A stretch of 64,000 nt of DNA from Skermanella mucosa (GTDB taxonomy: Bacteria; Pseudomonadota; Alphaproteobacteria; Azospirillales; Azospirillaceae), in NCBI RefSeq assembly GCF_016765655.2, contig NZ_CP086106.1, positions 2,972,501-3,036,500 of the forward strand. The letters are read 5' to 3'. Made by a program: the position numbers and the translations under genes. Every line of letters starts with the position of its first letter. The stretch's first letter is position 1. Positions 1 to 64,000 of this stretch are shown here, piece after piece. The notes under the pieces were generated by a model, which did no database searches, had not been told where the DNA came from, and saw only the letters and a list, made by a program, of their open reading frames with translations.

Positions 1-50
1 TCTACTTCACCGATACGAAGCCGCCGGTTTTCCCGAGACAGCCTTGAGCA

Positions 51-1094
51 TCAGTCGATGCGGATCTCCACCTCGACCAGGGGAGAGTTGGCGCCTGCAT
101 ACTGCGCGCGGACCTTCGCGGGGCATCCCAGCGTCGTCGTGATGCGGGCGTCGAAGTCATACACGCCGAATGTCCCGACGTCCGCGACAGCGGGAGTCGT
201 ACCGTATTCGGCGCGCGCGATCCCGTTCAAGGCGGGCTTGAAGATGTTGACGTTGCCCGTCGCATTGCCGGACGGGTTGTGGACGCCTCCCCGGACTTCC
301 AGGTCGATCGTATTGGCGTCACGTTCCCGGCACTGTGCCCTCTGGATGCTGACGGCAGGATTTGCCGCCACCGCGTCGACCAGTTCGCCGCCCGTGGCTT
401 CGACGACGAATGCGAACAGAACCTTCTCGTCGTTGGGCGGCGTGCCGATTTTGCCGTAGTGCCCCTCCGCCGCGACGAGCGTACCCGGCAGAAGCGTCGT
501 CGGCTTGATCCGGAAACCGTACTCGTTGAGCATCGGCGAGCCCTTGTAGCGGGCATCGTAGAGAGGGTGAGTGCCGTCCAGGTTTTTCTTCATGGCGGGA
601 TAGGACTGGCCGGTCGGAGTGCTGGGCAGGAGGATGACCTTGCTGCCTTCGATGTCAAACCAACGCTCACCTGCCGTGTTCACGTTTTTCCGGACCGTCC
701 CAAGAAGGACGTTTTCAGCCGTGTCGGCGTAGAAGGTGTCGGCCGTGACATTACCGAATTGGTCGCTCGTGCCGGTGACGATCGAGGTGCCGCCGATGAA
801 CCCCCGTTCGCTGCCCGTAAAGCCGGGAATGGCCTTCGTGCTCCACAGATCCTCGGCACTGATCGTGCCCGAGGCAGTCGTGATGATCGTTCCAGGAACT
901 ATATCGACCCAGACCCCCATCACCTTCGCTCGGCTGTTGTCCTTGTCCAACTCCTCGAGCTTGCCTTCGATCTCGACTTCCTGCGTTGTTACCTGGGCCA
1001 CGGCAGGCGCAGGAGCCATCACGACGGTCGCTGCCAACATCGGCTGGGTCAGCAGGGCTGTAGACATAAGAATAGTGCGAGTGAGATTGCGCAT
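51..1094 (-). CDS. secreted protein of unknown function
   Basis: The 347-residue product opens with a Sec-type signal peptide: basic MRNLTR, a hydrophobic stretch, then an Ala-rich region ending AVAQ near residue 34. The mature part is rich in short Gly/Thr/Val segments suggesting beta structure, and its first third (VEIEGKLEELDKDN onward) loosely resembles DUF5666-type OB-like repeats; I do not claim a family. The ATG at 1094 is preferred over a GTG two codons upstream because GAGGA lies about 8 nt before it. A single Cys pair sits in the C-terminal third. The location is probably periplasm or outside. The upstream gap and the divergent usp gene suggest it is monocistronic. Confidence 0.6.
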   Translation of the reverse strand: MRNLTRTILMSTALLTQPMLAATVVMAPAPAVAQVTTQEVEIEGKLEELDKDNSRAKVMGVWVDIVPGTIITTASGTISAEDLWSTKAIPGFTGSERGFIGGTSIVTGTSDQFGNVTADTFYADTAENVLLGTVRKNVNTAGERWFDIEGSKVILLPSTPTGQSYPAMKKNLDGTHPLYDARYKGSPMLNEYGFRIKPTTLLPGTLVAAEGHYGKIGTPPNDEKVLFAFVVEATGGELVDAVAANPAVSIQRAQCRERDANTIDLEVRGGVHNPSGNATGNVNIFKPALNGIARAEYGTTPAVADVGTFGVYDFDARITTTLGCPAKVRAQYAGANSPLVEVEIRID

Positions 1095-1683
1095 GAGCAC
1101 GTCCTCGGTGCCGCTCTCCTATTAAGAGCGTTATGTTACAGATGCAGGCTTTCGGGAAACCCTCAAGGTAACTGTCTTCAACTATCGTATCGGACAGGCA
1201 TGGGTTATTATTACTTGAAAGTCAGCAAAGCGCTCTTCGGCATATGGCATGGACTTTGGTCATATATTGAATGAACCAGCCTCTCCAGCCACTACGGACT
1301 CTTGTTATTTTCTTCTCCGGGCCGACGGAACGACGAATTAGCACCTCCCCTATCACTGCTTTCACTGCGATGACGGTTGGGAGAAGCCGATATTCCTCAG
1401 AAAATAGCATCTTGAAGGAGTAAACCTTTTCTGCAGGGGCGGGGGCTGGAATACCCGGCCTGCAGGTACTCCGCCCGGCTTCCGACAGCATCTTCGGCAG
1501 ATCGCGGAAGTAGACAGGTGCGGTGGAGAAGACCATGGAGTGACGAGTCCGGAAAACTCCATGCATATCTCGGATTCGTCGACAATGTTTACCTGGATCA
1601 AGGCGCACCCTCCCCCGGTCGGCCAGGATTTTCCGAAATGCGCCTGCGGACGGCTCCGCGGGTTCCGAGGGAGGAAGACGGCG
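1095..1683. other. 589-bp intergenic region, relatively AT-rich
   Basis: The region lies between the divergently transcribed secreted-protein gene and usp. Bases from about 1110 to 1440 are visibly more AT-rich than their surroundings and probably hold the promoter for the minus-strand gene. Apart from the FNR-like box at 1588-1601, I see no convincing gene: the open frames here lack ribosome binding sites and have odd composition. Confidence 0.5.
1588..1601. promoter_or_regulatory. FNR/FixK-like box upstream of usp
   Basis: TTTACCTGGATCAA matches the FNR/FixK-type consensus TTGAC-N4-ATCAA at all but one specified position. It is centred about 90 bp before the usp ATG, compatible with a class II activator site. 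A related site occurs at 5045-5058. Function is inferred from consensus and spacing only. Confidence 0.5.
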
Positions 1684-2505
1684 ATGACTTTTCAGGACAT
1701 TCTTGTTCATGTGCGCCCCTACGGATCGATCGAACCCGTGGAGGTGGCCCTGCGGCTCGGCGGGCGGTTCGACGCCCGGGTAACGTGCCTTTATCCGTTG
1801 GAGGACGTTGCGCGCATGAGGGCGATCCTGACGGAGAACTCGGCGCCCTTGCAGACGCTGATCGATCGCGACTACGCCGCGGCCACGGAGGCGGAGCTGC
1901 GGATACGCTCCCTGGCGGAGCGCGAAGGCGTCGATCTGGCCTGGTGCGCGTACGAGGGCGAGGCCGCCGACCTGATCGCGATCGTCAGCCGCCTGCAGGA
2001 ACTGGTCGTCGTCGGCAAGACCGAACCCGGTGAAAGCTGGGGCGTGGTCGAGCGGATCGTGACGGTGCCGACCGGCCGCCCGATCCTGGTCGTGCCGTCC
2101 ACCGGCCCCTTCTTCGACACGGGGAAATGCGTCCTCGTCGCCTGGAACGGCAGCGCCCAGGCCGCCGACGCCGTGCTCCGCGGCCTGCCCCTCCTCGCCG
2201 AGGCGGAGCGCGTCGTCGTGCTTTCAGGAAGCGAGGACCGCGAGAGGCTGCCTTCGGCGACTCCCCGGCCCCAGCTCGACGTCGTGGCGTTCCTGAAGCG
2301 TCACGGGATCGAGGCGGAAGTGCGCGGCACCGATGTCTCCGGTGCCGCCGCGGGAATGGCGATCCTGGATGCGGCCCGCGACGTTTCGGCGGACCTGGTC
2401 GTGATGGGAGCGTTCGGCCGATCCCGGCTGCGCGAGTGGGTGCTGGGCGGAGCCACGCGCACCGTGCTCGACTACATGCACATCCCGGTCCTGATGGCGC
2501 ACTGA
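1684..2505 (+). CDS. tandem universal stress protein (UspA family)
   Basis: This 273-residue cytoplasmic protein has two UspA-type Rossmann-like domains in tandem. The C-terminal one ends with the ATP-binding loop pattern G-x2-G-x9-G in VVMGAFGRSRLREWVLGG followed by a short beta strand (IPVLMAH). The first domain starts FQDILVHV and lacks a clear loop, as is usual in tandem Usps. The ATG at 1684 is chosen because GGGAGGAAG precedes it at good spacing and the family fold begins right there. It is convergent with ppsA. The upstream FNR-like box suggests oxygen- or energy-dependent control. A paralogue with a very similar C-terminus lies at 24120-24944. Confidence 0.9.
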   Translation: MTFQDILVHVRPYGSIEPVEVALRLGGRFDARVTCLYPLEDVARMRAILTENSAPLQTLIDRDYAAATEAELRIRSLAEREGVDLAWCAYEGEAADLIAIVSRLQELVVVGKTEPGESWGVVERIVTVPTGRPILVVPSTGPFFDTGKCVLVAWNGSAQAADAVLRGLPLLAEAERVVVLSGSEDRERLPSATPRPQLDVVAFLKRHGIEAEVRGTDVSGAAAGMAILDAARDVSADLVVMGAFGRSRLREWVLGGATRTVLDYMHIPVLMAH

Positions 2506-2550
2506 TCCGCCGCCGGGTACCGCCGCCAAGTACCGCCACGGGTCACCGCG

Positions 2551-4959
2551 TCAGGCGGAATCCCGTGGCTCGCGGCCGAGCCCCTGTTCCAGGTCCACGA
2601 CCGCCCGCAGCGTCTTCAACACGCTGTCGGGCGTCAGGCTGATGGAGTCTATGCCCAGCCGGACCAGGAACTCGGCGATCTCCGGATAGTCCGACGGTGC
2701 CTGCCCGCAGATCCCGCAGGGCCGCCGGTTCCGCTTCGCGCCTTCGACCGCCTGCCGCAGGAAGGCGAGCACGCCGGGATCGCGCTCGTCGAAGTCGAAG
2801 GCCACCAGCGGGCTGTCCCGGTCCACGCCGAGGGTCAGCTGGGTCAGGTCGTTGGAGCCGATGGAGAAGCCGTCGAACAGCTTGGCGAACTCGTCCACCA
2901 GAAGCACGTTGTTCGGGATCTCGCACATGACGTAGACCTCGAGCCCCTTCGCCCCCCGCTCCAGCCCGTGGCGTCCCATGGCGTCGATCACCCGCTCCGC
3001 CTCGGCCAAGCGGCGGCAGAACGGCACCATCACCTTCACGTTGGTCAGCCCCATGTCGTCGCGCACGCGAGCAAGCGCCCTGCACTCCAGGGCGAACCCC
3101 TCCTCGTAGGCCGGATGGGCATAGCGCGCGGCGCCTCGGAACCCCAGCATCGGGTTTTCCTCGACCGGCTCGAACCACCGCCCGCCGACCAGCGACGCGT
3201 ATTCGTTCGTCTTGAAATCGGACAGGCGGACGATGACCGGACGCGGATAGAAGGCCGCGGCGATCGTGCCGATCCCTTCCGACAGGCGCTCCACGAAATA
3301 GGCGCCGCCGTCGGCATGGTGGCGGATCAGCCGGTCGATGCGGCCGCGCTCCCCGGCATCCTCGATGCGCTCTGGATGGATCAGCGCCATGGGGTGCGCC
3401 TTGATGGACTCGGCGATGATGAATTCCATGCGGGCCAGTCCGACGCCGTCCACCGGAAGCCGCGCGGTCTGGAACGCCTGGTCGGGATTTCCCAGGTTCA
3501 CCAGGATGCGCGTCCGGGGCCGGGGCAGCCGGCTCAGGTCGACGCGCTCGACCCGGAACGGCACGGTGCCGTCGTAGACGATGCCCGTGTCGCCCTCGGC
3601 GCAGGACACCGTAACGGTCTGCCCGTCGGTCAGCGCCTCGGTCGCGCGCTCGGCCCCCACGACGGCGGGAATCCCCAGTTCCCGCGCGACGATGGCGGCA
3701 TGGCAGGTGCGGCCGCCCCGGTTGGTGACGATGGCGGCAGCGGTCTTCATCACCGGCTCCCAGTCCGGCGTCGTGGTGTCGGCGACCAGCACCTCACCGG
3801 GACGGAACGACGACAAGTGGTGGGCATCGGTCACCACCCGCACCGGACCGCTGGCGATGCGCCCGCCGACTGCGCGGCCGGAAGCCACCGGCCTCCCCTT
3901 CCCCTCGGGCACGAAACTCTCCAGTTCCAGCGCGTTGCCGCGGGACGCGACCGTTTCCGGCCGCGCCTGGACGATGTAGAGCCCGCCGTCGAGCCCGTCC
4001 TTGGCCCACTCGATATCCATGGGCTGGCAGTAGTGATCCTCGATCCGGATGGCGGACTCGGCGAGCCGCAGCACCTCGGCGTCGGTCAGGCAGAACCGCT
4101 CCCGGTCGGCGTGCGGCGTGGGTACGATCCGCGTCGGCTCCCGCGGGCGGCCCGTCCGGTAGACCATCCTCACCTGCTTCTCGCCGAGCCGGCGCCGCAG
4201 GACAGCGCGGTAGCCATCCCGGAACGTGGGTTTGTGCACGTAGAACTCGTCGGGATCGACGGCGCCCTGGACCACCGTCTCGCCCAGGCCGTAGGCGCCC
4301 GTGATGAAGACGGCATCGCGGAATCCCGATTCCGTGTCGAGCGTGAACATCACCCCGGCCGCCGCCAGATCGGAGCGCACCATCTTCTGCACCCCGACCG
4401 AGAGGGCCACCTTGAAATGGTCGAATCCCTGGTCCACCCGGTAGGAGATCGCACGGTCGGTGAACAGCGAAGCATGGCAGCGCCGCACCGCGTCGAGCAG
4501 CATCGCCTCCCCGGACACGTTCAGATAGCTCTCGTGCTGGCCGGCGAAGCTGGCGGTGGGAAGGTCCTCCGCCGTGGCGGAACTGCGCACCGCGACCGTC
4601 AGGCCGTCGCCATACTCGGCCAGCAGCCTGCGCCAGGCGGTCCTCACCTCGGCCTCCATGCGCGGGGTCAGTCCCGCGGCATAGACGATTTCCCGGGCCT
4701 GGGCCCCGGCACTGGCGAGGCCGGAGACGTCCGTCTTGTCCAGCCCGTCGAGCAGGCCGTGCAACCCGTCCCACGCCCCCGCCTCGGTCAGGGCGTCTCG
4801 GAACGCGGCCGCGGTCAGGGCGAAACCATCGGGAACCTCGACGCCGAGCGGCTTCAAGTTACGGTACATCTCCCCGAGCGAGGCGTTCTTGCCACCCACC
4901 GACGGAACGTCGTCGCGTCCCAGTTCGGAAAACCAGCGGATATAGCCCTCGTCCGGCAT
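2551..4959 (-). CDS. ppsA: phosphoenolpyruvate synthase
   Basis: This 802-residue enzyme converts pyruvate, ATP and water to PEP, AMP and phosphate at the entry to gluconeogenesis. The N-terminal PEP/pyruvate-binding ATP-grasp domain has VGGKNASLGEM near residues 21-31 and VAVRSSATAEDLP near 123. The swivelling phosphohistidine domain has GGRTCHAA with His420. The C-terminal TIM barrel carries SIGSNDLTQLTLGVDRDS and the catalytic-cysteine motif PCGICGQAPSD. Length and domain order are normal for PpsA. It diverges from the alpha-glucan phosphorylase gene, with an FNR-like palindrome between them, so storage glucan breakdown and PEP formation may be co-controlled. Confidence 0.95.
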   Translation of the reverse strand: MPDEGYIRWFSELGRDDVPSVGGKNASLGEMYRNLKPLGVEVPDGFALTAAAFRDALTEAGAWDGLHGLLDGLDKTDVSGLASAGAQAREIVYAAGLTPRMEAEVRTAWRRLLAEYGDGLTVAVRSSATAEDLPTASFAGQHESYLNVSGEAMLLDAVRRCHASLFTDRAISYRVDQGFDHFKVALSVGVQKMVRSDLAAAGVMFTLDTESGFRDAVFITGAYGLGETVVQGAVDPDEFYVHKPTFRDGYRAVLRRRLGEKQVRMVYRTGRPREPTRIVPTPHADRERFCLTDAEVLRLAESAIRIEDHYCQPMDIEWAKDGLDGGLYIVQARPETVASRGNALELESFVPEGKGRPVASGRAVGGRIASGPVRVVTDAHHLSSFRPGEVLVADTTTPDWEPVMKTAAAIVTNRGGRTCHAAIVARELGIPAVVGAERATEALTDGQTVTVSCAEGDTGIVYDGTVPFRVERVDLSRLPRPRTRILVNLGNPDQAFQTARLPVDGVGLARMEFIIAESIKAHPMALIHPERIEDAGERGRIDRLIRHHADGGAYFVERLSEGIGTIAAAFYPRPVIVRLSDFKTNEYASLVGGRWFEPVEENPMLGFRGAARYAHPAYEEGFALECRALARVRDDMGLTNVKVMVPFCRRLAEAERVIDAMGRHGLERGAKGLEVYVMCEIPNNVLLVDEFAKLFDGFSIGSNDLTQLTLGVDRDSPLVAFDFDERDPGVLAFLRQAVEGAKRNRRPCGICGQAPSDYPEIAEFLVRLGIDSISLTPDSVLKTLRAVVDLEQGLGREPRDSA

Positions 4960-5044
4960 GGCAGCCCCCCATCATCATACTTCAGCCCGGCATCACACTT
5001 CCGTATGTCCACTGGGGAGGATAGGCGGGGCGATCGGCGATGCC

Positions 5045-5058
5045 TTAACCTCGATCAA
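5045..5058. promoter_or_regulatory. FNR/FixK-like box between ppsA and glgP
   Basis: TTAACCTCGATCAA resembles TTGAC-N4-ATCAA with one deviation in the specified bases (TTaAC). Its centre lies about 92 bp from the ppsA start and 86 bp from the glgP start, so it could serve both divergent genes. The extended context TTnACCTnGATCAAGG is shared with the site at 1588. Confidence 0.4.
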
Positions 5059-5136
5059 GGACGGCCATGATCCGGTCTGGTGCCGTCGCCCGGTGCGGCC
5101 AGGCAGGCGCCGGACGGAGAGAACTGGAGAGACCTC

Positions 5137-6825
5137 ATGATCGACGCATTCACGCGCCGCAGCCGGATCGCCTATTTCTCGATGGAAATAGCGCTCCGCC
5201 CCGAGATCCACACCTATGCCGGCGGCCTCGGCATCCTCGCCGGCGACACGGTGCGGTCCTGCGCCGACCTGGAGCTTCCGGTCGTCTTCGTCACCCTGAT
5301 CAGCCGGCTGGGCTATCTTCGGCAGGAGATCGACCCAGGGGGCCGGCAGGTCGAACATCCCGACCCGTGGGAACCGGAACGCTGGGCCAGGAAGCTGGGC
5401 GCCAAGGTCGCCGTCGTCATCGAGGGCCGGGACGTCTGGATCCAGCCCTGGCTGTACCGACACCGGGGAAGTCTCGGCTACGAGATCCCCGTCCTTCTCC
5501 TCGACACCGTCCTGGACGAGAACGCGCCCGAGGACCGGGACATCTGCGCCAGACTGTACGGCGGCGACGACGCCTACCGCCTAGACCAGGAGATCGTGCT
5601 CGGCATCGGCGGCTACCGCCTGCTGCGGTCGCTCGGTTTCGAAATCGAGACCTACCATATGAACGAAGGGCATTCGGCCCTGCTGGCGATGGAACTGCTG
5701 CACGGGCACCGCAAACCCAACGGCGGGCCGGCGGAACATGCCGGGTTCGACCCGGAAGTCGCGCGGCAGCAGTGCGTGTTCACCACCCATACCCCCGTGG
5801 AGGCGGGCCACGACCGCTTCCCCTACGATCTCGTGGTGCGCAAGCTGGACGGCACGCTGGACATCGCGGCGCTCAAGGCGTTCTCGGGTCCCGATTGCCT
5901 CAACATGACCCGCCTTGCGCTGAACCTCAGCGGTTACGTCAACGGCGTCGCCAAGCGGCACGCCGAGATCTCGCGGAAGCTCTTTCCCGGTTACCGGGTC
6001 CATGCCATCACCAACGGCGTCCATGTGGAGACCTGGACCAGCGAGAGCTTCGCTCGCCTCTACCAGGACCATTTCCCCCAGTGGCGCCACGAGCCGGAAA
6101 CGCTGATGCGGGCCGACGGACTGGACGACCGGAAAGTCTGGGAAGCCCACCGGCAAGCCAAGCAGGCGCTTCTGGATCGCGTCGCCCACGAGACCGGGAC
6201 CCGGCTGTCACCGGACATCCTGACCCTCGGCTATGCCCGGCGCATGACCGGCTACAAGCGCCTGGACCTCCTGTTCAGCGATCCCGACCGGCTTCGGTCA
6301 CTGGCGCGCCGCCATCCCTTCCAGGTCGTCGTCGCGGGCAAGGCCCATCCGCGCGACGAGGGCGGCAAGCGCATCATCGAGGCGCTCCACCGCTGCCGGG
6401 ACGCCCTGGCCGGCGATGTCCCGGTGGTCTTCCTGCCCAACTACGACATGGACCTGGCCCGGCCGCTCACCTCCGGCCCGGACGTGTGGCTGAACACGCC
6501 GCTGCCGCCGCTGGAAGCATCCGGGACCAGCGGCATGAAGGCGGCGCTCAACGGCGTGCTGAACCTGGGGGTGCTGGACGGCTGGTGGATCGAGGCGTGC
6601 ATCGACGGCACCACCGGCTGGGCCATCGGCGACGCCGACCTCGGCACCGCCGACGACGACGCCGAGGACTTGTACAGCAAGCTGGAAACCGACGTCCTGC
6701 CGCTGTTCTACGCCGACCGCGCGCGCTGGATCTGGATGATGAAGCAGTCGATCAGCAAGATCGCCAGCCATTTCAACAGCCAGCGCATGATGCGGAGATA
6801 CGCGTCGGAAGCCTATCTCCGCTGA
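5137..6825 (+). CDS. glgP: alpha-glucan phosphorylase (GT35, short form)
   Basis: This 562-residue protein is predicted to release glucose 1-phosphate from glycogen or maltodextrin. It begins with the family signature AYFSMEIAL and GGLGILAGD, contains YHMNEGHSAL and TTHTPVEAGHDRF, and ends with the pyridoxal-phosphate lysine motif EASGTSGMKAALNG, where the Lys would form the Schiff base. It is shorter than the roughly 800-residue E. coli type and matches the compact bacterial/archaeal alpha-glucan phosphorylase subfamily. The ATG at 5137 follows GGAGAGACCTC. It diverges from ppsA. Confidence 0.9.
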   Translation: MIDAFTRRSRIAYFSMEIALRPEIHTYAGGLGILAGDTVRSCADLELPVVFVTLISRLGYLRQEIDPGGRQVEHPDPWEPERWARKLGAKVAVVIEGRDVWIQPWLYRHRGSLGYEIPVLLLDTVLDENAPEDRDICARLYGGDDAYRLDQEIVLGIGGYRLLRSLGFEIETYHMNEGHSALLAMELLHGHRKPNGGPAEHAGFDPEVARQQCVFTTHTPVEAGHDRFPYDLVVRKLDGTLDIAALKAFSGPDCLNMTRLALNLSGYVNGVAKRHAEISRKLFPGYRVHAITNGVHVETWTSESFARLYQDHFPQWRHEPETLMRADGLDDRKVWEAHRQAKQALLDRVAHETGTRLSPDILTLGYARRMTGYKRLDLLFSDPDRLRSLARRHPFQVVVAGKAHPRDEGGKRIIEALHRCRDALAGDVPVVFLPNYDMDLARPLTSGPDVWLNTPLPPLEASGTSGMKAALNGVLNLGVLDGWWIEACIDGTTGWAIGDADLGTADDDAEDLYSKLETDVLPLFYADRARWIWMMKQSISKIASHFNSQRMMRRYASEAYLR

Positions 6826-6930
6826 GGTCTCCCGGTCGGCCGCGCCGATGCGTCGGGCGGAGGCCGAGCGCGTAGCGGCGAGTGGAATGGCGGACTATAT
6901 TGGCGACACGGTCGCCCCGGAATGAGGAAG

Positions 6931-7020
6931 TGGCGGATAGGGTGGGATTCGAACCCACGGTGAGGTTTCCCCCACGCAGCTTTAGCAAAGCTGTGCCTTC
7001 AGCCTCTCGGCCACCTATCC
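6931..7020 (-). tRNA. tRNA-Ser (GCU anticodon)
   Basis: Read on the minus strand this is a 90-nt class II tRNA. The acceptor arms GGATAGG and CCTATCC pair, the T arm holds GGTTCGAATCC, and the anticodon loop TTGCTAA gives GCU, decoding AGC/AGU. A long variable arm (CGTGGGGGAAACCTCACC) is typical of tRNA-Ser, and the 3' CCA is encoded. It lies alone between glgP and the transsulfuration gene. Confidence 0.96.
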
Positions 7021-7103
7021 AGCGCGGCGCTCTGTATAGCGAGCGGGGCTTTGTTCGGCAAGCCCCTATCGTGCGCGTTCCATTACCTTTTTACCGCAAC
7101 GCC

Positions 7104-8270
7104 TCAGACCGCCGAACGGCTCTTCTCGATCGCCTGGATCAGGTCGCGGATCAGGTCCTCGGCATCCTCGATGCCGACCGACAGGCGCAGCAGGTCGTCC
7201 GGGACCGGCGTGTCCGCGCCCTCGATGCTGGCGCGGTGCTCGATCAGGCTCTCGACCCCGCCCAGCGACGTGGCGCGGGTGAACACTTCGGTGTGGGCGG
7301 CCACCGCGACCGCGGCGGCGACACCGCCGCTCATGCGGATCGACAGCATGCCGCCGAACCCGTCGGTCATCTGGCGGCGGGCGATATCGTGCTGGGGATG
7401 GCTCTGGAGGCCGGGATACAGCACCTCCGAGACGCCGGGATGCCCCTCGAAGTAGCGGGCGACGTCCAGCGCGTTGGCCGAGGCGGTCCGCACCCGCGGA
7501 TAAAGCGTGCGCATGCCGCGCAGCAGCAGCCAGCTTTCGAACGGTCCCAGCACCGCTCCCAATCCCTTGCGGACACCCTTGATCCTGTTCCAGTGGTCGT
7601 CGGCGGCGGCGGTGACCAGCGCGCCGGCGATCACGTCGCTGTGCCCGTTAAGGTACTTGGTGCCGGCATGCATCACATAGTCGGCACCGAACGCCAGAGG
7701 GCGGGTGATCACCGGGCTGGCCGAGGTGCTGTCCACGGCGAGCCGCGCCCCGGCGGCATGGGCGATGTCCGAGGCGGCCTGGATGTCGGTCACGTCCCAC
7801 ATCGGGTTGCTCGGGGATTCGATCCAGACCAGCGCCGTCTTGCCCGGCCGCACCGCGCGCCCGAGAGCCTCCATGTCGGCGCTCGGCACGAACTCGACGT
7901 CCAGCCCCCAGGGTCTGGCGAAGTCGATCAGCCAGTTGCGGAGCGACCAGTACATGACGCTGGGCGCCACCACATGGTCGCCCGGCTTCAGCGCCATGAA
8001 CAGCGCGGTCGCCGCCGCCATGCCGGAGGAGAACACCAGCGCCCCCTGCCCGCCTTCCAGCCGGTTCAGCAGCGCCTCGACCTGGTCGTAGGTGGGGTTG
8101 TCGGCCCGGCTGTAGACCCGCCCGTGGGTCCCGTAGCTGTTGTCGGGGTCCCGGAGATATGTCGTGCTGGGATGGATCGGCGGAACGATCGCGCCGGTGT
8201 TGGGATCGATCCAGCCCAGGGCGTTGGCGGCAAGGGTCTCGGGCTTCAGGCTGTCGGGCTTGCCGGCCAT
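7104..8270 (-). CDS. cystathionine gamma-synthase / beta-lyase family PLP enzyme
   Basis: The 388-residue protein belongs to the Cys/Met-metabolism PLP family of transsulfuration enzymes. It has the N-terminal PPIHPSTTY, the phosphate-binding FSSGMAA, the cofactor aspartate in DSTSASP (more usual is DNTFATP), and the PLP lysine in HAGTKYLNGHSD. The C-terminus has the expected LRLSVGIEDAEDLI. Family members use cystathionine, homocysteine or O-acyl-homoserine, and motifs alone do not decide which; sulfur amino acid metabolism is safe, the exact reaction is not. GGAGAT precedes the ATG. It lies downstream of gatB on the same strand, behind a putative terminator. Confidence 0.88.
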   Translation of the reverse strand: MAGKPDSLKPETLAANALGWIDPNTGAIVPPIHPSTTYLRDPDNSYGTHGRVYSRADNPTYDQVEALLNRLEGGQGALVFSSGMAAATALFMALKPGDHVVAPSVMYWSLRNWLIDFARPWGLDVEFVPSADMEALGRAVRPGKTALVWIESPSNPMWDVTDIQAASDIAHAAGARLAVDSTSASPVITRPLAFGADYVMHAGTKYLNGHSDVIAGALVTAAADDHWNRIKGVRKGLGAVLGPFESWLLLRGMRTLYPRVRTASANALDVARYFEGHPGVSEVLYPGLQSHPQHDIARRQMTDGFGGMLSIRMSGGVAAAVAVAAHTEVFTRATSLGGVESLIEHRASIEGADTPVPDDLLRLSVGIEDAEDLIRDLIQAIEKSRSAV

Positions 8271-8314
8271 CGCGGGGATCTCCTGGAATTGTTTTTCTTG
8301 ATGGATGAGAAAGG

Positions 8315-8338
8315 ATGCCGGACCCGAAGGCCCGGCAT
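8315..8338 (-). terminator. putative terminator after gatB
   Basis: On the minus strand ATGCCGGGCC pairs with GGTCCGGCAT (one G-T wobble) around a short loop, followed by the moderately T-rich CCTTTCTC. It sits 16 nt after the gatB stop and would separate the gatCAB operon from the downstream PLP enzyme. Confidence 0.5.
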
Positions 8339-8353
8339 TCCCGCCGCGTCGCG

Positions 8354-9808
8354 TCAGCCGTTCAGCTTCCTGGTCAGGATCTCGTTAACCATGGCCGGGT
8401 TGGCCTTGCCCTGGGTCTGCTTCATGACCTGGCCGACGAAGAAGCCGAACAGCTTCTCCTTACCGCCCTTGTACTCGGCGACCTTGTCCGGGTTGGCCGC
8501 CAGCACGCCATCGATCGCGCTGTCGATGGCGCCCGTGTCGGTCACCTGGCGCAGGCCCTTCTCCTCGACGATCAGGGCCGCCGGCTTGCCGGTCGCGACC
8601 ATCTCGGCGAACACGTCCTTGGCGATGCGGCCGCTGATCGTATTGTCGGAGATCAGGTCGATCAGGCCGCCCAGGTCCTCGGCCGAGACCGGCGACTGAT
8701 CGATCCCCTTGCCCTGCTTGTTGAGCGCGCCGAACAGCTCGCCCATGGTCCAGTTGGCGGCCAGCTTCGGATCGCGGCCCTTGGCGACGGTCTCGTAGAA
8801 GTCGGCGCTCGCCCGTTCCGCGACCAGCACGCCGGCGTCATAGTTCGACAGCTTGTAGTCGCTGATGAAGCGCGCCTTCTTGTCGTCGGGCAGTTCCGGC
8901 AGGGTCGCCTTGATCGCATCGACCCAGGACTGCTCCAGCTCCAGCGGCAGCAGGTCGGGGTCGGGGAAGTAGCGGTAGTCGTGCGCCTCCTCCTTGCTGC
9001 GCATCGACCGGGTCACGAACTTGGTCGTGTCCCACAGCCGCGTCTCCTGAACGATCGTGCCGCCGCCCTCGATCACCTCGATCTGGCGCTGAACTTCGTA
9101 GTCGATCGCCATCTGGACGTAGCGGATCGAGTTGACGTTCTTCGTCTCGGTCCGCGTGCCGTAGGGCTCGCCCGGCCGCCGCACCGACACGTTGACGTCG
9201 CAGCGCATGGAGCCTTCCTCCATGTTGCCGTCGCAGGTGCCGAGATAGCGAAGGATCGCCCGCAGCTTCCGGACATAGGCCGCGGCCTCCTCCGAGGTGC
9301 GCATGTCCGGCTCCGAGACGATCTCCATCAGGGCGACGCCGGACCGGTTGAGGTCGACATAGGTGCGGCTCGGATGCAGGTCGTGGACGCTCTTGCCGGC
9401 GTCCATCTCCAGGTGGAGGCGGGTGACGCCGACGGTGCGGCTGGTGCCGTCCGGCATGTCCAGCACGATCTCGCCCTTGCCCACGATCGGCTGCTGGAAC
9501 TGGCTGATCTGGTAGCCCGACGGCAGGTCGGCGTAGAAGTAGTTCTTGCGGTCGAACACCGAGAACAGGTTGATCTGCGCCTTCAGGCCCAGCCCCGTGC
9601 GGACCGCCTGCTCGACGCAGTGCTCGTTGATGACGGGCAGCATGCCGGGGAACGCGGCATCGACGAAACTCACCTGCGTGTTCGGTTCGGCACCGAAAAG
9701 GGTCGAGGCTCCCGAGAACAGTTTCGCGTTCGAAATGACCTGGGCATGGACTTCCAGCCCGATCACCACTTCCCAGTCGCCGGTCTCGCCCTTGATCAAA
9801 CTAGTCAT
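8354..9808 (-). CDS. gatB: Asp-tRNA(Asn)/Glu-tRNA(Gln) amidotransferase subunit B
   Basis: GatB is the kinase/tRNA-binding subunit that phosphorylates misacylated Glu-tRNA(Gln) or Asp-tRNA(Asn) before amidation. The 484-residue sequence starts the catalytic cradle with [12 protein letters not shown], then has LPVIN-type [40 protein letters not shown] and the [18 protein letters not shown] block. The C-terminal half is the helical and tail domain that contacts tRNA, ending near [12 protein letters not shown]. Length is standard. GAGGAAG precedes the ATG. It is third in the gatC-gatA-gatB operon. Confidence 0.97.
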
Positions 9809-9838
9809 TGTCCAACTTCCTCAAGATCAGGGTCGGCG

Positions 9839-11410
9839 TCAGCCGCGGGCGGCGACGAAGGGCGGCAGGGCGTCGAAGCCGGCGGCATTCTCCAGCACGC
9901 CGGCCACCCGCAGCACGGTCGACTCGTCGAACGGCCGGCCGAGGATCTGCAGGCCCAGCGGCAAGCCGTCGGATGCCAGCCCCGCCGGCACCGAGATGCC
10001 GGGCAAACCCGCCAGCGATGCCGGCACCGTGAACACGTCGTTCAGGTACATGGCGATCGGATCGTCCATCTTCTCGCCGATGGCGAACGCGGTGCTGGGC
10101 GCCGTCGGCGTCAGGATCACGTCGCACTGCTTGTAGGCTTGCTCGAAGTCCTGCGCGATCCGGGTCCGTACCTGCTGCGCCTTGCGGTAATAGGCGTCGT
10201 AGTATCCCGCCGACAGCACGTAGGTGCCGATCATGATGCGGCGCTTGACCTCCGCCCCGAAACCCTCGGCGCGGGTGTTCTCGTACATGTCCTTCAGGTC
10301 CTTGCCCTCGACCCGCAGGCCGAAGCGGACGCCGTCGTAGCGCGCCAAGTTGGACGAGCACTCCGCCGGCGCCACGATGTAATAGGTCGCCAGGGCGTAC
10401 TTGGTATGCGGCAGGCTGATCTCGACCGGCTCGGCACCGGCCGCCTTCAGCCAGTCGATGCCCTGCTGCCACAGCTTCTCGATCTCGGCCGGCATGCCGT
10501 CGACGCGGTATTCCTTGGGGATGCCGACCTTGAGGCCGCGGATGTCGCCGGTCAGCGCCGCGCGGAAGTCCGGCACCGGCATGTCCACGCTGGTCGAATC
10601 CTTGGGATCGAACCCGCACATGGAGCCCAGCATCAGGGCGGCGTCCCCGACCGTGCGGGTCATCGGTCCGGCCTGGTCGAGCGACGAGGCGAACGCGACG
10701 ATGCCCCAGCGCGAGCAGCGGCCATAGGTCGGCTTGATGCCGACGATGCCGACGAACGAGGCCGGCTGGCGGATCGAGCCGCCGGTGTCGGTTCCGGTCG
10801 CGGCCATGGCGCAGCGCGCCGCCACCGCGGCGGCCGAGCCGCCCGACGATCCGCCGGGCACCAGCTTGCGGGTCCACTGCCATTCCTGCACCGGGCGCGG
10901 CTGGCGCACGGCGGCGGTCAGTTCGGACAGGAAGCCGCCCTCCTCCGCCAGGTCGCGCTGCACCAGGGTACCCTCGCTCCAGGGGCTGACGACCGGGCCG
11001 AAATGGCTGGTCACGTTGGACGAGCCCATGGCGAACTCGTCCAGGTTGACCTTGCCCAGCATGACCGCGCCGTCCCGCCACAGGTTGGACGTCACGGTGG
11101 ATTCATACGGGGGCTTGAAGCCTTCCAGGATGTGGCTGCCGGCGGTGGTCTGGAAGCCTTCCGTGCAGAACAGGTCCTTGACCGCGATCGGCAGGCCGTT
11201 CATCGGGCCGGCCTCGCCCTTGGCGCGCCGGGCGTCGGCCCGTTCGGCCATCGCGATCGCCTGGTCCGGTGTCTCGGTGATGAAGGCGTTCAGGGGGCGC
11301 GACGCTTCCACGGCGCGGACATGCGCCTCGGTCAGCTCGACGCTGGTGAACTCGCCCTTGGCCATCCCGGCCAGGGCCTCGGTCATGGTCAGCTTGGTCA
11401 GATCCGTCAT
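9839..11410 (-). CDS. gatA: Asp-tRNA(Asn)/Glu-tRNA(Gln) amidotransferase subunit A, with insertion
   Basis: GatA is the glutaminase that supplies ammonia to GatB. It is an amidase-signature enzyme with Lys78 in IAVKDLF, the serine motif PGGSSGGS at 185-192 and Ser212 in DTGGSIRQP. At 523 residues it is longer than the usual 485-495. The excess lies at about residues 145-182, between VSPW and the serine motif, where relatives have only 5-12 residues. The inserted part is Glu/Gln/Arg-rich and in frame. The ATG at 11410 overlaps the gatC TGA (TGATG); a GTG just upstream is possible but less likely. Confidence 0.95.
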
Positions 11411-11697
11411 CACTCGACAACCTTCGGCACGACGAAGAAGCCCTCGGCACTGTCCGGGGCGTTGAGCAGCACGGCGTCGCGGATGCCGCCGTCGGTGACG
11501 GCGTCGGGTCGGCGGCGCAGCTTGTGGGGTGCCACGCTGGTCATCGGTTGCACGCCGACGGTATCGACCTCGTTCAATTGCTCGACGAAGTTCAGGATGT
11601 TGCTGAGTTCGCCGGCCAGGTGGTCCTGGTCGGCCTCGGGCACCTTGATGCGGGCCAAGTGGGCGATCTTCGCCACGGTGGCCTTATCGAGCGACAT
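11410..11697 (-). CDS. gatC: Asp-tRNA(Asn)/Glu-tRNA(Gln) amidotransferase subunit C
   Basis: GatC is a 95-residue helical clamp that stabilises the GatA-GatB complex. It begins [17 protein letters not shown], has [16 protein letters not shown] in the middle and the conserved tail [22 protein letters not shown] that wraps GatA. An in-frame upstream extension is rejected because the family begins at this Met. Its stop overlaps the gatA start, implying translational coupling. Transcription probably starts in the 11698-11816 gap, divergent from ruvX. Confidence 0.96.
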
Positions 11698-11816
11698 GGG
11701 GTAAGTCTCTCCGTCCGCGAACGCCTCGTGCCGGAGCACTGCCCCGGCCGACGGCAGAAAATGGTAATTTTCCGGCAGTGTGCCTTTATGACTGTGTGCC
11801 GAAAGTAACACCCGAT

Positions 11817-12392
11817 ATGGCGATCCGCAAGCTCACGGACCTTCTCGACGTCGTACCCCGCGGCAAGCGGCTGCTGGGGCTCGACCTGGGCACAAAGACC
11901 ATCGGCATGGCGATCTCCGACCCCGGATTCTCCGTGGCGTCGCCGATCGGCACGATCAAGCGCACCAAGTTCACGGTGGACGCGCGCGAACTGGCCCGGA
12001 TCATCAAGGACCGGGAGGTCGGCGCCGTTGTGATCGGACTGCCGGTCAACATGGACGGCAGCGAGGGGCCCTCGGCCGAGCGCGCCCGGCAGTTCGGCGC
12101 CAGCATGCTGGAGCACAGGGACATCCTCGGCGGGGAGCAGGAGATCGCGTTCTGGGACGAGCGGCTGTCCACCAGCGCGGTCCAGCGCATGATGATCGAC
12201 GCCGACATGCCCCGGAAGCGCCGCGCCGAAGTGGTGGACAAGATGGCTGCCGCCTACATCCTCCAGGGCGCGCTCGACGCGCTCGCGGGAATGCGCGCGG
12301 CGGCGCGGCTGGCCGAGGAGGAACGGCTCGAACAGGAACGTTTCGACCGGGAAAGCGGCGGGGAGGAAGGGACCGAAGACGGCAATTCCTGA
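11817..12392 (+). CDS. ruvX: Holliday junction resolvase-like YqgF/RuvX
   Basis: The 191-residue protein has the RNase H-like YqgF fold: LLGLDLGTKTIGMAISD (first catalytic Asp), VVIGLPVNMDGSEGP, WDERLSTSAV (second acidic residue) and the late Asp in VVDKMAAAYILQGALD. Known roles are pre-16S rRNA 5'-end maturation and proposed Holliday junction resolution. It is longer than the usual 140-160 residues because of a C-terminal Arg/Glu-rich helix after residue 160. The ATG at 11817 is preferred over in-frame upstream starts by homology of the N-terminus. It is directly followed by an AEC transporter gene. Confidence 0.92.
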   Translation: MAIRKLTDLLDVVPRGKRLLGLDLGTKTIGMAISDPGFSVASPIGTIKRTKFTVDARELARIIKDREVGAVVIGLPVNMDGSEGPSAERARQFGASMLEHRDILGGEQEIAFWDERLSTSAVQRMMIDADMPRKRRAEVVDKMAAAYILQGALDALAGMRAAARLAEEERLEQERFDRESGGEEGTEDGNS

Positions 12393-13316
12393 ATGTCCCA
12401 GATCTTCATCGTCTTCACCGCCCTCACGCCGATCTTCATCCTGATCCTGCTGGGATACGTGCTGCGCCGGCGCCGGTTCGTCCCGGACGAAGCCTGGGTG
12501 CCGGTCGAGAAGCTCACCTATTACATCTTCTTTCCGCTCCTGCTGCTGGACAACCTGTCCAGGGCGAACCTGGGCGACCTCGCGGTTCTCCCCATGGGAC
12601 TGGCCCTGGTCTCGGCGATCCTGACCACCACCCTGTTCCTGCTCCTGCTGCGCAGGCACCTCCATCCCGACGGTCCCGCCTTCACCTCCGTCTTCCAGGG
12701 ATCGGTGAGGCCGAACACCTTCGTCGGGCTGGCGGCCGCCGCGGCACTGTTCGGCAAGCCCGGCGTCACGCTGTTCGCGATCGGTCTGGCGACGGTCGTG
12801 CCGCTGGTCAACGTGCTGTGCGTGATCGTGCTGTCCCGCTACGGTTCCGGCAACGGCAGCTCGATCCGGGCGGTCGCCCTGGGCATCCTGCGCAACCCCA
12901 TCATCATCGGCGTCGCGGCCGGAGCGGCGCTCAACCTCAGCGGCATCGGCCGGCCGCCCCTGATCGGCCCCGTCTTCGAGATCCTGGGCGACGCGGCCCT
13001 GCCGCTCGGCCTGCTGGCGGTCGGCGCCGGCCTGGACCTCGCGGCGGCGCGTTCCGCCGGAGGGGCCGTGCTCCAGTCGTCGCTGACGAAACTGCTGGTC
13101 GTCCCGGGGCTGACGGCGCTGTACGGCGCCGTCTTCGGGGTCCACGGCCTGACACTGACGGTGGCGGTGCTGTTCAACAGCCTGCCGGCCGCAGCGTCCG
13201 CCTATGTGCTGGCACGCCAGATGGGCGGCGACGCCCGGCTGATGGCCGGCACGATCACCCTCCAGACGGTCCTGGCCCTGCCCTCCATTCCGCTCGCATT
13301 GCTGCTGTTCGGATGA
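12393..13316 (+). CDS. AEC family (auxin efflux carrier-like) transporter
   Basis: This 307-residue inner-membrane protein has about ten predicted hydrophobic helices. It begins with FIVFTALTPIFILILLGYVLRRRRF and FPLLLLDNL, and has the AEC-type internal repeat with a central crossover, where GIAAG-like GVAAGAALNL and GDAALPLGLLAVGAGL (residues about 167-215) match the family. Substrates of bacterial members include malate, malonate and other organic acids; none can be assigned here. Its ATG directly follows the ruvX TGA with no gap, so the two are probably co-translated. A hairpin overlaps its stop codon. Confidence 0.85.
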   Translation: MSQIFIVFTALTPIFILILLGYVLRRRRFVPDEAWVPVEKLTYYIFFPLLLLDNLSRANLGDLAVLPMGLALVSAILTTTLFLLLLRRHLHPDGPAFTSVFQGSVRPNTFVGLAAAAALFGKPGVTLFAIGLATVVPLVNVLCVIVLSRYGSGNGSSIRAVALGILRNPIIIGVAAGAALNLSGIGRPPLIGPVFEILGDAALPLGLLAVGAGLDLAAARSAGGAVLQSSLTKLLVVPGLTALYGAVFGVHGLTLTVAVLFNSLPAAASAYVLARQMGGDARLMAGTITLQTVLALPSIPLALLLFG

Positions 13317-13343
13317 AACCTCAGTCCCTCCCGGACTGTTTCA
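13314..13343 (+). terminator. hairpin overlapping the AEC stop codon
   Basis: TGAAAC..CAGTCC pairs with GGACTG..TTTCA around CTCCC, an imperfect 11-12-bp stem beginning at the stop codon itself. No clear U tract follows, so it may be a weak terminator or an mRNA 3'-end stabiliser. Confidence 0.4.
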
Positions 13344-13380
13344 AGGCAGAACGGGTCATCCGGAGCCGAATGGGTCGGGG

Positions 13381-13698
13381 GTGGTACAGAGGTTGGATTG
13401 CGAAACGCGACAGAGCCGGCATTTGCCGCCCCTCACCGCTATCAGGGCGTTCGAGGCGGCGGGGCGGCATGGCAGCTTCACGGGTGCCGCGCATGAATTG
13501 GGCGTGACCCCGGCGGCGATCAGCCATCATGTCAAGATGCTGGAAAGCTGGCTTGGCGTCGTCCTGTTCCGTCGGTTCGCCCGTGGCCTGGAACTGACCG
13601 GGGACGGGCGCCGCTACCTGCCGCGGCTGACCAGCGCGCTGGACGAGATCGCCTCGGTGACCGGCGACCTGATCAGCGAACGGGTCGACCGCGACTGA
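13381..13698 (+). CDS. truncated LysR-type protein, DNA-binding domain only
   Basis: The 105-residue product matches only the N-terminal winged-helix and linker helix of GcvA-type LysR regulators: LPPLTAIRAFEAAGRHGSF, AAHELGVTPAAISHHVKMLE, LGVVLFRRFARGLELTGDG. It stops at residue 105, before the effector-binding domain of about 200 residues, and no continuation exists in any frame because the minus-strand DUF1127 gene begins 27 nt later. A GTG at 13381 is the best start available, with no strong ribosome binding site. It is either a decayed regulator or a stand-alone DNA-binding protein. The full-length LysR at 15544 is a close relative in the HTH part. Confidence 0.6.
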   Translation: MVQRLDCETRQSRHLPPLTAIRAFEAAGRHGSFTGAAHELGVTPAAISHHVKMLESWLGVVLFRRFARGLELTGDGRRYLPRLTSALDEIASVTGDLISERVDRD

Positions 13699-13725
13699 GC
13701 CGGCCCGTCGCCCGGCGGGCAGCCG

Positions 13726-13962
13726 TCAGGCGCGCCAGAACGGCTTGGCCGCTTCCCGTTCCAGATCGGCACGGGACAGGCCGATGTCGCGCAGCAGGTG
13801 ATCGTCCATCTCGCCCAGGCGGTGGCGCTGCCGAACCCGGTCCTGCCAGTCCAGCAAGGTATCGAAGACGGTCACCAGAAGGCGGCTGATGCTCTTTAGG
13901 CTGGCGCTCTTCAGGCTGATGTCGAAAGCAAGGGGTGCGAACTTGCGAATACCGACGGTCAT
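13726..13962 (-). CDS. DUF1127 (YjiS-like) small protein
   Basis: The 78-residue protein ends with the DUF1127 core: LLDWQDRVRQRHRLGEMDDH, then LLRDIGLSRADLEREAAKPF. This Arg-rich domain is common in alphaproteobacteria; small members in Agrobacterium and Rhodobacter affect phosphate or carbon turnover and RNA metabolism, but no role is fixed here. The ATG at 13962 has GGAGAG upstream; longer in-frame starts exist but lack conserved sequence. It is convergent with the truncated LysR gene and divergent from the P450. Confidence 0.8.
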   Translation of the reverse strand: MTVGIRKFAPLAFDISLKSASLKSISRLLVTVFDTLLDWQDRVRQRHRLGEMDDHLLRDIGLSRADLEREAAKPFWRA

Positions 13963-14200
13963 CTTGGCTCTCCTCATGCGAAAGCGGGGTCGGGGCGGCT
14001 CCGGCTTCGGCCGGTCATCATCGAGGGACATCATCGTGATGACCGAATATTTGCGCGACCCGGTTCTTGCGCACAAACGACGCTTTCTCATAAAACCAAT
14101 TAGGAAAACTAATCCGCTTGTGTGACGCTGTTTACAGGAGCGGGACGCTCTTCGTGCTTTACTTCCATTTGCCCGGAAGCAAATCGACGAAGGTGTCGCC

Positions 14201-15430
14201 ATGCCCGAACGATCGCAGCAGCAAGGCACGAAGCCGGTATTCAACCCGCGGGATCCGGACTTCATCCGGGATCCCTATCCGGCATACCGCCGCCTCGGAA
14301 GGGACGGTCCGATCCGCTGGGACGCCGCCGGCGGATACTGGCTGGCGACTGGCTACGAGCTTTGCGCCTCCATACTGAAGGACAGGCGGTTCGGCCGCCG
14401 GTACGAGCTGGTGATCGAGCACCGCTACGGTCCCGGGATGATGGCGGAAACAGTGTTCCGCAGGCTGGGCGCCACCATGCTCATGCAGGAACCGCCGACG
14501 CACACCCGGCTCCGCGGCCTCGTCAGCAAGGCTTTCACCGCCAGGCGCGTCGAACGGCTCCGGCCCGGGATCCGGTCGATGGTGGCGCAAATGCTGGACA
14601 GCATCGCACCCTTGGGGACCATGGACGTCATCCGCGACTTCGCCCAGGTACTGCCGGTGAACGTCATCTGCGACATGCTTGGCATCCCGACCGCCGACCG
14701 GTGGCGCTTCAGGAACACGGCCGCCGCCAGCACCAGGATGCTCGACCCTGTTCCCATGGACCGGAGGGAGATCGACGAGGCCAACACCATGTTCGATGAA
14801 CAGTTCGCCTATTTCACCGACCTGTTCGCCCTCCGCCGGCGCGATCCCGCCGACGACCTGATCACCGCGCTCCTGCATGTGGAAGACGAAGCCGGCGGGC
14901 TGACGCACGACGAACTGCTGGCCAACATATGGCTCCTGTTCGTCGCCGGACACGAGACGACACGGAACCTCATCGGTAACGGCCTGCTGGCGCTCCATCG
15001 CCACCCGGGAGAACTCGCCCGGCTGCGAGCCGACGCCAGTCTCCTTCCCACGGCGGTCGACGAGCTGCTTCGCTTCGATTCCCCGGTCCAGTTCGTCAGC
15101 CGGACCGCCTTCGAGGACGTGACGATGGGCGAGGTGCGGATCGCCAAGGATCAGGTGGTTCTCTGCCTGCTGGGAGCCGCGAACCGCGACCCCGTGATGT
15201 TCGCCGACCCCGACAGGCTCGATGTCGGCCGGCCCGACGTCAGGCCCCTGTCGTTCGGCGGCGGCATCCATTACTGCCTCGGCGCCCAGCTGACCCTGAT
15301 CGAGGGGCAGGAAGCCTTCGCGGGATTGATCGGCCGGCTGCCCGGCCTGCGGCTGGACGATATCGACGCCCCGGCCTGGCAGCCGAACTTCACCATCCGC
15401 GGATTGGCTAGGATGGGAGCGAGGTGGTGA
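14201..15430 (+). CDS. cytochrome P450
   Basis: The 409-residue soluble bacterial P450 has all hallmark motifs: the I-helix oxygen-activation sequence LLFVAGHETTRN near residue 246, the K-helix E-x-x-R in DELLRFDSP, and the heme-thiolate loop SFGGGIHYCLGAQL near residue 350 with the axial Cys. N-terminal FNPRDPDFIRDPYPAYRRL is typical of class I enzymes. No ferredoxin or reductase gene is adjacent, so electron donors must come from elsewhere. The substrate is unknown. AAGG precedes the ATG. A LysR gene follows about 110 bp downstream. Confidence 0.93.
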   Translation: MPERSQQQGTKPVFNPRDPDFIRDPYPAYRRLGRDGPIRWDAAGGYWLATGYELCASILKDRRFGRRYELVIEHRYGPGMMAETVFRRLGATMLMQEPPTHTRLRGLVSKAFTARRVERLRPGIRSMVAQMLDSIAPLGTMDVIRDFAQVLPVNVICDMLGIPTADRWRFRNTAAASTRMLDPVPMDRREIDEANTMFDEQFAYFTDLFALRRRDPADDLITALLHVEDEAGGLTHDELLANIWLLFVAGHETTRNLIGNGLLALHRHPGELARLRADASLLPTAVDELLRFDSPVQFVSRTAFEDVTMGEVRIAKDQVVLCLLGAANRDPVMFADPDRLDVGRPDVRPLSFGGGIHYCLGAQLTLIEGQEAFAGLIGRLPGLRLDDIDAPAWQPNFTIRGLARMGARW

Positions 15431-15543
15431 CGAAGCTTGCGCGCGCCGCTCATGGGAACCGCGGCCGGCGGGCTTAGCCTCCTTGCATCCCGGTCCGGCC
15501 TTCCCATAGACTCCATGAGCAAAACTAATCATCGAACTGGACC

Positions 15544-16494
15544 ATGGGCCGCCGCCTGCCACCGCTGAACGCCATACGCGCCTTCGAGGCCGCCGCGCGC
15601 CATCTCAGCTTCACCCGGGCGGCGGAGGAGCTGAACGTGACCCAGGCCGCGATCAGCCACCAGATCAAGGGGCTGGAGGACGTGCTGGGCGTGCCGCTGT
15701 TCCGGCGGCTCAACCGGGCGCTGGTGCTGACCGAGGCCGGCCAGGGCTACCTGCCGCCGCTGCGGGAAGCGCTGGACCAGATCGCCGACGCGACGGCGAA
15801 GCTCAAGGCCGCCGACGGCGGCGGCTCGCTCACCATCAGCACCATCGCCTCCTTCGCCGCCAAATGGCTCGTCCCCCGGCTGCCTCGTTTCCAGGAGCGA
15901 CACCCCCACCTGGACGTCCTGCTGTCCACGACGCCGCAGATGGTCGATTTCACCCAGCAGGACGTGGATGCGGCGATCCGGTTCGGGCGCGGCGGCTGGG
16001 ACGGGGTGCGGGCGGAGAAGCTTCTGACCGAGGACATCTTCCCGGTCTGCTCGCCCGCCCTGCTCGAAAGCCCCAAACACCTGCGCAAGCCGGAAGACCT
16101 GGCCGGGTTCACCCTGCTGCACGACGATTTCCTGATCGGCTGGACCATGTGGCTCCAGTCGGCCGGCGTGCGCGGCGTGGACGCGGCCCGCGGTCCCCGC
16201 TTCACGGATTCGGCCCTGGTGCTTCAGGCCGCGGTGGCCGGCCACGGCATCGCCCTGGCGCGGCGCGTGCTGGCGGCCGACGACCTGGATGCCGGCCGGC
16301 TGGTCGCTCCCTTCGGTATCACCCTGCCGACCGAGCTGGCCTATTACTTCGTGGCCCCGCCCCGCTACTTCGACCGGCCCAAGGTGGCGGCCTTCTATGA
16401 CTGGGTTTGCGGCGAGGCCCGTGACTACAGGAAGGCAGAGGATCGCGCGGGCACGGCGGCCGCGCTTGTCAACGGCGCCGGCCAGTCCCTATAA
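15544..16494 (+). CDS. LysR-type transcriptional regulator, GcvA-like
   Basis: The 316-residue protein is a complete LysR regulator. The winged helix-turn-helix covers residues 1-65 (LPPLNAIRAFEAAARHLSF, VTQAAISHQIKGLE), and a periplasmic-binding-like effector domain runs from about residue 95 (LTISTIASFAAKWLVPRLP) to the C-terminus (AYYFVAPPRYFDRPKVAAF). It resembles the GcvA/AmpR branch. It lies upstream of and on the same strand as a CoA-transferase gene, its likely target or operon partner. The stop codon is inside the first copy of a 17-bp tandem duplication. Confidence 0.9.
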   Translation: MGRRLPPLNAIRAFEAAARHLSFTRAAEELNVTQAAISHQIKGLEDVLGVPLFRRLNRALVLTEAGQGYLPPLREALDQIADATAKLKAADGGGSLTISTIASFAAKWLVPRLPRFQERHPHLDVLLSTTPQMVDFTQQDVDAAIRFGRGGWDGVRAEKLLTEDIFPVCSPALLESPKHLRKPEDLAGFTLLHDDFLIGWTMWLQSAGVRGVDAARGPRFTDSALVLQAAVAGHGIALARRVLAADDLDAGRLVAPFGITLPTELAYYFVAPPRYFDRPKVAAFYDWVCGEARDYRKAEDRAGTAAALVNGAGQSL

Positions 16495-16511
16495 CCGGCC
16501 AGTCCCTATAA
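16478..16511. repeat. perfect 17-bp tandem duplication at the lysR stop
   Basis: CCGGCCAGTCCCTATAA occurs twice back to back (16478-16494 and 16495-16511). The first copy holds the last codons and TAA stop of the LysR gene; the second lies just after it. It looks like a recent slippage or short-range duplication with no coding effect. Confidence 0.9.
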
Positions 16512-16576
16512 AAGGGCGACGACCCGCCGTTTCCCAGCCCCGTGAATTTCCCTCTCCGCTGCCGGATGCACCGTCC

Positions 16577-17815
16577 ATGACATCGACCACCCGTCCCGCC
16601 CCCTCCGGTCCGCTCGCCGGGCTGAAGGTCTTCGACATGAGCCGCGTCCTGGCGGGTCCCAGCGCCACCCAGGTGCTGGGCGACCTGGGCGCCGACGTGG
16701 TCAAGGTGGAGCGGCCCGGCCAGGGCGACGACACGCGGAAATGGGGACCTCCCTATGTGTGCGACGCCGACGGCAACGACACGACGGAGAGCGCCTATTA
16801 CCTGTCGGCCAACCGCAACAAGCGGTCGATCACACTCGACTTCACCAAGCCGGAGGGGCAGGCCCTGGCCCGCCGCATGATCGCCCGAAGCGACATCCTG
16901 CTGGAGAACTACAAGGTCGGGACGCTGAGCCGGTACAATCTCGGCTACGAGCAACTGAAGGACGAGTTTCCGGGACTGATCTACTGCTCGGTCACCGGGT
17001 TCGGTCAGACCGGCCCCTATGCGCCCCGGGCGGGCTACGATTTCCTGGTCCAGGCCATGGGCGGGATCATGAGCGTGACCGGCGAGCCGGACGGCGACCC
17101 GCAGAAGCTGGGCGTCGGCATCGCGGACCTGATGACCGGGATGTACGGCCTCGTCGCCATCCTGGCGGCGCTGCACCACCGCACCCGGACCGGCAAGGGA
17201 CAGCATATCGACATGGCGCTGCTGGACACCCAGGTCGCCTGGCTGTCCTATGCCGGCCAGTATTACCTGACCAGCGGCGAGACGCCGCCGCGGATGGGCA
17301 ACGCGCACCCGACGATCGTTCCCTACGAAGCCTTCCCGGCTTCCGACGGCTACATCATCCTGGGTGTCGGCAACGACGGCCAGTATGCGAAGTTCTGCCA
17401 GTTCGCCGGCCATCCGGAACTGGCGACCGACCCGCGCTTCGCCACCAACGAGCTGCGGGTGCGCAACCGGCACGACCTGATCCCGACCCTGCGCCAAGTG
17501 ATCTCGACCAGGCCACGGGACCACTGGCTGAAGGGCCTGGAGCCCCTGGGCGTCCCGTGCAGCCCGATCAACCGGATCGACCAGGTGTTCGACGATCCGC
17601 AGGTGAAGGCCCGGGGCATGGAGATCGCCCTGCCCCATCCGCTGGCTCCCGAGCCGGTCCACCTGCTCGCCAGCCCGATGCGGTTCTCCGACACGCCGGT
17701 CGATTACCGCCACGCTCCGCCGACGCTGGGCCAGCACACCGACGAGGTGTTCGGCGACTGGCTCGGGCTGGACGAGGCCGAGGTCCGGCGGATGCGGGAA
17801 GCCGGCATCATCTGA
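16577..17815 (+). CDS. CaiB/BaiF family class III CoA-transferase
   Basis: This 412-residue protein belongs to the formyl-CoA transferase fold. It shows GLKVFDMSRVLAGPSATQVL, LGADVVKVERP, NKRSITLDF, GYDFLVQAMGG and the segment HIDMALLDTQVA with the conserved catalytic Asp. Known members move CoA between carboxylic acids (formate/oxalate, carnitine, succinate with various acids). The substrate pair cannot be read from the sequence. The ATG at 16577 is chosen because the family core starts about 15 residues later and the upstream in-frame stretch overlaps the LysR gene. It is convergent with the lytic transglycosylase gene, with no gap between stops. Confidence 0.9.
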   Translation: MTSTTRPAPSGPLAGLKVFDMSRVLAGPSATQVLGDLGADVVKVERPGQGDDTRKWGPPYVCDADGNDTTESAYYLSANRNKRSITLDFTKPEGQALARRMIARSDILLENYKVGTLSRYNLGYEQLKDEFPGLIYCSVTGFGQTGPYAPRAGYDFLVQAMGGIMSVTGEPDGDPQKLGVGIADLMTGMYGLVAILAALHHRTRTGKGQHIDMALLDTQVAWLSYAGQYYLTSGETPPRMGNAHPTIVPYEAFPASDGYIILGVGNDGQYAKFCQFAGHPELATDPRFATNELRVRNRHDLIPTLRQVISTRPRDHWLKGLEPLGVPCSPINRIDQVFDDPQVKARGMEIALPHPLAPEPVHLLASPMRFSDTPVDYRHAPPTLGQHTDEVFGDWLGLDEAEVRRMREAGII

Positions 17816-19195
17816 TCACCGCGTCTCGACGTCCGGATCGACGGCGGCCTGGGCCACCGTTTCCGATTCCTCCGCAGCCCGGTCCCAGTCCCGGTAGCGC
17901 CTGCGGGCCTCGGTCACCTTCACCAGGTAACGCCGGGTCTCCTCGAAGGGCAGCCGCTCGCTGAGATGGTCGAACACCTCCTCCGGCGGGAGCTGGTTGA
18001 TTAGGGGAGCCGCCCTTCCGATGTTCGTCGTGCCGTTGAACGCCCGCGCCACGTTGCCCGCCCCCGTGTTGTAGGCGGCGATGGCGCTGTAGAGCCGGCT
18101 TTCAGGATGCTCGACATCCTTCAGGTAGCGGGTATCCAGCAGCTTCAGGTAGGCGGTGCCGAGCTTGACGTTGGTATCGACGTCATACAGCGTTTCGGGG
18201 TTGAGCATCGGGGCGGACTCGCCGTTGACGAACCGATGGGCGTCCAGCCCGCCGCTGGTCGGCACCAACTGCATCAGGCCGAAGGCCGGGATATGGGAAC
18301 GGGCGCGCGGGTTGAAGGCGCTCTCCGTCTCGATGACCGCGAGGATCAGCGAGGGCGGGATGCCGAACTCGCCGGATTCCCGGAACACCGCCTCCGCGTA
18401 CCGCGCGGCCAGTTTCGCATAGGCTCCTTCCGTGAAGGGAATGCGGTAGCTCAGCATGGTGCGCTCCCGGCCGTCCTCGCCGACGACGGCGGTCCTCGTC
18501 ACCGTTTCGGGCGACAGGCTCCGGGCGGTATCGGCCGGCAGGATCTCGGCCAGCACGGCCCGGCCGCCGGGCTCCTCCGGGCCGGCGGCGTCCGCCCAGT
18601 CCGGGGGCAAGGGCATGCCCTGCTCCTCCATCATGCCCATGGCTTTCTCCAGGACACGGTCGCGCCCCGGCAGGTCGGTAGACGTGTCGGTCAGCGCCCT
18701 GTCCACGACCTTGCGAAGGCGCTCCAGCCCCGCCGCTTCCCCCGCGCCCGCCTCGTCTTCCGGCTCGACCAGGACCTGGGCCAGGAACTCCCCGTGCTCG
18801 AAGTCCGAGACGCCGCGGCTCAGCCAGCCGTCCTCGTAGAAGACCCACTCCTTGCGGGTCGGCAGGAGGGCGTTCTCCTCGCCCCAGAAAGCGGCGCATT
18901 GCCCCCACATCTCGGTATGCATGTCGCTGACCGCCTCCGCCAGCATGGCCATGGCCCGCTGCTCCTCCGCGGAGGGTCCCAGAGGCACCGGAGGTGCCGT
19001 CGCGGCGATGGGATAGACCGCCTGCACCACGGGGGCTGCCCGAGTTCCGGCGGTGACCCGCGGCTCCAGGGGTTCGCCCTCCCTGCCGGCCAGCCCGGTC
19101 ACGCAGCCGGTGAGGAGAGCCGCCGTCATGCAGGCCGTCAGGAGCGGTGCCGCGCGGCGCGCGGCCCGGTCGGTGTCATGATGGTTCCTGGACAT
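17816..19195 (-). CDS. MltC-like membrane-bound lytic murein transglycosylase
   Basis: The 459-residue lipoprotein has a signal peptide ending in the lipobox LLTGC near residue 31. An MltC-type N-terminal region (KEWVFYEDGWLSRGVSDFEH) precedes a C-terminal SLT domain. There the catalytic Glu lies in SLILAVIETESAFNPRA, followed by GLMQLVP and SAIAAYNTGAGNVARAF. It should cleave the MurNAc-GlcNAc bond to form 1,6-anhydro ends at the outer membrane. GGAGGAAA precedes the ATG. Longer than E. coli MltC (359) because of an insert between the two domains (about residues 190-270). Confidence 0.88.
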   Translation of the reverse strand: MSRNHHDTDRAARRAAPLLTACMTAALLTGCVTGLAGREGEPLEPRVTAGTRAAPVVQAVYPIAATAPPVPLGPSAEEQRAMAMLAEAVSDMHTEMWGQCAAFWGEENALLPTRKEWVFYEDGWLSRGVSDFEHGEFLAQVLVEPEDEAGAGEAAGLERLRKVVDRALTDTSTDLPGRDRVLEKAMGMMEEQGMPLPPDWADAAGPEEPGGRAVLAEILPADTARSLSPETVTRTAVVGEDGRERTMLSYRIPFTEGAYAKLAARYAEAVFRESGEFGIPPSLILAVIETESAFNPRARSHIPAFGLMQLVPTSGGLDAHRFVNGESAPMLNPETLYDVDTNVKLGTAYLKLLDTRYLKDVEHPESRLYSAIAAYNTGAGNVARAFNGTTNIGRAAPLINQLPPEEVFDHLSERLPFEETRRYLVKVTEARRRYRDWDRAAEESETVAQAAVDPDVETR

Positions 19196-19272
19196 TGTCG
19201 TTTCCTCCGGTTGGATGGCCGCTCCGGCGGACCCGGACTCGGACTAGGCCCCGTGCCGGGCGGCCGTCGCCT

Positions 19273-20229
19273 TCACTCGGCCGCGCAGGCGACCATGCGG
19301 GTGCGGCCCAGCTCCGCGCGCAGTTCCGCCACCTCGGCACGGAGCCGCTCGACGACACCGTTCAGGTCATCGGCCGGAGGCTTGGCCGACGGGTCGCGCC
19401 CGCGAAGCTGGGCCAGCCCGTCGAGGATCAGCGTGCGATGGACGTACATCACGCAGCCCAGCTCCCCGCCGGTCCGGTACGCGGCCGCGGCCTCGGCGCG
19501 GCGGCGCACCGCCAGCCAGATGCCGGCCCCGACATAAAGCGCGATGAGCACGACCACGGCGGACACCATCGCCGTCATCACGAACCCCAGCATGGCCAGG
19601 GTCTGCCGGAGCGGACCGAACCAGCCGGCCGCCGTATCGACCAGGGCGCCCACCGGTTCGCCGAGCTTCCTCACCTCGCCGACCGCCTTGCCGATCTCCC
19701 CTTGCGCCGCCTGGACGGCACGGCCGATCGGACCGCCCGGCCCCAGCGGAGCGAAGGCATCGCGCAGCGGGCCGATCGGGATCGTGACCGGCCGGTCGGG
19801 AATGCGGATGGCCGGCAGCGTCTCGTTCAGCAGCTTTCCCGTTTCCACGTCGATCTTCGCGAAGCCGCTCCCGAACGAGACGGTGCGCGACGGCACCTGG
19901 ATCTGGCGCGCGCCGGCGAAGCCGAGCTGCCCCGCCTCGATGCGCAGGTCCTGTATGCTTCCCAGCCGCTGGAAAACGCCGTCGATCTGGCCGTTCAAGC
20001 GCTCCAGGCTGTCGGCCACCCCGCCATAGGTCCGCCCGATCGTCTCCAGCCTCGGCATGATCTCCCCGTTCACGGTCTGGACGACGGTCTCGATCCTTTC
20101 CCGCGTCGCCCGGCCGGCTTCCAGCACCAGCATGCCGGCGAACAGCACGCCGCCCAGGATCACGGCAGGCGGCGCCAGGGCCAGCGTCAGCAGCGAAAGT
20201 CCCTTCAGTCTTACGGTGATGTCGTGCAT
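19273..20229 (-). CDS. inner-membrane protein of unknown function
   Basis: The 318-residue protein has a first transmembrane helix at about residues 9-32 (LSLLTLALAPPAVILGG), a long helical and amphipathic periplasmic part (GGVADSLERLNGQIDGVFQRL), a second helix at about 220-248 (MLGFVMTAMVSAVVVLIAL), and a cytoplasmic tail ending in a coiled coil (VVERLRAEVAELRAELG). The layout resembles signalling or envelope scaffold proteins, but no family is recognised. The ATG at 20229 has AGGAGG upstream; an earlier Met is rejected. It lies upstream of the lytic transglycosylase gene on the same strand with a 77-bp gap. Confidence 0.7.
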   Translation of the reverse strand: MHDITVRLKGLSLLTLALAPPAVILGGVLFAGMLVLEAGRATRERIETVVQTVNGEIMPRLETIGRTYGGVADSLERLNGQIDGVFQRLGSIQDLRIEAGQLGFAGARQIQVPSRTVSFGSGFAKIDVETGKLLNETLPAIRIPDRPVTIPIGPLRDAFAPLGPGGPIGRAVQAAQGEIGKAVGEVRKLGEPVGALVDTAAGWFGPLRQTLAMLGFVMTAMVSAVVVLIALYVGAGIWLAVRRRAEAAAAYRTGGELGCVMYVHRTLILDGLAQLRGRDPSAKPPADDLNGVVERLRAEVAELRAELGRTRMVACAAE

Positions 20230-20483
20230 CTCTTCGCCTCCTTCGTCTTGAGGAGCGCACGAAATCACAAGACTTGAAGCCGGATCAGTGAAGCAGTTCA
20301 CGCCGATCTACAGTAACCGATACAATCAAATTCGCCTCGTCTACGGTTTTTCTCCAAGTATATATTATATCGATTTAGGTATATTCGGGGATCGGCCCCC
20401 GCGCCGCCGCGTGAAAAATCCGCTCCCGGCCGTTCTCCAGCCCTATATGAAGCGCATTGGCAGTCCTGCACCGGGAGATCCCG

Positions 20484-20852
20484 ATGATACTGACAGACAA
20501 ACGCACCACGCTGGCCGCCGCGGCGGCCCTGGGCGTCCTGGCCGCCACGCCGGCGGCCCTGGCGCACCATGGCTGGGGCAGCTATGACAGCACCGCGCTG
20601 ACGACCCTGGACGGCACCGTCCAGTCCGTGTCCTTCGGCAACCCCCACACCTCGATCCAGCTGGAGGCGCAGGGCAAGACCTGGTTCATCGTGCTGGCAC
20701 CGCCCTCGCGCATGACCACCCGGGGACTGCCTGACGGCACGCTGCGCCAGGGACAGACGGTCAGCCTCGACGGCTATGTCCACAAGAACGAGCCGGCGGA
20801 GCTGCGGGCGGAGCGGATCCGGGTCGACGGCAAGTCGGTCGAGCTGCGCTGA
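20484..20852 (+). CDS. DUF6152-type exported protein
   Basis: The 122-residue product has a signal peptide (basic start, Ala-rich core, cleavage after ALA near residue 27) followed by HHGWGSYD and a compact beta-rich domain with LDGTVQSVSFGNPHTSIQLEA and LRQGQTVSLDGYVHKN. This matches the DUF6152 pattern, whose HHGWxxY start and function are unexplained; an N-terminal HH could bind metal once the signal is removed. GGGAGATCC precedes the ATG. Its stop overlaps the start of the next membrane-protein gene, a pairing I recall from other proteobacteria. Confidence 0.75.
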   Translation: MILTDKRTTLAAAAALGVLAATPAALAHHGWGSYDSTALTTLDGTVQSVSFGNPHTSIQLEAQGKTWFIVLAPPSRMTTRGLPDGTLRQGQTVSLDGYVHKNEPAELRAERIRVDGKSVELR

Positions 20853-21349
20853 TGGAGCACGCCGGCGCCGGGCCGGCCTGGGCGCTCGCCCTGGAGCATT
20901 CCGCGCTGGGCGAGACGCTCCGCCAGGCCCTCTGGCTCTATCCCGCCGCCAACGTCCTGCATGTGCTGGCGGTCGTCGCCATGGTCGGCAGCATCTTCGC
21001 CTTCGACCTGCGGATCATGGGCGTCGCCCGGTCGTTGCCCGTGGCGGCGCTGGCGCGGCTCCTGCTGCCGATCGCCGCAGGCGGGTTCGCGGTGGCGGCC
21101 GTGACCGGCTTCCTGCTGTTCACCGCCGATGCCACGGCCGTCTGGAACAATCCGGTCTTCGTCTACAAGCTGGGCCTGATCGGCCTGGGCCTCGTCAACA
21201 TCGTCGTCTTCCACGTGATACCGTGGCGCGGGGTGGAGACTTGGAACGCGGAGGTCCCGTCGCCCGCTCCCGCGATGGCGGGAGCTTTCGTTTCCGCCGG
21301 GGTATGGGCGGGCACCGCGACCCTGGGGCGTCTGATCGCCTATTTCTAG
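20852..21349 (+). CDS. DUF6644-type membrane protein
   Basis: The 165-residue protein has four predicted transmembrane helices (near residues 28-50, 62-82, 98-118 and 138-160) with conserved-looking His residues in NVLHVLAV and NIVVFHVIPWRG that could bind heme or metal. It overlaps the previous gene by ATGA, so the exported DUF6152 protein and this membrane protein are probably made together and may form a complex. The function is unknown; a role in redox or metal handling is only a guess from the histidines. Confidence 0.75.
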   Translation: MEHAGAGPAWALALEHSALGETLRQALWLYPAANVLHVLAVVAMVGSIFAFDLRIMGVARSLPVAALARLLLPIAAGGFAVAAVTGFLLFTADATAVWNNPVFVYKLGLIGLGLVNIVVFHVIPWRGVETWNAEVPSPAPAMAGAFVSAGVWAGTATLGRLIAYF

Positions 21350-21393
21350 GTGATTGCGGGGCGGGAACCACGTCCTTATAGTCCCGCCCCATC

Positions 21394-22155
21394 ATGACCA
21401 TCCCGCCGCGCGCTCCCGGTCGCCCCCGTCACCTGCTGGCTCTGCAAGGCATGCCGGCCGCGGAGCTGACAATCCTGCTCGATCGAGCCGACGATCCGCC
21501 CACGGATCGGCCGCTCGCCGGGCGCCGCGTCGGCGGCCTTTTCCCGGCCGATGCCGAACCCCTGCGCGCGGCCTTCGAGACGGCCGTGCTCCGGCTCGGC
21601 GGCGAGGCTTCCGACGATCTGCCGGGCTGCGCCGCGGCACTCGTCCGGCATGCCCGACCCGGCGGCGTCCCATGGGTGGCGAGCCACGCTCCCTGCGCGA
21701 TCGTCAATGCGGGCGACGGCGGCCACGAGGATCCCGTCCGGGCGCTGGCCGACGCCGTGGAGATGCGCCGCCGCCTGGGCGACCTGCGGGGCCGGGTCGT
21801 GGCGCTCGCGGGCGACATCCTGCACCATGGCGCGGCCTTGTCGTCGATCCACATGCTGAACGCGCTGGGCGCCTTCGTCCGCGTGGTGGCACCCCCGACC
21901 CTGCTGCCTCCCGAAATCGACCGGCTGGGCGCCGAGGTCCACCACCTCCCGGGGGACGGCCTGCGCGGGGCCGACGCGGTGATCCGTTACCCGCTCGATG
22001 CCGGGCAATCTCTTGGCACCCTCGTCCCGTCGCGGCGGGAGTTCGACGAGGTCTTCGAGATCAGCGGCAAGGCGCCCCTCGTCCGGACCGATCAGGCGAC
22101 CCTGGCCTCGGCGATCGCCGCCTGCCTCGACCATGTCACCCGCGAGGCTGCGTGA
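21394..22155 (+). CDS. degenerate aspartate carbamoyltransferase-like protein
   Basis: The 253-residue protein aligns with ATCase (PyrB) along its length: HLLALQGMPAAELTILLDRA, FETAVLRLGG, IVNAGDGGHEDPVRAL, VVALAGDILHHGAALSSIHML. The catalytic residues are gone. The carbamoyl-phosphate loop STRTR reads AEPLR (53-58), the roughly 20-residue 80s loop with its Lys is deleted, HPTQ reads DPVR (113-116), the GRT arginine is Ala, and the HPLP motif is not found. Real ATCases are about 300-320 residues. The frame is intact and normal in codon use, so it is not an ordinary pseudogene. It overlaps the next gene by ATGA. A structural or regulatory partner role is inferred; it cannot be an active ATCase by known chemistry. 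Confidence 0.8.
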   Translation: MTIPPRAPGRPRHLLALQGMPAAELTILLDRADDPPTDRPLAGRRVGGLFPADAEPLRAAFETAVLRLGGEASDDLPGCAAALVRHARPGGVPWVASHAPCAIVNAGDGGHEDPVRALADAVEMRRRLGDLRGRVVALAGDILHHGAALSSIHMLNALGAFVRVVAPPTLLPPEIDRLGAEVHHLPGDGLRGADAVIRYPLDAGQSLGTLVPSRREFDEVFEISGKAPLVRTDQATLASAIAACLDHVTREAA

Positions 22156-23381
22156 TGGCGCGGCGCATGGCGTACCGGAATGCGAGGCTGCTGGACCCCG
22201 CCACCGGCCTCGACGCGGCGGGGGCGTTGCTGACCGACGGCGAAGTGATCGCCGACCTCGGCCCGGGGCTGTTCGCCGACGGCGTGCCGGACGGGATCGA
22301 GGTGATCGACCTCGGCGGCCAGTGCCTGGCGCCGGGCCTGATCGACATGCGGGTGACGGCCGGAAACCGGGAGGAGGCGACCCACGAGGCCGCCGCGGCC
22401 GGCGGCGTCACCGCCATGGTCTGCCTGCCGCCGGGCGCGGGCCACGGTTCCGGCTCTCCCGTCCGCACTTTCCATTACGGCCGCGCCACCGACGGATCGG
22501 GCGGCCTCGCCGAGATGGCGCTTGCCGCCCGCTCCGGCGCCCTGGCCTTCACCGACGGCGAAGCCGCGATCGCCGACGCGGCCGTCATGCTCCGCGTGCT
22601 GCGCTACGCGGCCGGCCTCGGACGCCCCGTCATCCAGCACCCGGAGGAACCGGCCCTTGCCGAAGGCGGCCAGATGAACGCCGGCGAAGTGGCGACCCGC
22701 ATGGGCCTGCCGGGCATCCCGGCCCAGGCCGAGGTCATCCTGATCGAGCGGGACCTGCGCCTGGTCGAACTGACGGGAGCCCGCTACCACGTCGCCCACG
22801 TCTCGACCGGTGCCGCCGTGGAGGCGATCCGCGACGCCAAGCGGCGCGGCCTGCCGGTCACCTGCGACACCGCGCCGGCCTATTTCGCTCTGACCGAGAC
22901 CGACGTCATCGGCTACCGCACCGCCGCCAAGCTGTCGCCGCCGCTCCGCGGGGAGATGGACCGGCGCGCCGTCGTGGAAGGCTTGGCGGACGGCACCATC
23001 GACGCCGTCGCCAGCGATCACAGGCCCCACCCGGACGACCGCAAGGATGTTCCCTTCGTGGACGCCGCCTGCGGCATCGTCGGCCTGGAAACCCTGCTGC
23101 CGCTGCTGCTGGAACTGGTCCACAACGGCAAGCTGCCGCTGCTGCGGGCCCTGGCCGCCGTGACCTGCAATCCGGCCGATCTGCTGGGACTGCCGCTCGG
23201 GCGCCTCGCCCCGGGAAAGGCCGCCGACCTCACCGTGTTCGATCCCGACCGGCTGTGGCGGGTCGATGCCGCCCGTTTCGCAAGCCGCGCCCGCAACTCG
23301 CCCTTCGACCGCCGTCCCGTCACCGGCCGCGCCACCCGCACCGTCGTCGGCGGCGCCACCGTCTTCAACCTGGACGCATGA
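22155..23381 (+). CDS. dihydroorotase-like protein lacking the HxH metal motif
   Basis: The 408-residue protein is a type I DHOase homologue (amidohydrolase superfamily). The invariant DxHVH metal ligands are replaced: PGLIDMRVTAG gives Arg66 and Thr68. The substrate loop MPNTxP is CLPPGAG. Other ligand positions persist: QHPEE (His162), AHVSTG (His215) and ASDHRPH (Asp288). This resembles the non-catalytic pseudo-DHOase (PyrC'/PyrX) that assembles with ATCase in Pseudomonas. Here its coupled partner is also degenerate. It is co-translated with the ATCase-like gene and followed by plsY after 28 bp. Confidence 0.82.
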   Translation: MARRMAYRNARLLDPATGLDAAGALLTDGEVIADLGPGLFADGVPDGIEVIDLGGQCLAPGLIDMRVTAGNREEATHEAAAAGGVTAMVCLPPGAGHGSGSPVRTFHYGRATDGSGGLAEMALAARSGALAFTDGEAAIADAAVMLRVLRYAAGLGRPVIQHPEEPALAEGGQMNAGEVATRMGLPGIPAQAEVILIERDLRLVELTGARYHVAHVSTGAAVEAIRDAKRRGLPVTCDTAPAYFALTETDVIGYRTAAKLSPPLRGEMDRRAVVEGLADGTIDAVASDHRPHPDDRKDVPFVDAACGIVGLETLLPLLLELVHNGKLPLLRALAAVTCNPADLLGLPLGRLAPGKAADLTVFDPDRLWRVDAARFASRARNSPFDRRPVTGRATRTVVGGATVFNLDA

Positions 23382-23409
23382 TCCCCTCGATCAACCGGAA
23401 TTCAGCAGC

Positions 23410-24042
23410 ATGCCCGATCCGATAAGCTGGGGTTTCTCCTGGCCCTACCTGCTCGCCGCCGCCGTCGCGGGATATCTCCTGGGGTCGATCCCGTTCGGCC
23501 TGGTGCTGTCCCGGATCGCCGGCTACGGCGACATCCGGAAGATCGGCTCCGGCAATATCGGCGCCACCAACGTCCTGCGCACCGGCAACAAGCCGCTCGC
23601 CGCGCTGACCCTCATCCTGGACAGCGGCAAGGGCGCCTTCGCCGTCCTGATCGCCAAGCAATTCGGTCCCGACGCCGCCGTGCTGGCGGGGGCCGGGTCG
23701 ATGCTCGGGCACACCTTTCCGGTCTGGCTCGGCTTCAACGGCGGCAAGGGAGTCGCCACGGCGCTGGGTGTCCTTCTGGCCATCTCCTGGCCGGTCGGGG
23801 TGATCGCCTGCCTCACCTGGCTGCTGGTCGCCTTCGCGCTGCGCTATTCGTCCCTGTCGGCCCTGGTGGCGCTGGGAATCAGTCCGCTGACCGGCTGGTA
23901 CTTCGCAGGTCCCCAGGTCGGCCAGCTCTGCGCCTTCATCGCGCTGCTGGTCTATATCCGCCACCACGCCAACATCCGCCGCCTGCTCAAGGGCGAGGAG
24001 CCCAGGATCGGGTCGAAGAAGAAGGCCGAATCCGCTTCCTGA
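23410..24042 (+). CDS. plsY: acyl-phosphate glycerol-3-phosphate acyltransferase
   Basis: The 210-residue integral membrane enzyme makes lysophosphatidate from acyl-phosphate and glycerol 3-phosphate. It shows the three PlsY motifs: GYLLGSIPFGLV and IGSGNIGATNVLR near residues 20-55, then GHTFPVWLGFNGGKGVATALG near 100-120, and a C-terminal YIRHHANIRRLLKGEEPRI. Five hydrophobic helices are visible. The ATG at 23410 gives the normal length. It is in the same operon as the pyrB/pyrC-like genes, a neighbourhood I recall from related Rhodospirillales, where dprA commonly follows; here a usp gene does. Confidence 0.95.
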   Translation: MPDPISWGFSWPYLLAAAVAGYLLGSIPFGLVLSRIAGYGDIRKIGSGNIGATNVLRTGNKPLAALTLILDSGKGAFAVLIAKQFGPDAAVLAGAGSMLGHTFPVWLGFNGGKGVATALGVLLAISWPVGVIACLTWLLVAFALRYSSLSALVALGISPLTGWYFAGPQVGQLCAFIALLVYIRHHANIRRLLKGEEPRIGSKKKAESAS

Positions 24043-24119
24043 CAGGCGGGAGTTGCCACCCCTTGGCACGGGGGACTATCGTTGCCGTCGAGATTGACCC
24101 CGGGGAGAAGCGTCCAGCC

Positions 24120-24944
24120 ATGCCGATCAAATCCATCCTGCTCCACATGGCCAACGACGAGCAGCACGCCGACCGCCTCCACCGGGGGATCGAGCTGGCG
24201 AAGCGCTTCGACGCCCATCTGGAGATCCTGTACATCGCCACCCCGGTCACGATGCCGGCCGGCATCACCGGACGTGGCGCCTCCTACGCGTATCTGGCCG
24301 AGGCGACGGCCATCGCCCACGAGAAGGCGGATGAGGTCGAGCACGAGGTCAGGAGGCACTGCGCCGACGTGACCTACTCCTTCCGGGTCGAGGAGGGCGA
24401 CCACGTCACCCTGCTGGCCCGGCGGACCCCGTTCGTCGATCTGGCCGTGGTCAGCCAGTCGCACCCGGCGAACCTGGAGGACCGCGTCCGCCTCCAGATC
24501 CCCGACCAGCTGCCGATGCAGGCGGCCTGCCCGACGATCGTCCTGCCGTGGGAACGGCGGACCCCCACTTCCGGCAAGCACACGCTGATCGCCTGGAAAA
24601 ACACGCGCGAGGCGGGGCGCGCCGTGCGCGACGCGATCCCCTTCCTGTCCGACGCGGAAGCCGTGACCGTCCTGACCATCGAGCGGCCCGGCAAGCCGGA
24701 CCCCTCGGGCGCCGAGATCTGCGACTACCTGTCCAAGCACGACGTAAACGTCACGTTGCGCAACAACATCAACGACAACGACTCGAGCGTCGGCGAGATC
24801 ATCCTCCAGGTCGCCGGGGAGTTGGACTGCGACGCCCTGGTGATGGGCGCCTATGGCCACTCCCGCCTTCGGGAACTGATCATCGGCGGGGTGACCCGGC
24901 ACATCCTGGGCCACATGGACCTGCCCGTCCTGATGTCGCACTGA
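24120..24944 (+). CDS. tandem universal stress protein (UspA family)
   Basis: The 274-residue protein has two Usp domains. The N-terminal half opens PIKSILLHMANDEQHADRL; the C-terminal half has the nucleotide loop VMGAYGHSRLRELIIGGVTR and ends DLPVLMSH. It is paralogous to the protein at 1684-2505; the last 37 residues are nearly superimposable. GGGGAGAAG precedes the ATG at 24120. It follows plsY by about 80 bp and is convergent with the small gene at 24972. No FNR-like box is visible upstream of it, in contrast to its paralogue. Confidence 0.9.
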   Translation: MPIKSILLHMANDEQHADRLHRGIELAKRFDAHLEILYIATPVTMPAGITGRGASYAYLAEATAIAHEKADEVEHEVRRHCADVTYSFRVEEGDHVTLLARRTPFVDLAVVSQSHPANLEDRVRLQIPDQLPMQAACPTIVLPWERRTPTSGKHTLIAWKNTREAGRAVRDAIPFLSDAEAVTVLTIERPGKPDPSGAEICDYLSKHDVNVTLRNNINDNDSSVGEIILQVAGELDCDALVMGAYGHSRLRELIIGGVTRHILGHMDLPVLMSH

Positions 24945-24971
24945 CCCTAGGGCACCCGGGCCGGAAGCCGG

Positions 24972-25148
24972 TCAGGACTGCCCGGGTCCGGCCTTGCGCC
25001 CTTCGGCGCCCTTCGCCTTGTTGTCCTGGCCCTGCCGTTCGGCCTCGATCCTGTTGCGTGCGTTCGGACCGGTTCCGATCGGCTGCTCGTTCCCATGGGT
25101 CGGCTTGCCTAAGGGATCGATCTCTTCGCTGTGCGTGCCCTTCGTCAT
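24972..25148 (-). CDS. 58-residue hydrophilic protein of unknown function
   Basis: An intact short frame begins MTKGTHSEEIDPLGKPTHGN and ends RKAGPGQS. It has a good ribosome binding site (GGAGAAACGCC before the ATG) and is Gly/Lys/Glu/Gln-rich without hydrophobic core residues, so it is probably intrinsically disordered and cytosolic. It lies about 100 bp downstream of the NhaD-type gene on the same strand and convergent with usp. No family recognised. The strong start context and absence of alternative frames support a real gene. Confidence 0.6.
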   Translation of the reverse strand: MTKGTHSEEIDPLGKPTHGNEQPIGTGPNARNRIEAERQGQDNKAKGAEGRKAGPGQS

Positions 25149-25246
25149 GGCGTTTCTCCGGCCTGGTTTGATGGGACTGCCGATCCTCGCCGTCTCGGCG
25201 GGGGCGGCAGGGTTCCCAACAGGTCCCGGCAGCTCCTGTCACGCCC

Positions 25247-26728
25247 CTACAGGAAGAACACCACCGTCGTCAGCGCGAACAGCGGGATCAGGATCAGCCC
25301 CGACCAGGCCATGTAGCCGAAGAAGCTGGGCATGTTGACCCCGCGCTCCTCGGCGATCGCCTTGACCATGAAGTTCGGCGCGTTGCCGATATAGGTGTTG
25401 GCGCCCATGAACACCGCGCCGGCCGAGATCGCCAGCAGCGTGTTGGGCACGTCGTGCATCAGGTGCATCGGGTCGCCGCCCGCCGTGTTGAAGAACACCA
25501 GGTATGTCGGCGCATTGTCCAGGAAGCTCGACAGGATGCCGGTCGCCCAGAAATACATGTAGTTGACCGGCTGCCCGTCCGGCGTCGTGACGGCGGTGAC
25601 GATGCCGCTGAGCGCGCCGTCGGTTCCGGCCCGCAGGATCGCGATGGCCGGGATGATGGTCAGGAAGATCCCGGCGAACAGCTTGGCGACCTCCAGGATC
25701 GGGAACCAGCTGAAGGCGTTCAGCTGCCGGCTCTCGTTGCTGGTCAGCTTCAGCGACAGCAGCGCGATCCCGATCAGCAGGACGTCCCGCGCGACGTTCT
25801 GGATGTCCACATGCACATGATACACCTCGAAGCCGATGCCCGGCTTCCAGACGCCGCTGAGCAGTACCGCGGCGATCACGCCCACCAGCAGCAGGATGTT
25901 GATCCCGCCCTCGATGCCCAGCTTCTCGGCATCCCGGGGCTTCTCCTTCCGGGGCGGCTCCCTGGTATAGAGGAAGCTGTCCATCGCGAAGAAGATCACC
26001 AGCAGGACCGCTGAGATCAGCGCCATGGGCAGCAGCATTTGCCGCGTCGTCCAGAAGAAGTCGACGCCCTTCAGGAAGCCCAGGAACAGCGGCGGGTCCC
26101 CCAGCGGCGTCAGCGATCCGCCGATATTGGCGACCAGGAAGATGAAGAAGACGACCACGTGGACCTTGTGGCGCCGCCCGTCGTTGGCCTTCAGCAGCGG
26201 GCGGATCAGCAGCATGGCGGCCCCGGTCGTGCCCATCCAGCTCGCGATCACGGTGCCGAGCAGCAGCATGCCGGTATTCACCATCGGCGTGCCGGTCAGG
26301 CTCCCGGTCACCCTGACGCCGCCGGCCACCGTGAACAGGGCCAGCAGCAGCACGATGAAGGGGATGTATTCCAGCAGGACGGTATGAAGGACCTCGTAAA
26401 GGGCGAGGTCGAATCCATATGTCAGGGCGAACGGGACCAGGAAGGACAGCGCCCAGAAGGCCGATATCTTGCCGAAATGATGGTGCCAGATGTTCGGCGC
26501 CAGCAGCGGGAAGAGCGCTATGGAGAGCAGGATCCCCGCGAACGGCAGGACCCAGAGCAGCCCCAGCGACGCTCCGTCCAGATGGGGCGCGCCGCCATGC
26601 TCCCCCGCCGCTTCGGCCGCCGCCGCCAGCTCGGGGAAGGTGAGCACGAGGCAGGAGATGAACAGCGCAACGAGGGCGCCGGGCGCACCCACGATGCGGC
26701 GGAGGGGTGCTGTCACGTCGCTTTCCAT
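25247..26728 (-). CDS. nhaD: NhaD-type sodium:proton antiporter
   Basis: The roughly 493-residue inner-membrane protein of the ion transporter superfamily (ArsB/NhaD) has 11-13 hydrophobic helices. Recognisable segments are GTVIASWMGTTGAAMLLIRPLL, VANIGGSLTPLGDPPLFLGF and FLDNAPTYLVFFNTAGG, the last two being the paired half-helix hairpins with conserved Asp/Asn/Thr that mark NhaD. It would exchange Na+ or Li+ for H+. The Met at 26728 is chosen because the hydrophobic N-terminus starts soon after; another Met lies 10 codons earlier. It is downstream of the TAXI-TRAP genes on the same strand, so Na+ cycling with the TRAP transporter is plausible. Confidence 0.85.
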   Translation of the reverse strand: MESDVTAPLRRIVGAPGALVALFISCLVLTFPELAAAAEAAGEHGGAPHLDGASLGLLWVLPFAGILLSIALFPLLAPNIWHHHFGKISAFWALSFLVPFALTYGFDLALYEVLHTVLLEYIPFIVLLLALFTVAGGVRVTGSLTGTPMVNTGMLLLGTVIASWMGTTGAAMLLIRPLLKANDGRRHKVHVVVFFIFLVANIGGSLTPLGDPPLFLGFLKGVDFFWTTRQMLLPMALISAVLLVIFFAMDSFLYTREPPRKEKPRDAEKLGIEGGINILLLVGVIAAVLLSGVWKPGIGFEVYHVHVDIQNVARDVLLIGIALLSLKLTSNESRQLNAFSWFPILEVAKLFAGIFLTIIPAIAILRAGTDGALSGIVTAVTTPDGQPVNYMYFWATGILSSFLDNAPTYLVFFNTAGGDPMHLMHDVPNTLLAISAGAVFMGANTYIGNAPNFMVKAIAEERGVNMPSFFGYMAWSGLILIPLFALTTVVFFL

Positions 26729-26813
26729 GTATCTCGGCAATTTTCGACAAGCCATTCGGTAAGGCGGCGGAGTATGCCGCCGGATACGATACAAGCCAAG
26801 CTGAAAGCCGCCC

Positions 26814-27218
26814 TCACCGGGCCGGGCAGGCGAAAAGCGTCAGCGGCCGGTCCGCGACCCCGGTGACGGCCGCCAGATCGCGGCAGCCCTCCGCGGAGCA
26901 GATCCGGTAGTCGGCGGTAAAGCCGGAGTTGGCGAGGTCCAGGCGGTCGAGGGGCGGAACCGCGGGCCGGTAGACCCAGGAGCCGTCCACCAGCCTCGCC
27001 CCGTCCGGCACCTCCATCCCGGCGCCGCTGCCGCGCACGCGCGCCTCCTCGACCAGCAGGCGCCCGTCCACGATCCGCCAATCCTCCCGCCACTCGATCT
27101 TCTCGACCGAGTGGGTCCATCCCAGGGAGAAGGCTTCGACCGGAAGACGCGCCAGCGGCGCGCCCGCGGCCGAAGCGCCGGCCAGGGCGATGCACAGGGC
27201 CGCCGCCGGAGCCGCCAT
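26814..27218 (-). CDS. DUF1850 protein
   Basis: The 134-residue protein has a signal-peptide-like start (Ala-rich, cleavage near AGA) and the DUF1850 pattern FSLGWTHSVEKIEWREDWRI, a beta-rich domain with WTHSV as core. In known genomes DUF1850 genes sit with TAXI-type TRAP transporters, exactly as here: the permease gene ends 3 nt upstream. It is likely periplasmic. Two Cys pairs near the C-terminus (RICSAEGC, FACPAR) may form a disulfide. Function unknown. Confidence 0.8.
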   Translation of the reverse strand: MAAPAAALCIALAGASAAGAPLARLPVEAFSLGWTHSVEKIEWREDWRIVDGRLLVEEARVRGSGAGMEVPDGARLVDGSWVYRPAVPPLDRLDLANSGFTADYRICSAEGCRDLAAVTGVADRPLTLFACPAR

Positions 27219-27221
27219 CGC

Positions 27222-29324
27222 TCAGACGGTCCGGTCAACCGGCTGGCTTTCCGCCGCCTTGCGCGTCCGCCACCAATGGAACGCGACGAAGCCGGCGGAC
27301 AGGGCAAGTCCCAGCTCGTCGGTGATCGGCAGGGCGACCACCAGCAGGAATGCCGCCGCCGTCGCCCAGATCCGCTCGAACACGTTCAGCCGCGCCCGCA
27401 GGTATCCGATCGACGCGGCGCCCCACAGCCCGACCGAAATGAATGCCTTCACGACGATATAGACAGTCGCGATCGGATCGTCGGTCTGGAGCATCAGGGC
27501 CGGCGCATAGACCGCCATGAACGGCACGACGAAGCCGGCCACGGCGATCCGCATGCATTGCAGGCCGATCTGCAAGCCGCCGGCCCGCGCGATCGGGGCG
27601 GCGGCGAAGGCGGCCAGCGCCACCGGCGGGGTCAGGTCGGCCATGATGCCGAAATAGAACACGAACATGTGGCTGACGATCAGCGGCACCCCCAGATCGA
27701 GCAGCGCCGGCCCCACCAGCGAACTGGTGATGATGTAGTTGGGGATGGTCGGGATGCCCATTCCCAGCACCAGGCAGGTCAGCATGGTCAGCACGAGGCT
27801 GAGGAACAGGCTGCCTTCGCCCACCGACACGATCACGCGGACGAAGTTCGATCCCAGGCCGGTCAGGGTCATGGTGCCGATGATCACGCCAACCAGGGCG
27901 CAGGCGACGCCGACGCTCAGCGCGTTGCGGGCACCCTCGGCCAGGCTTTCCACGGCGAGGTTCAAGGTTTCCCGCCCGCCCCGGGTCGCCAGGTTCACCG
28001 CGATCAGCGCCAGGATCAGAAGGTAGACCGCCGTGATTCCGTACTGGAAGAAGGCCGATGCCGCGAAGCCCAGCACGATCCAGAAGACCACGCGAAGCGC
28101 CATCGGTCCGAGCAGCGTGGCGACCGAGGTCCCCAGGATGATCAGCGCGGTCAGGCCCAGGCCCACGGTGCCGGCGAACAGCGGCGTATATCCGGAGAAC
28201 AGCAGGTAGACCAGCACCGCCAGCGGCAGGATCAGGTACCATTTCTCCCGGATCGCCGCCAGCGGGCTCGGGCAGTCCTCCTTCGGCAGCCCCATCAGGC
28301 TCAGGCGCCCGGCCTCCAGGTGGACCATCCACAGGACGGTCGCGAAATACAGGATCGCCGGGATGATCGCCGCCTTGACGATCTCGACGTAAGGCACGTT
28401 GATCGTCTCGGCCATGATGAAGGCGACCGCGCCCATGACCGGCGGCATGATCTGGCCGCCCATGCTGGCGGTTGCCTCTACCGCTCCGGCGAAGGCCGGG
28501 CGGTAGCCGAAGCGCTTCATCAGCGGAATGGTGAACTGCCCCGTGGTCACCACGTTGGCGACACCGGAGCCGTTGATCGTTCCCATCAGCGCCGAGGAAA
28601 CGACCGCCACCTTGGCGGGACCGCCGCGCTGGTGCCCGACGGTGCCCATGGCGACGTCGGTGAACAGGCTGATCATCCCGGCGCGTTCCAGGAAGCTGCC
28701 GAACAGGATGAACAGGAAGATGTAGGTCGAGGATACGAAGATCGGCGTGCCGTAGATGCCCTCGGTGCCCAGGAACATCTGGTCGACCACCTGGTCGAAG
28801 CCGTAGCCGCGATGGTCCAGCGGCGCCGGCAGGTACTCCCCGAACAGGGCGTACCCCAGGAAGACCGCGCAGACGATCGGCAGGGCGATGCCCATGATCC
28901 GCCGCGCCGCCTCGAACACCAGCGCTATGCCGATGAACCCGATCACGATGTCTGTCGTGCTGGGATCGCCGGCCCGCAGCAGCAGGTCGTTCTCGAAATA
29001 CCAATGGTAGAGCCCGATGACGAACCCCAGGACGCCGATGGCCCAGTCCGACCAGAACGCGCCGCCGCGCCCCGGACGGAGCGAGGCGCACAGGGCGAAG
29101 GTCAGCAGCAGCAGGAAGCCCACATGGAGCGACCGCACCACCAGGCTGGACAGCGGCGTATAGGACGCGGTGTAGACCTGGAAAAGCGAGAAGACCACCG
29201 CGATGGCGAAGATCACCTTGCCGGTGGACGTGGACCTGTCCGTCGGCCCGGCATGCAGCGGACTGGAAGTCTCCGCCGGACCGCGGCCGGGTTGAAGGAT
29301 CTCGGCTTCGGTATTGGCCGCCAT
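27222..29324 (-). CDS. TRAP transporter fused permease (TAXI type, 4TM-12TM)
   Basis: The 700-residue membrane protein fuses the small DctQ-like (about residues 40-190) and large DctM-like (from about 200) subunits, the form used with TAXI binding proteins. Landmarks are GSGVANVVTTGQFTIPLMKR, ASMGGQIMPPVMGAVAFIMAE, LTCLVLGMGIPTIPNYII and DLTPPVALAAFAAAPIARA. It drives secondary, Na+-coupled uptake of small acidic solutes. The binding protein gene lies 89 bp upstream on the same strand and DUF1850 follows. GGAGGT precedes the ATG. Confidence 0.93.
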   Translation of the reverse strand: MAANTEAEILQPGRGPAETSSPLHAGPTDRSTSTGKVIFAIAVVFSLFQVYTASYTPLSSLVVRSLHVGFLLLLTFALCASLRPGRGGAFWSDWAIGVLGFVIGLYHWYFENDLLLRAGDPSTTDIVIGFIGIALVFEAARRIMGIALPIVCAVFLGYALFGEYLPAPLDHRGYGFDQVVDQMFLGTEGIYGTPIFVSSTYIFLFILFGSFLERAGMISLFTDVAMGTVGHQRGGPAKVAVVSSALMGTINGSGVANVVTTGQFTIPLMKRFGYRPAFAGAVEATASMGGQIMPPVMGAVAFIMAETINVPYVEIVKAAIIPAILYFATVLWMVHLEAGRLSLMGLPKEDCPSPLAAIREKWYLILPLAVLVYLLFSGYTPLFAGTVGLGLTALIILGTSVATLLGPMALRVVFWIVLGFAASAFFQYGITAVYLLILALIAVNLATRGGRETLNLAVESLAEGARNALSVGVACALVGVIIGTMTLTGLGSNFVRVIVSVGEGSLFLSLVLTMLTCLVLGMGIPTIPNYIITSSLVGPALLDLGVPLIVSHMFVFYFGIMADLTPPVALAAFAAAPIARAGGLQIGLQCMRIAVAGFVVPFMAVYAPALMLQTDDPIATVYIVVKAFISVGLWGAASIGYLRARLNVFERIWATAAAFLLVVALPITDELGLALSAGFVAFHWWRTRKAAESQPVDRTV

Positions 29325-29413
29325 GCGGCTTTACCTCCGGAAGGCGTCGGAAAGGAATGGGACGGACGCCGTCCCCGGGAGGTCCCGGGGAACGGCGGTC
29401 GGTTTCGGCATCG

Positions 29414-30382
29414 TCACTTCAGGATGCCGGCTTCGCGGAAATACTTCTCGGCGCCGGCATGCAGCGGGATCGGCATGCCCTTGACGCCCTCTTCCGGCTT
29501 GATGTCCTTGGCCGTCGCATGGGCCGAAGCCAGCGACCCCAGGTTCTCGTACATCGACTTGGTCATCTGATAGACCAAGTCGTCGCTGACACCGGAGTGG
29601 GTCACCAGGAAATTGACCACGGCGGCCGTCGGGACGTCCTCGGTCTGGCCGTCATAGGTGCCGGCGGGGATGGTCTCCGCCACGTAGACCGGGTTGCCCA
29701 CGCCGGAAACCACGTCGGCCGGGATCGGCACGATGGTGATCGGGTTGGTCGCGGCCAGGTCGCGGATCGAGGCGACGCCCAGGCCGGCGGACTGGAGCGT
29801 GGCGTCGATCTGGCGGTTCTTGACCAGCTCGACCGATTCCGCGAAGGGCAGGTACTCGACCTTGCCGAAATCCTCGTAGGTCATCCCGGCGGCCTTGAAG
29901 ATGGCGCGGGCGTTCAGTTCGGTGCCGGAGCGCGGCGCCCCGACCGAGACCCGCTTGCCCTTCAGGTCGGCCAGGGTCTTGATCCCGCTGTCGCCGCGGG
30001 CGACGATCTGGATGAAATTCGGGTAGATAGCGGCCATGCCGCGGATCTTGGAGAGCTTGCTCTTGAAGCCGGCCTCCTCGTCCCCGGCCCACGCGGCGGC
30101 GACCGAATCGCCGAGCGAGAAGCCCACCTCGCCTCGGCCCTGCTGGAGCAGGTTCAGGTTCTCCACCGATGCCTTGGTCGACTGGACGGAAGTCCGCGCC
30201 TCGGGGATCTTGTCCGCATAGATCTTGGAGAGCGCCACGCCCAGCGGATAGTAGACGCCGCTGGTACCGCCCGTAAGGACATTGACGAACTCGTCGGCTT
30301 TCGCCCCGCCCGTCCCAGGTGCGGCCACGCCGACCGCCATGAATGCGGCCGTAGCGGCGGCAAGGAGCATCCTCTTCATCAT
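29414..30382 (-). CDS. TAXI family TRAP transporter solute-binding protein
   Basis: The 322-residue periplasmic protein has a signal peptide (MMKRM, hydrophobic core, cleavage near GAKA) followed by the TAXI signature VNVLTGGTSGVYYPLG, then DLKGKRVSVGAPRSGTELNA and VSGVGNPVYVAETIPAGTY. It delivers a small dicarboxylate or amino-acid-type ligand to the fused permease encoded downstream. GGGAGG lies before the double ATG. The TAXI-permease-DUF1850 operon diverges from the coxG-like gene, so the 30383-30547 gap holds both promoters. Confidence 0.92.
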   Translation of the reverse strand: MMKRMLLAAATAAFMAVGVAAPGTGGAKADEFVNVLTGGTSGVYYPLGVALSKIYADKIPEARTSVQSTKASVENLNLLQQGRGEVGFSLGDSVAAAWAGDEEAGFKSKLSKIRGMAAIYPNFIQIVARGDSGIKTLADLKGKRVSVGAPRSGTELNARAIFKAAGMTYEDFGKVEYLPFAESVELVKNRQIDATLQSAGLGVASIRDLAATNPITIVPIPADVVSGVGNPVYVAETIPAGTYDGQTEDVPTAAVVNFLVTHSGVSDDLVYQMTKSMYENLGSLASAHATAKDIKPEEGVKGMPIPLHAGAEKYFREAGILK

Positions 30383-30547
30383 CAACCTCCCGGACTTATG
30401 GATTTTTCTCACGCGCAATTGCGAGGGTAATCGTCGCACCGGCGATTTGCCACATAGAACAACAGCGCGCAACGATGCTTGTCCGCCGCCCACCCGCGGA
30501 TTACGGTCCTCAAGCCCAGCTTTCGGCGCGACGCGAGGAACGACATC

Positions 30548-31273
30548 ATGGACATGACCGGAGAATACAGAATCTCCGCCCCCCGTTCGCGGGTATGGGA
30601 AGCGCTCAACGATCCCGAGATCCTGAAGCAGTGCATCCCCGGCTGCGAGGAGATCCAGAAGCAGTCCGACACCGAGATGACCGCGAAGGTGACCGCCAAG
30701 GTCGGCCCGGTGAAGGCCAAGTTCGCGGGCAAGGTGACGCTCAGCGACATCGATCCGCCCAACGGCTACACCATCACCGGGGAGGGCAGCGGCGGCGCCG
30801 CCGGGTTCGGCAAGGGCGGGGCAAAGGTCAACCTCGCCGACGCCGGTTCCGACACGGTGCTGACATACACCGCCCATGCCCAGGTCGGCGGCAAGCTGGC
30901 CCAGATCGGCTCCCGCCTGATCGACGGCACGGCGCGCAAGATGGCCGACGACTTCTTCGCCAAGTTCACCGAAGTCGTCGGCCGCCCGGCGGATGCGCCG
31001 GTCGCGGAACCGGCGGTGATGGACGCGTCCAGGGCCGAAGCCTCCCCTGTCGTCGAGTCCCCGGCGGCTTCCGCTTCTCCGTCGGTCGAGGACACCCTGG
31101 TGCAGCCGGCCGCCGCCCTGAGCAGCGAGACGGCAGCCGTCCCGCCGCCGGCACCCGCCCGGACGGAAGCTCCGGCACCCGCCACGGTCGAGCAGAGCCG
31201 CGGCCTGCAGCCGATGATCTGGATCCCGCTGGTCATCGTTCTGGTCGGCGCGCTTCTCTGGGCTTTCACCTGA
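30548..31273 (+). CDS. coxG: CoxG-like carbon monoxide dehydrogenase subunit G (SRPBCC)
   Basis: The 241-residue protein has an N-terminal SRPBCC/START domain of the CoxG type: MTGEYRISAPRSRVWEALNDP, LKQCIPGCEEI and GKVTLSDIDPPNGYTITGEG, about residues 1-150. A Pro/Ala-rich linker (150-215) and a C-terminal anchor WIPLVIVLVGALLWAF follow. CoxG is known to tether CO dehydrogenase to the membrane in Oligotropha/Afipia. GAGGAACG precedes the ATG. It lies 1.1 kb before coxS, with a toxin-antitoxin pair between on the opposite strand. Confidence 0.88.
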   Translation: MDMTGEYRISAPRSRVWEALNDPEILKQCIPGCEEIQKQSDTEMTAKVTAKVGPVKAKFAGKVTLSDIDPPNGYTITGEGSGGAAGFGKGGAKVNLADAGSDTVLTYTAHAQVGGKLAQIGSRLIDGTARKMADDFFAKFTEVVGRPADAPVAEPAVMDASRAEASPVVESPAASASPSVEDTLVQPAAALSSETAAVPPPAPARTEAPAPATVEQSRGLQPMIWIPLVIVLVGALLWAFT

Positions 31274-31377
31274 TTCCCGGCCACTTCAAGGCCCACGCCG
31301 TGGTTCTGGATGCGTAGGCTACGGCGAGGGCATCGCGGATCGCCACGCGCACGGGGCATGGTCCCGGTGAGGCAAAC

Positions 31378-31821
31378 TTACCTGCCTGGAAGGGCCTTCA
31401 AGGGATTGGCGAAAGCGACTCCCAGGGGCTCGAAATGGCGCTCGTTGGCCGTCAGGACGGTCAGGCCGTGCGCGGCCGCGGTGGCGGCAATGGTGATGTC
31501 CTCGAATCCGGGATCATGGCCGCGCGCCCGGTCGAGGATAAGGCCGGCATGACGTGCCACCGCGATATCGAACGACAAGATTTGCCCGGCATGGAAATGC
31601 TCGACGGCGGCCAGCCAGCGGCGCAGGTTCTGCGCCTTGGTCGTCGCGGCGATCCGGAGGCAGCGGGCAATGCCCGCTTCGATCTCGGCTATGGTGATCG
31701 CAGAGAGATAGAGCCGATCTCCATTCATCCGCATCCAAGCCGCGAACGACTCCGCGCCGACCTGTTTCTTAGTCGGCGCGGAGGCAGACAGGATGTTCGT
31801 ATCCAGAAGATACACGGTCAA
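31378..31821 (-). CDS. vapC: PIN-domain toxin (VapC family)
   Basis: The roughly 147-residue toxin has the PIN-domain acidic centre: LLDTNILS (first Asp), SAITIAEIEAGI (Glu), and FEDITIAATAAAHGLTVLTANERHF (late Asp). PIN toxins are Mg-dependent RNases, often against tRNA or rRNA. No ATG fits. The most likely start is a TTG at 31821 that overlaps the antitoxin TGA (CCTTGACC); a GTG two codons later is the alternative. Tight overlap with the antitoxin is typical of TA pairs. Confidence 0.82.
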   Translation of the reverse strand: MTVYLLDTNILSASAPTKKQVGAESFAAWMRMNGDRLYLSAITIAEIEAGIARCLRIAATTKAQNLRRWLAAVEHFHAGQILSFDIAVARHAGLILDRARGHDPGFEDITIAATAAAHGLTVLTANERHFEPLGVAFANPLKALPGR

Positions 31822-32069
31822 GGACCATCGTCTTCCAACGTACGGGCGGGTTTTCGCGACCGTTCGGGAATGTCTCCCGGTTCGCCGGGGAAAGCCAGCA
31901 ACAGATCGGCGAAGTCCGGAACTTTGGAAATCCTCTCCCACTCTTCGAAAGATACGAGCACGGCCTCCTTGCGGCCATGTCGGGTGATGACGGCCGGCTC
32001 ACCGGCCACGACCCGATCGACCACGGCGGAAAGCGTCGCTTTTGCATCCTTGAGCTGGATTTCCCTCAT
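31818..32069 (-). CDS. vapB: Phd/YefM family antitoxin
   Basis: The 83-residue protein has the Phd/YefM DNA-binding N-terminus: MREIQLKDAKATLSAVVDRV, then GEPAVITRHGRKEAVLVSFEEWERI. The C-terminal half is Pro/Glu/Arg-rich and would wrap the toxin. It should neutralise the PIN toxin encoded downstream and repress its own operon. GGAGG lies before the ATG at 32069. A 22-bp near-perfect palindrome 12 bp upstream is the probable operator. Confidence 0.85.
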   Translation of the reverse strand: MREIQLKDAKATLSAVVDRVVAGEPAVITRHGRKEAVLVSFEEWERISKVPDFADLLLAFPGEPGDIPERSRKPARTLEDDGP

Positions 32070-32080
32070 GGGAAGCCTCC

Positions 32081-32102
32081 ATATGACCATCGATAGTCAT
32101 AT
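32081..32102. promoter_or_regulatory. putative operator of the toxin-antitoxin operon
   Basis: ATATGAC-C-ATCGAT-A-GTCATAT is a 22-bp inverted repeat, perfect apart from one non-complementary pair, lying 12 bp before the antitoxin ATG. Antitoxin dimers of the Phd/YefM family bind such palindromes to autoregulate. Confidence 0.55.
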
Positions 32103-32368
32103 ACTGTCCGCGTGACACTCTCAAGGACGTAAGGATAACCGTCGCAGTGTCGGAGATCCGCCCCCGGCCGAGCCCACCCTGTGCGTCCGTCCTCAAGCCG
32201 CGGGGAATAGCTTCAAGTCCACTGGCCGCCGCCAGGATCGCTTGACCTGCCCAACCCGCTCTCATAGCCTGTCATGCATGATTGTTGCCGGTGGAACAAG
32301 GCAGTGGGACAAGCTGCCGTCCGGCAGGCGGAGCGATCGTCGGACCGGGTAATTGGGGGAGAGTACAC

Positions 32369-32860
<492 letters not shown>

Positions 32861-32881
32861 GCGGCGGGGAGGGAAAGAGCC

Positions 32882-33676
32882 ATGTACGCCTTCGAATATC
32901 ACCGCCCGGCGACCCTGGCCGAAGCCGCGCAGCTCGCTTCCGGCAACGAGGACGCCAAGATCCTGGCCGGCGGCCAGACCCTGATCCCGACGCTGAAGCA
33001 ACGGCTGGCGCAGCCCAGCGACGTGGTCGACCTGGGCGCCGTGGCCGAGCTGCGCGGCATCTGCGAGGACGGCGACACCCTGGTGATCGGCGCCACCACG
33101 CCGCACGCCGAGGTCGCGGCGAGCGCCGTGGTCAAGCGCCTGATCCCGGCGCTGGCGAAGCTGGCGGAGGGGATCGGCGACGCCCAGGTGCGCAACCGCG
33201 GCACCCTCGGCGGGTCGATCTGCAACAACGACCCGTCCGCCGACTACCCTGCCGCCCTGGTCGGGCTGGGCGCCACCGTTCACACCACGACGCGGAAGAT
33301 CGCGGCGGAGGATTTCTTCACCGGCATGTTCGAGACCGCGCTGGAGCCGAACGAGATCGTGACGGCGGTGGCTTTCCCGAAGCCGGGCAAGGCGGCCTAC
33401 GTCAAGTTCCCCAACCCGGCCAGCCGCTACGCCACCGTCGGCGTGTTCGTCGCCGAGACCGGCGCGGGGATCCGGGTGGCGGTCACCGGCGCCGCGCCGT
33501 CCGTGTACCGCTGGACCGAGGCCGAGCAGGCCCTGGCCGGCGGGCTGAGCCCCGCGGCGCTGGACGCCTTGGCCGTGGATGCCGACGGCCTCAACGCCGA
33601 CATCCATGCCAGCGCCGAGTACAGGGCCAGCTTGGTCAAAGTCATGGCCAAGCGGGCGGTCGCGGCCTGCGGCTGA
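32882..33676 (+). CDS. coxM: molybdenum hydroxylase FAD-binding subunit (CoxM-like)
   Basis: The 264-residue medium subunit binds FAD through [16 protein letters not shown] (about residues 29-44) and [20 protein letters not shown] (about 107-125), followed by the CO dehydrogenase flavoprotein C-terminal domain. It accepts electrons from CoxS. In known clusters the order is coxM-S-L or coxS-L-M; here S and M are adjacent and L is missing on both sides. A repetitive hairpin follows before the MoxR gene. Confidence 0.92.
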
Positions 33677-33708
33677 CAGTCGGCGCATAGCAACGCGGAA
33701 AGGATCAT

Positions 33709-33802
33709 GGATGAACACGGATAGGCACGGATGAGCACGGATTCTTCGTGCGGAACTCCTGCCGGCAGGATCCGTGTCCATCCGTGCCTATCCCGTTCAT
33801 CC
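33709..33802. repeat. long imperfect hairpin of CACGGAT repeats
   Basis: Arms 33709-33742 and 33770-33802 are inverted copies (about 30 of 33 positions match) around a 27-nt spacer containing CCTGCCGGCAGG. Each arm holds three tandem units of the form CACGGATrrr. The pattern resembles a dispersed ATCCGTG-type intergenic repeat that I recall from other proteobacterial genomes. It lies between coxM and the MoxR gene and could act as an mRNA stabiliser or mobile palindrome. Confidence 0.85.
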
Positions 33803-33854
33803 GTGCTCCCTGGACGTCCTTCGGACCCGACATTCCATTGAAATCACCGAGATC

Positions 33855-34778
33855 ATGACAAATCCCCTGCCCGCCTCCGTCGATGAAACACTGGAGCTGC
33901 TTCAGCGTGGCGATTACGTCGCCGAGCGGTCGCTGGCGACGGCCCTCTATCTCGCCCTGAAGCTGAACCGCCCGCTGTTCCTCGAAGGGGAGGCCGGCAC
34001 CGGCAAGACCGAGATCGCTAAGGTGCTGAGCGCCACGCTCGGCCGCCGGCTGGTCCGGCTGCAATGCTACGAGGGCCTGGACGTCGCCTCCGCGGTGTAC
34101 GAGTGGAACTACGCCCGCCAGATGATCGAGATCCGCCTTGCCGAGGCGACCGGCGGGAAGAGCCGCGAAAGCCTGGGCGGGGACATCTTCTCTCCCGAGT
34201 TCCTGATCAAGCGGCCGCTGCTCCAGGCGCTGGAGTCCGATGCCGCCGGCCCGCCCGTCCTGCTGATCGACGAACTGGACCGCACCGACGAGCCGTTCGA
34301 GGCCTACCTCCTCGAGGTCCTGTCCGACTTCCAGATCACCATCCCGGAAATCGGAACCATCAAGGCGGAGCAGCCGCCGACCGTCATCATCACCTCGAAC
34401 CGCACGCGCGAGATCCACGACGCGCTGAAGCGCCGCTGCTTCTACCACTGGGTCGACTATCCGAACGCCGCCCGCGAGCAGGACATCCTGCGGGTCAAGG
34501 CCCCGAACGTGCCCGAGCACCTTTCCCGCCAGGTCGTGGGCTTCGTCCAGCGGCTCCGGGGCATGGACCTGTTCAAGCTGCCCGGCGTCGCCGAGACGCT
34601 GGACTGGGCGCAGGCCCTGACCCAGCTCGACCGCCTCGAACTCGACCCGGAGACGATCAACGACACCCTGGGCACCCTGCTGAAGTACCAGGACGACATC
34701 GCCAAGATCCAGGGCAGCGAGGCCAACCGCATCCTGACCCAGGTCAAGGCCGAGCTGTCCGCCGCCCACCCGGCCTGA
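33855..34778 (+). CDS. coxD: MoxR-family AAA+ ATPase (CoxD-like)
   Basis: The 307-residue ATPase has Walker A FLEGEAGTGKTEIAK (about residue 45), Walker B VLLIDELDRTDEPFEAYLLE and sensor 1 TVIITSNRTREIHD. CoxD of Afipia/Oligotropha is a MoxR-type chaperone that helps build the Cu-S-Mo active site with the VWA protein CoxE. The ATG at 33855 is used because upstream in-frame residues derive from the repeat hairpin. The ribosome binding site (CGAG) is weak. The VWA gene follows after 7 bp, the standard MoxR-VWA pairing. Confidence 0.9.
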   Translation: MTNPLPASVDETLELLQRGDYVAERSLATALYLALKLNRPLFLEGEAGTGKTEIAKVLSATLGRRLVRLQCYEGLDVASAVYEWNYARQMIEIRLAEATGGKSRESLGGDIFSPEFLIKRPLLQALESDAAGPPVLLIDELDRTDEPFEAYLLEVLSDFQITIPEIGTIKAEQPPTVIITSNRTREIHDALKRRCFYHWVDYPNAAREQDILRVKAPNVPEHLSRQVVGFVQRLRGMDLFKLPGVAETLDWAQALTQLDRLELDPETINDTLGTLLKYQDDIAKIQGSEANRILTQVKAELSAAHPA

Positions 34779-34785
34779 GGCCGCC

Positions 34786-36045
34786 ATGGTCCAGGACACA
34801 AGCGACAGCCAGCAGGACATCCAGATCGACGGCGGACGCCTCTCCGCCAACATCATGCATTTCGCCCGCTGCCTGCGCGCCGCCGGGCTGCCGATCGGCC
34901 CGGGCAAGGTGCTCCAGGCGCTGGAAGCGGTCGAGGCCGTCGGCATCGGCAACCGCCGCGATTTCTACTGGACGCTGCACGCCGTCTTCGTCAACCGCCG
35001 CGACCAGCGGGAGCTGTTCGACCAGGCATTCCACGTCTTCTGGCGCAACCCGGACATACTCAAGCGCATGATGGCGCTGCTCCTGCCCGCCCTGAAGGCG
35101 GACCTGAAGCAGGAGGGACCCGAGATGTCGCGCCGCCTCGCCGAGGCGTTGCAAACCAACAAGCCTAGACCTGGCGAGAGCGACGGCGGCGAGCAGGACC
35201 AGGAGATCGAGATCGACGCCTCGCTGACCTGGTCGGACCGCGAGCTGATCCAGACCATGGATTTCGAGAAGATGTCGGCGGCCGAGATCGCCATGGCGAA
35301 GTCGGTGATCAAGCGCATGTCGCTGCCGATCATGACCGTCCCGACCCGCCGGTTCCAGCTCAGCCACCTGGGCCACCGCGCCGACCTGCGCGCGACCCTG
35401 CGGCAGACGCTCCGCTCCGGCGGCGACGTGATCGATCTGGCGACCAAGCGGCGGCGGGAACGCCATCCGCCGCTGGTAGTCCTGTGCGACATCTCCGGCT
35501 CCATGAGCCGCTATTCGCGCATGCTGCTCCATTTCCTGCATGCGGTGACCAACGACCGCGACCGGGTCCATACCTTCCTGTTCGGCACCCGGCTGACCAA
35601 CGTGACGCGCTACCTGCGCTACAAGGACATCGACGTGTCGCTGGAGAAGGTCTCCGGCGCAGTTCAGGACTGGTCGGGCGGCACCCGCATCGGACGCAGC
35701 CTGCACGAGTTCAACCGGGTCTGGTCTCGCCGGGTCCTCGGGCAGGGCGCCGTCGTCATCCTGATCACCGACGGCCTCGACCGCGATGCGGCGGAGGGAC
35801 TGGGCGAGGAGATCGAACGCCTCCACAAGAGCTGCCGGCGGCTCATCTGGCTGAACCCCCTCTTGCGCTATGACGGGTTCGAGCCGAAATCCAGTGGCAT
35901 CAGGGCCATCATGCCCCATGTCGATGATTTCCGACCGGTCCACAACTTGGCCAGCCTCGCCGATCTGGCGAAGGTGCTCGACCATGTCGGACCCCGACGC
36001 CACGGCGGCATGGCGCGATGGCTAGCGGAGGTGGCTTCAGCATGA
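34786..36045 (+). CDS. coxE: VWA domain protein (CoxE-like)
   Basis: The 419-residue protein has an N-terminal CoxE helical region (RLSANIMHFARCLRAAGLPI) and a C-terminal von Willebrand A domain with the metal site DISGSMSRYSRM near residue 233 plus the later ITDGLDRD. It works with the MoxR ATPase in molybdoenzyme maturation. Its stop overlaps the XdhC-N gene start (ATGA), so the accessory genes are translationally coupled. Confidence 0.9.
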   Translation: MVQDTSDSQQDIQIDGGRLSANIMHFARCLRAAGLPIGPGKVLQALEAVEAVGIGNRRDFYWTLHAVFVNRRDQRELFDQAFHVFWRNPDILKRMMALLLPALKADLKQEGPEMSRRLAEALQTNKPRPGESDGGEQDQEIEIDASLTWSDRELIQTMDFEKMSAAEIAMAKSVIKRMSLPIMTVPTRRFQLSHLGHRADLRATLRQTLRSGGDVIDLATKRRRERHPPLVVLCDISGSMSRYSRMLLHFLHAVTNDRDRVHTFLFGTRLTNVTRYLRYKDIDVSLEKVSGAVQDWSGGTRIGRSLHEFNRVWSRRVLGQGAVVILITDGLDRDAAEGLGEEIERLHKSCRRLIWLNPLLRYDGFEPKSSGIRAIMPHVDDFRPVHNLASLADLAKVLDHVGPRRHGGMARWLAEVASA

Positions 36046-36362
36046 CGTACGAGAACAACATCCCGGAGATCGCGGCGGCGCTGCGGGCCGAGGGCAAGCG
36101 CGTAGCACTGGCAACCGTCGTCTCGACCTGGGGCTCCTCGCCCCGGCCGGTCGGCAGCCAGCTCGTGGTGGACGAGACCGGCGCCATGCAGGGCTCCGTG
36201 TCGGGCGGCTGCATCGAAGGAGCCGTGGTCCACGAGGCCATGCAGGCCATGCAGGACGGCGAGCCGCGCATGCTCAGCTTCGGCGTCGCCGACGAGCAGG
36301 CCTGGGAAGTGGGCCTCGCCTGCGGCGGCAAGGTGCAGGTCTATGTCGAGGCGGTGGAATGA
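36042..36362 (+). CDS. XdhC/CoxF family, N-terminal half
   Basis: The 106-residue protein corresponds to the XdhC_CoxI N-terminal domain: LATVVSTWGSSPRPVGSQLVV and the Cys-containing SVSGGCIEGAVV, then VGLACGGKVQVYVEAV. In Rhodobacter XdhC binds the molybdenum cofactor and supports its sulfuration and insertion. Here the usual single protein is split into two coupled genes; the C-terminal Rossmann half is next, overlapping by ATGA. Confidence 0.88.
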   Translation: MTYENNIPEIAAALRAEGKRVALATVVSTWGSSPRPVGSQLVVDETGAMQGSVSGGCIEGAVVHEAMQAMQDGEPRMLSFGVADEQAWEVGLACGGKVQVYVEAVE

Positions 36363-37075
36363 AGACCGAGATCCTTCAGCGCCTGGTCAGGGCGCGCGCG
36401 GAGAAATGCCCGGTGGCCCTGGTCACGGACCTCGGCTCCGGCCTCCAAACGCTGGTCCACGAGGACGTCGCCCACGGCGGCTTCGGCCTCGACCGGGAGG
36501 AACTGGCCGAGGTCCGCCGCTTCCTCCGCGAGGACCGCAGCGGCATCGTGGAGATCGGCGATGCCCGGCTGTTCATCCACTCCTACAACCCGCCGCTGCG
36601 GATCATCATCATCGGCGCCGTCCACATCGCTCAGGCCCTGGCGCCCATGGCCTCGCTGGCCGGCTACGACGTGGTCGTGGTCGATCCCCGACGGGCCTTC
36701 GCGACCGACGCGCGCTTCCCCGGAATCTCCATGAACGGCGAATGGCCGGACGACGCGCTGAAGCAGCTTGCGGTCGACAGCCGCACCGCCATCGTCACCC
36801 TGACCCACGATCCCAAGCTGGATGATCCGGCGCTCCACGTGGCGCTGCGCTCCCCGGCCTTCTATGTCGGCTCGCTGGGCAGCCGCAAGACCCACGGCAA
36901 GCGGGTGGACCGCCTGCGCGAGGCCGGCTACACCGAAGCCGAGATCGCCCGCATCCACGCCCCCGTCGGCTTGGCCATCGACGCGGTCACCCCGGCCGAG
37001 ATCGCCCTGGCGATCATGGCCCAGATCACCCAGGTGCTGCGCCGGGAACCCTCCGCCGCCGTGGCGGCGGCCTGA
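36359..37075 (+). CDS. XdhC family, Rossmann C-terminal half
   Basis: The 238-residue protein has the XdhC C-terminal Rossmann domain: IIIIGAVHIAQALAPMASLA, VVVVDPRRAFATDARFP, VTLTHDPKLDDPAL and YVGSLGSRKTHGKRVDRL. It should pair with the preceding half to handle molybdenum cofactor. Coupled upstream by ATGA and followed after 6 bp by the MoeA-like/MocA fusion. Confidence 0.88.
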   Translation: MKTEILQRLVRARAEKCPVALVTDLGSGLQTLVHEDVAHGGFGLDREELAEVRRFLREDRSGIVEIGDARLFIHSYNPPLRIIIIGAVHIAQALAPMASLAGYDVVVVDPRRAFATDARFPGISMNGEWPDDALKQLAVDSRTAIVTLTHDPKLDDPALHVALRSPAFYVGSLGSRKTHGKRVDRLREAGYTEAEIARIHAPVGLAIDAVTPAEIALAIMAQITQVLRREPSAAVAAA

Positions 37076-37081
37076 CCGGGC

Positions 37082-38704
37082 ATGCGCTTCGGTCAGGTCT
37101 CCCCCGCAGACGCCGTCGGCGCCATCCTGGTGCATTCCGTCCGGACCGGCGGCATCGCCTTCAAGAAGGGACGGCTGCTCACCGCCGAGGACGCCGCGGC
37201 GCTCGACCGCGCCGGCATCGGGCGGGTGACCGCCGCCCGCCTGGAAGACGGCGATGTCGGCGAGGACGCCGCGGCGTCCCGTATCGCCCGGGCCGCGGCC
37301 GGTCCCGGCCTGGACGTGGCCGCCGCCTTCACCGGCCGGGTCAACCTGTTCGCCACGGCCCCGGGGATTTGCGTCATCGACGTGGACCGGTTGAACCGGC
37401 TGAACCTCCTGGACGAGTCGGCAACCGTCGCCACCCTGCCCGCGTCAGCGCCGGTCGAGGCGGGCCAGATGGTCGCGACCATCAAGATCATCCCCTTCGC
37501 GGCTCCTGAAGCCGTCGTCGCCCGGGCCGAAGCCATCGCCGCCGAAGGTGGGCCGCTGATCCGGGTCGCCGCGTTCCAACCCCTGCGCGCCGCCCTGATC
37601 CAGACCCGCCTGGCCGGCATGAAGGAGTCCGTCCTGGACAAGACGGTCGGCGTCACCCGCGGCCGGCTGACCGCCATCGGCTCCGAACTGGCGGGCGACA
37701 TCCGCGTGGACCATGCCGAGGCCGCGGTCGCCGACGCCGTCGCGACCGCGGCGTCCTCCGGCATCGACCTGCTGCTGATCGCGGGCGCATCGGCCATCAC
37801 CGACCGGCGCGACGTGCTGCCTGCCGGCATCGAGCGGGCCGGCGGCACCGTCGAGCATTTCGGCATGCCGGTGGACCCCGGCAACCTGCTCCTGCTGGCG
37901 CGCGTCGGCGGGATGCCCGTCCTGGGCCTCCCCGGCTGCGCCCGATCGCCCAAGCTCAACGGCTTCGACTGGGTGCTCCAGCGTATGGCGGCCGGCATCC
38001 CGGTGACGCGGCGGGACATCATGATGATGGGAGCCGGCGGCCTGCTGACCGAGATCCCGACCCGCCCCCTGCCCCGCGCCTCGACTCCCGCGGCCGAGCC
38101 GCAGGCAGCCCGCGCTCCGCGCATCGCTGCGCTGATCCTGGCAGCCGGCCAGTCGCGCCGGATGGGCGCGCTGAACAAGATGATCGCTGATGTGGACGGC
38201 AAGCCGATGGTGGCCCATGTGCTGGATGCCGTCACCGCCTCCCGGGCCGGCCCCGTCACCGTCGTGACGGGCCATGACCCGGACGCGGTCCGGGCCGTGC
38301 TGGCCGGCCATGAGATCCGCTTCGTCCACAATCCCCGCTACGCCGAGGGGCTCAGTACCTCGCTCCGCGCCGGCATCGCGGCCCTGCCCGACGACATCGA
38401 CGGCGTGCTGGTCTGCCTGGGCGACATGCCGCGCGTCGGGGCGGAGACGCTGAACCGCCTGATCGCCGCCTTCAGCCCGCAGGAGGGCCGCGCCATCTGC
38501 GTTCCGACCGTCGGCGGCAAGCGCGGCAATCCCGTCCTGTGGGATCGCCGCTTCTTCGCCGAGATGCGGGGCCTCGCCGGCGACGTGGGCGCCAAGCACC
38601 TGATCGGCCTCCATGCCGACCAGGTCTGCGAGGTCGCCATGGAAGGCGATGGCGTCCTCCTGGACATCGACACGCCGGAAGCGCTCCATGCCCTGAATTC
38701 TTGA
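37082..38704 (+). CDS. molybdopterin-binding / MocA-type nucleotidyltransferase fusion
   Basis: The 540-residue protein joins a MoeA/MoCF-like molybdopterin-binding part (about residues 1-330, with LLLIAGASAITDRRDVLPAGI and VLGLPGCARSPKLNGF) to a MobA-like NTP transferase from about residue 347 (ALILAAGQSRRMG, CLGDMPRVG). The C-terminal domain should add CMP to molybdopterin, giving the MCD form used by CO dehydrogenase-type enzymes. This fusion is usual at the end of cox/xdh accessory operons. It closes the coxS-M-D-E-XdhC run. Confidence 0.88.
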   Translation: MRFGQVSPADAVGAILVHSVRTGGIAFKKGRLLTAEDAAALDRAGIGRVTAARLEDGDVGEDAAASRIARAAAGPGLDVAAAFTGRVNLFATAPGICVIDVDRLNRLNLLDESATVATLPASAPVEAGQMVATIKIIPFAAPEAVVARAEAIAAEGGPLIRVAAFQPLRAALIQTRLAGMKESVLDKTVGVTRGRLTAIGSELAGDIRVDHAEAAVADAVATAASSGIDLLLIAGASAITDRRDVLPAGIERAGGTVEHFGMPVDPGNLLLLARVGGMPVLGLPGCARSPKLNGFDWVLQRMAAGIPVTRRDIMMMGAGGLLTEIPTRPLPRASTPAAEPQAARAPRIAALILAAGQSRRMGALNKMIADVDGKPMVAHVLDAVTASRAGPVTVVTGHDPDAVRAVLAGHEIRFVHNPRYAEGLSTSLRAGIAALPDDIDGVLVCLGDMPRVGAETLNRLIAAFSPQEGRAICVPTVGGKRGNPVLWDRRFFAEMRGLAGDVGAKHLIGLHADQVCEVAMEGDGVLLDIDTPEALHALNS

Positions 38705-38780
38705 GGGTCATGAAGTCTTGTGGGGCGGAAAACCGTTCCCGGCCGTTCCATCCGGGACAGGCCGACCAGGGAGAACCCTT

Positions 38781-39302
38781 ATGCAGAACCAGAAACCGCA
38801 GATGGACGAGGAGACGCTTGCTTTCCTGCTCCAGGTCTTCCAGACGGTCAGGGCGGGCCAGGCCGCGGAACTGCACGAATATCTGATACGCGGCCTGCCG
38901 CCCAACCTGCGAAACGAGAAAGGCGACAGCCTGCTGATGATCGCCGCCTACCACGGGCACGCCGACGCGGTGCGGGAGCTTCTCGCCCATGGCGCCGACA
39001 TGGAGATGGCGAACGACCGCGGGCAGACCCCCCTGGCGGCAGCCGCCTTCAAGGGCGATATCGGGATCGTCCGCATGCTGCTCGATGCCGGTGCCGACGT
39101 GGACGGCTGCGGCGACACGGGAAGGACGGCGCTGATGACCGCCGCGATGTTCAACCGGACCGAGATCGTCGACCTGCTGCTGGAGCGCGGCGCCACCATA
39201 GACCGCGTCGATGCCGGCGGCCACACGGCCCGGGCCGCCGCCGAGGCCATGAACGCGCCCGACACGCCGGGACAGCTTGCCCGCGCCGCGGCACGTAGCT
39301 AG
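38781..39302 (+). CDS. ankyrin repeat protein
   Basis: The 173-residue protein has about four ankyrin repeats, clearest at KGDSLLMIAAYHGHADAVRE, RGQTPLAAAAFKGDIGIVRM and GRTALMTAAMFNRTEIVDLL. There is no signal peptide, so it is probably a cytoplasmic protein-binding module. GGGAGAACC precedes the ATG at 38781. It follows the Mo-cofactor operon by 76 bp and precedes an M20 amidohydrolase; functional linkage is unknown. Confidence 0.88.
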   Translation: MQNQKPQMDEETLAFLLQVFQTVRAGQAAELHEYLIRGLPPNLRNEKGDSLLMIAAYHGHADAVRELLAHGADMEMANDRGQTPLAAAAFKGDIGIVRMLLDAGADVDGCGDTGRTALMTAAMFNRTEIVDLLLERGATIDRVDAGGHTARAAAEAMNAPDTPGQLARAAARS

Positions 39303-39350
39303 ACCGGGCGTTCCAACCTTCCCTACCCTCCTCGCGCGCAGGCCCGACCC

Positions 39351-40589
39351 ATGACCAGCATTCCCTACATCGACGAAGCCCGGCTCTGGAAACGCCACAT
39401 GGCGATGGCCAGGATCGGCGCGCTGCCGGGCGGCGGCGTCAATCGCCCGGCGCTCTCGCCCGGCGATGCGCAATCGCGCAGTCTGCTGGCCCGGTGGGCC
39501 GGAGAACTCGGGTTCTCCGTCGCGACCGACCCCATCGGCAACCTATTCGTCCGCCGCCCCGGCACCGACGACTCCCTGCCGCCCGTAATGAGCGGTTCCC
39601 ACCTCGACACCCAGCCGACCGGCGGCAAGTTCGACGGCGCTTTCGGCGTGCTCGCGGCCTTCGAGGCGCTTCAGGCGATCCACGAGGCGGGAATCGTGAC
39701 GAAGCGCCCCATCGAGGTCGTTTCCTGGACCAACGAGGAAGGTTCCCGCTTCCAGCCCGGCTGCTCCGGCTCGTCGGCCTTCACCGGTGCCGTGCCGCTC
39801 GACCGCATCCTGACTGCGGTCGACCGCGACGGCATCTCGGCGCGCGACGCCCTGGCCGCCGTCCTGGCGAGCGAGCGCGGCATGGCGATGCGTCCCCTCG
39901 GTTTCCCGGTGGCGGCATTCCTGGAATGCCACATCGAGCAGGGGCCGAAGCTGGAGGAGGCCGGGCTGCCGGTCGGCATCGTCACGGGCATCCAAGGCTC
40001 GCGCTGGTTCGCGGTGGAAGTGCTGGGCGACGAGGCCCATGCGGGAACCACGCCCCGGCGCAACCGCCGCGATGCGCTGGTAGCTGCTATCGGCATGGTC
40101 TCGGCGCTGGAGCGGCTGATGCACGACGAGGAGGACCGGGTCCGCTTCACGGTCGGCCGGTTCGAGGTCCAGCCCGGATCGCCCAACACCATTCCCGGCC
40201 GGGTCTTCTTCACGATCGATTTCCGTCATCCCGAGGCCTCGACCCTGAAGCGGCTCGGCGACCAGGTGGACGCGGTCTGCCGGGCCCATGCCGGCCCCTG
40301 CGCCGTGACCATCGAGGAAACCTTCCACAGCCTGCCGACCGAGTTCGACCCAGCGGTGATCGCCGCCATGCGCGGCGCCGCCGAACGCCTGGGCATCCGG
40401 ACCCTGGACCTGGCGTCGGGCGCGCTGCACGACGCCAAGTTCCTCCAGGACGTCTGCCCCAGCGGCATGGTGTTCGTTCCCTGCGAAGGCGGCATCAGCC
40501 ACAACGAGGCGGAGAACGCCAAGCCCTCCGACCTGGCGGACGGTGCCCGGGTCCTGGCCGAAGCCCTGGTCACCCTCGCCAACGCCTGA
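39351..40589 (+). CDS. M20-family N-carbamoyl-amino-acid hydrolase / Zn-dependent hydrolase
   Basis: The 412-residue enzyme matches the hydantoinase/carbamoylase (AmaB/HyuC) branch. Metal-ligand motifs are GSHLDTQPTGGKFDGAFGVL, WTNEEGSRFQPGCSGSSAF and ECHIEQGPKLEEAG, with the late His in GGISHNEAE. It should hydrolyse N-carbamoyl amino acids or ureidopropionate or ureidoglycolate-type ureides; which one is not decided. The dimerisation lid domain lies at about residues 210-325. It probably acts alone; no hydantoinase is nearby. Confidence 0.9.
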   Translation: MTSIPYIDEARLWKRHMAMARIGALPGGGVNRPALSPGDAQSRSLLARWAGELGFSVATDPIGNLFVRRPGTDDSLPPVMSGSHLDTQPTGGKFDGAFGVLAAFEALQAIHEAGIVTKRPIEVVSWTNEEGSRFQPGCSGSSAFTGAVPLDRILTAVDRDGISARDALAAVLASERGMAMRPLGFPVAAFLECHIEQGPKLEEAGLPVGIVTGIQGSRWFAVEVLGDEAHAGTTPRRNRRDALVAAIGMVSALERLMHDEEDRVRFTVGRFEVQPGSPNTIPGRVFFTIDFRHPEASTLKRLGDQVDAVCRAHAGPCAVTIEETFHSLPTEFDPAVIAAMRGAAERLGIRTLDLASGALHDAKFLQDVCPSGMVFVPCEGGISHNEAENAKPSDLADGARVLAEALVTLANA

Positions 40590-40692
40590 CGGCTTCAAGG
40601 CGAGGTGCGACGCATCGCCCAGGGGGCGGCGCGGCATGCGGCGGTGCACAATGCCCGCCGCACCCCGCGCATCCCATCCGGAGAACCGCCCC

Positions 40693-41124
40693 ATGGCCGA
40701 AGTCCTGTTCTACGCCAAGCCCGGCTGCCCCGCCAACGCCAAGCAGAAGACCCAGCTCGAAGCCGCCGGCCACACGGTCGTCGCCCGGGACCTGCTGTCC
40801 GAGCCCTGGACGCCGGAGACGCTGCGCCCCTACTTCAACGACCGCCCGGTCGAGGAGTGGTTCAACCGCTTCGCCCCGGCGGTCCGCAGCAAGGAAGTCG
40901 TGCCGGCCGACCTGGACGAGGCGGCGGCGCTCGAAGTCCTGATCAGGGACCCCGAGCTGATCCGCCGCCCGCTGATCCAGGTCGGCGACCGGCGCGAGGT
41001 CGGCTACGATCCGACCACCCTGAACGCCTGGATCAGCCTGATCCCCGTCTCCGACGGCCTCTCCTGCGACGAGAAGCACGCCCAGGGCCGCTGCGACCAC
41101 GGCCACGGGCACCACCACCACTGA
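40693..41124 (+). CDS. NifO/ArsC-like thioredoxin-fold protein with His-rich tail
   Basis: The 143-residue protein has the ArsC/Spx fold start VLFYAKPGCPANAKQKTQLE (one active-site-type Cys) and RPLIQVGDRREVGYD, closest to the nitrogenase-associated NifO type. After residue 125 a Cys/His-rich tail (CDEKHAQGRCDHGHGHHHH) may bind metal. No nif gene is in the window, so a nitrogen-fixation link is only suggested by the family name. The ATG at 40693 is set by the family N-terminus; earlier in-frame codons do not fit. Confidence 0.8.
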   Translation: MAEVLFYAKPGCPANAKQKTQLEAAGHTVVARDLLSEPWTPETLRPYFNDRPVEEWFNRFAPAVRSKEVVPADLDEAAALEVLIRDPELIRRPLIQVGDRREVGYDPTTLNAWISLIPVSDGLSCDEKHAQGRCDHGHGHHHH

Positions 41125-41152
41125 ACTCCAGCAAGTCCGCCCCTGGCGGCGC

Positions 41153-42178
41153 TCAGGGGACCTGGGCGCCGCGGGTGTTGACGTACACCGCGTAGAGCGA
41201 CGTGCTGGCGGTCATGAACAAGCGGTTCTTCCGGGGACCGCCGAAGCAGACGTTCGAGCAGACTTCCGGCAGATGGATCTTGCCGATCAGCATACCCTGG
41301 GGATTGAAGACGTGGACGCCGTCATACCCTTCCCCACCCCAGCCGGCCGACGCCCACAGGTTCCCGTCCACGTCGGTGCGCATGCCGTCGGCGGCGCCGG
41401 CGCCCATGTCGGCGAAGACCCGGCCGTTGGTCAGGCGCGTGCCGTCCGCCACGTCGAACACCCGGATGTGCTTCGGCCCGTCGTCCCCCGTGTCGGCGAT
41501 GTAGAGCTTCGTCTCGTCGGGTGAGAAGCACAGGCCGTTCGGCCGGCGGAAGTCGCCGGCTACCACGGTCGCCTGACCCGTCGCGGGGTCCAGGCGGTAG
41601 ACGTTGGTCGGCAGCTCGAACTCGGCCTTGCCGCCCTCGTAGTCGCCCAGGATGCCGTACCCGGGATCGGTGAACCAGATGCCGCCGTCCGAATGCACGA
41701 CGGCGTCGTTCGGGGCGTTGAGCCTCTTCTCCTCGAACCGGTCGATCAGCACCGTGACGGTACCGTCGTACTCCGTCCGCGTGACCCGCCGGGCGCCGTG
41801 CTCGCAGGTGATCAACCGGCCCTGGCGGTCGCGGGTGTTGCCGTTGGCATAGTTCGACACCGGACGGAAGACGCTGACCGCCCCCGATTCCTCGGTCCAC
41901 CGCATCAGTCGGTTGTTGGGAATGTCGCTCCACACCAGGTAACCGCCATCCCGGAAATAGACCGGCCCCTCCGCCCAGCGGAGCCCCTTGGCCAAGCGTT
42001 CGACGTTGGCGTTGCCGATCCGGTACTTGGCGAAGCTCGGGTCCAGCACCTCGACGGCCGGGTCGGGGTATCGCACGGGTTGCGGGTCGCCCCAGTCGCG
42101 GGCCAGGACGGGGCCTGCCGCGAAGGCCGCTGCCGAAGCAGCACCTGCTTTCAGAATCGTACGCCTGTCCATATTCAT
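41153..42178 (-). CDS. Tat-exported SMP-30/gluconolactonase family protein
   Basis: The 341-residue protein begins with a Tat signal (MDRRTILKAGAASAAAFAAG, twin Arg, then cleavage near VLA). The mature beta-propeller has EGPVYFRDGGYLVWSDI, NGNTRDRQGRLITCEHGARR, NAPNDAVVHSDGGIWFTDPG and RPNGLCFSPDETKLYIADTG, all SMP-30 motifs with metal-binding Glu/Asn/Asp. It probably hydrolyses a sugar lactone in the periplasm; the exact substrate is unknown. GGGAGGAAA precedes the ATG. It diverges from the DUF4398 lipoprotein gene. Confidence 0.9.
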   Translation of the reverse strand: MNMDRRTILKAGAASAAAFAAGPVLARDWGDPQPVRYPDPAVEVLDPSFAKYRIGNANVERLAKGLRWAEGPVYFRDGGYLVWSDIPNNRLMRWTEESGAVSVFRPVSNYANGNTRDRQGRLITCEHGARRVTRTEYDGTVTVLIDRFEEKRLNAPNDAVVHSDGGIWFTDPGYGILGDYEGGKAEFELPTNVYRLDPATGQATVVAGDFRRPNGLCFSPDETKLYIADTGDDGPKHIRVFDVADGTRLTNGRVFADMGAGAADGMRTDVDGNLWASAGWGGEGYDGVHVFNPQGMLIGKIHLPEVCSNVCFGGPRKNRLFMTASTSLYAVYVNTRGAQVP

Positions 42179-42395
42179 GGTGTTTCCTCCCGTGTCGGCA
42201 GCAGATTTTCAGGCTGCATTCTCTGGTTGACCAGGAGAGGATCGCATTCGATCGCCGTCGTGGCGATATGCAAAGTCAGTCTATACCGGTTCGAACTCTC
42301 CCGGGCCTTGCGAGGGAACTAGTCGCATCCTTGCTGGTTGTAGGGCAACGCGGGCGTGACCCGCGATCTTCAACTGCCGACGAGAGTGTGATGTC

Positions 42396-42785
42396 ATGCC
42401 AATAACGTCCGAAGTACGGGGATTGGGCAGACTGTGCCTCGTGGCCGGTGCTGCCCTGGCGCTGGCCGCCTGCGCCAACGATATCCCGGCGCCAACCGAA
42501 CAAGTGACGCTGTCGGACAACATCATCCGGAATGCCGAGAACGCCGGCGCGGTCCAATACTCCCCCGTGGAACTCAACATGGCGCGCGAGAAGCTGGAAG
42601 CCGCCCGACGCGAGATGCAGGACGAGAACAACGCCGAGGCCCGGCGCCTCGCCGAGCAGGCCGAGGTCGATGCCCGTCTCGCCGAACTCCGCTCCCGCAC
42701 CCAGACCACCAAGGACGCGGTCGCCGCGGTCCAGGCCAGCATCGACACGCTTCGGCGTGAGCTGAACGCACGGCCGACCAGTTGA
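42396..42785 (+). CDS. DUF4398 lipoprotein
   Basis: The 129-residue protein has a lipoprotein signal with lipobox LAAC (Cys near residue 26). The rest is a single long amphipathic helix (LNMAREKLEAARREMQDENN, ARRLAEQAEVDARLAELRSR), the DUF4398 pattern. It is likely outer-membrane anchored. It is followed after 14 bp by an OmpA-type lipoprotein that has the same helical domain, so the two may form a coiled-coil complex linking membrane and peptidoglycan. Confidence 0.82.
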   Translation: MPITSEVRGLGRLCLVAGAALALAACANDIPAPTEQVTLSDNIIRNAENAGAVQYSPVELNMAREKLEAARREMQDENNAEARRLAEQAEVDARLAELRSRTQTTKDAVAAVQASIDTLRRELNARPTS

Positions 42786-42799
42786 GGGAGACGCGACCA

Positions 42800-43600
42800 A
42801 TGGGAAATCACATGACCGTCATTCGCCGCCTGGCGCTGGGCGCCTCGGCCTGCGCGCTGCTGGCCGCCTGCGCGAACGCCCCGACCGAAACGTCCAGCGT
42901 CAGCCAGGCCAACTCGGCCTATCAGTCGGCCCGCAACGATCCGCAGGTGGTCAACACGGCCGCGCTTGAGCTGCAGCGCGCCGAGCAGGCCCTGCGCGAG
43001 GCCCAGGACGCGCAGTCGGCCGGCGAGGAGGTCGACGTGGTCGACCACGAGGCTTACCTGGCGTCGCGCCGGGCCGAGATCGCGACCCAGACCGCCGAGC
43101 TCAAGGCGGCGCAGCAGCAGATCGAGCAGGCGAACCAGAGCCGCGACCAGGTCCTGCTAAATGCCCGCTCCGGACAGGTCCAGAGCCTCCAACGCCAGCT
43201 TTCGGAACTGCAGGCGAAGCAGACCGAGCGCGGCATGGTCCTGACTCTGGGCGACGTGCTGTTCGAGGTCGGCAAGGCCGAGTTGCGGTCGAGCGCCCAG
43301 CGCACCATCACCGATCTCGCCGCCTTCATGCGCCAGAATCCGGAACGGTCGGTGGAAGTCACGGGCTTCACCGACAGCACCGGCAGCGTCGAGCTGAACC
43401 AGGAACTGTCCGAAAACCGCGCCGAGGCCGTTCGCCGCGCCCTCGTGGCCCAGGGCATCAACCCGCAGCGGATCGTCACGCGGGGCCTCGGCCCGGCGCT
43501 TCCGGTCGCCAGCAACAACACGTCCGGGGGACGGCAACAGAACCGCCGCGTCGAGATCACCATCTCCGACGAAACCGGGTCGATCCCCCCGCGGGCCTGA
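42800..43600 (+). CDS. OmpA-family lipoprotein with DUF4398 helix
   Basis: The 266-residue protein has a lipobox LLAAC (Cys near residue 24), a DUF4398-like coiled coil (about residues 40-140) and a C-terminal OmpA peptidoglycan-binding domain: VLTLGDVLFEVGKAELRSSA, VEVTGFTDSTGSVELNQELS and QQNRRVEITI. It would tether the outer membrane to the cell wall. GGGAG precedes the ATG at 42800; a Met four codons later is also possible. Co-transcribed with the DUF4398 lipoprotein. Confidence 0.9.
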   Translation: MGNHMTVIRRLALGASACALLAACANAPTETSSVSQANSAYQSARNDPQVVNTAALELQRAEQALREAQDAQSAGEEVDVVDHEAYLASRRAEIATQTAELKAAQQQIEQANQSRDQVLLNARSGQVQSLQRQLSELQAKQTERGMVLTLGDVLFEVGKAELRSSAQRTITDLAAFMRQNPERSVEVTGFTDSTGSVELNQELSENRAEAVRRALVAQGINPQRIVTRGLGPALPVASNNTSGGRQQNRRVEITISDETGSIPPRA

Positions 43601-43673
43601 CCGGGAACCATCCGCCGCCCGTCCGGTTGGCCAGGAGATGGTACGCGGACAGGCGGCGGAGGGCCCAGGCTCC

Positions 43674-44372
43674 ATGAAACCATCCCGGATCAGAAACGCC
43701 GCGCGATCGCTCGGGATCGTCATGTTGACGGCCCTGAGCGTCGGCGCCGCGGCCCGGCACTCCCCGGCGCTCGACCGGCAGGCCTCCGAAGGAACGGTTC
43801 CCACCGAGGTGATCGACGGCGATACCGTGCAGGCCGGTTCGGAAGTATACGAACTGGCGGGCATCGACGCGCCGGAACTGGGACAGCGGTGCCTGAACAG
43901 CGCTTCCCTGTACGCCTGCGGGCAGGAAGCCAGCTTCGCGCTCCGCAAGATGATCGGGATCACGGCGGTATCCTGCACGCGCCAGCCCGATGGCGACGGG
44001 GTGGAATGCGCGGGCAGCGCCGGCAACCTCGGCCTCCTGCTGGTGAAGCAGGGCTTCGCCGTGGCCCGTCCGGGGGCCGCGCCCGCCTATCTGGAAGCGC
44101 AGCGGGTCGCCAAGGACAGCAAGCTGGGGATCTGGCGGGGCGACTTCGTCCCATCGGTCCGCTGGCGGCAGGGCGACAGGCTGGAGGCGGAGCGACAGTC
44201 CCCGGCTCCTTGCCCCGTCAAGGCCGCCGTCGAGCAGTCGGGCCGCAAGGTCTACCTGGTGCCGACCGACAGCGTCTACGACAAGGTCACGCCCGATCAG
44301 GAAGCCGGGGGCCGCCTGTTCTGCAGCGACGAGGAAGCCCGTGCCGCCGGTTTCGAGCGGCCGGCCTCCTGA
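43674..44372 (+). CDS. SNase-like (thermonuclease-fold) exported protein
   Basis: The 232-residue protein has an N-terminal hydrophobic segment (LGIVMLTALSVGAAA) and an SNase-like OB fold: TEVIDGDTVQAG, YELAGIDAPELGQRC, LLVKQGFAVARP and LGIWRGDF. The usual catalytic Arg before LxGIDAPE is Glu here (YELAGIDAPE), so nuclease activity is doubtful, though the acidic metal ligands remain. The C-terminal 60 residues hold extra Cys (PCPVKA, LFCSDEE). Location is probably the periplasm. Confidence 0.75.
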   Translation: MKPSRIRNAARSLGIVMLTALSVGAAARHSPALDRQASEGTVPTEVIDGDTVQAGSEVYELAGIDAPELGQRCLNSASLYACGQEASFALRKMIGITAVSCTRQPDGDGVECAGSAGNLGLLLVKQGFAVARPGAAPAYLEAQRVAKDSKLGIWRGDFVPSVRWRQGDRLEAERQSPAPCPVKAAVEQSGRKVYLVPTDSVYDKVTPDQEAGGRLFCSDEEARAAGFERPAS

Positions 44373-44480
44373 CGCGGACGTCCGGATCTCCGGGAACTCG
44401 AACGCCTTTGAAATGGTTTGCCCCATGCTGGACGACGCCCCGGACGTCGGGGTGCGCGCATGTGGGAGCGGGAGTGGACA

Positions 44481-44876
44481 ATGCAGGAAAACCGGACGGT
44501 TGACATGCCCTTGAGCGGTCTTTTCGCCAACCTGAGGCAGGAGGCGACGCTGCTGGTCAAGCGGGAGATCGAGCTGGCCCGGGTCGAGGCCGGACAGAAG
44601 GTGGGGCAGATAAGCCGCGGCGCGGTGGCCCTGGCGGTCGGCGGCGCCGTGCTGTTCATCGGCATCCTGTTCCTGATGCTGGCGGGAACCTGGGGCCTGT
44701 CCGAGTATATCGAGCCCTGGATTTCGGCGCTGGTGGTCGGCGGCATCGTGCTGCTGGTCGGCGTCGTCATGCTGCTGAAGGGCATCAGCAACATGAAGAA
44801 GCTGAACCTGACGCCGGAGCGGACGCTGGAAACCCTCAAGGGCGACGCCAGCCTGGTCCGGGGCCGCACGCCATGA
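44481..44876 (+). CDS. holin-like superfamily III membrane protein (DUF1469 type)
   Basis: The 131-residue protein starts with an amphipathic helix typical of this family (LSGLFANLRQEATLLVKREI) and has two transmembrane helices (AVALAVGGAVLFIGILFLML and ALVVGGIVLLVGVVMLL). Such YqjE-like proteins sit with DUF3618 partners, as here, and are linked to envelope or osmotic stress rather than phage lysis. The stop overlaps the next gene by ATGA. The ATG at 44481 is chosen by the family start. Confidence 0.82.
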   Translation: MQENRTVDMPLSGLFANLRQEATLLVKREIELARVEAGQKVGQISRGAVALAVGGAVLFIGILFLMLAGTWGLSEYIEPWISALVVGGIVLLVGVVMLLKGISNMKKLNLTPERTLETLKGDASLVRGRTP

Positions 44877-45844
44877 CCGGCTACGGCCGCTCACCGGACG
44901 AGATCCAGCGCGAGATCGGCGAGACCCAGGCGAACCTTGCCCGGGCGATCTCGCAGCTGGAGCGCAAGTTCAAGCCGAGCGAGTGGCTGGAGGATGTCAC
45001 GGGAACGCTGCGTTCCCGCGGCGGTCACCGGCTGGCCGATGCGATCCGGGACAATCCGGTGCCTGCCGGACTGATCGCCCTCGGGATCGCCTGGCTGGCG
45101 GTCTCCGTCGCATCGACCACGCCCCAGCCCGACCGCTTCGCCGCCGATGGCAAGGGATGGCGCCGCCGGGCGGTCCTGTCGGCGCAATCGCTGATCGGCG
45201 ACGAGGTCCGCAACCTGGAGAACCAGGGGCTGGGCCGGATCGAGGACATCATGATCGACGTCCCGACCGGGCGCGTCGCCTACGCCGTGCTGTCGTTCGG
45301 CGGCATCATGGGGATGGGAGGCAAGCTCTTCGCCCTGCCCTGGCAGGCGCTGCGCGTCGACGAGCGGCGCCGGCAGGTCTGGATCGACATCGACAGGGCG
45401 CGCCTGCGCGAGGCTCCCGGCTTCGACAAGGACGACTGGCCGGACATGGCCGACCTGTCCTGGGGGCACCGTGTCCACGGCTTCTGGATGGGGCGCGACG
45501 GCGACGTGCTGCACAGGCGCGTCATGTCGGCCGGGAGCCTCGCCGGCGACACCGTGCGCAACCGGGCCGGCCAGGATCTGGGGACCATCGAGGCCACCAT
45601 GGTGGACCTGGCGGACGGCAGGGTCGTCTACACGGTCCTGGCGTTCGGCGGCACCCTGGGCTTCGGGGAGAAGCTGTTCGCCGTTCCCTGGCGCGTGCTC
45701 AGGCTCAACGAGCAGGAAAAACGCTTCATCCTGGACGCCGATCCGGAGCGGCTGAAGCAGATGCAGGGCTTCGACAAGGACAAGTGGCCCGACATGGCCG
45801 ATCCCGCCTGGAGCAGCCGCATAGAGATGCAGTTCGCCCGCTGA
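44873..45844 (+). CDS. DUF3618 protein with two PRC-barrel domains
   Basis: The 323-residue protein has an N-terminal DUF3618 helix (DEIQREIGETQANLARAISQ) and a membrane segment near residues 60-80 (VPAGLIALGIAWLAVSVAS), then two similar PRC-barrel domains at about 100-180 and 215-310, each with an LIGDEVRNLENQ- or LAGDTVRNRAGQ-like start and a GFDKDDWPDMAD or GFDKDKWPDMAD end. The duplication within the protein is clear. It is coupled to the holin-like gene by ATGA and is probably a membrane-linked envelope-stress protein. Confidence 0.85.
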   Translation: MTGYGRSPDEIQREIGETQANLARAISQLERKFKPSEWLEDVTGTLRSRGGHRLADAIRDNPVPAGLIALGIAWLAVSVASTTPQPDRFAADGKGWRRRAVLSAQSLIGDEVRNLENQGLGRIEDIMIDVPTGRVAYAVLSFGGIMGMGGKLFALPWQALRVDERRRQVWIDIDRARLREAPGFDKDDWPDMADLSWGHRVHGFWMGRDGDVLHRRVMSAGSLAGDTVRNRAGQDLGTIEATMVDLADGRVVYTVLAFGGTLGFGEKLFAVPWRVLRLNEQEKRFILDADPERLKQMQGFDKDKWPDMADPAWSSRIEMQFAR

Positions 45845-45858
45845 CGGCCCGCCGGCCC

Positions 45859-46668
45859 TCAGTGGCCGGGCAGGACGAGGATCTGGCGGTACGGGAGGGT
45901 CTGGCGGGACAGAGTCACCGTGGCGCTGTCCGACGTCCTGACCTCGTAAGTGCCGCCCATCCGCTGAAGGAAGCCCGCGAGCGTCGAGGCGTTGAAATAG
46001 TGCATCGGGACCACCAGCGCCGGCTGGATCTGGGCGATCACCTCGACCATGTAGTCCTGCGCCATGGTGTATGAACCGTCCACCGGCACCAGCAGCACGT
46101 CGATGACGCCCAGTTCCGCCAGGTGCATGTCGGTCAGGGTATGGTGCAGGTGGCCCAGGTGGGCGACGCACAGGCCGCCGGCCTCGAACACGAAGATCGA
46201 GTTGCCGCTCACCCGCGTGCCCCCGTAATCCCTCACGTTGGTCGGGACGTTCCGCACCCGCATGTCGCGCAGGGTCACGTCATGGACCGCCATGCCGTCC
46301 TCGTCGCCCCAGCCGCGCAGCACATGCCGGATTCCGGGGTCCGGCCGGTCGGTGTAGTGGGTCGAATGCGCGTTGTTCATCGTCACGATGTCGGGCAGCC
46401 GGTCCGGCCGCAGATAGCCGTTGTAGTCGGTCACCGCCGACACGTCCTCCGGGCTCTCGATCAGGAAACTGGAATGGCCGAGGAAGGTCAGCCGCAGCGA
46501 TCCCGCGGCCGGGGCCGCCGCCTGCCTGATCGCCGCGAGGTGGAGCAGCGTGCCGGGGCCGGACGCCACCGGCTGGCACATGGCCATGGCGGCCGACGGG
46601 CCGGCCAAGCCGGCGAGGAACGTGAGGATGCCCGCGATCAGGCGGCGGAACATGGCTTGGAACGGCAT
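45859..46668 (-). CDS. exported metallo-beta-lactamase-fold protein, modified metal motif
   Basis: The 269-residue protein has a signal peptide (RLIAGILTFLAGLAGPSAAMA) and the MBL start LTFLGHSSFLIESPED. The usual HxHxDH metal motif reads NAHSTH, so the first His and the Asp are replaced; later ligands appear as HLGHLHH, VDGSYTM and VPMHYFN. Either a subfamily with an altered centre or a non-hydrolytic protein. GAGGTC lies before the ATG at 46668. It is convergent with the DUF3618 gene. Confidence 0.8.
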   Translation of the reverse strand: MPFQAMFRRLIAGILTFLAGLAGPSAAMAMCQPVASGPGTLLHLAAIRQAAAPAAGSLRLTFLGHSSFLIESPEDVSAVTDYNGYLRPDRLPDIVTMNNAHSTHYTDRPDPGIRHVLRGWGDEDGMAVHDVTLRDMRVRNVPTNVRDYGGTRVSGNSIFVFEAGGLCVAHLGHLHHTLTDMHLAELGVIDVLLVPVDGSYTMAQDYMVEVIAQIQPALVVPMHYFNASTLAGFLQRMGGTYEVRTSDSATVTLSRQTLPYRQILVLPGH

Positions 46669-46857
46669 CGAAGCGACCTCCCCGATTGGTCCGGCCCCCT
46701 TGGGTCCGGGAAGCCCCATCAAGCTTGAAGCGGAAGCGCTCTCGATCAAGCCTCGCCGGGTGAACTACAGTGCCTCCTGTACTGTTTTCCAAGAAACAAT
46801 ATGAATCCCGGACACCGGGCCGGGACATCGGGCCAGGACATCGGAAAGGAGCGTGAG

Positions 46858-47337
46858 GTGAGGGGATCAGCGTCGATCAGGACCATGCTTGTGCTGGGTG
46901 CCGCCGCGGCGGCATTGGCATCCTGCGCAAACCCCAATGCGGACAAGGCCGCCGACGCGCGGCGGACACTCGTCGGCATGCCGAAGGAAACCTTGCTGTC
47001 CTGCGCCGGGGTGCCGCAACGCTCCGCCCAGGTCGACGGCACGGAGTTCATGACCTACACCAGCCGGGAATACAGCGGCGGCGGACCGAGCACCTCGTTC
47101 GGCGTTGCCGGCGGCAGCGGCGGCTCCGGCGTCGGTTTCGGCATCGGCATCCCCCTGTTCGGCGGGGGCGGCGGCTACTCCAGCAGTTGCGACGCGACCT
47201 TCACGGTACGCAACGGCGTGGTCGAGCAGCTCTCCTATACCGGCTCGGCCGGCGCTTCGGCCTCGCTGGGGCAGTGCTACCGGATCGTGGAGAACTGCCT
47301 GGAACTCGTGCCGGGAGGCACCCTGCCGCCGCGCTGA
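46858..47337 (+). CDS. small lipoprotein with Gly-rich middle
   Basis: The 159-residue product has a lipobox LASC (Cys near residue 24), a segment with VGMPKETLLSCAGVPQRS resembling SmpA/OmlA-type fold starts, a Gly/Ser-rich loop (about residues 80-108) and a Cys-containing C-terminus (GQCYRIVENCLEL). A GTG start at 46858 with AGGAG upstream is preferred; the longer ATG frame has no signal at its start. It is probably an outer-membrane lipoprotein of unknown function. Confidence 0.7.
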   Translation: MRGSASIRTMLVLGAAAAALASCANPNADKAADARRTLVGMPKETLLSCAGVPQRSAQVDGTEFMTYTSREYSGGGPSTSFGVAGGSGGSGVGFGIGIPLFGGGGGYSSSCDATFTVRNGVVEQLSYTGSAGASASLGQCYRIVENCLELVPGGTLPPR

Positions 47338-47352
47338 CGCCGGCAGCCCCCG

Positions 47353-48330
47353 TCAGCGGGCGGTATCCCGCAGGTTCGCGCTGAAGACGCGGATCGCGTC
47401 GGCCAGGTCGGGCACGGCCCGCTCGGTCGCGGCCGCGCCCTCCTCGATGGCGTCCGCCGCCCGGTCGAACTCCAGCAGCCCGACATGGCCGAGCCGGGGC
47501 GCGATCTGGACGTCGGGCGGATCGGACGCGAGGCGCGCCCGCCCGATCCGGTCGGTGATGATCCCCAGGGAGGACACCATCACGCCGAACAGGCTCGGCC
47601 CCTCGTAGTCGCGGCTGAAGACGCGCCGGGTCAGGGAGTCCAGCCGCGACGGCGGCGGCGTTTCCGGAGTGCTCTGCGTCTCTTCGAGCACCTGGAGCAG
47701 ATCGAATCCGGCGGCGGTCGCGATGCTGGCGCCGGGTTTGCGCGCCTTGCCCAGGATGTCGGCGTTGAGGTTGACCGCGATCACCATCTCGGCGCCCAGC
47801 GCCCGGCAGGCCGCCACGGGAACGGGGTCCACCAGGGCGCCGTCCACCAGCCAGCGCTGGTCGATGCAGATCGGCGGAAAGACGCCGGGAAGCGAAAAGG
47901 ACGCGCGCAGCGCCTCCGCCAGGCCGCCCGTCCTCAGCCACACCTCGTGGCCGGTCACCAGGTCGGTCGCGATGGCGGCGAAAGGGATCGGCAGATCCTC
48001 GATCTGCTGGCTGCCCATGTGCTTCTTCATCTCGGCCATCAGGCGGCCGCCGCCGATCAGGCCGCCGCTGCGCACCCGCAGGTCCAGATAGCTGACGATC
48101 TTCATGCGGCTGAGATTGCGCGCCCATTCCTCCAGCGTATCGAGGTGGCCGGCGAGGTAGGAACCGCCGACCAGGGCGCCGACGGAGGTTCCGGTGACGA
48201 TGTCCGGCTCGATGCCGAGGCGCTTCAGGCTGCGGATAACCCCGATATGGGCCCATCCGCGCGCGACGCCGGCGCCGAGCGCCAGGCCGATGCGGGGACG
48301 GGTGCGGATCAGGCTGGCTTCGTCGGGCAT
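47353..48330 (-). CDS. patatin-like phospholipase (RssA-like)
   Basis: The 325-residue protein has the patatin oxyanion motif RIGLALGAGVARGWAHIGVI, the nucleophile elbow GTSVG and the dyad Asp in VDGALVDPVPV. It is expected to be a cytoplasmic or membrane-associated lipid acyl hydrolase. A C-terminal extension of about 110 residues follows the domain (from about 210). AGGTG precedes the ATG at 48330. It diverges from the ABC exporter gene; a short inverted repeat lies in the gap. Confidence 0.88.
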   Translation of the reverse strand: MPDEASLIRTRPRIGLALGAGVARGWAHIGVIRSLKRLGIEPDIVTGTSVGALVGGSYLAGHLDTLEEWARNLSRMKIVSYLDLRVRSGGLIGGGRLMAEMKKHMGSQQIEDLPIPFAAIATDLVTGHEVWLRTGGLAEALRASFSLPGVFPPICIDQRWLVDGALVDPVPVAACRALGAEMVIAVNLNADILGKARKPGASIATAAGFDLLQVLEETQSTPETPPPSRLDSLTRRVFSRDYEGPSLFGVMVSSLGIITDRIGRARLASDPPDVQIAPRLGHVGLLEFDRAADAIEEGAAATERAVPDLADAIRVFSANLRDTAR

Positions 48331-48361
48331 GCGAGCACCTGGCTGATGCTTTGAAAAGACC

Positions 48362-48386
48362 ACCGTGTAACGAAAGGCTACACGGT
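48362..48386. promoter_or_regulatory. 8-bp inverted repeat in the patatin/ABC gap
   Basis: ACCGTGTA and TACACGGT form a perfect inverted repeat with a 9-nt spacer in the 275-bp divergent region, 32 bp upstream of the patatin start. It could be an operator; no regulator is adjacent. Confidence 0.3.
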
Positions 48387-48605
48387 CATAGTTAATGCTT
48401 GGTCAAAGGATATGGCCCCGGCCACCCTGCGGCTGTGGCGTCATTCACCCCGTCTGTCTTCCCGCATCCACCTCCGGCCGGCGGGGGACAGGCACCCATG
48501 GGACAAGTCACCGCTGGCTAAATGCCTTCGGATCGGTCAAGTTCCGATCGATCCCTGAACTCGCCGGCTTCGACGGGCGAGCATCCGCGTCCTGTTCCGC
48601 GCCTC

Positions 48606-50441
48606 ATGAAAACCAATCCGTCCTCATCCGTGACAAAAACCTTCGACCAGCCGACGACCCGCCACACGGCCACCTGGCCGCTGCTGAAGCGCCTGGTCCT
48701 GACCTACCTGAAGCCCTACCGCTGGATCCTGGCGCAGGCTCTGCTGTGGATGGCCGTGGCGGCTGCGACGACCGGCATGATGGCCAAGCTGATGGAACCG
48801 ATCATCGACGAGGTGTTCCAGAACCGCAATCAGGCCATGCTGCTTCCGGTCGCCGCCGGTGTGCTTATCGCCTTCGGGTTGCGGGGGATATCGACCTACT
48901 TCCACAGCGTCCAGATGAACAAAATCGGCCAGCGGATCGTGGCCGACGTCCAGGGCGACATGTATGCCCACCTGCTGCGCTCCGACCTGTCGTTCTTCCA
49001 CGGCACCTCGGCCGGGCAGCTCATCTCGCGCATGGTCAACGATGTCGGACTGATGCGGCTGGCCGTCGCGGAATGCCTGACCGGACTGGGCAAGAGCGTG
49101 CTGACCCTGGTGATCCTGGTCGGCGTGATGTTCCACCAGGACTGGGTGCTGGCGACCGGGGCCTTCGTGGTCTTCCCGGTGGCGGCCTATTTCGTGGCGC
49201 GGATCGGCAAGCGGCTGCGCAAGGTCTCGGCCAACACCCAGGCGGAGTTGGGCCACTTCTCGACCATCCTGAACCAGACGCTCCAGGGCGCGCGCCACGT
49301 CAAGGCGTACGGAATGGAGACGTACGAGCAGAAGCGGGTCGGCGGGATCATCGAGAACCTGTACGAGCTGGTCCACAAGGGCTTCAGGGTGTCGGCCATG
49401 TCGGGACCGGTTACGGAGATCCTCAGCGGCCTGGCGATCGTCACGGTGATCGTCTACGGCGGCTACCAGGTGATCAGCGGGGAGCGCACCCCCGGCGCCC
49501 TGTTCTCCTTCATCACCGCGTTCCTGCTGGCCTACGAGCCGATGAAGCGGATGGCGAAGCTGAACGGCCAGCTCCAAGGCGGCCTCGCCGCGGCCGACCG
49601 GGTCTTCGCCCTGCTCGACACGGCGCCCGCCATCGTGGACCGGGCCGGCGCCCGTACGCTCGACGTCGCCCGGCACGACGTCCGGTTCGACGACGTCCAT
49701 TTCTCCTACGGCGACGACAAGCAGGCGCTCCACGGGATCACCCTCGACGTGCCGGATGGCCAGACGGTGGCGCTGGTCGGCCCTTCCGGCGCCGGCAAGT
49801 CGACGCTGCTGAACCTGATCCCGCGCTTCTACGACGTCACCGGCGGCGCCGTCAGGATCGGCGGCGTCGATGTGCGCGACGTGACGCTGGAGAGCCTGCG
49901 GAGCCGCATCGCCCTGGTCAGCCAGGAGGTGGCGCTGTTCGACGACTCGATCCGGGCCAACATCGCCTATGGCAGGATCGGGGCTACGGAGGACGAGATC
50001 ATCGCCGCCGCCAAGGCGGCCGCCGCCCACGACTTCATCCTGGGCCTGCCCGACGGCTACGACACGCTGGTCGGCGAGTTCGGCGTCAAGCTGTCCGGCG
50101 GGCAGCGCCAGCGGATCTCGATCGCGCGCGCCATGCTCCGGAACGCCCCGATCCTGCTGCTCGACGAGGCGACCTCGGCCCTCGATACGGAATCGGAACG
50201 CGCCGTCCAGGGCGCCCTGAGGGCGCTTCAGCGGGGGCGGACGACGCTCGTGGTGGCGCACCGGCTGTCCACGATCGTCGATGCCGACCGGGTCTACGTG
50301 ATCGACGGGGGACGGGTCGCCGAGACCGGAACCCATGCCGAGCTCCTGCGGCGCGACGGGATCTATGCCCGACTGTGGGGCATGCAGAGCGGCAACGCCG
50401 CCGCCGCCTCGGAACCCATGATGCAAGCGAGGTCGGTCTGA
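48606..50441 (+). CDS. MsbA-like ABC exporter (fused membrane and ATPase)
   Basis: The roughly 611-residue half-transporter has a six-helix membrane domain (about residues 30-320) and an ATPase domain with Walker A VGPSGAGKST, signature LSGGQRQR, Walker B LLLDEATSALD and the switch His in VAHRLSTI. It acts as a homodimer. The MsbA/lipid A flippase branch is likely from the sequence style (KLMEPIIDEVFQNRN), but multidrug or other lipid export is possible. The Met at 48606 is chosen since the upstream in-frame 28 residues look non-conserved. Confidence 0.9.
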   Translation: MKTNPSSSVTKTFDQPTTRHTATWPLLKRLVLTYLKPYRWILAQALLWMAVAAATTGMMAKLMEPIIDEVFQNRNQAMLLPVAAGVLIAFGLRGISTYFHSVQMNKIGQRIVADVQGDMYAHLLRSDLSFFHGTSAGQLISRMVNDVGLMRLAVAECLTGLGKSVLTLVILVGVMFHQDWVLATGAFVVFPVAAYFVARIGKRLRKVSANTQAELGHFSTILNQTLQGARHVKAYGMETYEQKRVGGIIENLYELVHKGFRVSAMSGPVTEILSGLAIVTVIVYGGYQVISGERTPGALFSFITAFLLAYEPMKRMAKLNGQLQGGLAAADRVFALLDTAPAIVDRAGARTLDVARHDVRFDDVHFSYGDDKQALHGITLDVPDGQTVALVGPSGAGKSTLLNLIPRFYDVTGGAVRIGGVDVRDVTLESLRSRIALVSQEVALFDDSIRANIAYGRIGATEDEIIAAAKAAAAHDFILGLPDGYDTLVGEFGVKLSGGQRQRISIARAMLRNAPILLLDEATSALDTESERAVQGALRALQRGRTTLVVAHRLSTIVDADRVYVIDGGRVAETGTHAELLRRDGIYARLWGMQSGNAAAASEPMMQARSV

Positions 50442-50575
50442 CGGGCAGATTTTTTTAACGGAGGGGGGATTGCACCGGGTGGCCCATCCGTTAATCTAAG
50501 GATGATGCGTTGAGAGCAAGACCTCCCGCATATGCTTCCCCCGCCATATTCCGTTCTCCAACACGGTAGGTCGCC

Positions 50576-51418
50576 GTGCCAGATATTGTCATCTCCGAAC
50601 CCATGCACGAAGCCGCGGTCCATGACCTGGGCCGCAGTTTCGAAGTCCGATACGACCATGCACTGGCGCGCGACGGCGCCGCCCTCAGCGGGGCTGTGGC
50701 CGATGCCCGCGCGCTGATCGTGCGCGACCGCACGATCATCGACGCAGACCTGCTCGACGCCGCGCCTCGCCTGCGGGTGATCGGTTGCCTGGGCGCCTGC
50801 GCGGCGCAGGTCGACCTGGAGGCTTGCCGCGCCCGGGGCATCGAGATCCACGCCTACGAGGCGGGGGCCGAACAGACGCCGGTCGACCGCGTCGTCGCCG
50901 GACTGGTCCGCCTGCTCGGCCGTTCCGGCTGGACGCCCGGCGGCGGCGACCGGACGCTGGGCCTCGTCGGGTTCAACCCGGTCGCGCGGGAGGTCGCCGG
51001 CCGGGCTCGTGCCCTGGGTCTGACCGTCTGGGCCTACGACCCGCTGGTCGACAGCGAGAGCCCGCTGTGGGCCGACCTGGGCGTCCATCCCACCGGCCTG
51101 CTCAGCCTTCTGGAGAGCTGCGACGCGGTCAGCCTCCACCTCCGCCTGACCGACGAGACCCGCGAGTTGATCGACTGGGAAACCATCACCGAGATGCGCC
51201 CGGGCGCCGTCCTGATCAACGCGTCCCATCCGGGCCTCGTCGACAACGGCGCCGTCATCGGCGCGGTCCGGACCGGGCGACTGGCCGGCGCGCTGCTCGA
51301 CCTGGAAGAGGGCGATTCCGAACCCGAGCTGGACACCCGCAACGCGGCCGACGCACGGATCGGCGCCTTGATCGCCCACAAGGTTCGGACCACACTGGAG
51401 CGGCGCGAGGAGGCTTGA
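50576..51418 (+). CDS. degenerate D-2-hydroxyacid dehydrogenase-like protein
   Basis: The 280-residue protein follows the D-2-hydroxyacid dehydrogenase fold, but its catalytic residues are missing. The Rossmann GxGxxG reads GLVGFNPVA (129-137), so the second and third Gly are gone. The catalytic Arg motif NxARGGLVD reads NASHPGLVD (215-223), with Arg replaced by His. The acidic ExEP and the HxxG histidine near the C-terminus are not found (LEEGDSEPEL, then ADARIGALIA). It is an intact frame with a GTG start. It is followed after 40 bp by the M81 peptidase, so it is probably a cofactor-free paralogue kept for another role. Confidence 0.8.
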   Translation: MPDIVISEPMHEAAVHDLGRSFEVRYDHALARDGAALSGAVADARALIVRDRTIIDADLLDAAPRLRVIGCLGACAAQVDLEACRARGIEIHAYEAGAEQTPVDRVVAGLVRLLGRSGWTPGGGDRTLGLVGFNPVAREVAGRARALGLTVWAYDPLVDSESPLWADLGVHPTGLLSLLESCDAVSLHLRLTDETRELIDWETITEMRPGAVLINASHPGLVDNGAVIGAVRTGRLAGALLDLEEGDSEPELDTRNAADARIGALIAHKVRTTLERREEA

Positions 51419-51458
51419 GCGCCGCCGACGGGGTAATCATAAAACGGGAGGAAGGCCG

Positions 51459-52925
51459 ATGCGTGTCGTCATCGCGCTGCTGAAGCACGAAACGAACACC
51501 TTTTCTCCCGTGCCCACGCCGCTGGAGCGGTTCGGCAACGGCGGGCCGGCGTGGGGGGCGGACGCGTTCCGCGCCTACCGCGGGACCGCCACGCCGATGG
51601 GCGCCTTCATCGACCTGGCCGAGGCCGAGGGGGCCGACATCGTGACGCCGGTCGCGGCGGAGGCCTGGCCCAGCGGCCCGGTCAGCGACGACGCCTATGC
51701 AAGGTTGACCGACTCGATCCTGGAGGAAGTCGCCCGGGGCTGCGACTGCGTGCTGCTGGACCTGCACGGCGCCATGGTGACCCGCAGCTTCGAGGACGGC
51801 GAGGGCGAACTGCTGGCCCGCGTCCGCGCCGCCGCCCCCCATGTGCCGATCGGCGTCGCCCTCGACCTTCACGGCAACCTGTCGGAAAAGATCGTCTCCA
51901 ACGCGACCGCCATCGCCGGGTTCAAGACCTATCCCCACGTCGACATGTACGAGACCGGTGACCGCGTCGGCAGGATCACGCTGGGCGCCCTGAAGGGGAC
52001 CTGCCGGCCCGCCATGGCCTGGGGCAACCGGCCGATGCTGCCGCATGTGATGCGCATGGGCACCGATGAAGCCCCCATGCGCGACCTCATGCAGGAGGCG
52101 CGGCGGCTGGAGCGGAACGGCGCCCTGGCGGTCAGCGTGTTCGGCGGCTTTCCCCATGCCGACATCCGCGACGCCGGGATCAGCGTGGTCACCGTGACAG
52201 AAGGCGACCGGGCCGGCGCCGAAGCGATCCGCGACAGCCTCCTGGACGAAGCCTGGCGCCGCCGGGAGGAGTTCGTCTACCACGCCGAGCCGCTTGACAG
52301 GTCGGTGGGCCGCGCCCGCGACCTCGCCGACGGCCCGGTGCTCCTGCTCGACCACTCCGACAATTGCGGCTCCGGCGGCACCCAGGACGTGACCGCCGTG
52401 CTGGCGGAGATCATGCGGCAGGGCCTGAAGGACGTCGTCGCCTTCGCGATCCACGACCCGGCCTCGGTCGCCCGGCTGATCGAGGCCGGGGTCGGCGCCC
52501 GGGTCACGCTCGACATCGGCGGCAAGCTGCCGATGCCCGCCCTCGGGCTGGAAGGGCGCCCGCTCACCGTCGCCGGCACGGTCCGCGTCATTACCGACGG
52601 CGAGTACACGATCCGGGGGCCGATGTATACGGGAGTGCGCGTCGGCATGGGCCGTACCGTGGTGCTCGACACCGGGACGGTCGAGATCGTGCTGATCGAG
52701 CGCCACCACGAGCCCTGGGACCTGGGTTGCCTGCTCAGCCTCGGCATCGATCCCGCGGCGAAAAAATACATCATGCTGAAGTCGCGCATCCATTATCGTG
52801 CCGGCTTCCAGCCCATCGCCCGGCACATCGTGGAATGCGCCGGCGAGGGGGTGACAACCTCGGACTACGGCCGGCTCCATTTCGAGCGGGTCCGCCGTCC
52901 GGTCTTTCCACTCGACAAGATGTGA
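51459..52925 (+). CDS. M81 family metallopeptidase (MlrC-like)
   Basis: The 488-residue protein matches the M81/MlrC family: RVVIALLKHETNTFSP, VLLDLHGAMVTRS, VALDLHGNLSEKI and LLDHSDNCGSGGTQDVT, with Zn-binding candidates in the last three. The name enzyme opens linearised microcystin; most bacterial members have unknown peptide substrates. GGAGGAAGG precedes the ATG. It is second in an operon with a degenerate dehydrogenase and a glutamine amidotransferase; peptide or amide turnover is a reasonable shared theme. Confidence 0.9.
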   Translation: MRVVIALLKHETNTFSPVPTPLERFGNGGPAWGADAFRAYRGTATPMGAFIDLAEAEGADIVTPVAAEAWPSGPVSDDAYARLTDSILEEVARGCDCVLLDLHGAMVTRSFEDGEGELLARVRAAAPHVPIGVALDLHGNLSEKIVSNATAIAGFKTYPHVDMYETGDRVGRITLGALKGTCRPAMAWGNRPMLPHVMRMGTDEAPMRDLMQEARRLERNGALAVSVFGGFPHADIRDAGISVVTVTEGDRAGAEAIRDSLLDEAWRRREEFVYHAEPLDRSVGRARDLADGPVLLLDHSDNCGSGGTQDVTAVLAEIMRQGLKDVVAFAIHDPASVARLIEAGVGARVTLDIGGKLPMPALGLEGRPLTVAGTVRVITDGEYTIRGPMYTGVRVGMGRTVVLDTGTVEIVLIERHHEPWDLGCLLSLGIDPAAKKYIMLKSRIHYRAGFQPIARHIVECAGEGVTTSDYGRLHFERVRRPVFPLDKM

Positions 52926-52937
52926 AGCCCTGCCATC

Positions 52938-53660
52938 GTGCGTATCCTCGTGGTCCAGAACAGCCGGCGCGCGCCCGCCGGGCTGCTCGGCGAATATCTC
53001 TCCGACTTCGGCGCCGACCTCGTCACCGTCACTCCGCCCGAAGGTGAAGCCCTGCCCGCCGGCATCGACGGCTTCGACGGCGCGCTGGTGCTCGGCGGCC
53101 CGCAGTTCGCGGGCGACGACCAAGCCAATCCCTACCTGCCCGAACTGCTGGACCTGATGCGCCGCTTCGCCGAGGCGGACCGGCCCCTGCTGGGCGTCTG
53201 CCTGGGCGCGCAGCTGCTGGCCCGGGCGCATGGCGAACGGGTCTACAAGCACAGTCAGGTGGAACGCGGCTTCTGCCCGGTCACCCGGACGGATGCCGGA
53301 GCCGCCGACCCCCTGCTGGGTCCGCTGGGACCCGTCCGCCACATCATGCAGTGGCACTACGACACGTTCGACCTGCCGCAGGACGCCGTCCTGCTGGCGA
53401 CCGGACCGGACTGCGCCAACCAGGCTTTCCGGCTGGGCGGGACCCAGTACGGCCTCCAGTTCCACCCGGAAGTCACGCCGGAGATCGTCCGCGACTGGGT
53501 CGCCATGTTCCGGACCGAAGCCGGCCCGGACGAGGATTACGACTCGATCGCCCGCGAGATGGAGGTCGGTCTCGCAGAACACCTCCCCGAAGCGGCATCC
53601 TTCGCCCGCGACCTGGCCCGCAATTGGCTTGACCTGGTGGCCCGCCGGGCGGATCGGTAG
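52938..53660 (+). CDS. class I glutamine amidotransferase-like protein
   Basis: The 240-residue protein has the triad of class I GATases: nucleophile Cys in LLGVCLGAQLLARAHG (about residue 94) and His/Glu in YGLQFHPEVTPEIV (about 177-181). It is a stand-alone domain resembling GuaA-like or gamma-Glu-hydrolase-type proteins and may act on gamma-glutamyl or amide bonds. GTG start 12 bp after the M81 stop. The sequence immediately downstream is the MITE-like element. Confidence 0.85.
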   Translation: MRILVVQNSRRAPAGLLGEYLSDFGADLVTVTPPEGEALPAGIDGFDGALVLGGPQFAGDDQANPYLPELLDLMRRFAEADRPLLGVCLGAQLLARAHGERVYKHSQVERGFCPVTRTDAGAADPLLGPLGPVRHIMQWHYDTFDLPQDAVLLATGPDCANQAFRLGGTQYGLQFHPEVTPEIVRDWVAMFRTEAGPDEDYDSIAREMEVGLAEHLPEAASFARDLARNWLDLVARRADR

Positions 53661-53663
53661 AGC

Positions 53664-53913
53664 GGGTTCCGCCCACGGCTGTCCGGCACGATACTTGCCT
53701 ATCTACCAAAAGATGATTCTTGGGATACTTTGTCTTCTTTTTGTCGTCATGCCCGGACTTGATCCGGGCATCTCCGGCCACGGAGCCCTGGTGAGACCTG
53801 CGATACGATGCCCGGATCAAGTCCGGGCATGACGAAAAGGGAGCGTTTTCGTCCGAGACCAAGCCTTTTGAGAAAAAAGCAAATATCGTGCCGTACAGCC
53901 GTGGGTTCCGCCC
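53664..53913. mobile_element. MITE-like nested palindromic element
   Basis: A 228-bp element (53675-53902) is flanked by 11-bp direct repeats GGGTTCCGCCC (53664-53674, 53903-53913), a target duplication pattern. Its ends are inverted repeats beginning ACGGCTGT[C/A]CGGCACGATA, matching at 22 of 24 positions. Inside lies a second, perfect 28-bp inverted repeat (53745-53772 and 53809-53836) of the TGCCCGGACTTGATCCGGGC type, a palindrome I recall as widespread in alphaproteobacteria. No transposase is encoded, so it is non-autonomous. Confidence 0.8.
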
Positions 53914-54075
53914 GGGCTGACCCCGTTCTCCATGCGGCCTGCCGCTCTACTCGCCGTGATGCATCGGCCCACCTGTCCCGGTTGGGTCGAACTGGACGAA
54001 AACCGCGCTGGTTCATGCGGAGGGGCGGCGTCCCGCCGCCCAAGGTGCGCGGGACGCGCACCCTCCAACAGTGAT
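53914..54075. other. intergenic tail with short hairpin
   Basis: After the MITE-like element, about 160 bp precede the convergent peptidoglycan-binding gene. The only structure seen is the hairpin GGGCGGCG-TCC-CGCCGCCC at 54023-54041, which could end transcription of the minus-strand gene, although no U tract follows. Confidence 0.35.
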
Positions 54076-54537
54076 CTACCGCTGTGCCGCGCGAACAGCC
54101 TCCAGCAGGGCTGAGTCCGGTTCCGCTCCGGCGGCGATCGCGTGGTCGCGCCTGAACGCCGCGATGGCCCCGTGGGTCTTCGGTCCCATCAGGCCGTCGG
54201 CCGGACCCGGATCGTAGCCGGCGGCCTTCAGCAGCGTCTGGATTTCCCGCAGCTCCGCCCTGGTCACCGGCCGCGGCCGTTCCGGCGCCTGCACCGCCGC
54301 CGGTGCGGGGGCGCTGGGCGCGGGAACCGCCTCGCGCGCCGGCGCCACGGCCTGCGGGACCGGCGCCGCCGCGACCGGCTTGGGCGGCCGGACGATGCCG
54401 GGATTGTTCAGGGCCGCCAGATAGAACAGGCCGAACAGCGAAGCGGACAGCAGGCCGATGACGATGACGGGAGCGGCCCCGATGCGCGGCATGCTCACGG
54501 CACCCTGAAGCCTGAACTGGGCAAGATCGATCGCCAT
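54076..54537 (-). CDS. membrane-anchored peptidoglycan-binding domain protein
   Basis: The 153-residue protein has one transmembrane segment (IGAAPVIVIGLLSASLFGLFYL, about residues 19-40), a Pro/Ala-rich linker and a C-terminal PG_binding_1 domain (REIQTLLKAAGYDPGPADGL, MGPKTHGAIAAFRRD). It probably bridges inner membrane and cell wall. The pseudouridine synthase gene lies 45 bp upstream on the same strand. Confidence 0.85.
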   Translation of the reverse strand: MAIDLAQFRLQGAVSMPRIGAAPVIVIGLLSASLFGLFYLAALNNPGIVRPPKPVAAAPVPQAVAPAREAVPAPSAPAPAAVQAPERPRPVTRAELREIQTLLKAAGYDPGPADGLMGPKTHGAIAAFRRDHAIAAGAEPDSALLEAVRAAQR

Positions 54538-54582
54538 GGAAGCACCCCGGCCGCCGATGATGTGGAAGTGCCCCGGATTTTA

Positions 54583-55164
54583 TCAGCTTCCCTGTCTGGA
54601 GGTGACGGAAATCTCACGCCATTCGCCGGGTGCCAGCCCTTCGACGGTCCAGTCCCCAACGGCGCGCCGAATCAGGCGCAGCGTCGGAAACCCGACCGCG
54701 GCCGTCATCCGGCGGACCTGCCGGTTGCGCCCCTCGCGGAGCGTCAGTTCGATCCAGGATGTCGGGATGCTGGCCCGGTACCGGATCGGCGGATCGCGCG
54801 GCCAGAGATCGGCCGGCTCGTCGATCAGCCGAGCGCCGGCCGGCAGCGTCGGGCCGTCCTTGAGCGTGACGCCGCGCCGGAGCGACTCCAGCGCCGACTC
54901 GTCCGGAACACCCTCGACCTGCGCCCAATAGGTCTTCGGCCGCTTGTGGCGCGGGTCGGCGATCCGGGCGTTCAAGGCGCCGTCGTCGGTCAGGACCAGC
55001 AGCCCCTCGCTGTCGCGGTCGAGACGGCCGGCGACATAGACCCCGGGGATCTTGACGTAGTCGGCCAGGGTCGCCCGGCCATGCTCTCGGTCGGTGAATT
55101 GCGAGAGGACGTCATAGGGCTTGTTGAACAGGATGACCCCGCCCCGCCGCCGCCCCGACCTCAC
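54583..55164 (-). CDS. 23S rRNA pseudouridine synthase, RluE-like
   Basis: The 193-residue enzyme of the RsuA/RluE group lacks the S4 domain. It shows [16 protein letters not shown], the catalytic Asp motif [16 protein letters not shown] and the RNA-facing [21 protein letters not shown]. coli RluE makes pseudouridine 2457 in 23S rRNA. A GTG start at 55164 is required to include the VILFNKP strand. msrA ends 10 bp upstream on the same strand, so the two form an operon. Confidence 0.9.
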
Positions 55165-55174
55165 GGACCAGCCC

Positions 55175-55645
55175 TCATATATGGCACGAAGCCATGCCGC
55201 GGCGTTCCAGATAGCGCTGGTGATACTCCTCCGCGCGCCAGAAGGTGGAGGCCGGGGTGATCTCGGTCACGATCGGCCGGACGAACCGGCCGGAGGCCTG
55301 GGCGCGCTCCTTCGATGCCCGGGCCTCCGCCTCCTGCTCCGGCGAATGGGTGAAGATGGCCGAGCGGTACTGGGCACCGACATCCGGCCCCTGGCAGTTG
55401 AGCGTGGTCGGATCATGGATCTGCCAGAACACTTCGAGAAGCTGCGCGTAGGATACCCGCGCCGGATCGTACTCGACCTGGACGACCTCCGCATGGCCGG
55501 TCTCGTCGGTGCAGACATCGTCATAGGTCGGGTTCTCCCGGGTTCCGCCGAGATACCCGACCGACGTGTCGGTCACGCCGTCCACGTGGCGGAACGCCGC
55601 CTCCACGCCCCAGAAGCAGCCGGCACCGAATGTCGCTTTCTCCAT
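55175..55645 (-). CDS. msrA: peptide-methionine (S)-S-oxide reductase
   Basis: The 156-residue enzyme reduces Met-S-sulfoxide in oxidised proteins. It has the catalytic [12 protein letters not shown] at the N-terminus, [29 protein letters not shown] and the C-terminal [13 protein letters not shown], with a possible resolving Cys in ASCHI. The ATG at 55645 fits the family start. Upstream partner of the rluE-like gene. No msrB is adjacent. Confidence 0.95.
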
Positions 55646-55740
55646 GATCCGCCTCCAGTCGGGATGCCGCCTCCAGCAGGCGGCAGCCGTTTGCGAGTAT
55701 GTTGAGGCGCCCGGTCCGTCCGTCCAGTGCTCCGGCCCTG

Positions 55741-56433
55741 CTAACGCAGATACAGGCTCAGGAAATCGAAGGTGCGCTGCTCGGCCAGCTTGCCTGCCGC
55801 CGCCTCGGCTCCCGTGGTGCCGCTCCGGGCGAAGCCGTGTCCGACACCAGGATAAGTGTGAATGGCGACCCCTGCAACGGGACACAGGCGTTCCACCAAA
55901 CGCTTGCGCGTTTCGGGCGGAATGAAGGGGTCCTCCGCGCCCAGGTGCATCATGAACGGGCGGGTCAGCTTCACGGCCTCGCCGAGATGCTTCTCGATCC
56001 TTGTGCCGTAAAAGGCGACGTTGGCCTGCGTGTCGCCTCGGCACGCCATCAGGTAGGCGATGCGCCCGCCCATGCAGTAGCCGACGGTCGCGACGCGCTC
56101 GTTGCAGGGCCCCATTTCCCGCAGGTGGAGGACCGCGGCCCTGACATCGTCCAGCATCTGATCGTCGCTCACTTCCGACATCCGGCGCCGGCCTTCCTCC
56201 AGCGCCTGGTCGGTTCCCGGCTCCAGCTCCGGCAGGCTGCCCTGCCGCCAGGTGAGATCGGGGCAGACAGCCAGGAACCCTGCCTTCGCGAACCGGTCGG
56301 CCGTTTCCCGCATTGACCTGTTGAGCCCGAAGATCTCGTGGATCAGCACGACCCCGCCGACGCGCTCGCGCTCGGGCACGGCCAGGTAAGCCGGCATCCG
56401 CTGGTCATGCACATCGATCATTATGTCCGGCAT
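55741..56433 (-). CDS. dienelactone hydrolase family protein
   Basis: The 230-residue alpha/beta hydrolase has the DLH triad: Cys nucleophile in [14 protein letters not shown], Asp in [10 protein letters not shown] and His in [23 protein letters not shown] near the N-terminus is typical. Carboxymethylenebutenolidase-type activity in aromatic breakdown is the family prototype, but many members have other ester substrates. GGGGGAAG precedes the ATG at 56433. It diverges from mepA. Confidence 0.92.
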
Positions 56434-56562
56434 CTGTCTTCCCCCTGCGACTACGGCCCTCGTTGATTCGGGAAACCGTGTATTAACCAAACGATGCTAC
56501 ACGGCTGGGTGACGCGTGGGGAGACTCCCGAACGCCATAGCCAACCTAAAGATGATCCACCC

Positions 56563-57435
56563 ATGACGCCCAGGCTTCCGGCCTTCCTGCTTGCCGTCGG
56601 AATGACCCTCTGCACGGGGCTTTCCGCTGGGGCCCAGCCAAGCAGAACGGGAGATTGGGGCAAGGTCGCGGCGCCAGCACCCGGTCCGCCCAGGATCTTC
56701 GGATCATACACGAACGGATGTATCGCCGGGGCGCGGTCCCTGCCGCCCGAGGGTCCGGGGCATCAGGTCGTCCGCCTGTCGCGCAATCGCTATTTCGGCC
56801 ACCCGGAAACCGTCGACTACCTGCTGAACCTGGGGCGCCGCGTCGCGGGCGCCGGCCTGGGGATCGCGCTGATCGGCGACATGTCCCAGCCGCGCGGCGG
56901 GCCGATGGCGTTCGGCCATGCCAGCCACGAGATCGGACTGGATGCCGACATCTGGTTCCGCCTCGACCTGCCTCCCCTGCCCCGCAGCGGGCGCGAAGAC
57001 CTCGACCTGCCCAGCATGGTCGACTTCAAGGCGAGACGGGTCGATCCCAGGCGCTTCACCGCCCGGCAGGCCGACCTGGTCCGGTTCGCGGCGATGGATC
57101 CCCGCGTCGCCCGGATCTTCGTCAATCCCGCCATCAAGCAGGCGCTGTGCGAGCGTCCCTGGAGCGATCGGTCCTGGCTGCGCCTGGTCCGTCCGTGGCA
57201 CGGACATGACGCCCATTTCCATGTCAGGCTGAACTGCCCTGCCGGTCAGCCCGACTGCATCTCCCAGGATGCGCCGCCGGACGGCGACGGCTGCGGCGCG
57301 GAACTGGCCGATTGGCTGGCCCGGCTGACTCCGCCGGCCAAGGCACCGGCCAAGCCTAGGGCCGCTCCGGCGAAGCCGGCCCTTGCCCCGGTACCGTCCG
57401 CCTGCTCCGCCGTCCTCGCGATGCCGCCGCGCTAA
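56563..57435 (+). CDS. mepA: penicillin-insensitive murein endopeptidase
   Basis: The 290-residue periplasmic LAS-type metallopeptidase has a signal peptide (LPAFLLAVGMTLCTGLSAGA) and the MepA motifs QVVRLSRNRYFGHPETVDYL, the Zn site GHASHEIGLDADIWF and the C-terminal HGHDAHFHVRLNCP. It cuts D-Ala-mDAP crosslinks in peptidoglycan. A Pro/Ala/Lys-rich tail follows residue 258. The ATG at 56563 puts the signal peptide at the start; the ribosome binding site is weak. Confidence 0.93.
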   Translation: MTPRLPAFLLAVGMTLCTGLSAGAQPSRTGDWGKVAAPAPGPPRIFGSYTNGCIAGARSLPPEGPGHQVVRLSRNRYFGHPETVDYLLNLGRRVAGAGLGIALIGDMSQPRGGPMAFGHASHEIGLDADIWFRLDLPPLPRSGREDLDLPSMVDFKARRVDPRRFTARQADLVRFAAMDPRVARIFVNPAIKQALCERPWSDRSWLRLVRPWHGHDAHFHVRLNCPAGQPDCISQDAPPDGDGCGAELADWLARLTPPAKAPAKPRAAPAKPALAPVPSACSAVLAMPPR

Positions 57436-57531
57436 GCAAGCCGCTGTTCAAAACATCGGCAGAACGCCTCGCTATTGAGCATTAAATTTCCGTTAACAAA
57501 CGTCTTGCGCAAGTTTCCATCATCTGCGTAC

Positions 57532-57551
57532 TATCGTTATCGATAATGATA
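57532..57551. promoter_or_regulatory. palindrome upstream of gntR, probable operator
   Basis: The 20-bp near-perfect palindrome TATCGTTATCGATAATGATA, with one mismatched pair, lies 14 bp before the GntR start and is much more AT-rich than its surroundings. GntR/FadR-type regulators often bind such sites in their own promoters, so autoregulation and control of the peptide transporter operon are inferred. Confidence 0.5.
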
Positions 57552-57565
57552 CTGGCGAGGGCGGT

Positions 57566-58240
57566 ATGGCGCGGCTCGGCGAAGCGGGAGCGGTTCAGTT
57601 CAGCAAGGCGCGCAAGGGCAGCGTGCTCTACGACGACCTGCGCCGCCAGATCGTCAAGGGCGCGCTGAAGCCCGGCGAGACGATGCTGGAGATCACGGTC
57701 GCCCGGGAATACGGGTGCAGCCAGGGCACCGTCCGCGAAGCGCTGATGCGCCTGCAGGAGGACGGCCTCGTGGTCCGCAGCGGCTACCGGGGAACGACGG
57801 TCTCCGTCACCGGCCCCACCGAGGCGCGGGAGATGCAGTTCCTCCGCCTCCATCTGGAGACCCAGGGCATCCGCCGCGCGGCGCTGCTCGCCGACGACAG
57901 CCTTCTGGCCCGGCTGTCCAGGGTGGTCGACGAGATGGAACGGGTTGCGGAAGCCGGCGACGAGTATGCCCTGACCGAACTGGACTGCGAGTTCCACCTG
58001 GCGATCTTCGCGCGGGCCGGCATGCCGGCGCTCGACGCGATCCTCAGCCGCTGCCTGCTCCACCTGCACCGGCTGACGCTGGCCGAACCGGGCCGCACCC
58101 GCCCGCTGCTGATCTCGGCGCGGCGCCATTGGGACGTGGTCGAGGCGCTGCGGACCCGCGATCCCGAGACCGCGGTGACCGCGATCACCCATCACATCAA
58201 CACCGTTCTGGAAACCGGCTTGGCCGGGGAGGAGGGCTGA
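57566..58240 (+). CDS. GntR-family regulator (FCD domain)
   Basis: The 224-residue regulator has the GntR winged helix (VLYDDLRRQIVKGALKPGET, TVREALMRLQEDGLV) and a C-terminal FadR/FCD all-helical effector domain (residues about 90-220, FHLAIFARAG). It heads an operon: its TGA overlaps the ATG of the first ATPase gene. Regulation of peptide uptake by a small-molecule ligand is the likely role. Confidence 0.9.
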   Translation: MARLGEAGAVQFSKARKGSVLYDDLRRQIVKGALKPGETMLEITVAREYGCSQGTVREALMRLQEDGLVVRSGYRGTTVSVTGPTEAREMQFLRLHLETQGIRRAALLADDSLLARLSRVVDEMERVAEAGDEYALTELDCEFHLAIFARAGMPALDAILSRCLLHLHRLTLAEPGRTRPLLISARRHWDVVEALRTRDPETAVTAITHHINTVLETGLAGEEG

Positions 58241-59283
58241 TGGCTCTTCAAGGAGCCGAATCCATGCTGACCGATACGCCGGCGCCCCACGTGCCGGCCG
58301 CAGGAACGCCGGTCGCCGAGGTTCGCGACCTCCAGGTGGGGTTCCGTACCGACGACGGCAGCTTCAACGTGCTGGACGGCGTGTCCTTCACGGTGCGCAG
58401 CGGACGCACCCTGTGCCTGGTCGGCGAGTCCGGCTGCGGCAAGAGCGTGACCGCCCTGTCGCTCATGGGCCTCCTGGCGCCGACCGCCATCGTCGGCCGG
58501 GGCGAGATCCTGCTGGACGGCACGGACCTGCTCAAGCTGAATCGCAATGAACTCAACGAGCGGCGCGGCGACCGGATGGCGATGATCTTCCAGGAGCCGA
58601 TGACCTCGCTCAATCCGGTCTTCACCATCGGGGATCAGATCGTCGAGGGCATCCGGCGCCATCGTCCCGTCGGTCGGGCGGAGGCCGAAAGGCACGCGGT
58701 GGAGATGCTGAAGCGGGTGCGCATCCCCGCGGCCGAGCAGCGGATGAAGGACTATCCGCACCAGCTCTCGGGCGGCATGCGGCAGCGGGTCATGATCGCC
58801 ATGGCGCTCGCCAACGATCCCCGCCTGCTGATCGCGGACGAACCGACCACGGCGCTCGACGTGACGATCCAGGCGCAGATCCTGGACCTGATCCGCACCC
58901 TCCAGGACGAGACGGGCACCGCGGTCCTCCTGATCACCCACGACCTGGGCGTGGTGGCGGAAGTCGGCGACGACGTGGCCGTGATGTATGCCGGCCGGAT
59001 CGTCGAGCAGGCGTCCGTGGCCGACCTGTTCGCCGATCCGCAGCACCCCTACACCCTGGGCCTGCTCAGCTCGATCCCCCGTCTCGACGCCGACATCGGG
59101 CGCCTGCCGACCATCCTCGGCTCGGTCCCGGCCCCGGCCGACATGCCGCAGGGCTGCCGCTTCTCCACCCGATGCCCCTTCGCCGTGGAGAAGTGCAGGA
59201 CCGAGGAGCCGCCGCTGGCCGACCTGTCCGCCGGCCACGCCGTCGCCTGCTGGAGGGCGCCGCTGGAAGAGCGCGCCGCCTGA
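58240..59283 (+). CDS. peptide ABC transporter ATP-binding protein (DppD-like)
   Basis: The 347-residue ATPase has Walker [16 protein letters not shown]-loop [10 protein letters not shown], signature LSGGMRQR, Walker [13 protein letters not shown] and the OppD/F C-terminal domain with the Cys-rich [18 protein letters not shown], which may hold an Fe-S cluster. It pairs with the next ATPase to drive dipeptide/oligopeptide import. Coupled to gntR by ATGA. Confidence 0.93.
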
Positions 59284-59313
59284 GCCGCTGGAGACTTGAC
59301 AAGGGAGACCGCC

Positions 59314-60414
59314 ATGAAGACGGCACCCGACGACACCATTCTCGAAATCGAGAACCTGACCAAACACTTCGCGACCTCCAAGTCGCTGCTGCCCGGAAGC
59401 GGCCGCTCCGTCAAGGCGGTGGACGGCGTCAGCTTCACCGTCCGCAAGGGCGAGACCCTGGCGATCGTCGGCGAGAGCGGCTGCGGCAAGTCCACCCTGG
59501 CCCGACTGATCCTGCGCCTGATCGACCCGACCGGAGGCACCGTCCGCTTCCACGGCCAGGACATCGCGACCATACCCGAACGCAGCATGCGCCCGCTCCG
59601 CGCCCGCATGCAGATGATCTTCCAGGACCCCTTCGCCTCGCTCAATCCGCGCATGACCGTGGCGGAGATCCTGACCGAGCCGATGCAGGTCCACAAGCTC
59701 GGCACCCGCCGGGAGCAGCGCGAGCGCATGGTCGAGTTGCTGGAACTGGTCGGGCTGACCGCCCGACACGCCGACCGCTACCCGCATGAGTTCAGCGGAG
59801 GCCAGCGCCAGCGCATCGGCATCGCCCGCGCCCTGGCCGCCGGCCCCGAACTGGTGATCGGTGACGAGCCGGTCTCCGCCCTGGACGTTTCGGTCCAGGC
59901 GCAGGTGATCAACCTTCTGGAGGACCTGAAGCGGCGACTGGGCCTGACGCTGGTGATCATCTCCCACGACCTTGCCGTGGTCCGGCACATGTCCGACCGG
60001 GTCGGGGTGATATACCTGGGCAAGATGGTCGAGCTGGCGGACACCAAGGCCCTTTTCTCCTCGCCCCGCCATCCCTACACGCGGGCGCTGATGTCGGCGG
60101 TGCCGCTGCCCGATCCCGGCGCCCGCCCGGAGCGGCAGTTGCTGGAGGGCGACGTGCCAAGCCCTCTCAATCCCCCGAGCGGCTGCCGGTTCCACACCCG
60201 CTGCCCCTACGTCCGGGAGCGCTGCCGGACCGAGGAGCCGGTGATGGGCATGAACGACGACGATCACGGCGTCGCCTGCCATTACTGGCGGGAGATCGAT
60301 GCCCTGCCCCGCCCCGGCACCGCCGAGGCCCGTCCGATCAGCGCGGCCTATGCCACGCGCCGCGCCCTCTACATGGAGCGCAGGGCGCTCCAGGAAGACG
60401 CGCCGACACCGTAA
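59314..60414 (+). CDS. peptide ABC transporter ATP-binding protein (DppF-like)
   Basis: The 366-residue second ATPase has Walker [29 protein letters not shown], signature FSGGQRQR, Walker B LVIGDEPVSALD and the C-terminal oligopeptide domain (FHTRCPYVRERCRTEEP). Residues after about 330 form a lineage-specific tail. GGGAGACC precedes the ATG. The gene order ATPase-ATPase-binding protein-permease-permease differs from E. coli dpp but is common in alphaproteobacteria. Confidence 0.93.
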   Translation: MKTAPDDTILEIENLTKHFATSKSLLPGSGRSVKAVDGVSFTVRKGETLAIVGESGCGKSTLARLILRLIDPTGGTVRFHGQDIATIPERSMRPLRARMQMIFQDPFASLNPRMTVAEILTEPMQVHKLGTRREQRERMVELLELVGLTARHADRYPHEFSGGQRQRIGIARALAAGPELVIGDEPVSALDVSVQAQVINLLEDLKRRLGLTLVIISHDLAVVRHMSDRVGVIYLGKMVELADTKALFSSPRHPYTRALMSAVPLPDPGARPERQLLEGDVPSPLNPPSGCRFHTRCPYVRERCRTEEPVMGMNDDDHGVACHYWREIDALPRPGTAEARPISAAYATRRALYMERRALQEDAPTP

Positions 60415-60455
60415 GGCGCCGGCGTAACAAGCAAGAACAGGGAGCTTCGAGACAG

Positions 60456-61973
60456 ATGACCATGAAGAACTGGCAAACCGGCCTGCTGGCCGCGGGCTTC
60501 ATCGCCCTGACCGCATCCGCAGCGGGCGCGCAGACCCTGCGCGTCGGCCTCCAGGAGGACCCCGACCTGCTCGACCCGGACCTCGCCCGGTCCTTCGTCG
60601 GCCGCATCGTCTTCACCAGCCTGTGCGACAAGCTGGTGGACCTGGGTCCCGACCTGGAATTCGTGCCTCAGCTCGCGACCGAATGGTCGTGGTCGCCCGA
60701 CAACAAGGCGCTGACCCTGAAGCTGCGCCAGGGCGCGACCTTCCACGACGGCGAGCCGTTCAACGCCGAGGCGGTGAAGTTCAACATCGAGCGCTCGCTC
60801 ACCCTCCCGGGCTCGACCCGGCGGAGCGAGATCGCCGCGGTGACCTCGGTCGACGTGGTCGATCCCTACACCGTGCGCCTCAACCTGTCTCAGCCGTTCG
60901 CCCCGCTTCTGGCGGCCCTGTCGGACCGCGCCGGCATGATGATCTCGCCCAAGGCGGCCCGCGAGGCCGGCGATAACTTCAGCCGCACCCCCGTATGCTC
61001 CGGCCCCTACAAGTTCGTCGAGCGGGTCGCCCAGGACCGGATCGTGCTGGAGAAGTTCCCGGAATACTGGAACGCCGACGCCTATCCGCTGGCGCAGGTG
61101 AGCTACCTGCCGATCCCCGACACCACGGTCCGGCTGGCGAACCTCCAGTCCGGCGGCCTCGACATCATCGAGCGGACGGCGCCGGCCGACCTGCCGACGG
61201 TCCGCGGCGACAGCTCCCTCAAGCTGGAGCAGGCGACCAGCCTGGGCTACCAGGGCATCACGCTGAACGTCGGCAACGGCCCCCGCGCCGACCAGCCGCT
61301 CGGCAAGGATCCCAAGGTGCGCGAGGCGTTCGAGCTGGCGATCGACCGCACCATCATCAACCAGGTCGGGTTCGAGGGCGAGCACACCGTCGGCAACCAG
61401 CCGGTGGCTCCCACCAACCCGTTCTACGCCAAGGGCGTGCCGGTGCCGGAGCGCGACCTGGAGCGGGCCAAGAAGCTGCTTGAGGAAGCCGGCCACGGCC
61501 GGGTGAAGGTCGAGCTGATGACCCCCAACGCCCCGGACAGCCTGCGCGTCGCCGAAGTGATCCAGGCGCTGGCGGGCGAGGCCGGGTTCGACGTGTCGGT
61601 CAACGCGACCGAGTTCGCGACCGGCCTGGACCGGCAGACCCGCGGCGATTTCGAGGCGTTCCTGATCGGCTGGAGCGGCCGGGCCGACCCCGACGGCAAC
61701 ATCCACACCTTCATCTCGTGCAAGGGCGGACTGAACGACGGCAAGTACTGCAACCCCCAGGTCGACGAACACCTGAACGCCGCGCGGACCACGACCGACA
61801 CCGCGGCGCGCAAGGCCGAGTACGCCAAGGCGGCGGAACTCTACCTGGCCGACCGGCAGCGGATTTACATGTACCACCAGAACTGGTTCTGGGCGATGAC
61901 GGCCGGCCTGGAAGGCTTCAAGCCCCACCCCGACGGCATGATCCGCCTGGAAGGCGTCTCGCTCAAGAAGTAA
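60456..61973 (+). CDS. peptide ABC transporter substrate-binding protein
   Basis: The 505-residue periplasmic SBP_bac_5 protein has a signal peptide (about residues 1-24, cleavage after AGA) and the family pattern LRVGLQEDPDLLDPDLAR, LKLRQGATFHDGEPFNAEAV and YNPFYAKG-like NPFYAKGVPVPERDLERAKK. It determines the operon substrate; a following probable gamma-glutamyltransferase suggests glutathione or gamma-glutamyl peptides. GGGAGC lies upstream. Confidence 0.92.
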   Translation: MTMKNWQTGLLAAGFIALTASAAGAQTLRVGLQEDPDLLDPDLARSFVGRIVFTSLCDKLVDLGPDLEFVPQLATEWSWSPDNKALTLKLRQGATFHDGEPFNAEAVKFNIERSLTLPGSTRRSEIAAVTSVDVVDPYTVRLNLSQPFAPLLAALSDRAGMMISPKAAREAGDNFSRTPVCSGPYKFVERVAQDRIVLEKFPEYWNADAYPLAQVSYLPIPDTTVRLANLQSGGLDIIERTAPADLPTVRGDSSLKLEQATSLGYQGITLNVGNGPRADQPLGKDPKVREAFELAIDRTIINQVGFEGEHTVGNQPVAPTNPFYAKGVPVPERDLERAKKLLEEAGHGRVKVELMTPNAPDSLRVAEVIQALAGEAGFDVSVNATEFATGLDRQTRGDFEAFLIGWSGRADPDGNIHTFISCKGGLNDGKYCNPQVDEHLNAARTTTDTAARKAEYAKAAELYLADRQRIYMYHQNWFWAMTAGLEGFKPHPDGMIRLEGVSLKK

Positions 61974-62015
61974 TCCGCGACGCTCCCGGACCCCGAGACA
62001 CCCCTGGACCCTGTC

Positions 62016-62040
62016 CCCTCGCCCTTTTCGGGGGCGAGGG
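62016..62040 (+). terminator. intercistronic hairpin between binding protein and permease genes
   Basis: CCCTCGCCC pairs perfectly with GGGCGAGGG (9 bp) around a 7-nt loop in the 91-bp gap. No U tract follows, so it is more likely an mRNA stabiliser or attenuator that raises binding protein levels over permeases than a full terminator. Confidence 0.55.
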
Positions 62041-62064
62041 CGAGGATACGCAAAGGAACGTCCC

Positions 62065-63006
62065 TTGCTGGCTTACATGGCGCGGCGTCTCGCCGTCAGC
62101 ATCCCGACCCTGCTGCTGATCTCCATGCTCGTCTTCTCGCTCCAACTCCTCCTGCCCGGCGACCCGGCGCTCGCCATCGCCGGGGAGGAGCGCAGCCCGG
62201 AGGTGCTGGAGGCGATCCGCGAGCGGTACCACCTGAACGACCCCGTGCCGGTCCAGTACTGGTACTGGCTGACCGGCGTGCTGTCCGGCGACATGGGTGA
62301 ATCGATCCGCAGCCGCATGCCGGTGACCGAGCTGATCCTGAGCAAGCTGCCGGTCACCATCCAGCTCGCCGTCATGGCGATGATCATAGCGCTGGCGATC
62401 GGCATCCCGGCCGGCATCGTGTCCGCCGTCCGCAAGGGCTCCGGCTGGGATGTCGGGGCCAACGTGGTGGCCCTGTCCGGTATCTCGATCCCCAATTTCT
62501 GGCTCGGCATCATGCTGATCATGCTGGTATCGGTGCAGTGGGGCCTGCTGCCGGCATCCGGCTACGCCAACCCGCTGGAAGACCCGATCCGCAACATCCA
62601 GACCATGATCATGCCGGCCTTCGTGCTGGGCACCGGCATCGCCGCGATCATGATGCGGCACACCCGCAGCGCGATGCTCTCGTCGCTCCGCGCCGACTAT
62701 GTCCGCACCGCCCGCGCCAAGGGGCTGTCGGAGCGGGTCGTGGTGCTTCGCCACGCGCTCCGCAACGCGCTGATCCCGGTCGTCACCCTGGGCACGCTCC
62801 AGCTCGGCGAACTGCTGTCGGGCGCCGTACTGACCGAGCAGATCTTCACCATCCCCGGCTTCGGCAAGCTGATCGTGGACGCCGTGTTCAACCGCGACTA
62901 CGCGGTCGTGCAGGGCGTCGTCCTGTTCACCGGCACCGCCTTCATCCTGATGAACCTGCTGGCCGACATGCTGTATTTCCTGCTGAACCCGCGGCTTCGC
63001 GCCTGA
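62065..63006 (+). CDS. peptide ABC transporter permease (DppB-like)
   Basis: The 313-residue permease has six helices and starts MLAYMARRLAVSIPTLLLIS, the DppB pattern. The EAA loop is RTARAKGLSERVVVLRHALR. A TTG start at 62065 is supported by AAGGAAC at proper spacing and by the conserved ML-Y opening; an ATG lies four codons later. It partners with the next permease. Confidence 0.92.
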   Translation: MLAYMARRLAVSIPTLLLISMLVFSLQLLLPGDPALAIAGEERSPEVLEAIRERYHLNDPVPVQYWYWLTGVLSGDMGESIRSRMPVTELILSKLPVTIQLAVMAMIIALAIGIPAGIVSAVRKGSGWDVGANVVALSGISIPNFWLGIMLIMLVSVQWGLLPASGYANPLEDPIRNIQTMIMPAFVLGTGIAAIMMRHTRSAMLSSLRADYVRTARAKGLSERVVVLRHALRNALIPVVTLGTLQLGELLSGAVLTEQIFTIPGFGKLIVDAVFNRDYAVVQGVVLFTGTAFILMNLLADMLYFLLNPRLRA

Positions 63007-63020
63007 GGGAGGGCACCGCC

Positions 63021-63899
63021 ATGAGCATCACCAACGCGGTCGCGACCGCACCCCCCGCCGCCTGGTACCGGTCGCGCGTCTGGCGGAAGCTGGGCCGCAA
63101 CCGGACGGCGCTGGCCGGCGGCGTCATCGTGCTGCTGTTCGTCCTGATGGCGATCGCGGCCCCGCTGATCGCCCCCTACGAACCCAACGTGTCGAGCTGG
63201 CTGACCGTCCGAAAGCCGCCCAGCGCCGCCCACTGGATGGGCACCGACGATGTCGGCCGGGACGTCATGTCCAGGCTGATCCACGGCAGCCGGGCCTCGC
63301 TGTCCGCCGGCATCATCTCGGTCGTCATCGCCCTCGCGATCGGCGTGCCGCTGGGCGTCGTCTCCGGCTACTACGGCGGCTGGCTGGACGCCGTGATCTC
63401 CCGGGTGACGGAGGCGGTGCTGGCCTGCCCGTTCCTGATCCTGGCGATCGCGCTGGCGGCCTTCCTCGGCCCCAGCCTGACCAACGCCATGATCGCGATC
63501 GGCATCTCCGCCGCCCCGATCTTCGCCAGGCTCGCGCGCGGACAGGTGCTGTCGGTCAAGACCGAGGACTATGTCCAGGGCGCCCGCGCGGTCGGCTGCT
63601 CCGACCTGCGGATCATCCGCCGCTACATCCTGCCCAACATCTTCCCGCCGCTGCTGGTCCAGTCCACCCTGACCATCGCCACCGCGATCATCGCGGAGGC
63701 CAGCCTGTCCTTCCTCGGCCTCGGCCAGCAGCCGCCCGACCCGAGCTGGGGCAGCATGCTCAACACCGCCAAGAACTTCATCACCCAGGCGCCCTGGATG
63801 GCGATCTGGCCGGGCATCGCGATCTTCGTGGTGGTGTTCGGCTTCAACATCCTGGGTGACGGGCTGCGCGACGCCCTCGACCCGCGCGACAGCCGCTGA
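63021..63899 (+). CDS. peptide ABC transporter permease (DppC-like)
   Basis: The 292-residue permease has the N-terminal OppC helix (LAGGVIVLLFVLMAIAAPLI), HWMGTDDVGRDVMSRLIHGS and the EAA loop YVQGARAVGCSDLRIIRRYI. Six helices are visible. GAGGGAGG precedes the ATG, 15 bp after the DppB-like stop. Confidence 0.93.
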   Translation: MSITNAVATAPPAAWYRSRVWRKLGRNRTALAGGVIVLLFVLMAIAAPLIAPYEPNVSSWLTVRKPPSAAHWMGTDDVGRDVMSRLIHGSRASLSAGIISVVIALAIGVPLGVVSGYYGGWLDAVISRVTEAVLACPFLILAIALAAFLGPSLTNAMIAIGISAAPIFARLARGQVLSVKTEDYVQGARAVGCSDLRIIRRYILPNIFPPLLVQSTLTIATAIIAEASLSFLGLGQQPPDPSWGSMLNTAKNFITQAPWMAIWPGIAIFVVVFGFNILGDGLRDALDPRDSR

Positions 63900-63928
63900 A
63901 CGAAGAAAACCAAAGGGAATCGCTCATA

Positions 63929-64000
63929 ATGTTCACCACCCGTCCGGAAATCCTCGGCACCTTCGGCGCCGTCACCTCGACCCACTGGCTGGCCTCAGCC
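63929..64000 (+). CDS. probable gamma-glutamyltransferase, 5' end only
   Basis: The window ends after 24 codons: MFTTRPEILGTFGAVTSTHW plus LASA. This matches the opening of gamma-glutamyltransferase-family proteins, where GxVxSxHxLAS precedes the helix with GGNAxDAA. It follows the permease by 29 bp with AAAGGGAATC upstream and is probably the last or next gene of the operon. The rest lies outside the window. Confidence 0.6.
   Translation, partial: MFTTRPEILGTFGAVTSTHWLASA

Follow-up and report, generated by a model that had tools for sequence, protein, structure and literature searches.

A degenerate PyrB-PyrC pair maintained by selection in Skermanella, an apparent offshoot of the class A2 aspartate carbamoyltransferase operon

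Four of five compared Skermanella genomes carry two overlapping genes for homologues of aspartate carbamoyltransferase (ATCase, PyrB) and dihydroorotase (DHOase, PyrC), which appear to have lost their catalytic residues and nevertheless remain under purifying selection; that such a dead pair is kept in these species suggests that it has a job besides catalysis. The reading that we favor, with a confidence falling just short of even, is that after the takeover of ATCase activity by a CAD-like PyrB the products of the old class A2 operon (here called PyrB' and PyrC') were retained as a complex without catalytic activity, serving in a structural or regulatory capacity.

The pair was identified in a stretch of 64,000 nucleotides (hereafter the window) of Skermanella mucosa, whose genome comprises 7,840,710 bases, with a first contig of 6,407,183 bases. 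The coordinates and the overlap of the two genes given in the initial annotation were correct; both genes lie on the plus strand, and the locus includes the following features (positions are those of the window):

21354..21382, plus strand: promoter-like TTGCGG - 17 nt - TATAGT, read by eye
21358..21390, no strand assigned: inverted repeat GGGGCGGGA / TCCCGCCCC with perfect 9-base arms (21358-21366 and 21382-21390), lying over the promoter-like site
21394..22155, plus strand: PyrB', putative pseudo-aspartate carbamoyltransferase, 253 aa, loop-stripped
21553..21567, plus strand: AEPLR (PyrB' residues 54-58, by alignment) where STRTR, the carbamoyl-phosphate motif, is expected
21730..21741, plus strand: DPVR (PyrB' residues 113-116, by alignment) where HPTQ is expected
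22155..23381, plus strand: PyrC', putative pseudo-dihydroorotase, 408 aa, its start overlapping the PyrB' stop by one base (TGATG)
22350..22358, plus strand: RVT (PyrC' residues 66-68, by alignment) where the metal-binding HVH is expected; the Arg is also found in relatives
23410..24042, plus strand: plsY, downstream of pyrC' and common to all five Skermanella genomes

The comparison covered the window's own genome (S. mucosa, G000) and four others (G001, G002, G003, and G004); the pair is present in G000, G001, G002, and G004, and both genes are absent from G003. Because four genomes show the same state, a sequencing error is an unlikely source of the degenerate pair. A pyrB'-pyrC' fusion was also considered, as the PyrC' frame extends upstream without a stop to 675 codons in the window, and it was rejected, since the counterpart frame of G001 has only 408 codons.

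The initial annotation described both proteins as lacking catalytic residues, and alignments with intact PyrB proteins and with solved DHOases point the same way. PyrB' was aligned with the intact PyrB of relatives (26 proteins, 24 from the same family and two from the same class). This alignment reproduced the changes listed in the initial annotation, in which AEPLR replaces STRTR, DPVR replaces HPTQ, and the 80s loop is deleted, and added two more, i.e., the disappearance of the HPGP (240s) segment and the presence of HG instead of SR in 'DILHSR'. The intact proteins contain STRTR (23) or STRTL (3), HPTQ, HPGP, and HSR without exception, and KKGE in 25 of 26. The STRT motif, the 80s-loop Lys, HPxQ, HSR, and the 240s HPGP, which are catalytic parts of PyrB, are each disrupted or missing in every one of the four PyrB' proteins; the single letters that survive are the S of STRT and the Q of HPTQ (one protein of four each) and the P of HPTQ (all four). 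Some conserved PyrB residues near the old active site, R85-H86 among them, are still present. In 171 alignment columns, 25 or all 26 of the intact PyrB proteins share the same residue; 60 of these columns are preserved by all four PyrB', 34 are missing from each of the four, and 55 carry other residues in each of them (the rest are mixed), and since these deletions and replacements are shared, the degenerate state is, judging from the alignment, older than the split of the four Skermanella species.

PyrB' falls below the curated PyrB cut-offs (96.5 of 263 bits for NF002032 and 59.9 of 236.95 bits for TIGR00670). Against solved structures, its profile scored 64.9 bits with the CAD ATCase 5g1n, slightly above the 61.6 bits obtained with the Aquifex aeolicus ATC (3d6n_B); as this comparison slightly favors CAD, the assignment to a class A origin is based on the locus and on PyrC', and not on the score. 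PyrB' is regarded as the PyrB of the family because of the locus order, the grouping of Skermanella PyrC' with that of G007 in the PyrC' tree (support 95/91), and an identity of 46-53% with the PyrB proteins of the 26 relatives over about residues 81 to 221-233. In both PyrB trees, i.e., the final one, built without argF and without CAD-like rows, and an earlier one lacking the CAD-like PyrB of G055 and G110 (missed by motif extraction), the stem branch of PyrB' is very long, too long for placement within the family. The segments deleted in PyrB' carry trimer contacts in E. coli ATCase, and the ancestral PyrB trimer may therefore not form. AlphaFold single-chain models of the two proteins, based on two-sequence alignments, had mean pLDDT values of 38.4 and 31.2, too low for the models to be used.

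For PyrC', the replacement of HVH by RVT was confirmed against solved DHOases. The earlier statement that three other ligand positions are kept was right as to their retention and wrong as to their number: four were found (D134, H162, H215, and D288), all of them unchanged in the four Skermanella PyrC', with H215 altered in nine of 25 non-Skermanella PyrC'. A metal site may remain in PyrC' despite the HxH loss. Of the 25 aligned non-Skermanella PyrC', 24 have Arg where HxH begins with His, and the second His survives in three of the 25 (the tree and the counts omit the partial PyrC' of G041, which lies 10 bases from a contig end); therefore, Arg at this position is not a new change. The loss of HxH is accordingly no peculiarity of the Skermanella pair; the missing segment in the MPNT region, in contrast, looks Skermanella-specific: PyrC' has 407-411 aa in the four Skermanella and 420-431 aa in the 25 complete others (a difference of about 15-20 residues). 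PyrC' remains below the cut-offs for active type I dihydroorotases, with 369.5 of 645 bits for NF006558 and 257.5 of 279.05 bits for TIGR00857, a subfamily model, which is the curated limit that it approaches most closely. Its best solved match was 4yiw (230 bits), and 3d6n_A scored 210.7 bits.

In the class A2 holoenzyme, two PyrB trimers combine with three PyrC' dimers to form a dodecamer. In the class A2 ATCase of Pseudomonas, the inactive DHOase-like protein, pDHO, is needed for PyrB activity (PMC7053772). Among 18 genomes of the family in which both genes were located, PyrB and PyrC' are adjacent in 14, and in the other four they are placed on different contigs (G009 and G019) or far apart on one contig (G015 and G021). 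The distances in G015 and G021 are about 170 and 230 kb, respectively. In the four relatives inspected closely, the order is pyrB-pyrC-plsY, and hence the Skermanella pair very likely sits at the ancestral pyrB-pyrC locus, as had been suggested from the neighboring plsY. The view of both losses as a single new event was not upheld, since an inactive PyrC' is family-wide and represents the known class A2 situation, and only the PyrB half is new. The Skermanella pair has the gene arrangement of class A2 (pyrB with an HxH-less pyrC-like gene, usually adjacent), and PyrB' would not be the catalytically competent PyrB chain that this class also comprises.

The whole-genome search for a genuine pyrB and pyrC proposed in the initial annotation yielded an intact second PyrB (with STRTS) and a class II PyrC, both outside the window:

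G000:C1:5622597-5623451 (L013 8589-9575): second, intact CAD-like PyrB, passing both ATCase cut-offs
G000 C1:4467794-4468816: class II PyrC

Each of them occurs in all five Skermanella genomes, the second PyrB always containing STRTS, HPTQ, and every further signature motif that was looked for. Among solved structures, this PyrB matched best the CAD ATCase 5g1n (326.4 bits vs 86 bits for the A. aeolicus ATC), and it is the apparent working ATCase of Skermanella. The class II PyrC exceeded the curated limit in all 23 family genomes searched, so that active DHOase need not depend on the locus of the pair. As every one of the five Skermanella has an intact second PyrB and a class II PyrC, these seem to have displaced the old pair. 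One more sequence of the window's genome, G000:C1:2258581-2259819 (L016), in which HVH is retained, scores above the pyrC_multi cut-off and also above that for allantoinase AllB (361.7 of 357.85 bits).

In a survey of 240 genomes of the class, the CAD-like PyrB was found at E <= 1e-60 in six, including the window's own, and a PyrC' relative at the same limit in 154. In 151 of these 154 genomes, PyrC' was accompanied by a PyrB of class A type (E <= 1e-100), the exceptions being the window's genome (1.5e-41), G148 (2.1e-70), and G041 (no match at 1e-30). At the survey limits, both the CAD-like PyrB and PyrC' were present in the window's genome only (1/240; the other Skermanella were outside this draw), and none of the other five genomes with the CAD-like PyrB had PyrC' at E <= 1e-60. 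As the spread of the CAD-like PyrB across the class is patchy, we infer that it was gained horizontally.

These distributions bear on the idea that the CAD-like PyrB has the pair as its scaffold or regulator, in the manner of pDHO and the PyrB of Pseudomonas. The dependence of that PyrB on pDHO for its activity (PMC7053772) and the co-occurrence of the pair with the CAD-like PyrB in four species would fit it, but the CAD-like PyrB also occurs in G003, where the pair is missing, all five other genomes of the class with this enzyme are without PyrC' at the limit used, and the replacement belongs to another subfamily. Since the five non-Skermanella genomes and G003 do without the pair, it is, on these distributions, apparently not required by the CAD-like PyrB in general, and we consider a scaffolding role for it improbable.

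The sequences flanking the pair were compared in the five Skermanella. A similar promoter-like site precedes pyrB' in the four pair-bearing genomes and plsY in G003; a consensus promoter scan did not report the site at 21354..21382. A transcript begun about 7 bases past TATAGT would be nearly leaderless. The inverted repeat at 21358-21390 is an operator candidate: its 7-base core has a single match in the window, where 0.05 would be expected, and is kept in all four pair-bearing Skermanella. In G003, plsY, a stress-protein gene, and nhaD are found in order, pyrB' and pyrC' are both missing, and a CobD/CbiB-like gene is located upstream of plsY (L099 6800-9900). Just before this plsY, there is a GATTGC-18 nt-TTATAGTCC element, which resembles the pre-pyrB' element of the other four genomes; the inverted repeat of those genomes is absent there. 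The G003 state would most simply be explained by a single deletion reaching from the promoter into the plsY leader, and since this lineage is without both genes, the pair is dispensable in it.

The same-strand order of the promoter-like site, pyrB', pyrC', and plsY in the four genomes could also mean that the pair is retained since plsY is transcribed through both genes, the frames serving plsY expression. However, this leaves the constraint at the amino-acid level unexplained, and in G003, which has no pair, plsY immediately follows a promoter-like site of similar sequence; there is, in our opinion, little to be said for such a position effect.

To assess selection, dN/dS was calculated by the Nei-Gojobori method for all six species pairs of the four pair-bearing Skermanella. 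The values were 0.216-0.371 for PyrB' and 0.178-0.244 for PyrC', with the highest upper limits of a codon bootstrap (five of the six pairs) at 0.511 and 0.329, respectively. Neutral simulations starting from PyrB' at the G000-G004 divergence (four settings of 60 runs each, i.e., 240) gave mean dN/dS values of 0.96-1.12 and a minimum of 0.64. It was thus shown that selection maintains both proteins, as the initial annotation had argued, and its own test for decay, a dN/dS near 1, gave simple decay no support; with 0.18-0.37 observed and about 1 in the simulations, neutral decay is rejected for the four species. No internal stops were found in the compared PyrB' and PyrC' reading frames of the four species, and the genes therefore do not have the marks of pseudogenes (stops or frameshifts, and dN/dS near 1). 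As 35 of the 240 neutral runs were also stop-free, the lack of stops is by itself weak evidence. Changes were heaviest at the third codon position, e.g., 103 between G000 and G004, against 57 at the first and 53 at the second position. For comparison, dN/dS was 0.033-0.140 for plsY (ten pairs, G003 included), 0.02-0.12 for the CAD-like PyrB, and 0.125-0.214 for the upstream ORF at 20852 (six pairs); PyrB' and PyrC' are thus less constrained than either plsY or the CAD-like PyrB, and about as constrained as the upstream ORF or slightly less so.

The main rival in our weighting is that a displaced operon is slowly being lost, with no real function and only a residual cost of change, e.g., through misfolding or leftover interactions. 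Such a dying relic would account for the absence of the pair from one of five Skermanella, for a constraint lower than that on plsY and the CAD-like PyrB, and for the very long PyrB' stem branch. We nevertheless judge it unlikely, since the four genomes contain no internal stop, the dN/dS limits are far under 1 and were never reached in the neutral runs, and the losses predate the split of the four species.

Segment-wise dN/dS, computed for four species pairs, was lowest for PyrB' 136-200 (0.13-0.21), PyrC' 1-66 (0.10-0.19), and PyrC' 116-300 (0.11-0.19). Weaker constraint was found in PyrB' 41-80 (0.32-0.58), corresponding to the former STRTR/80s loop, and in PyrC' 67-115 (0.34-0.52), behind HxH. 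PyrB' 81-135 (0.16-0.54), PyrB' 201-253 (0.28-0.50), and PyrC' 301-408 (0.32-0.42) were relaxed as well. The old ligands D134, H162, H215, and D288 fall in the most constrained part of PyrC', the segment pattern as a whole not being clean.

The position of these four metal ligands would suit an enzyme with a new substrate, i.e., a divergent transcarbamylase or amidohydrolase, and some annotated pseudo ATCases are real ureidoglycine transcarbamylases (PMC4581275). However, the carbamoyl-phosphate motif has disappeared from PyrB' together with several loops, and Arg in place of the first His likewise occurs in PyrC' of relatives with intact PyrB. As far as is known, the whole transcarbamylase family requires a working carbamoyl-phosphate site, and with the motif and the 80s loop gone PyrB' would have none, in disagreement with another transcarbamylase of the ureidoglycine or YgeW type. 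New catalytic activities are thus given a very low probability.

For the preferred reading, a non-catalytic PyrB'-PyrC' complex, we counted the low dN/dS values, the age of the shared losses, the unchanged ligands of PyrC', the replacement enzyme, the joint presence of both genes in four of five genomes, their joint absence in one, and the conservation of the promoter-like site and the repeat in the four; we counted against it the state of G003, the constraint lower than that on plsY and the CAD-like PyrB, the unclean segment pattern, the survival of some residues near the old PyrB site, the slightly better CAD match of PyrB', and the deletion of segments with trimer contacts. The sequence of events would have started from the class A2 ATCase operon of the family, pyrB-pyrC'-plsY. 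A CAD-like PyrB encoded elsewhere would then have taken over the ATCase activity, after which PyrB' may have shed its catalytic motifs, PyrC' probably being already without HxH, as in the relatives. Both proteins have stayed under purifying selection after this loss and might still bind each other like their ancestors. The persisting complex could serve a structural or regulatory role, perhaps by holding a metal or a metabolite via the four kept ligand residues of PyrC'. We more tentatively propose that both holoenzyme subunits were turned into a pseudoenzyme complex, which shed its loops following the takeover and acquired, with its own promoter and an operator-like repeat, the character of a non-catalytic sensor or structural complex.

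The pseudoenzymes known to date usually pair a dead partner with a live one. In Skermanella, both subunits of a core-pathway enzyme appear to have outlasted their chemistry, and the availability of intact relatives, a replacing enzyme, and a pair-less lineage makes Skermanella a direct test case for the non-catalytic functions of a metabolic complex. It should be stressed that the label 'aspartate carbamoyltransferase', if applied to the locus of the pair, would be misleading. A dead PyrB retained beside PyrC' was not found reported among openly licensed PMC papers, and the available parts of two Skermanella genome papers do not mention pyrB, carbamoyltransferase, or dihydroorotase. A scan of GTDB 220 (one genome per species) with strict exact PyrB' peptide patterns, in which records near the window's genome may be omitted, returned a single relative, S. 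stibiiresistens.

By homology, the known part of the system would be the inactive PyrC', as in class A2, and the new part the degenerate PyrB'; the pair may accordingly be described as a putative derivative of the class A2 ATCase operon without the active PyrB by which that class is defined. It resembles the Pseudomonas class A2 ATCase (PMC7053772) in combining pyrB with a DHOase-like gene whose product is inactive, and the relatives of Skermanella share this pairing of an intact PyrB with an HxH-less PyrC'. The difference is that the Pseudomonas PyrB is active and needs pDHO, whereas the active site of Skermanella PyrB' appears to be lost and both proteins are shorter. Homologues of both chains form one complex in the class A1 DHO-ATC dodecamer of Aquifex aeolicus (3d6n and 4bjh; PMC3880350), in which both chains are catalytic, unlike in Skermanella, where neither protein seems to keep its catalytic residues; the Aquifex chains are also not the best solved matches of the Skermanella proteins (5g1n, with 64.9 bits, and 4yiw, with 230 bits, are). 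In the fungal CAD-like URA2 (PMC4581275), an inactive DHOase likewise stays in a pyrimidine assembly, but only the DHOase part is dead there and the ATCase is active. Finally, the trypanosome AdoMetDC/prozyme system is reported to provide a dead paralogue (PMC5201418) retained for a non-catalytic role in a complex; there, however, one dead partner activates one live partner, whereas in the Skermanella pair both would be dead.
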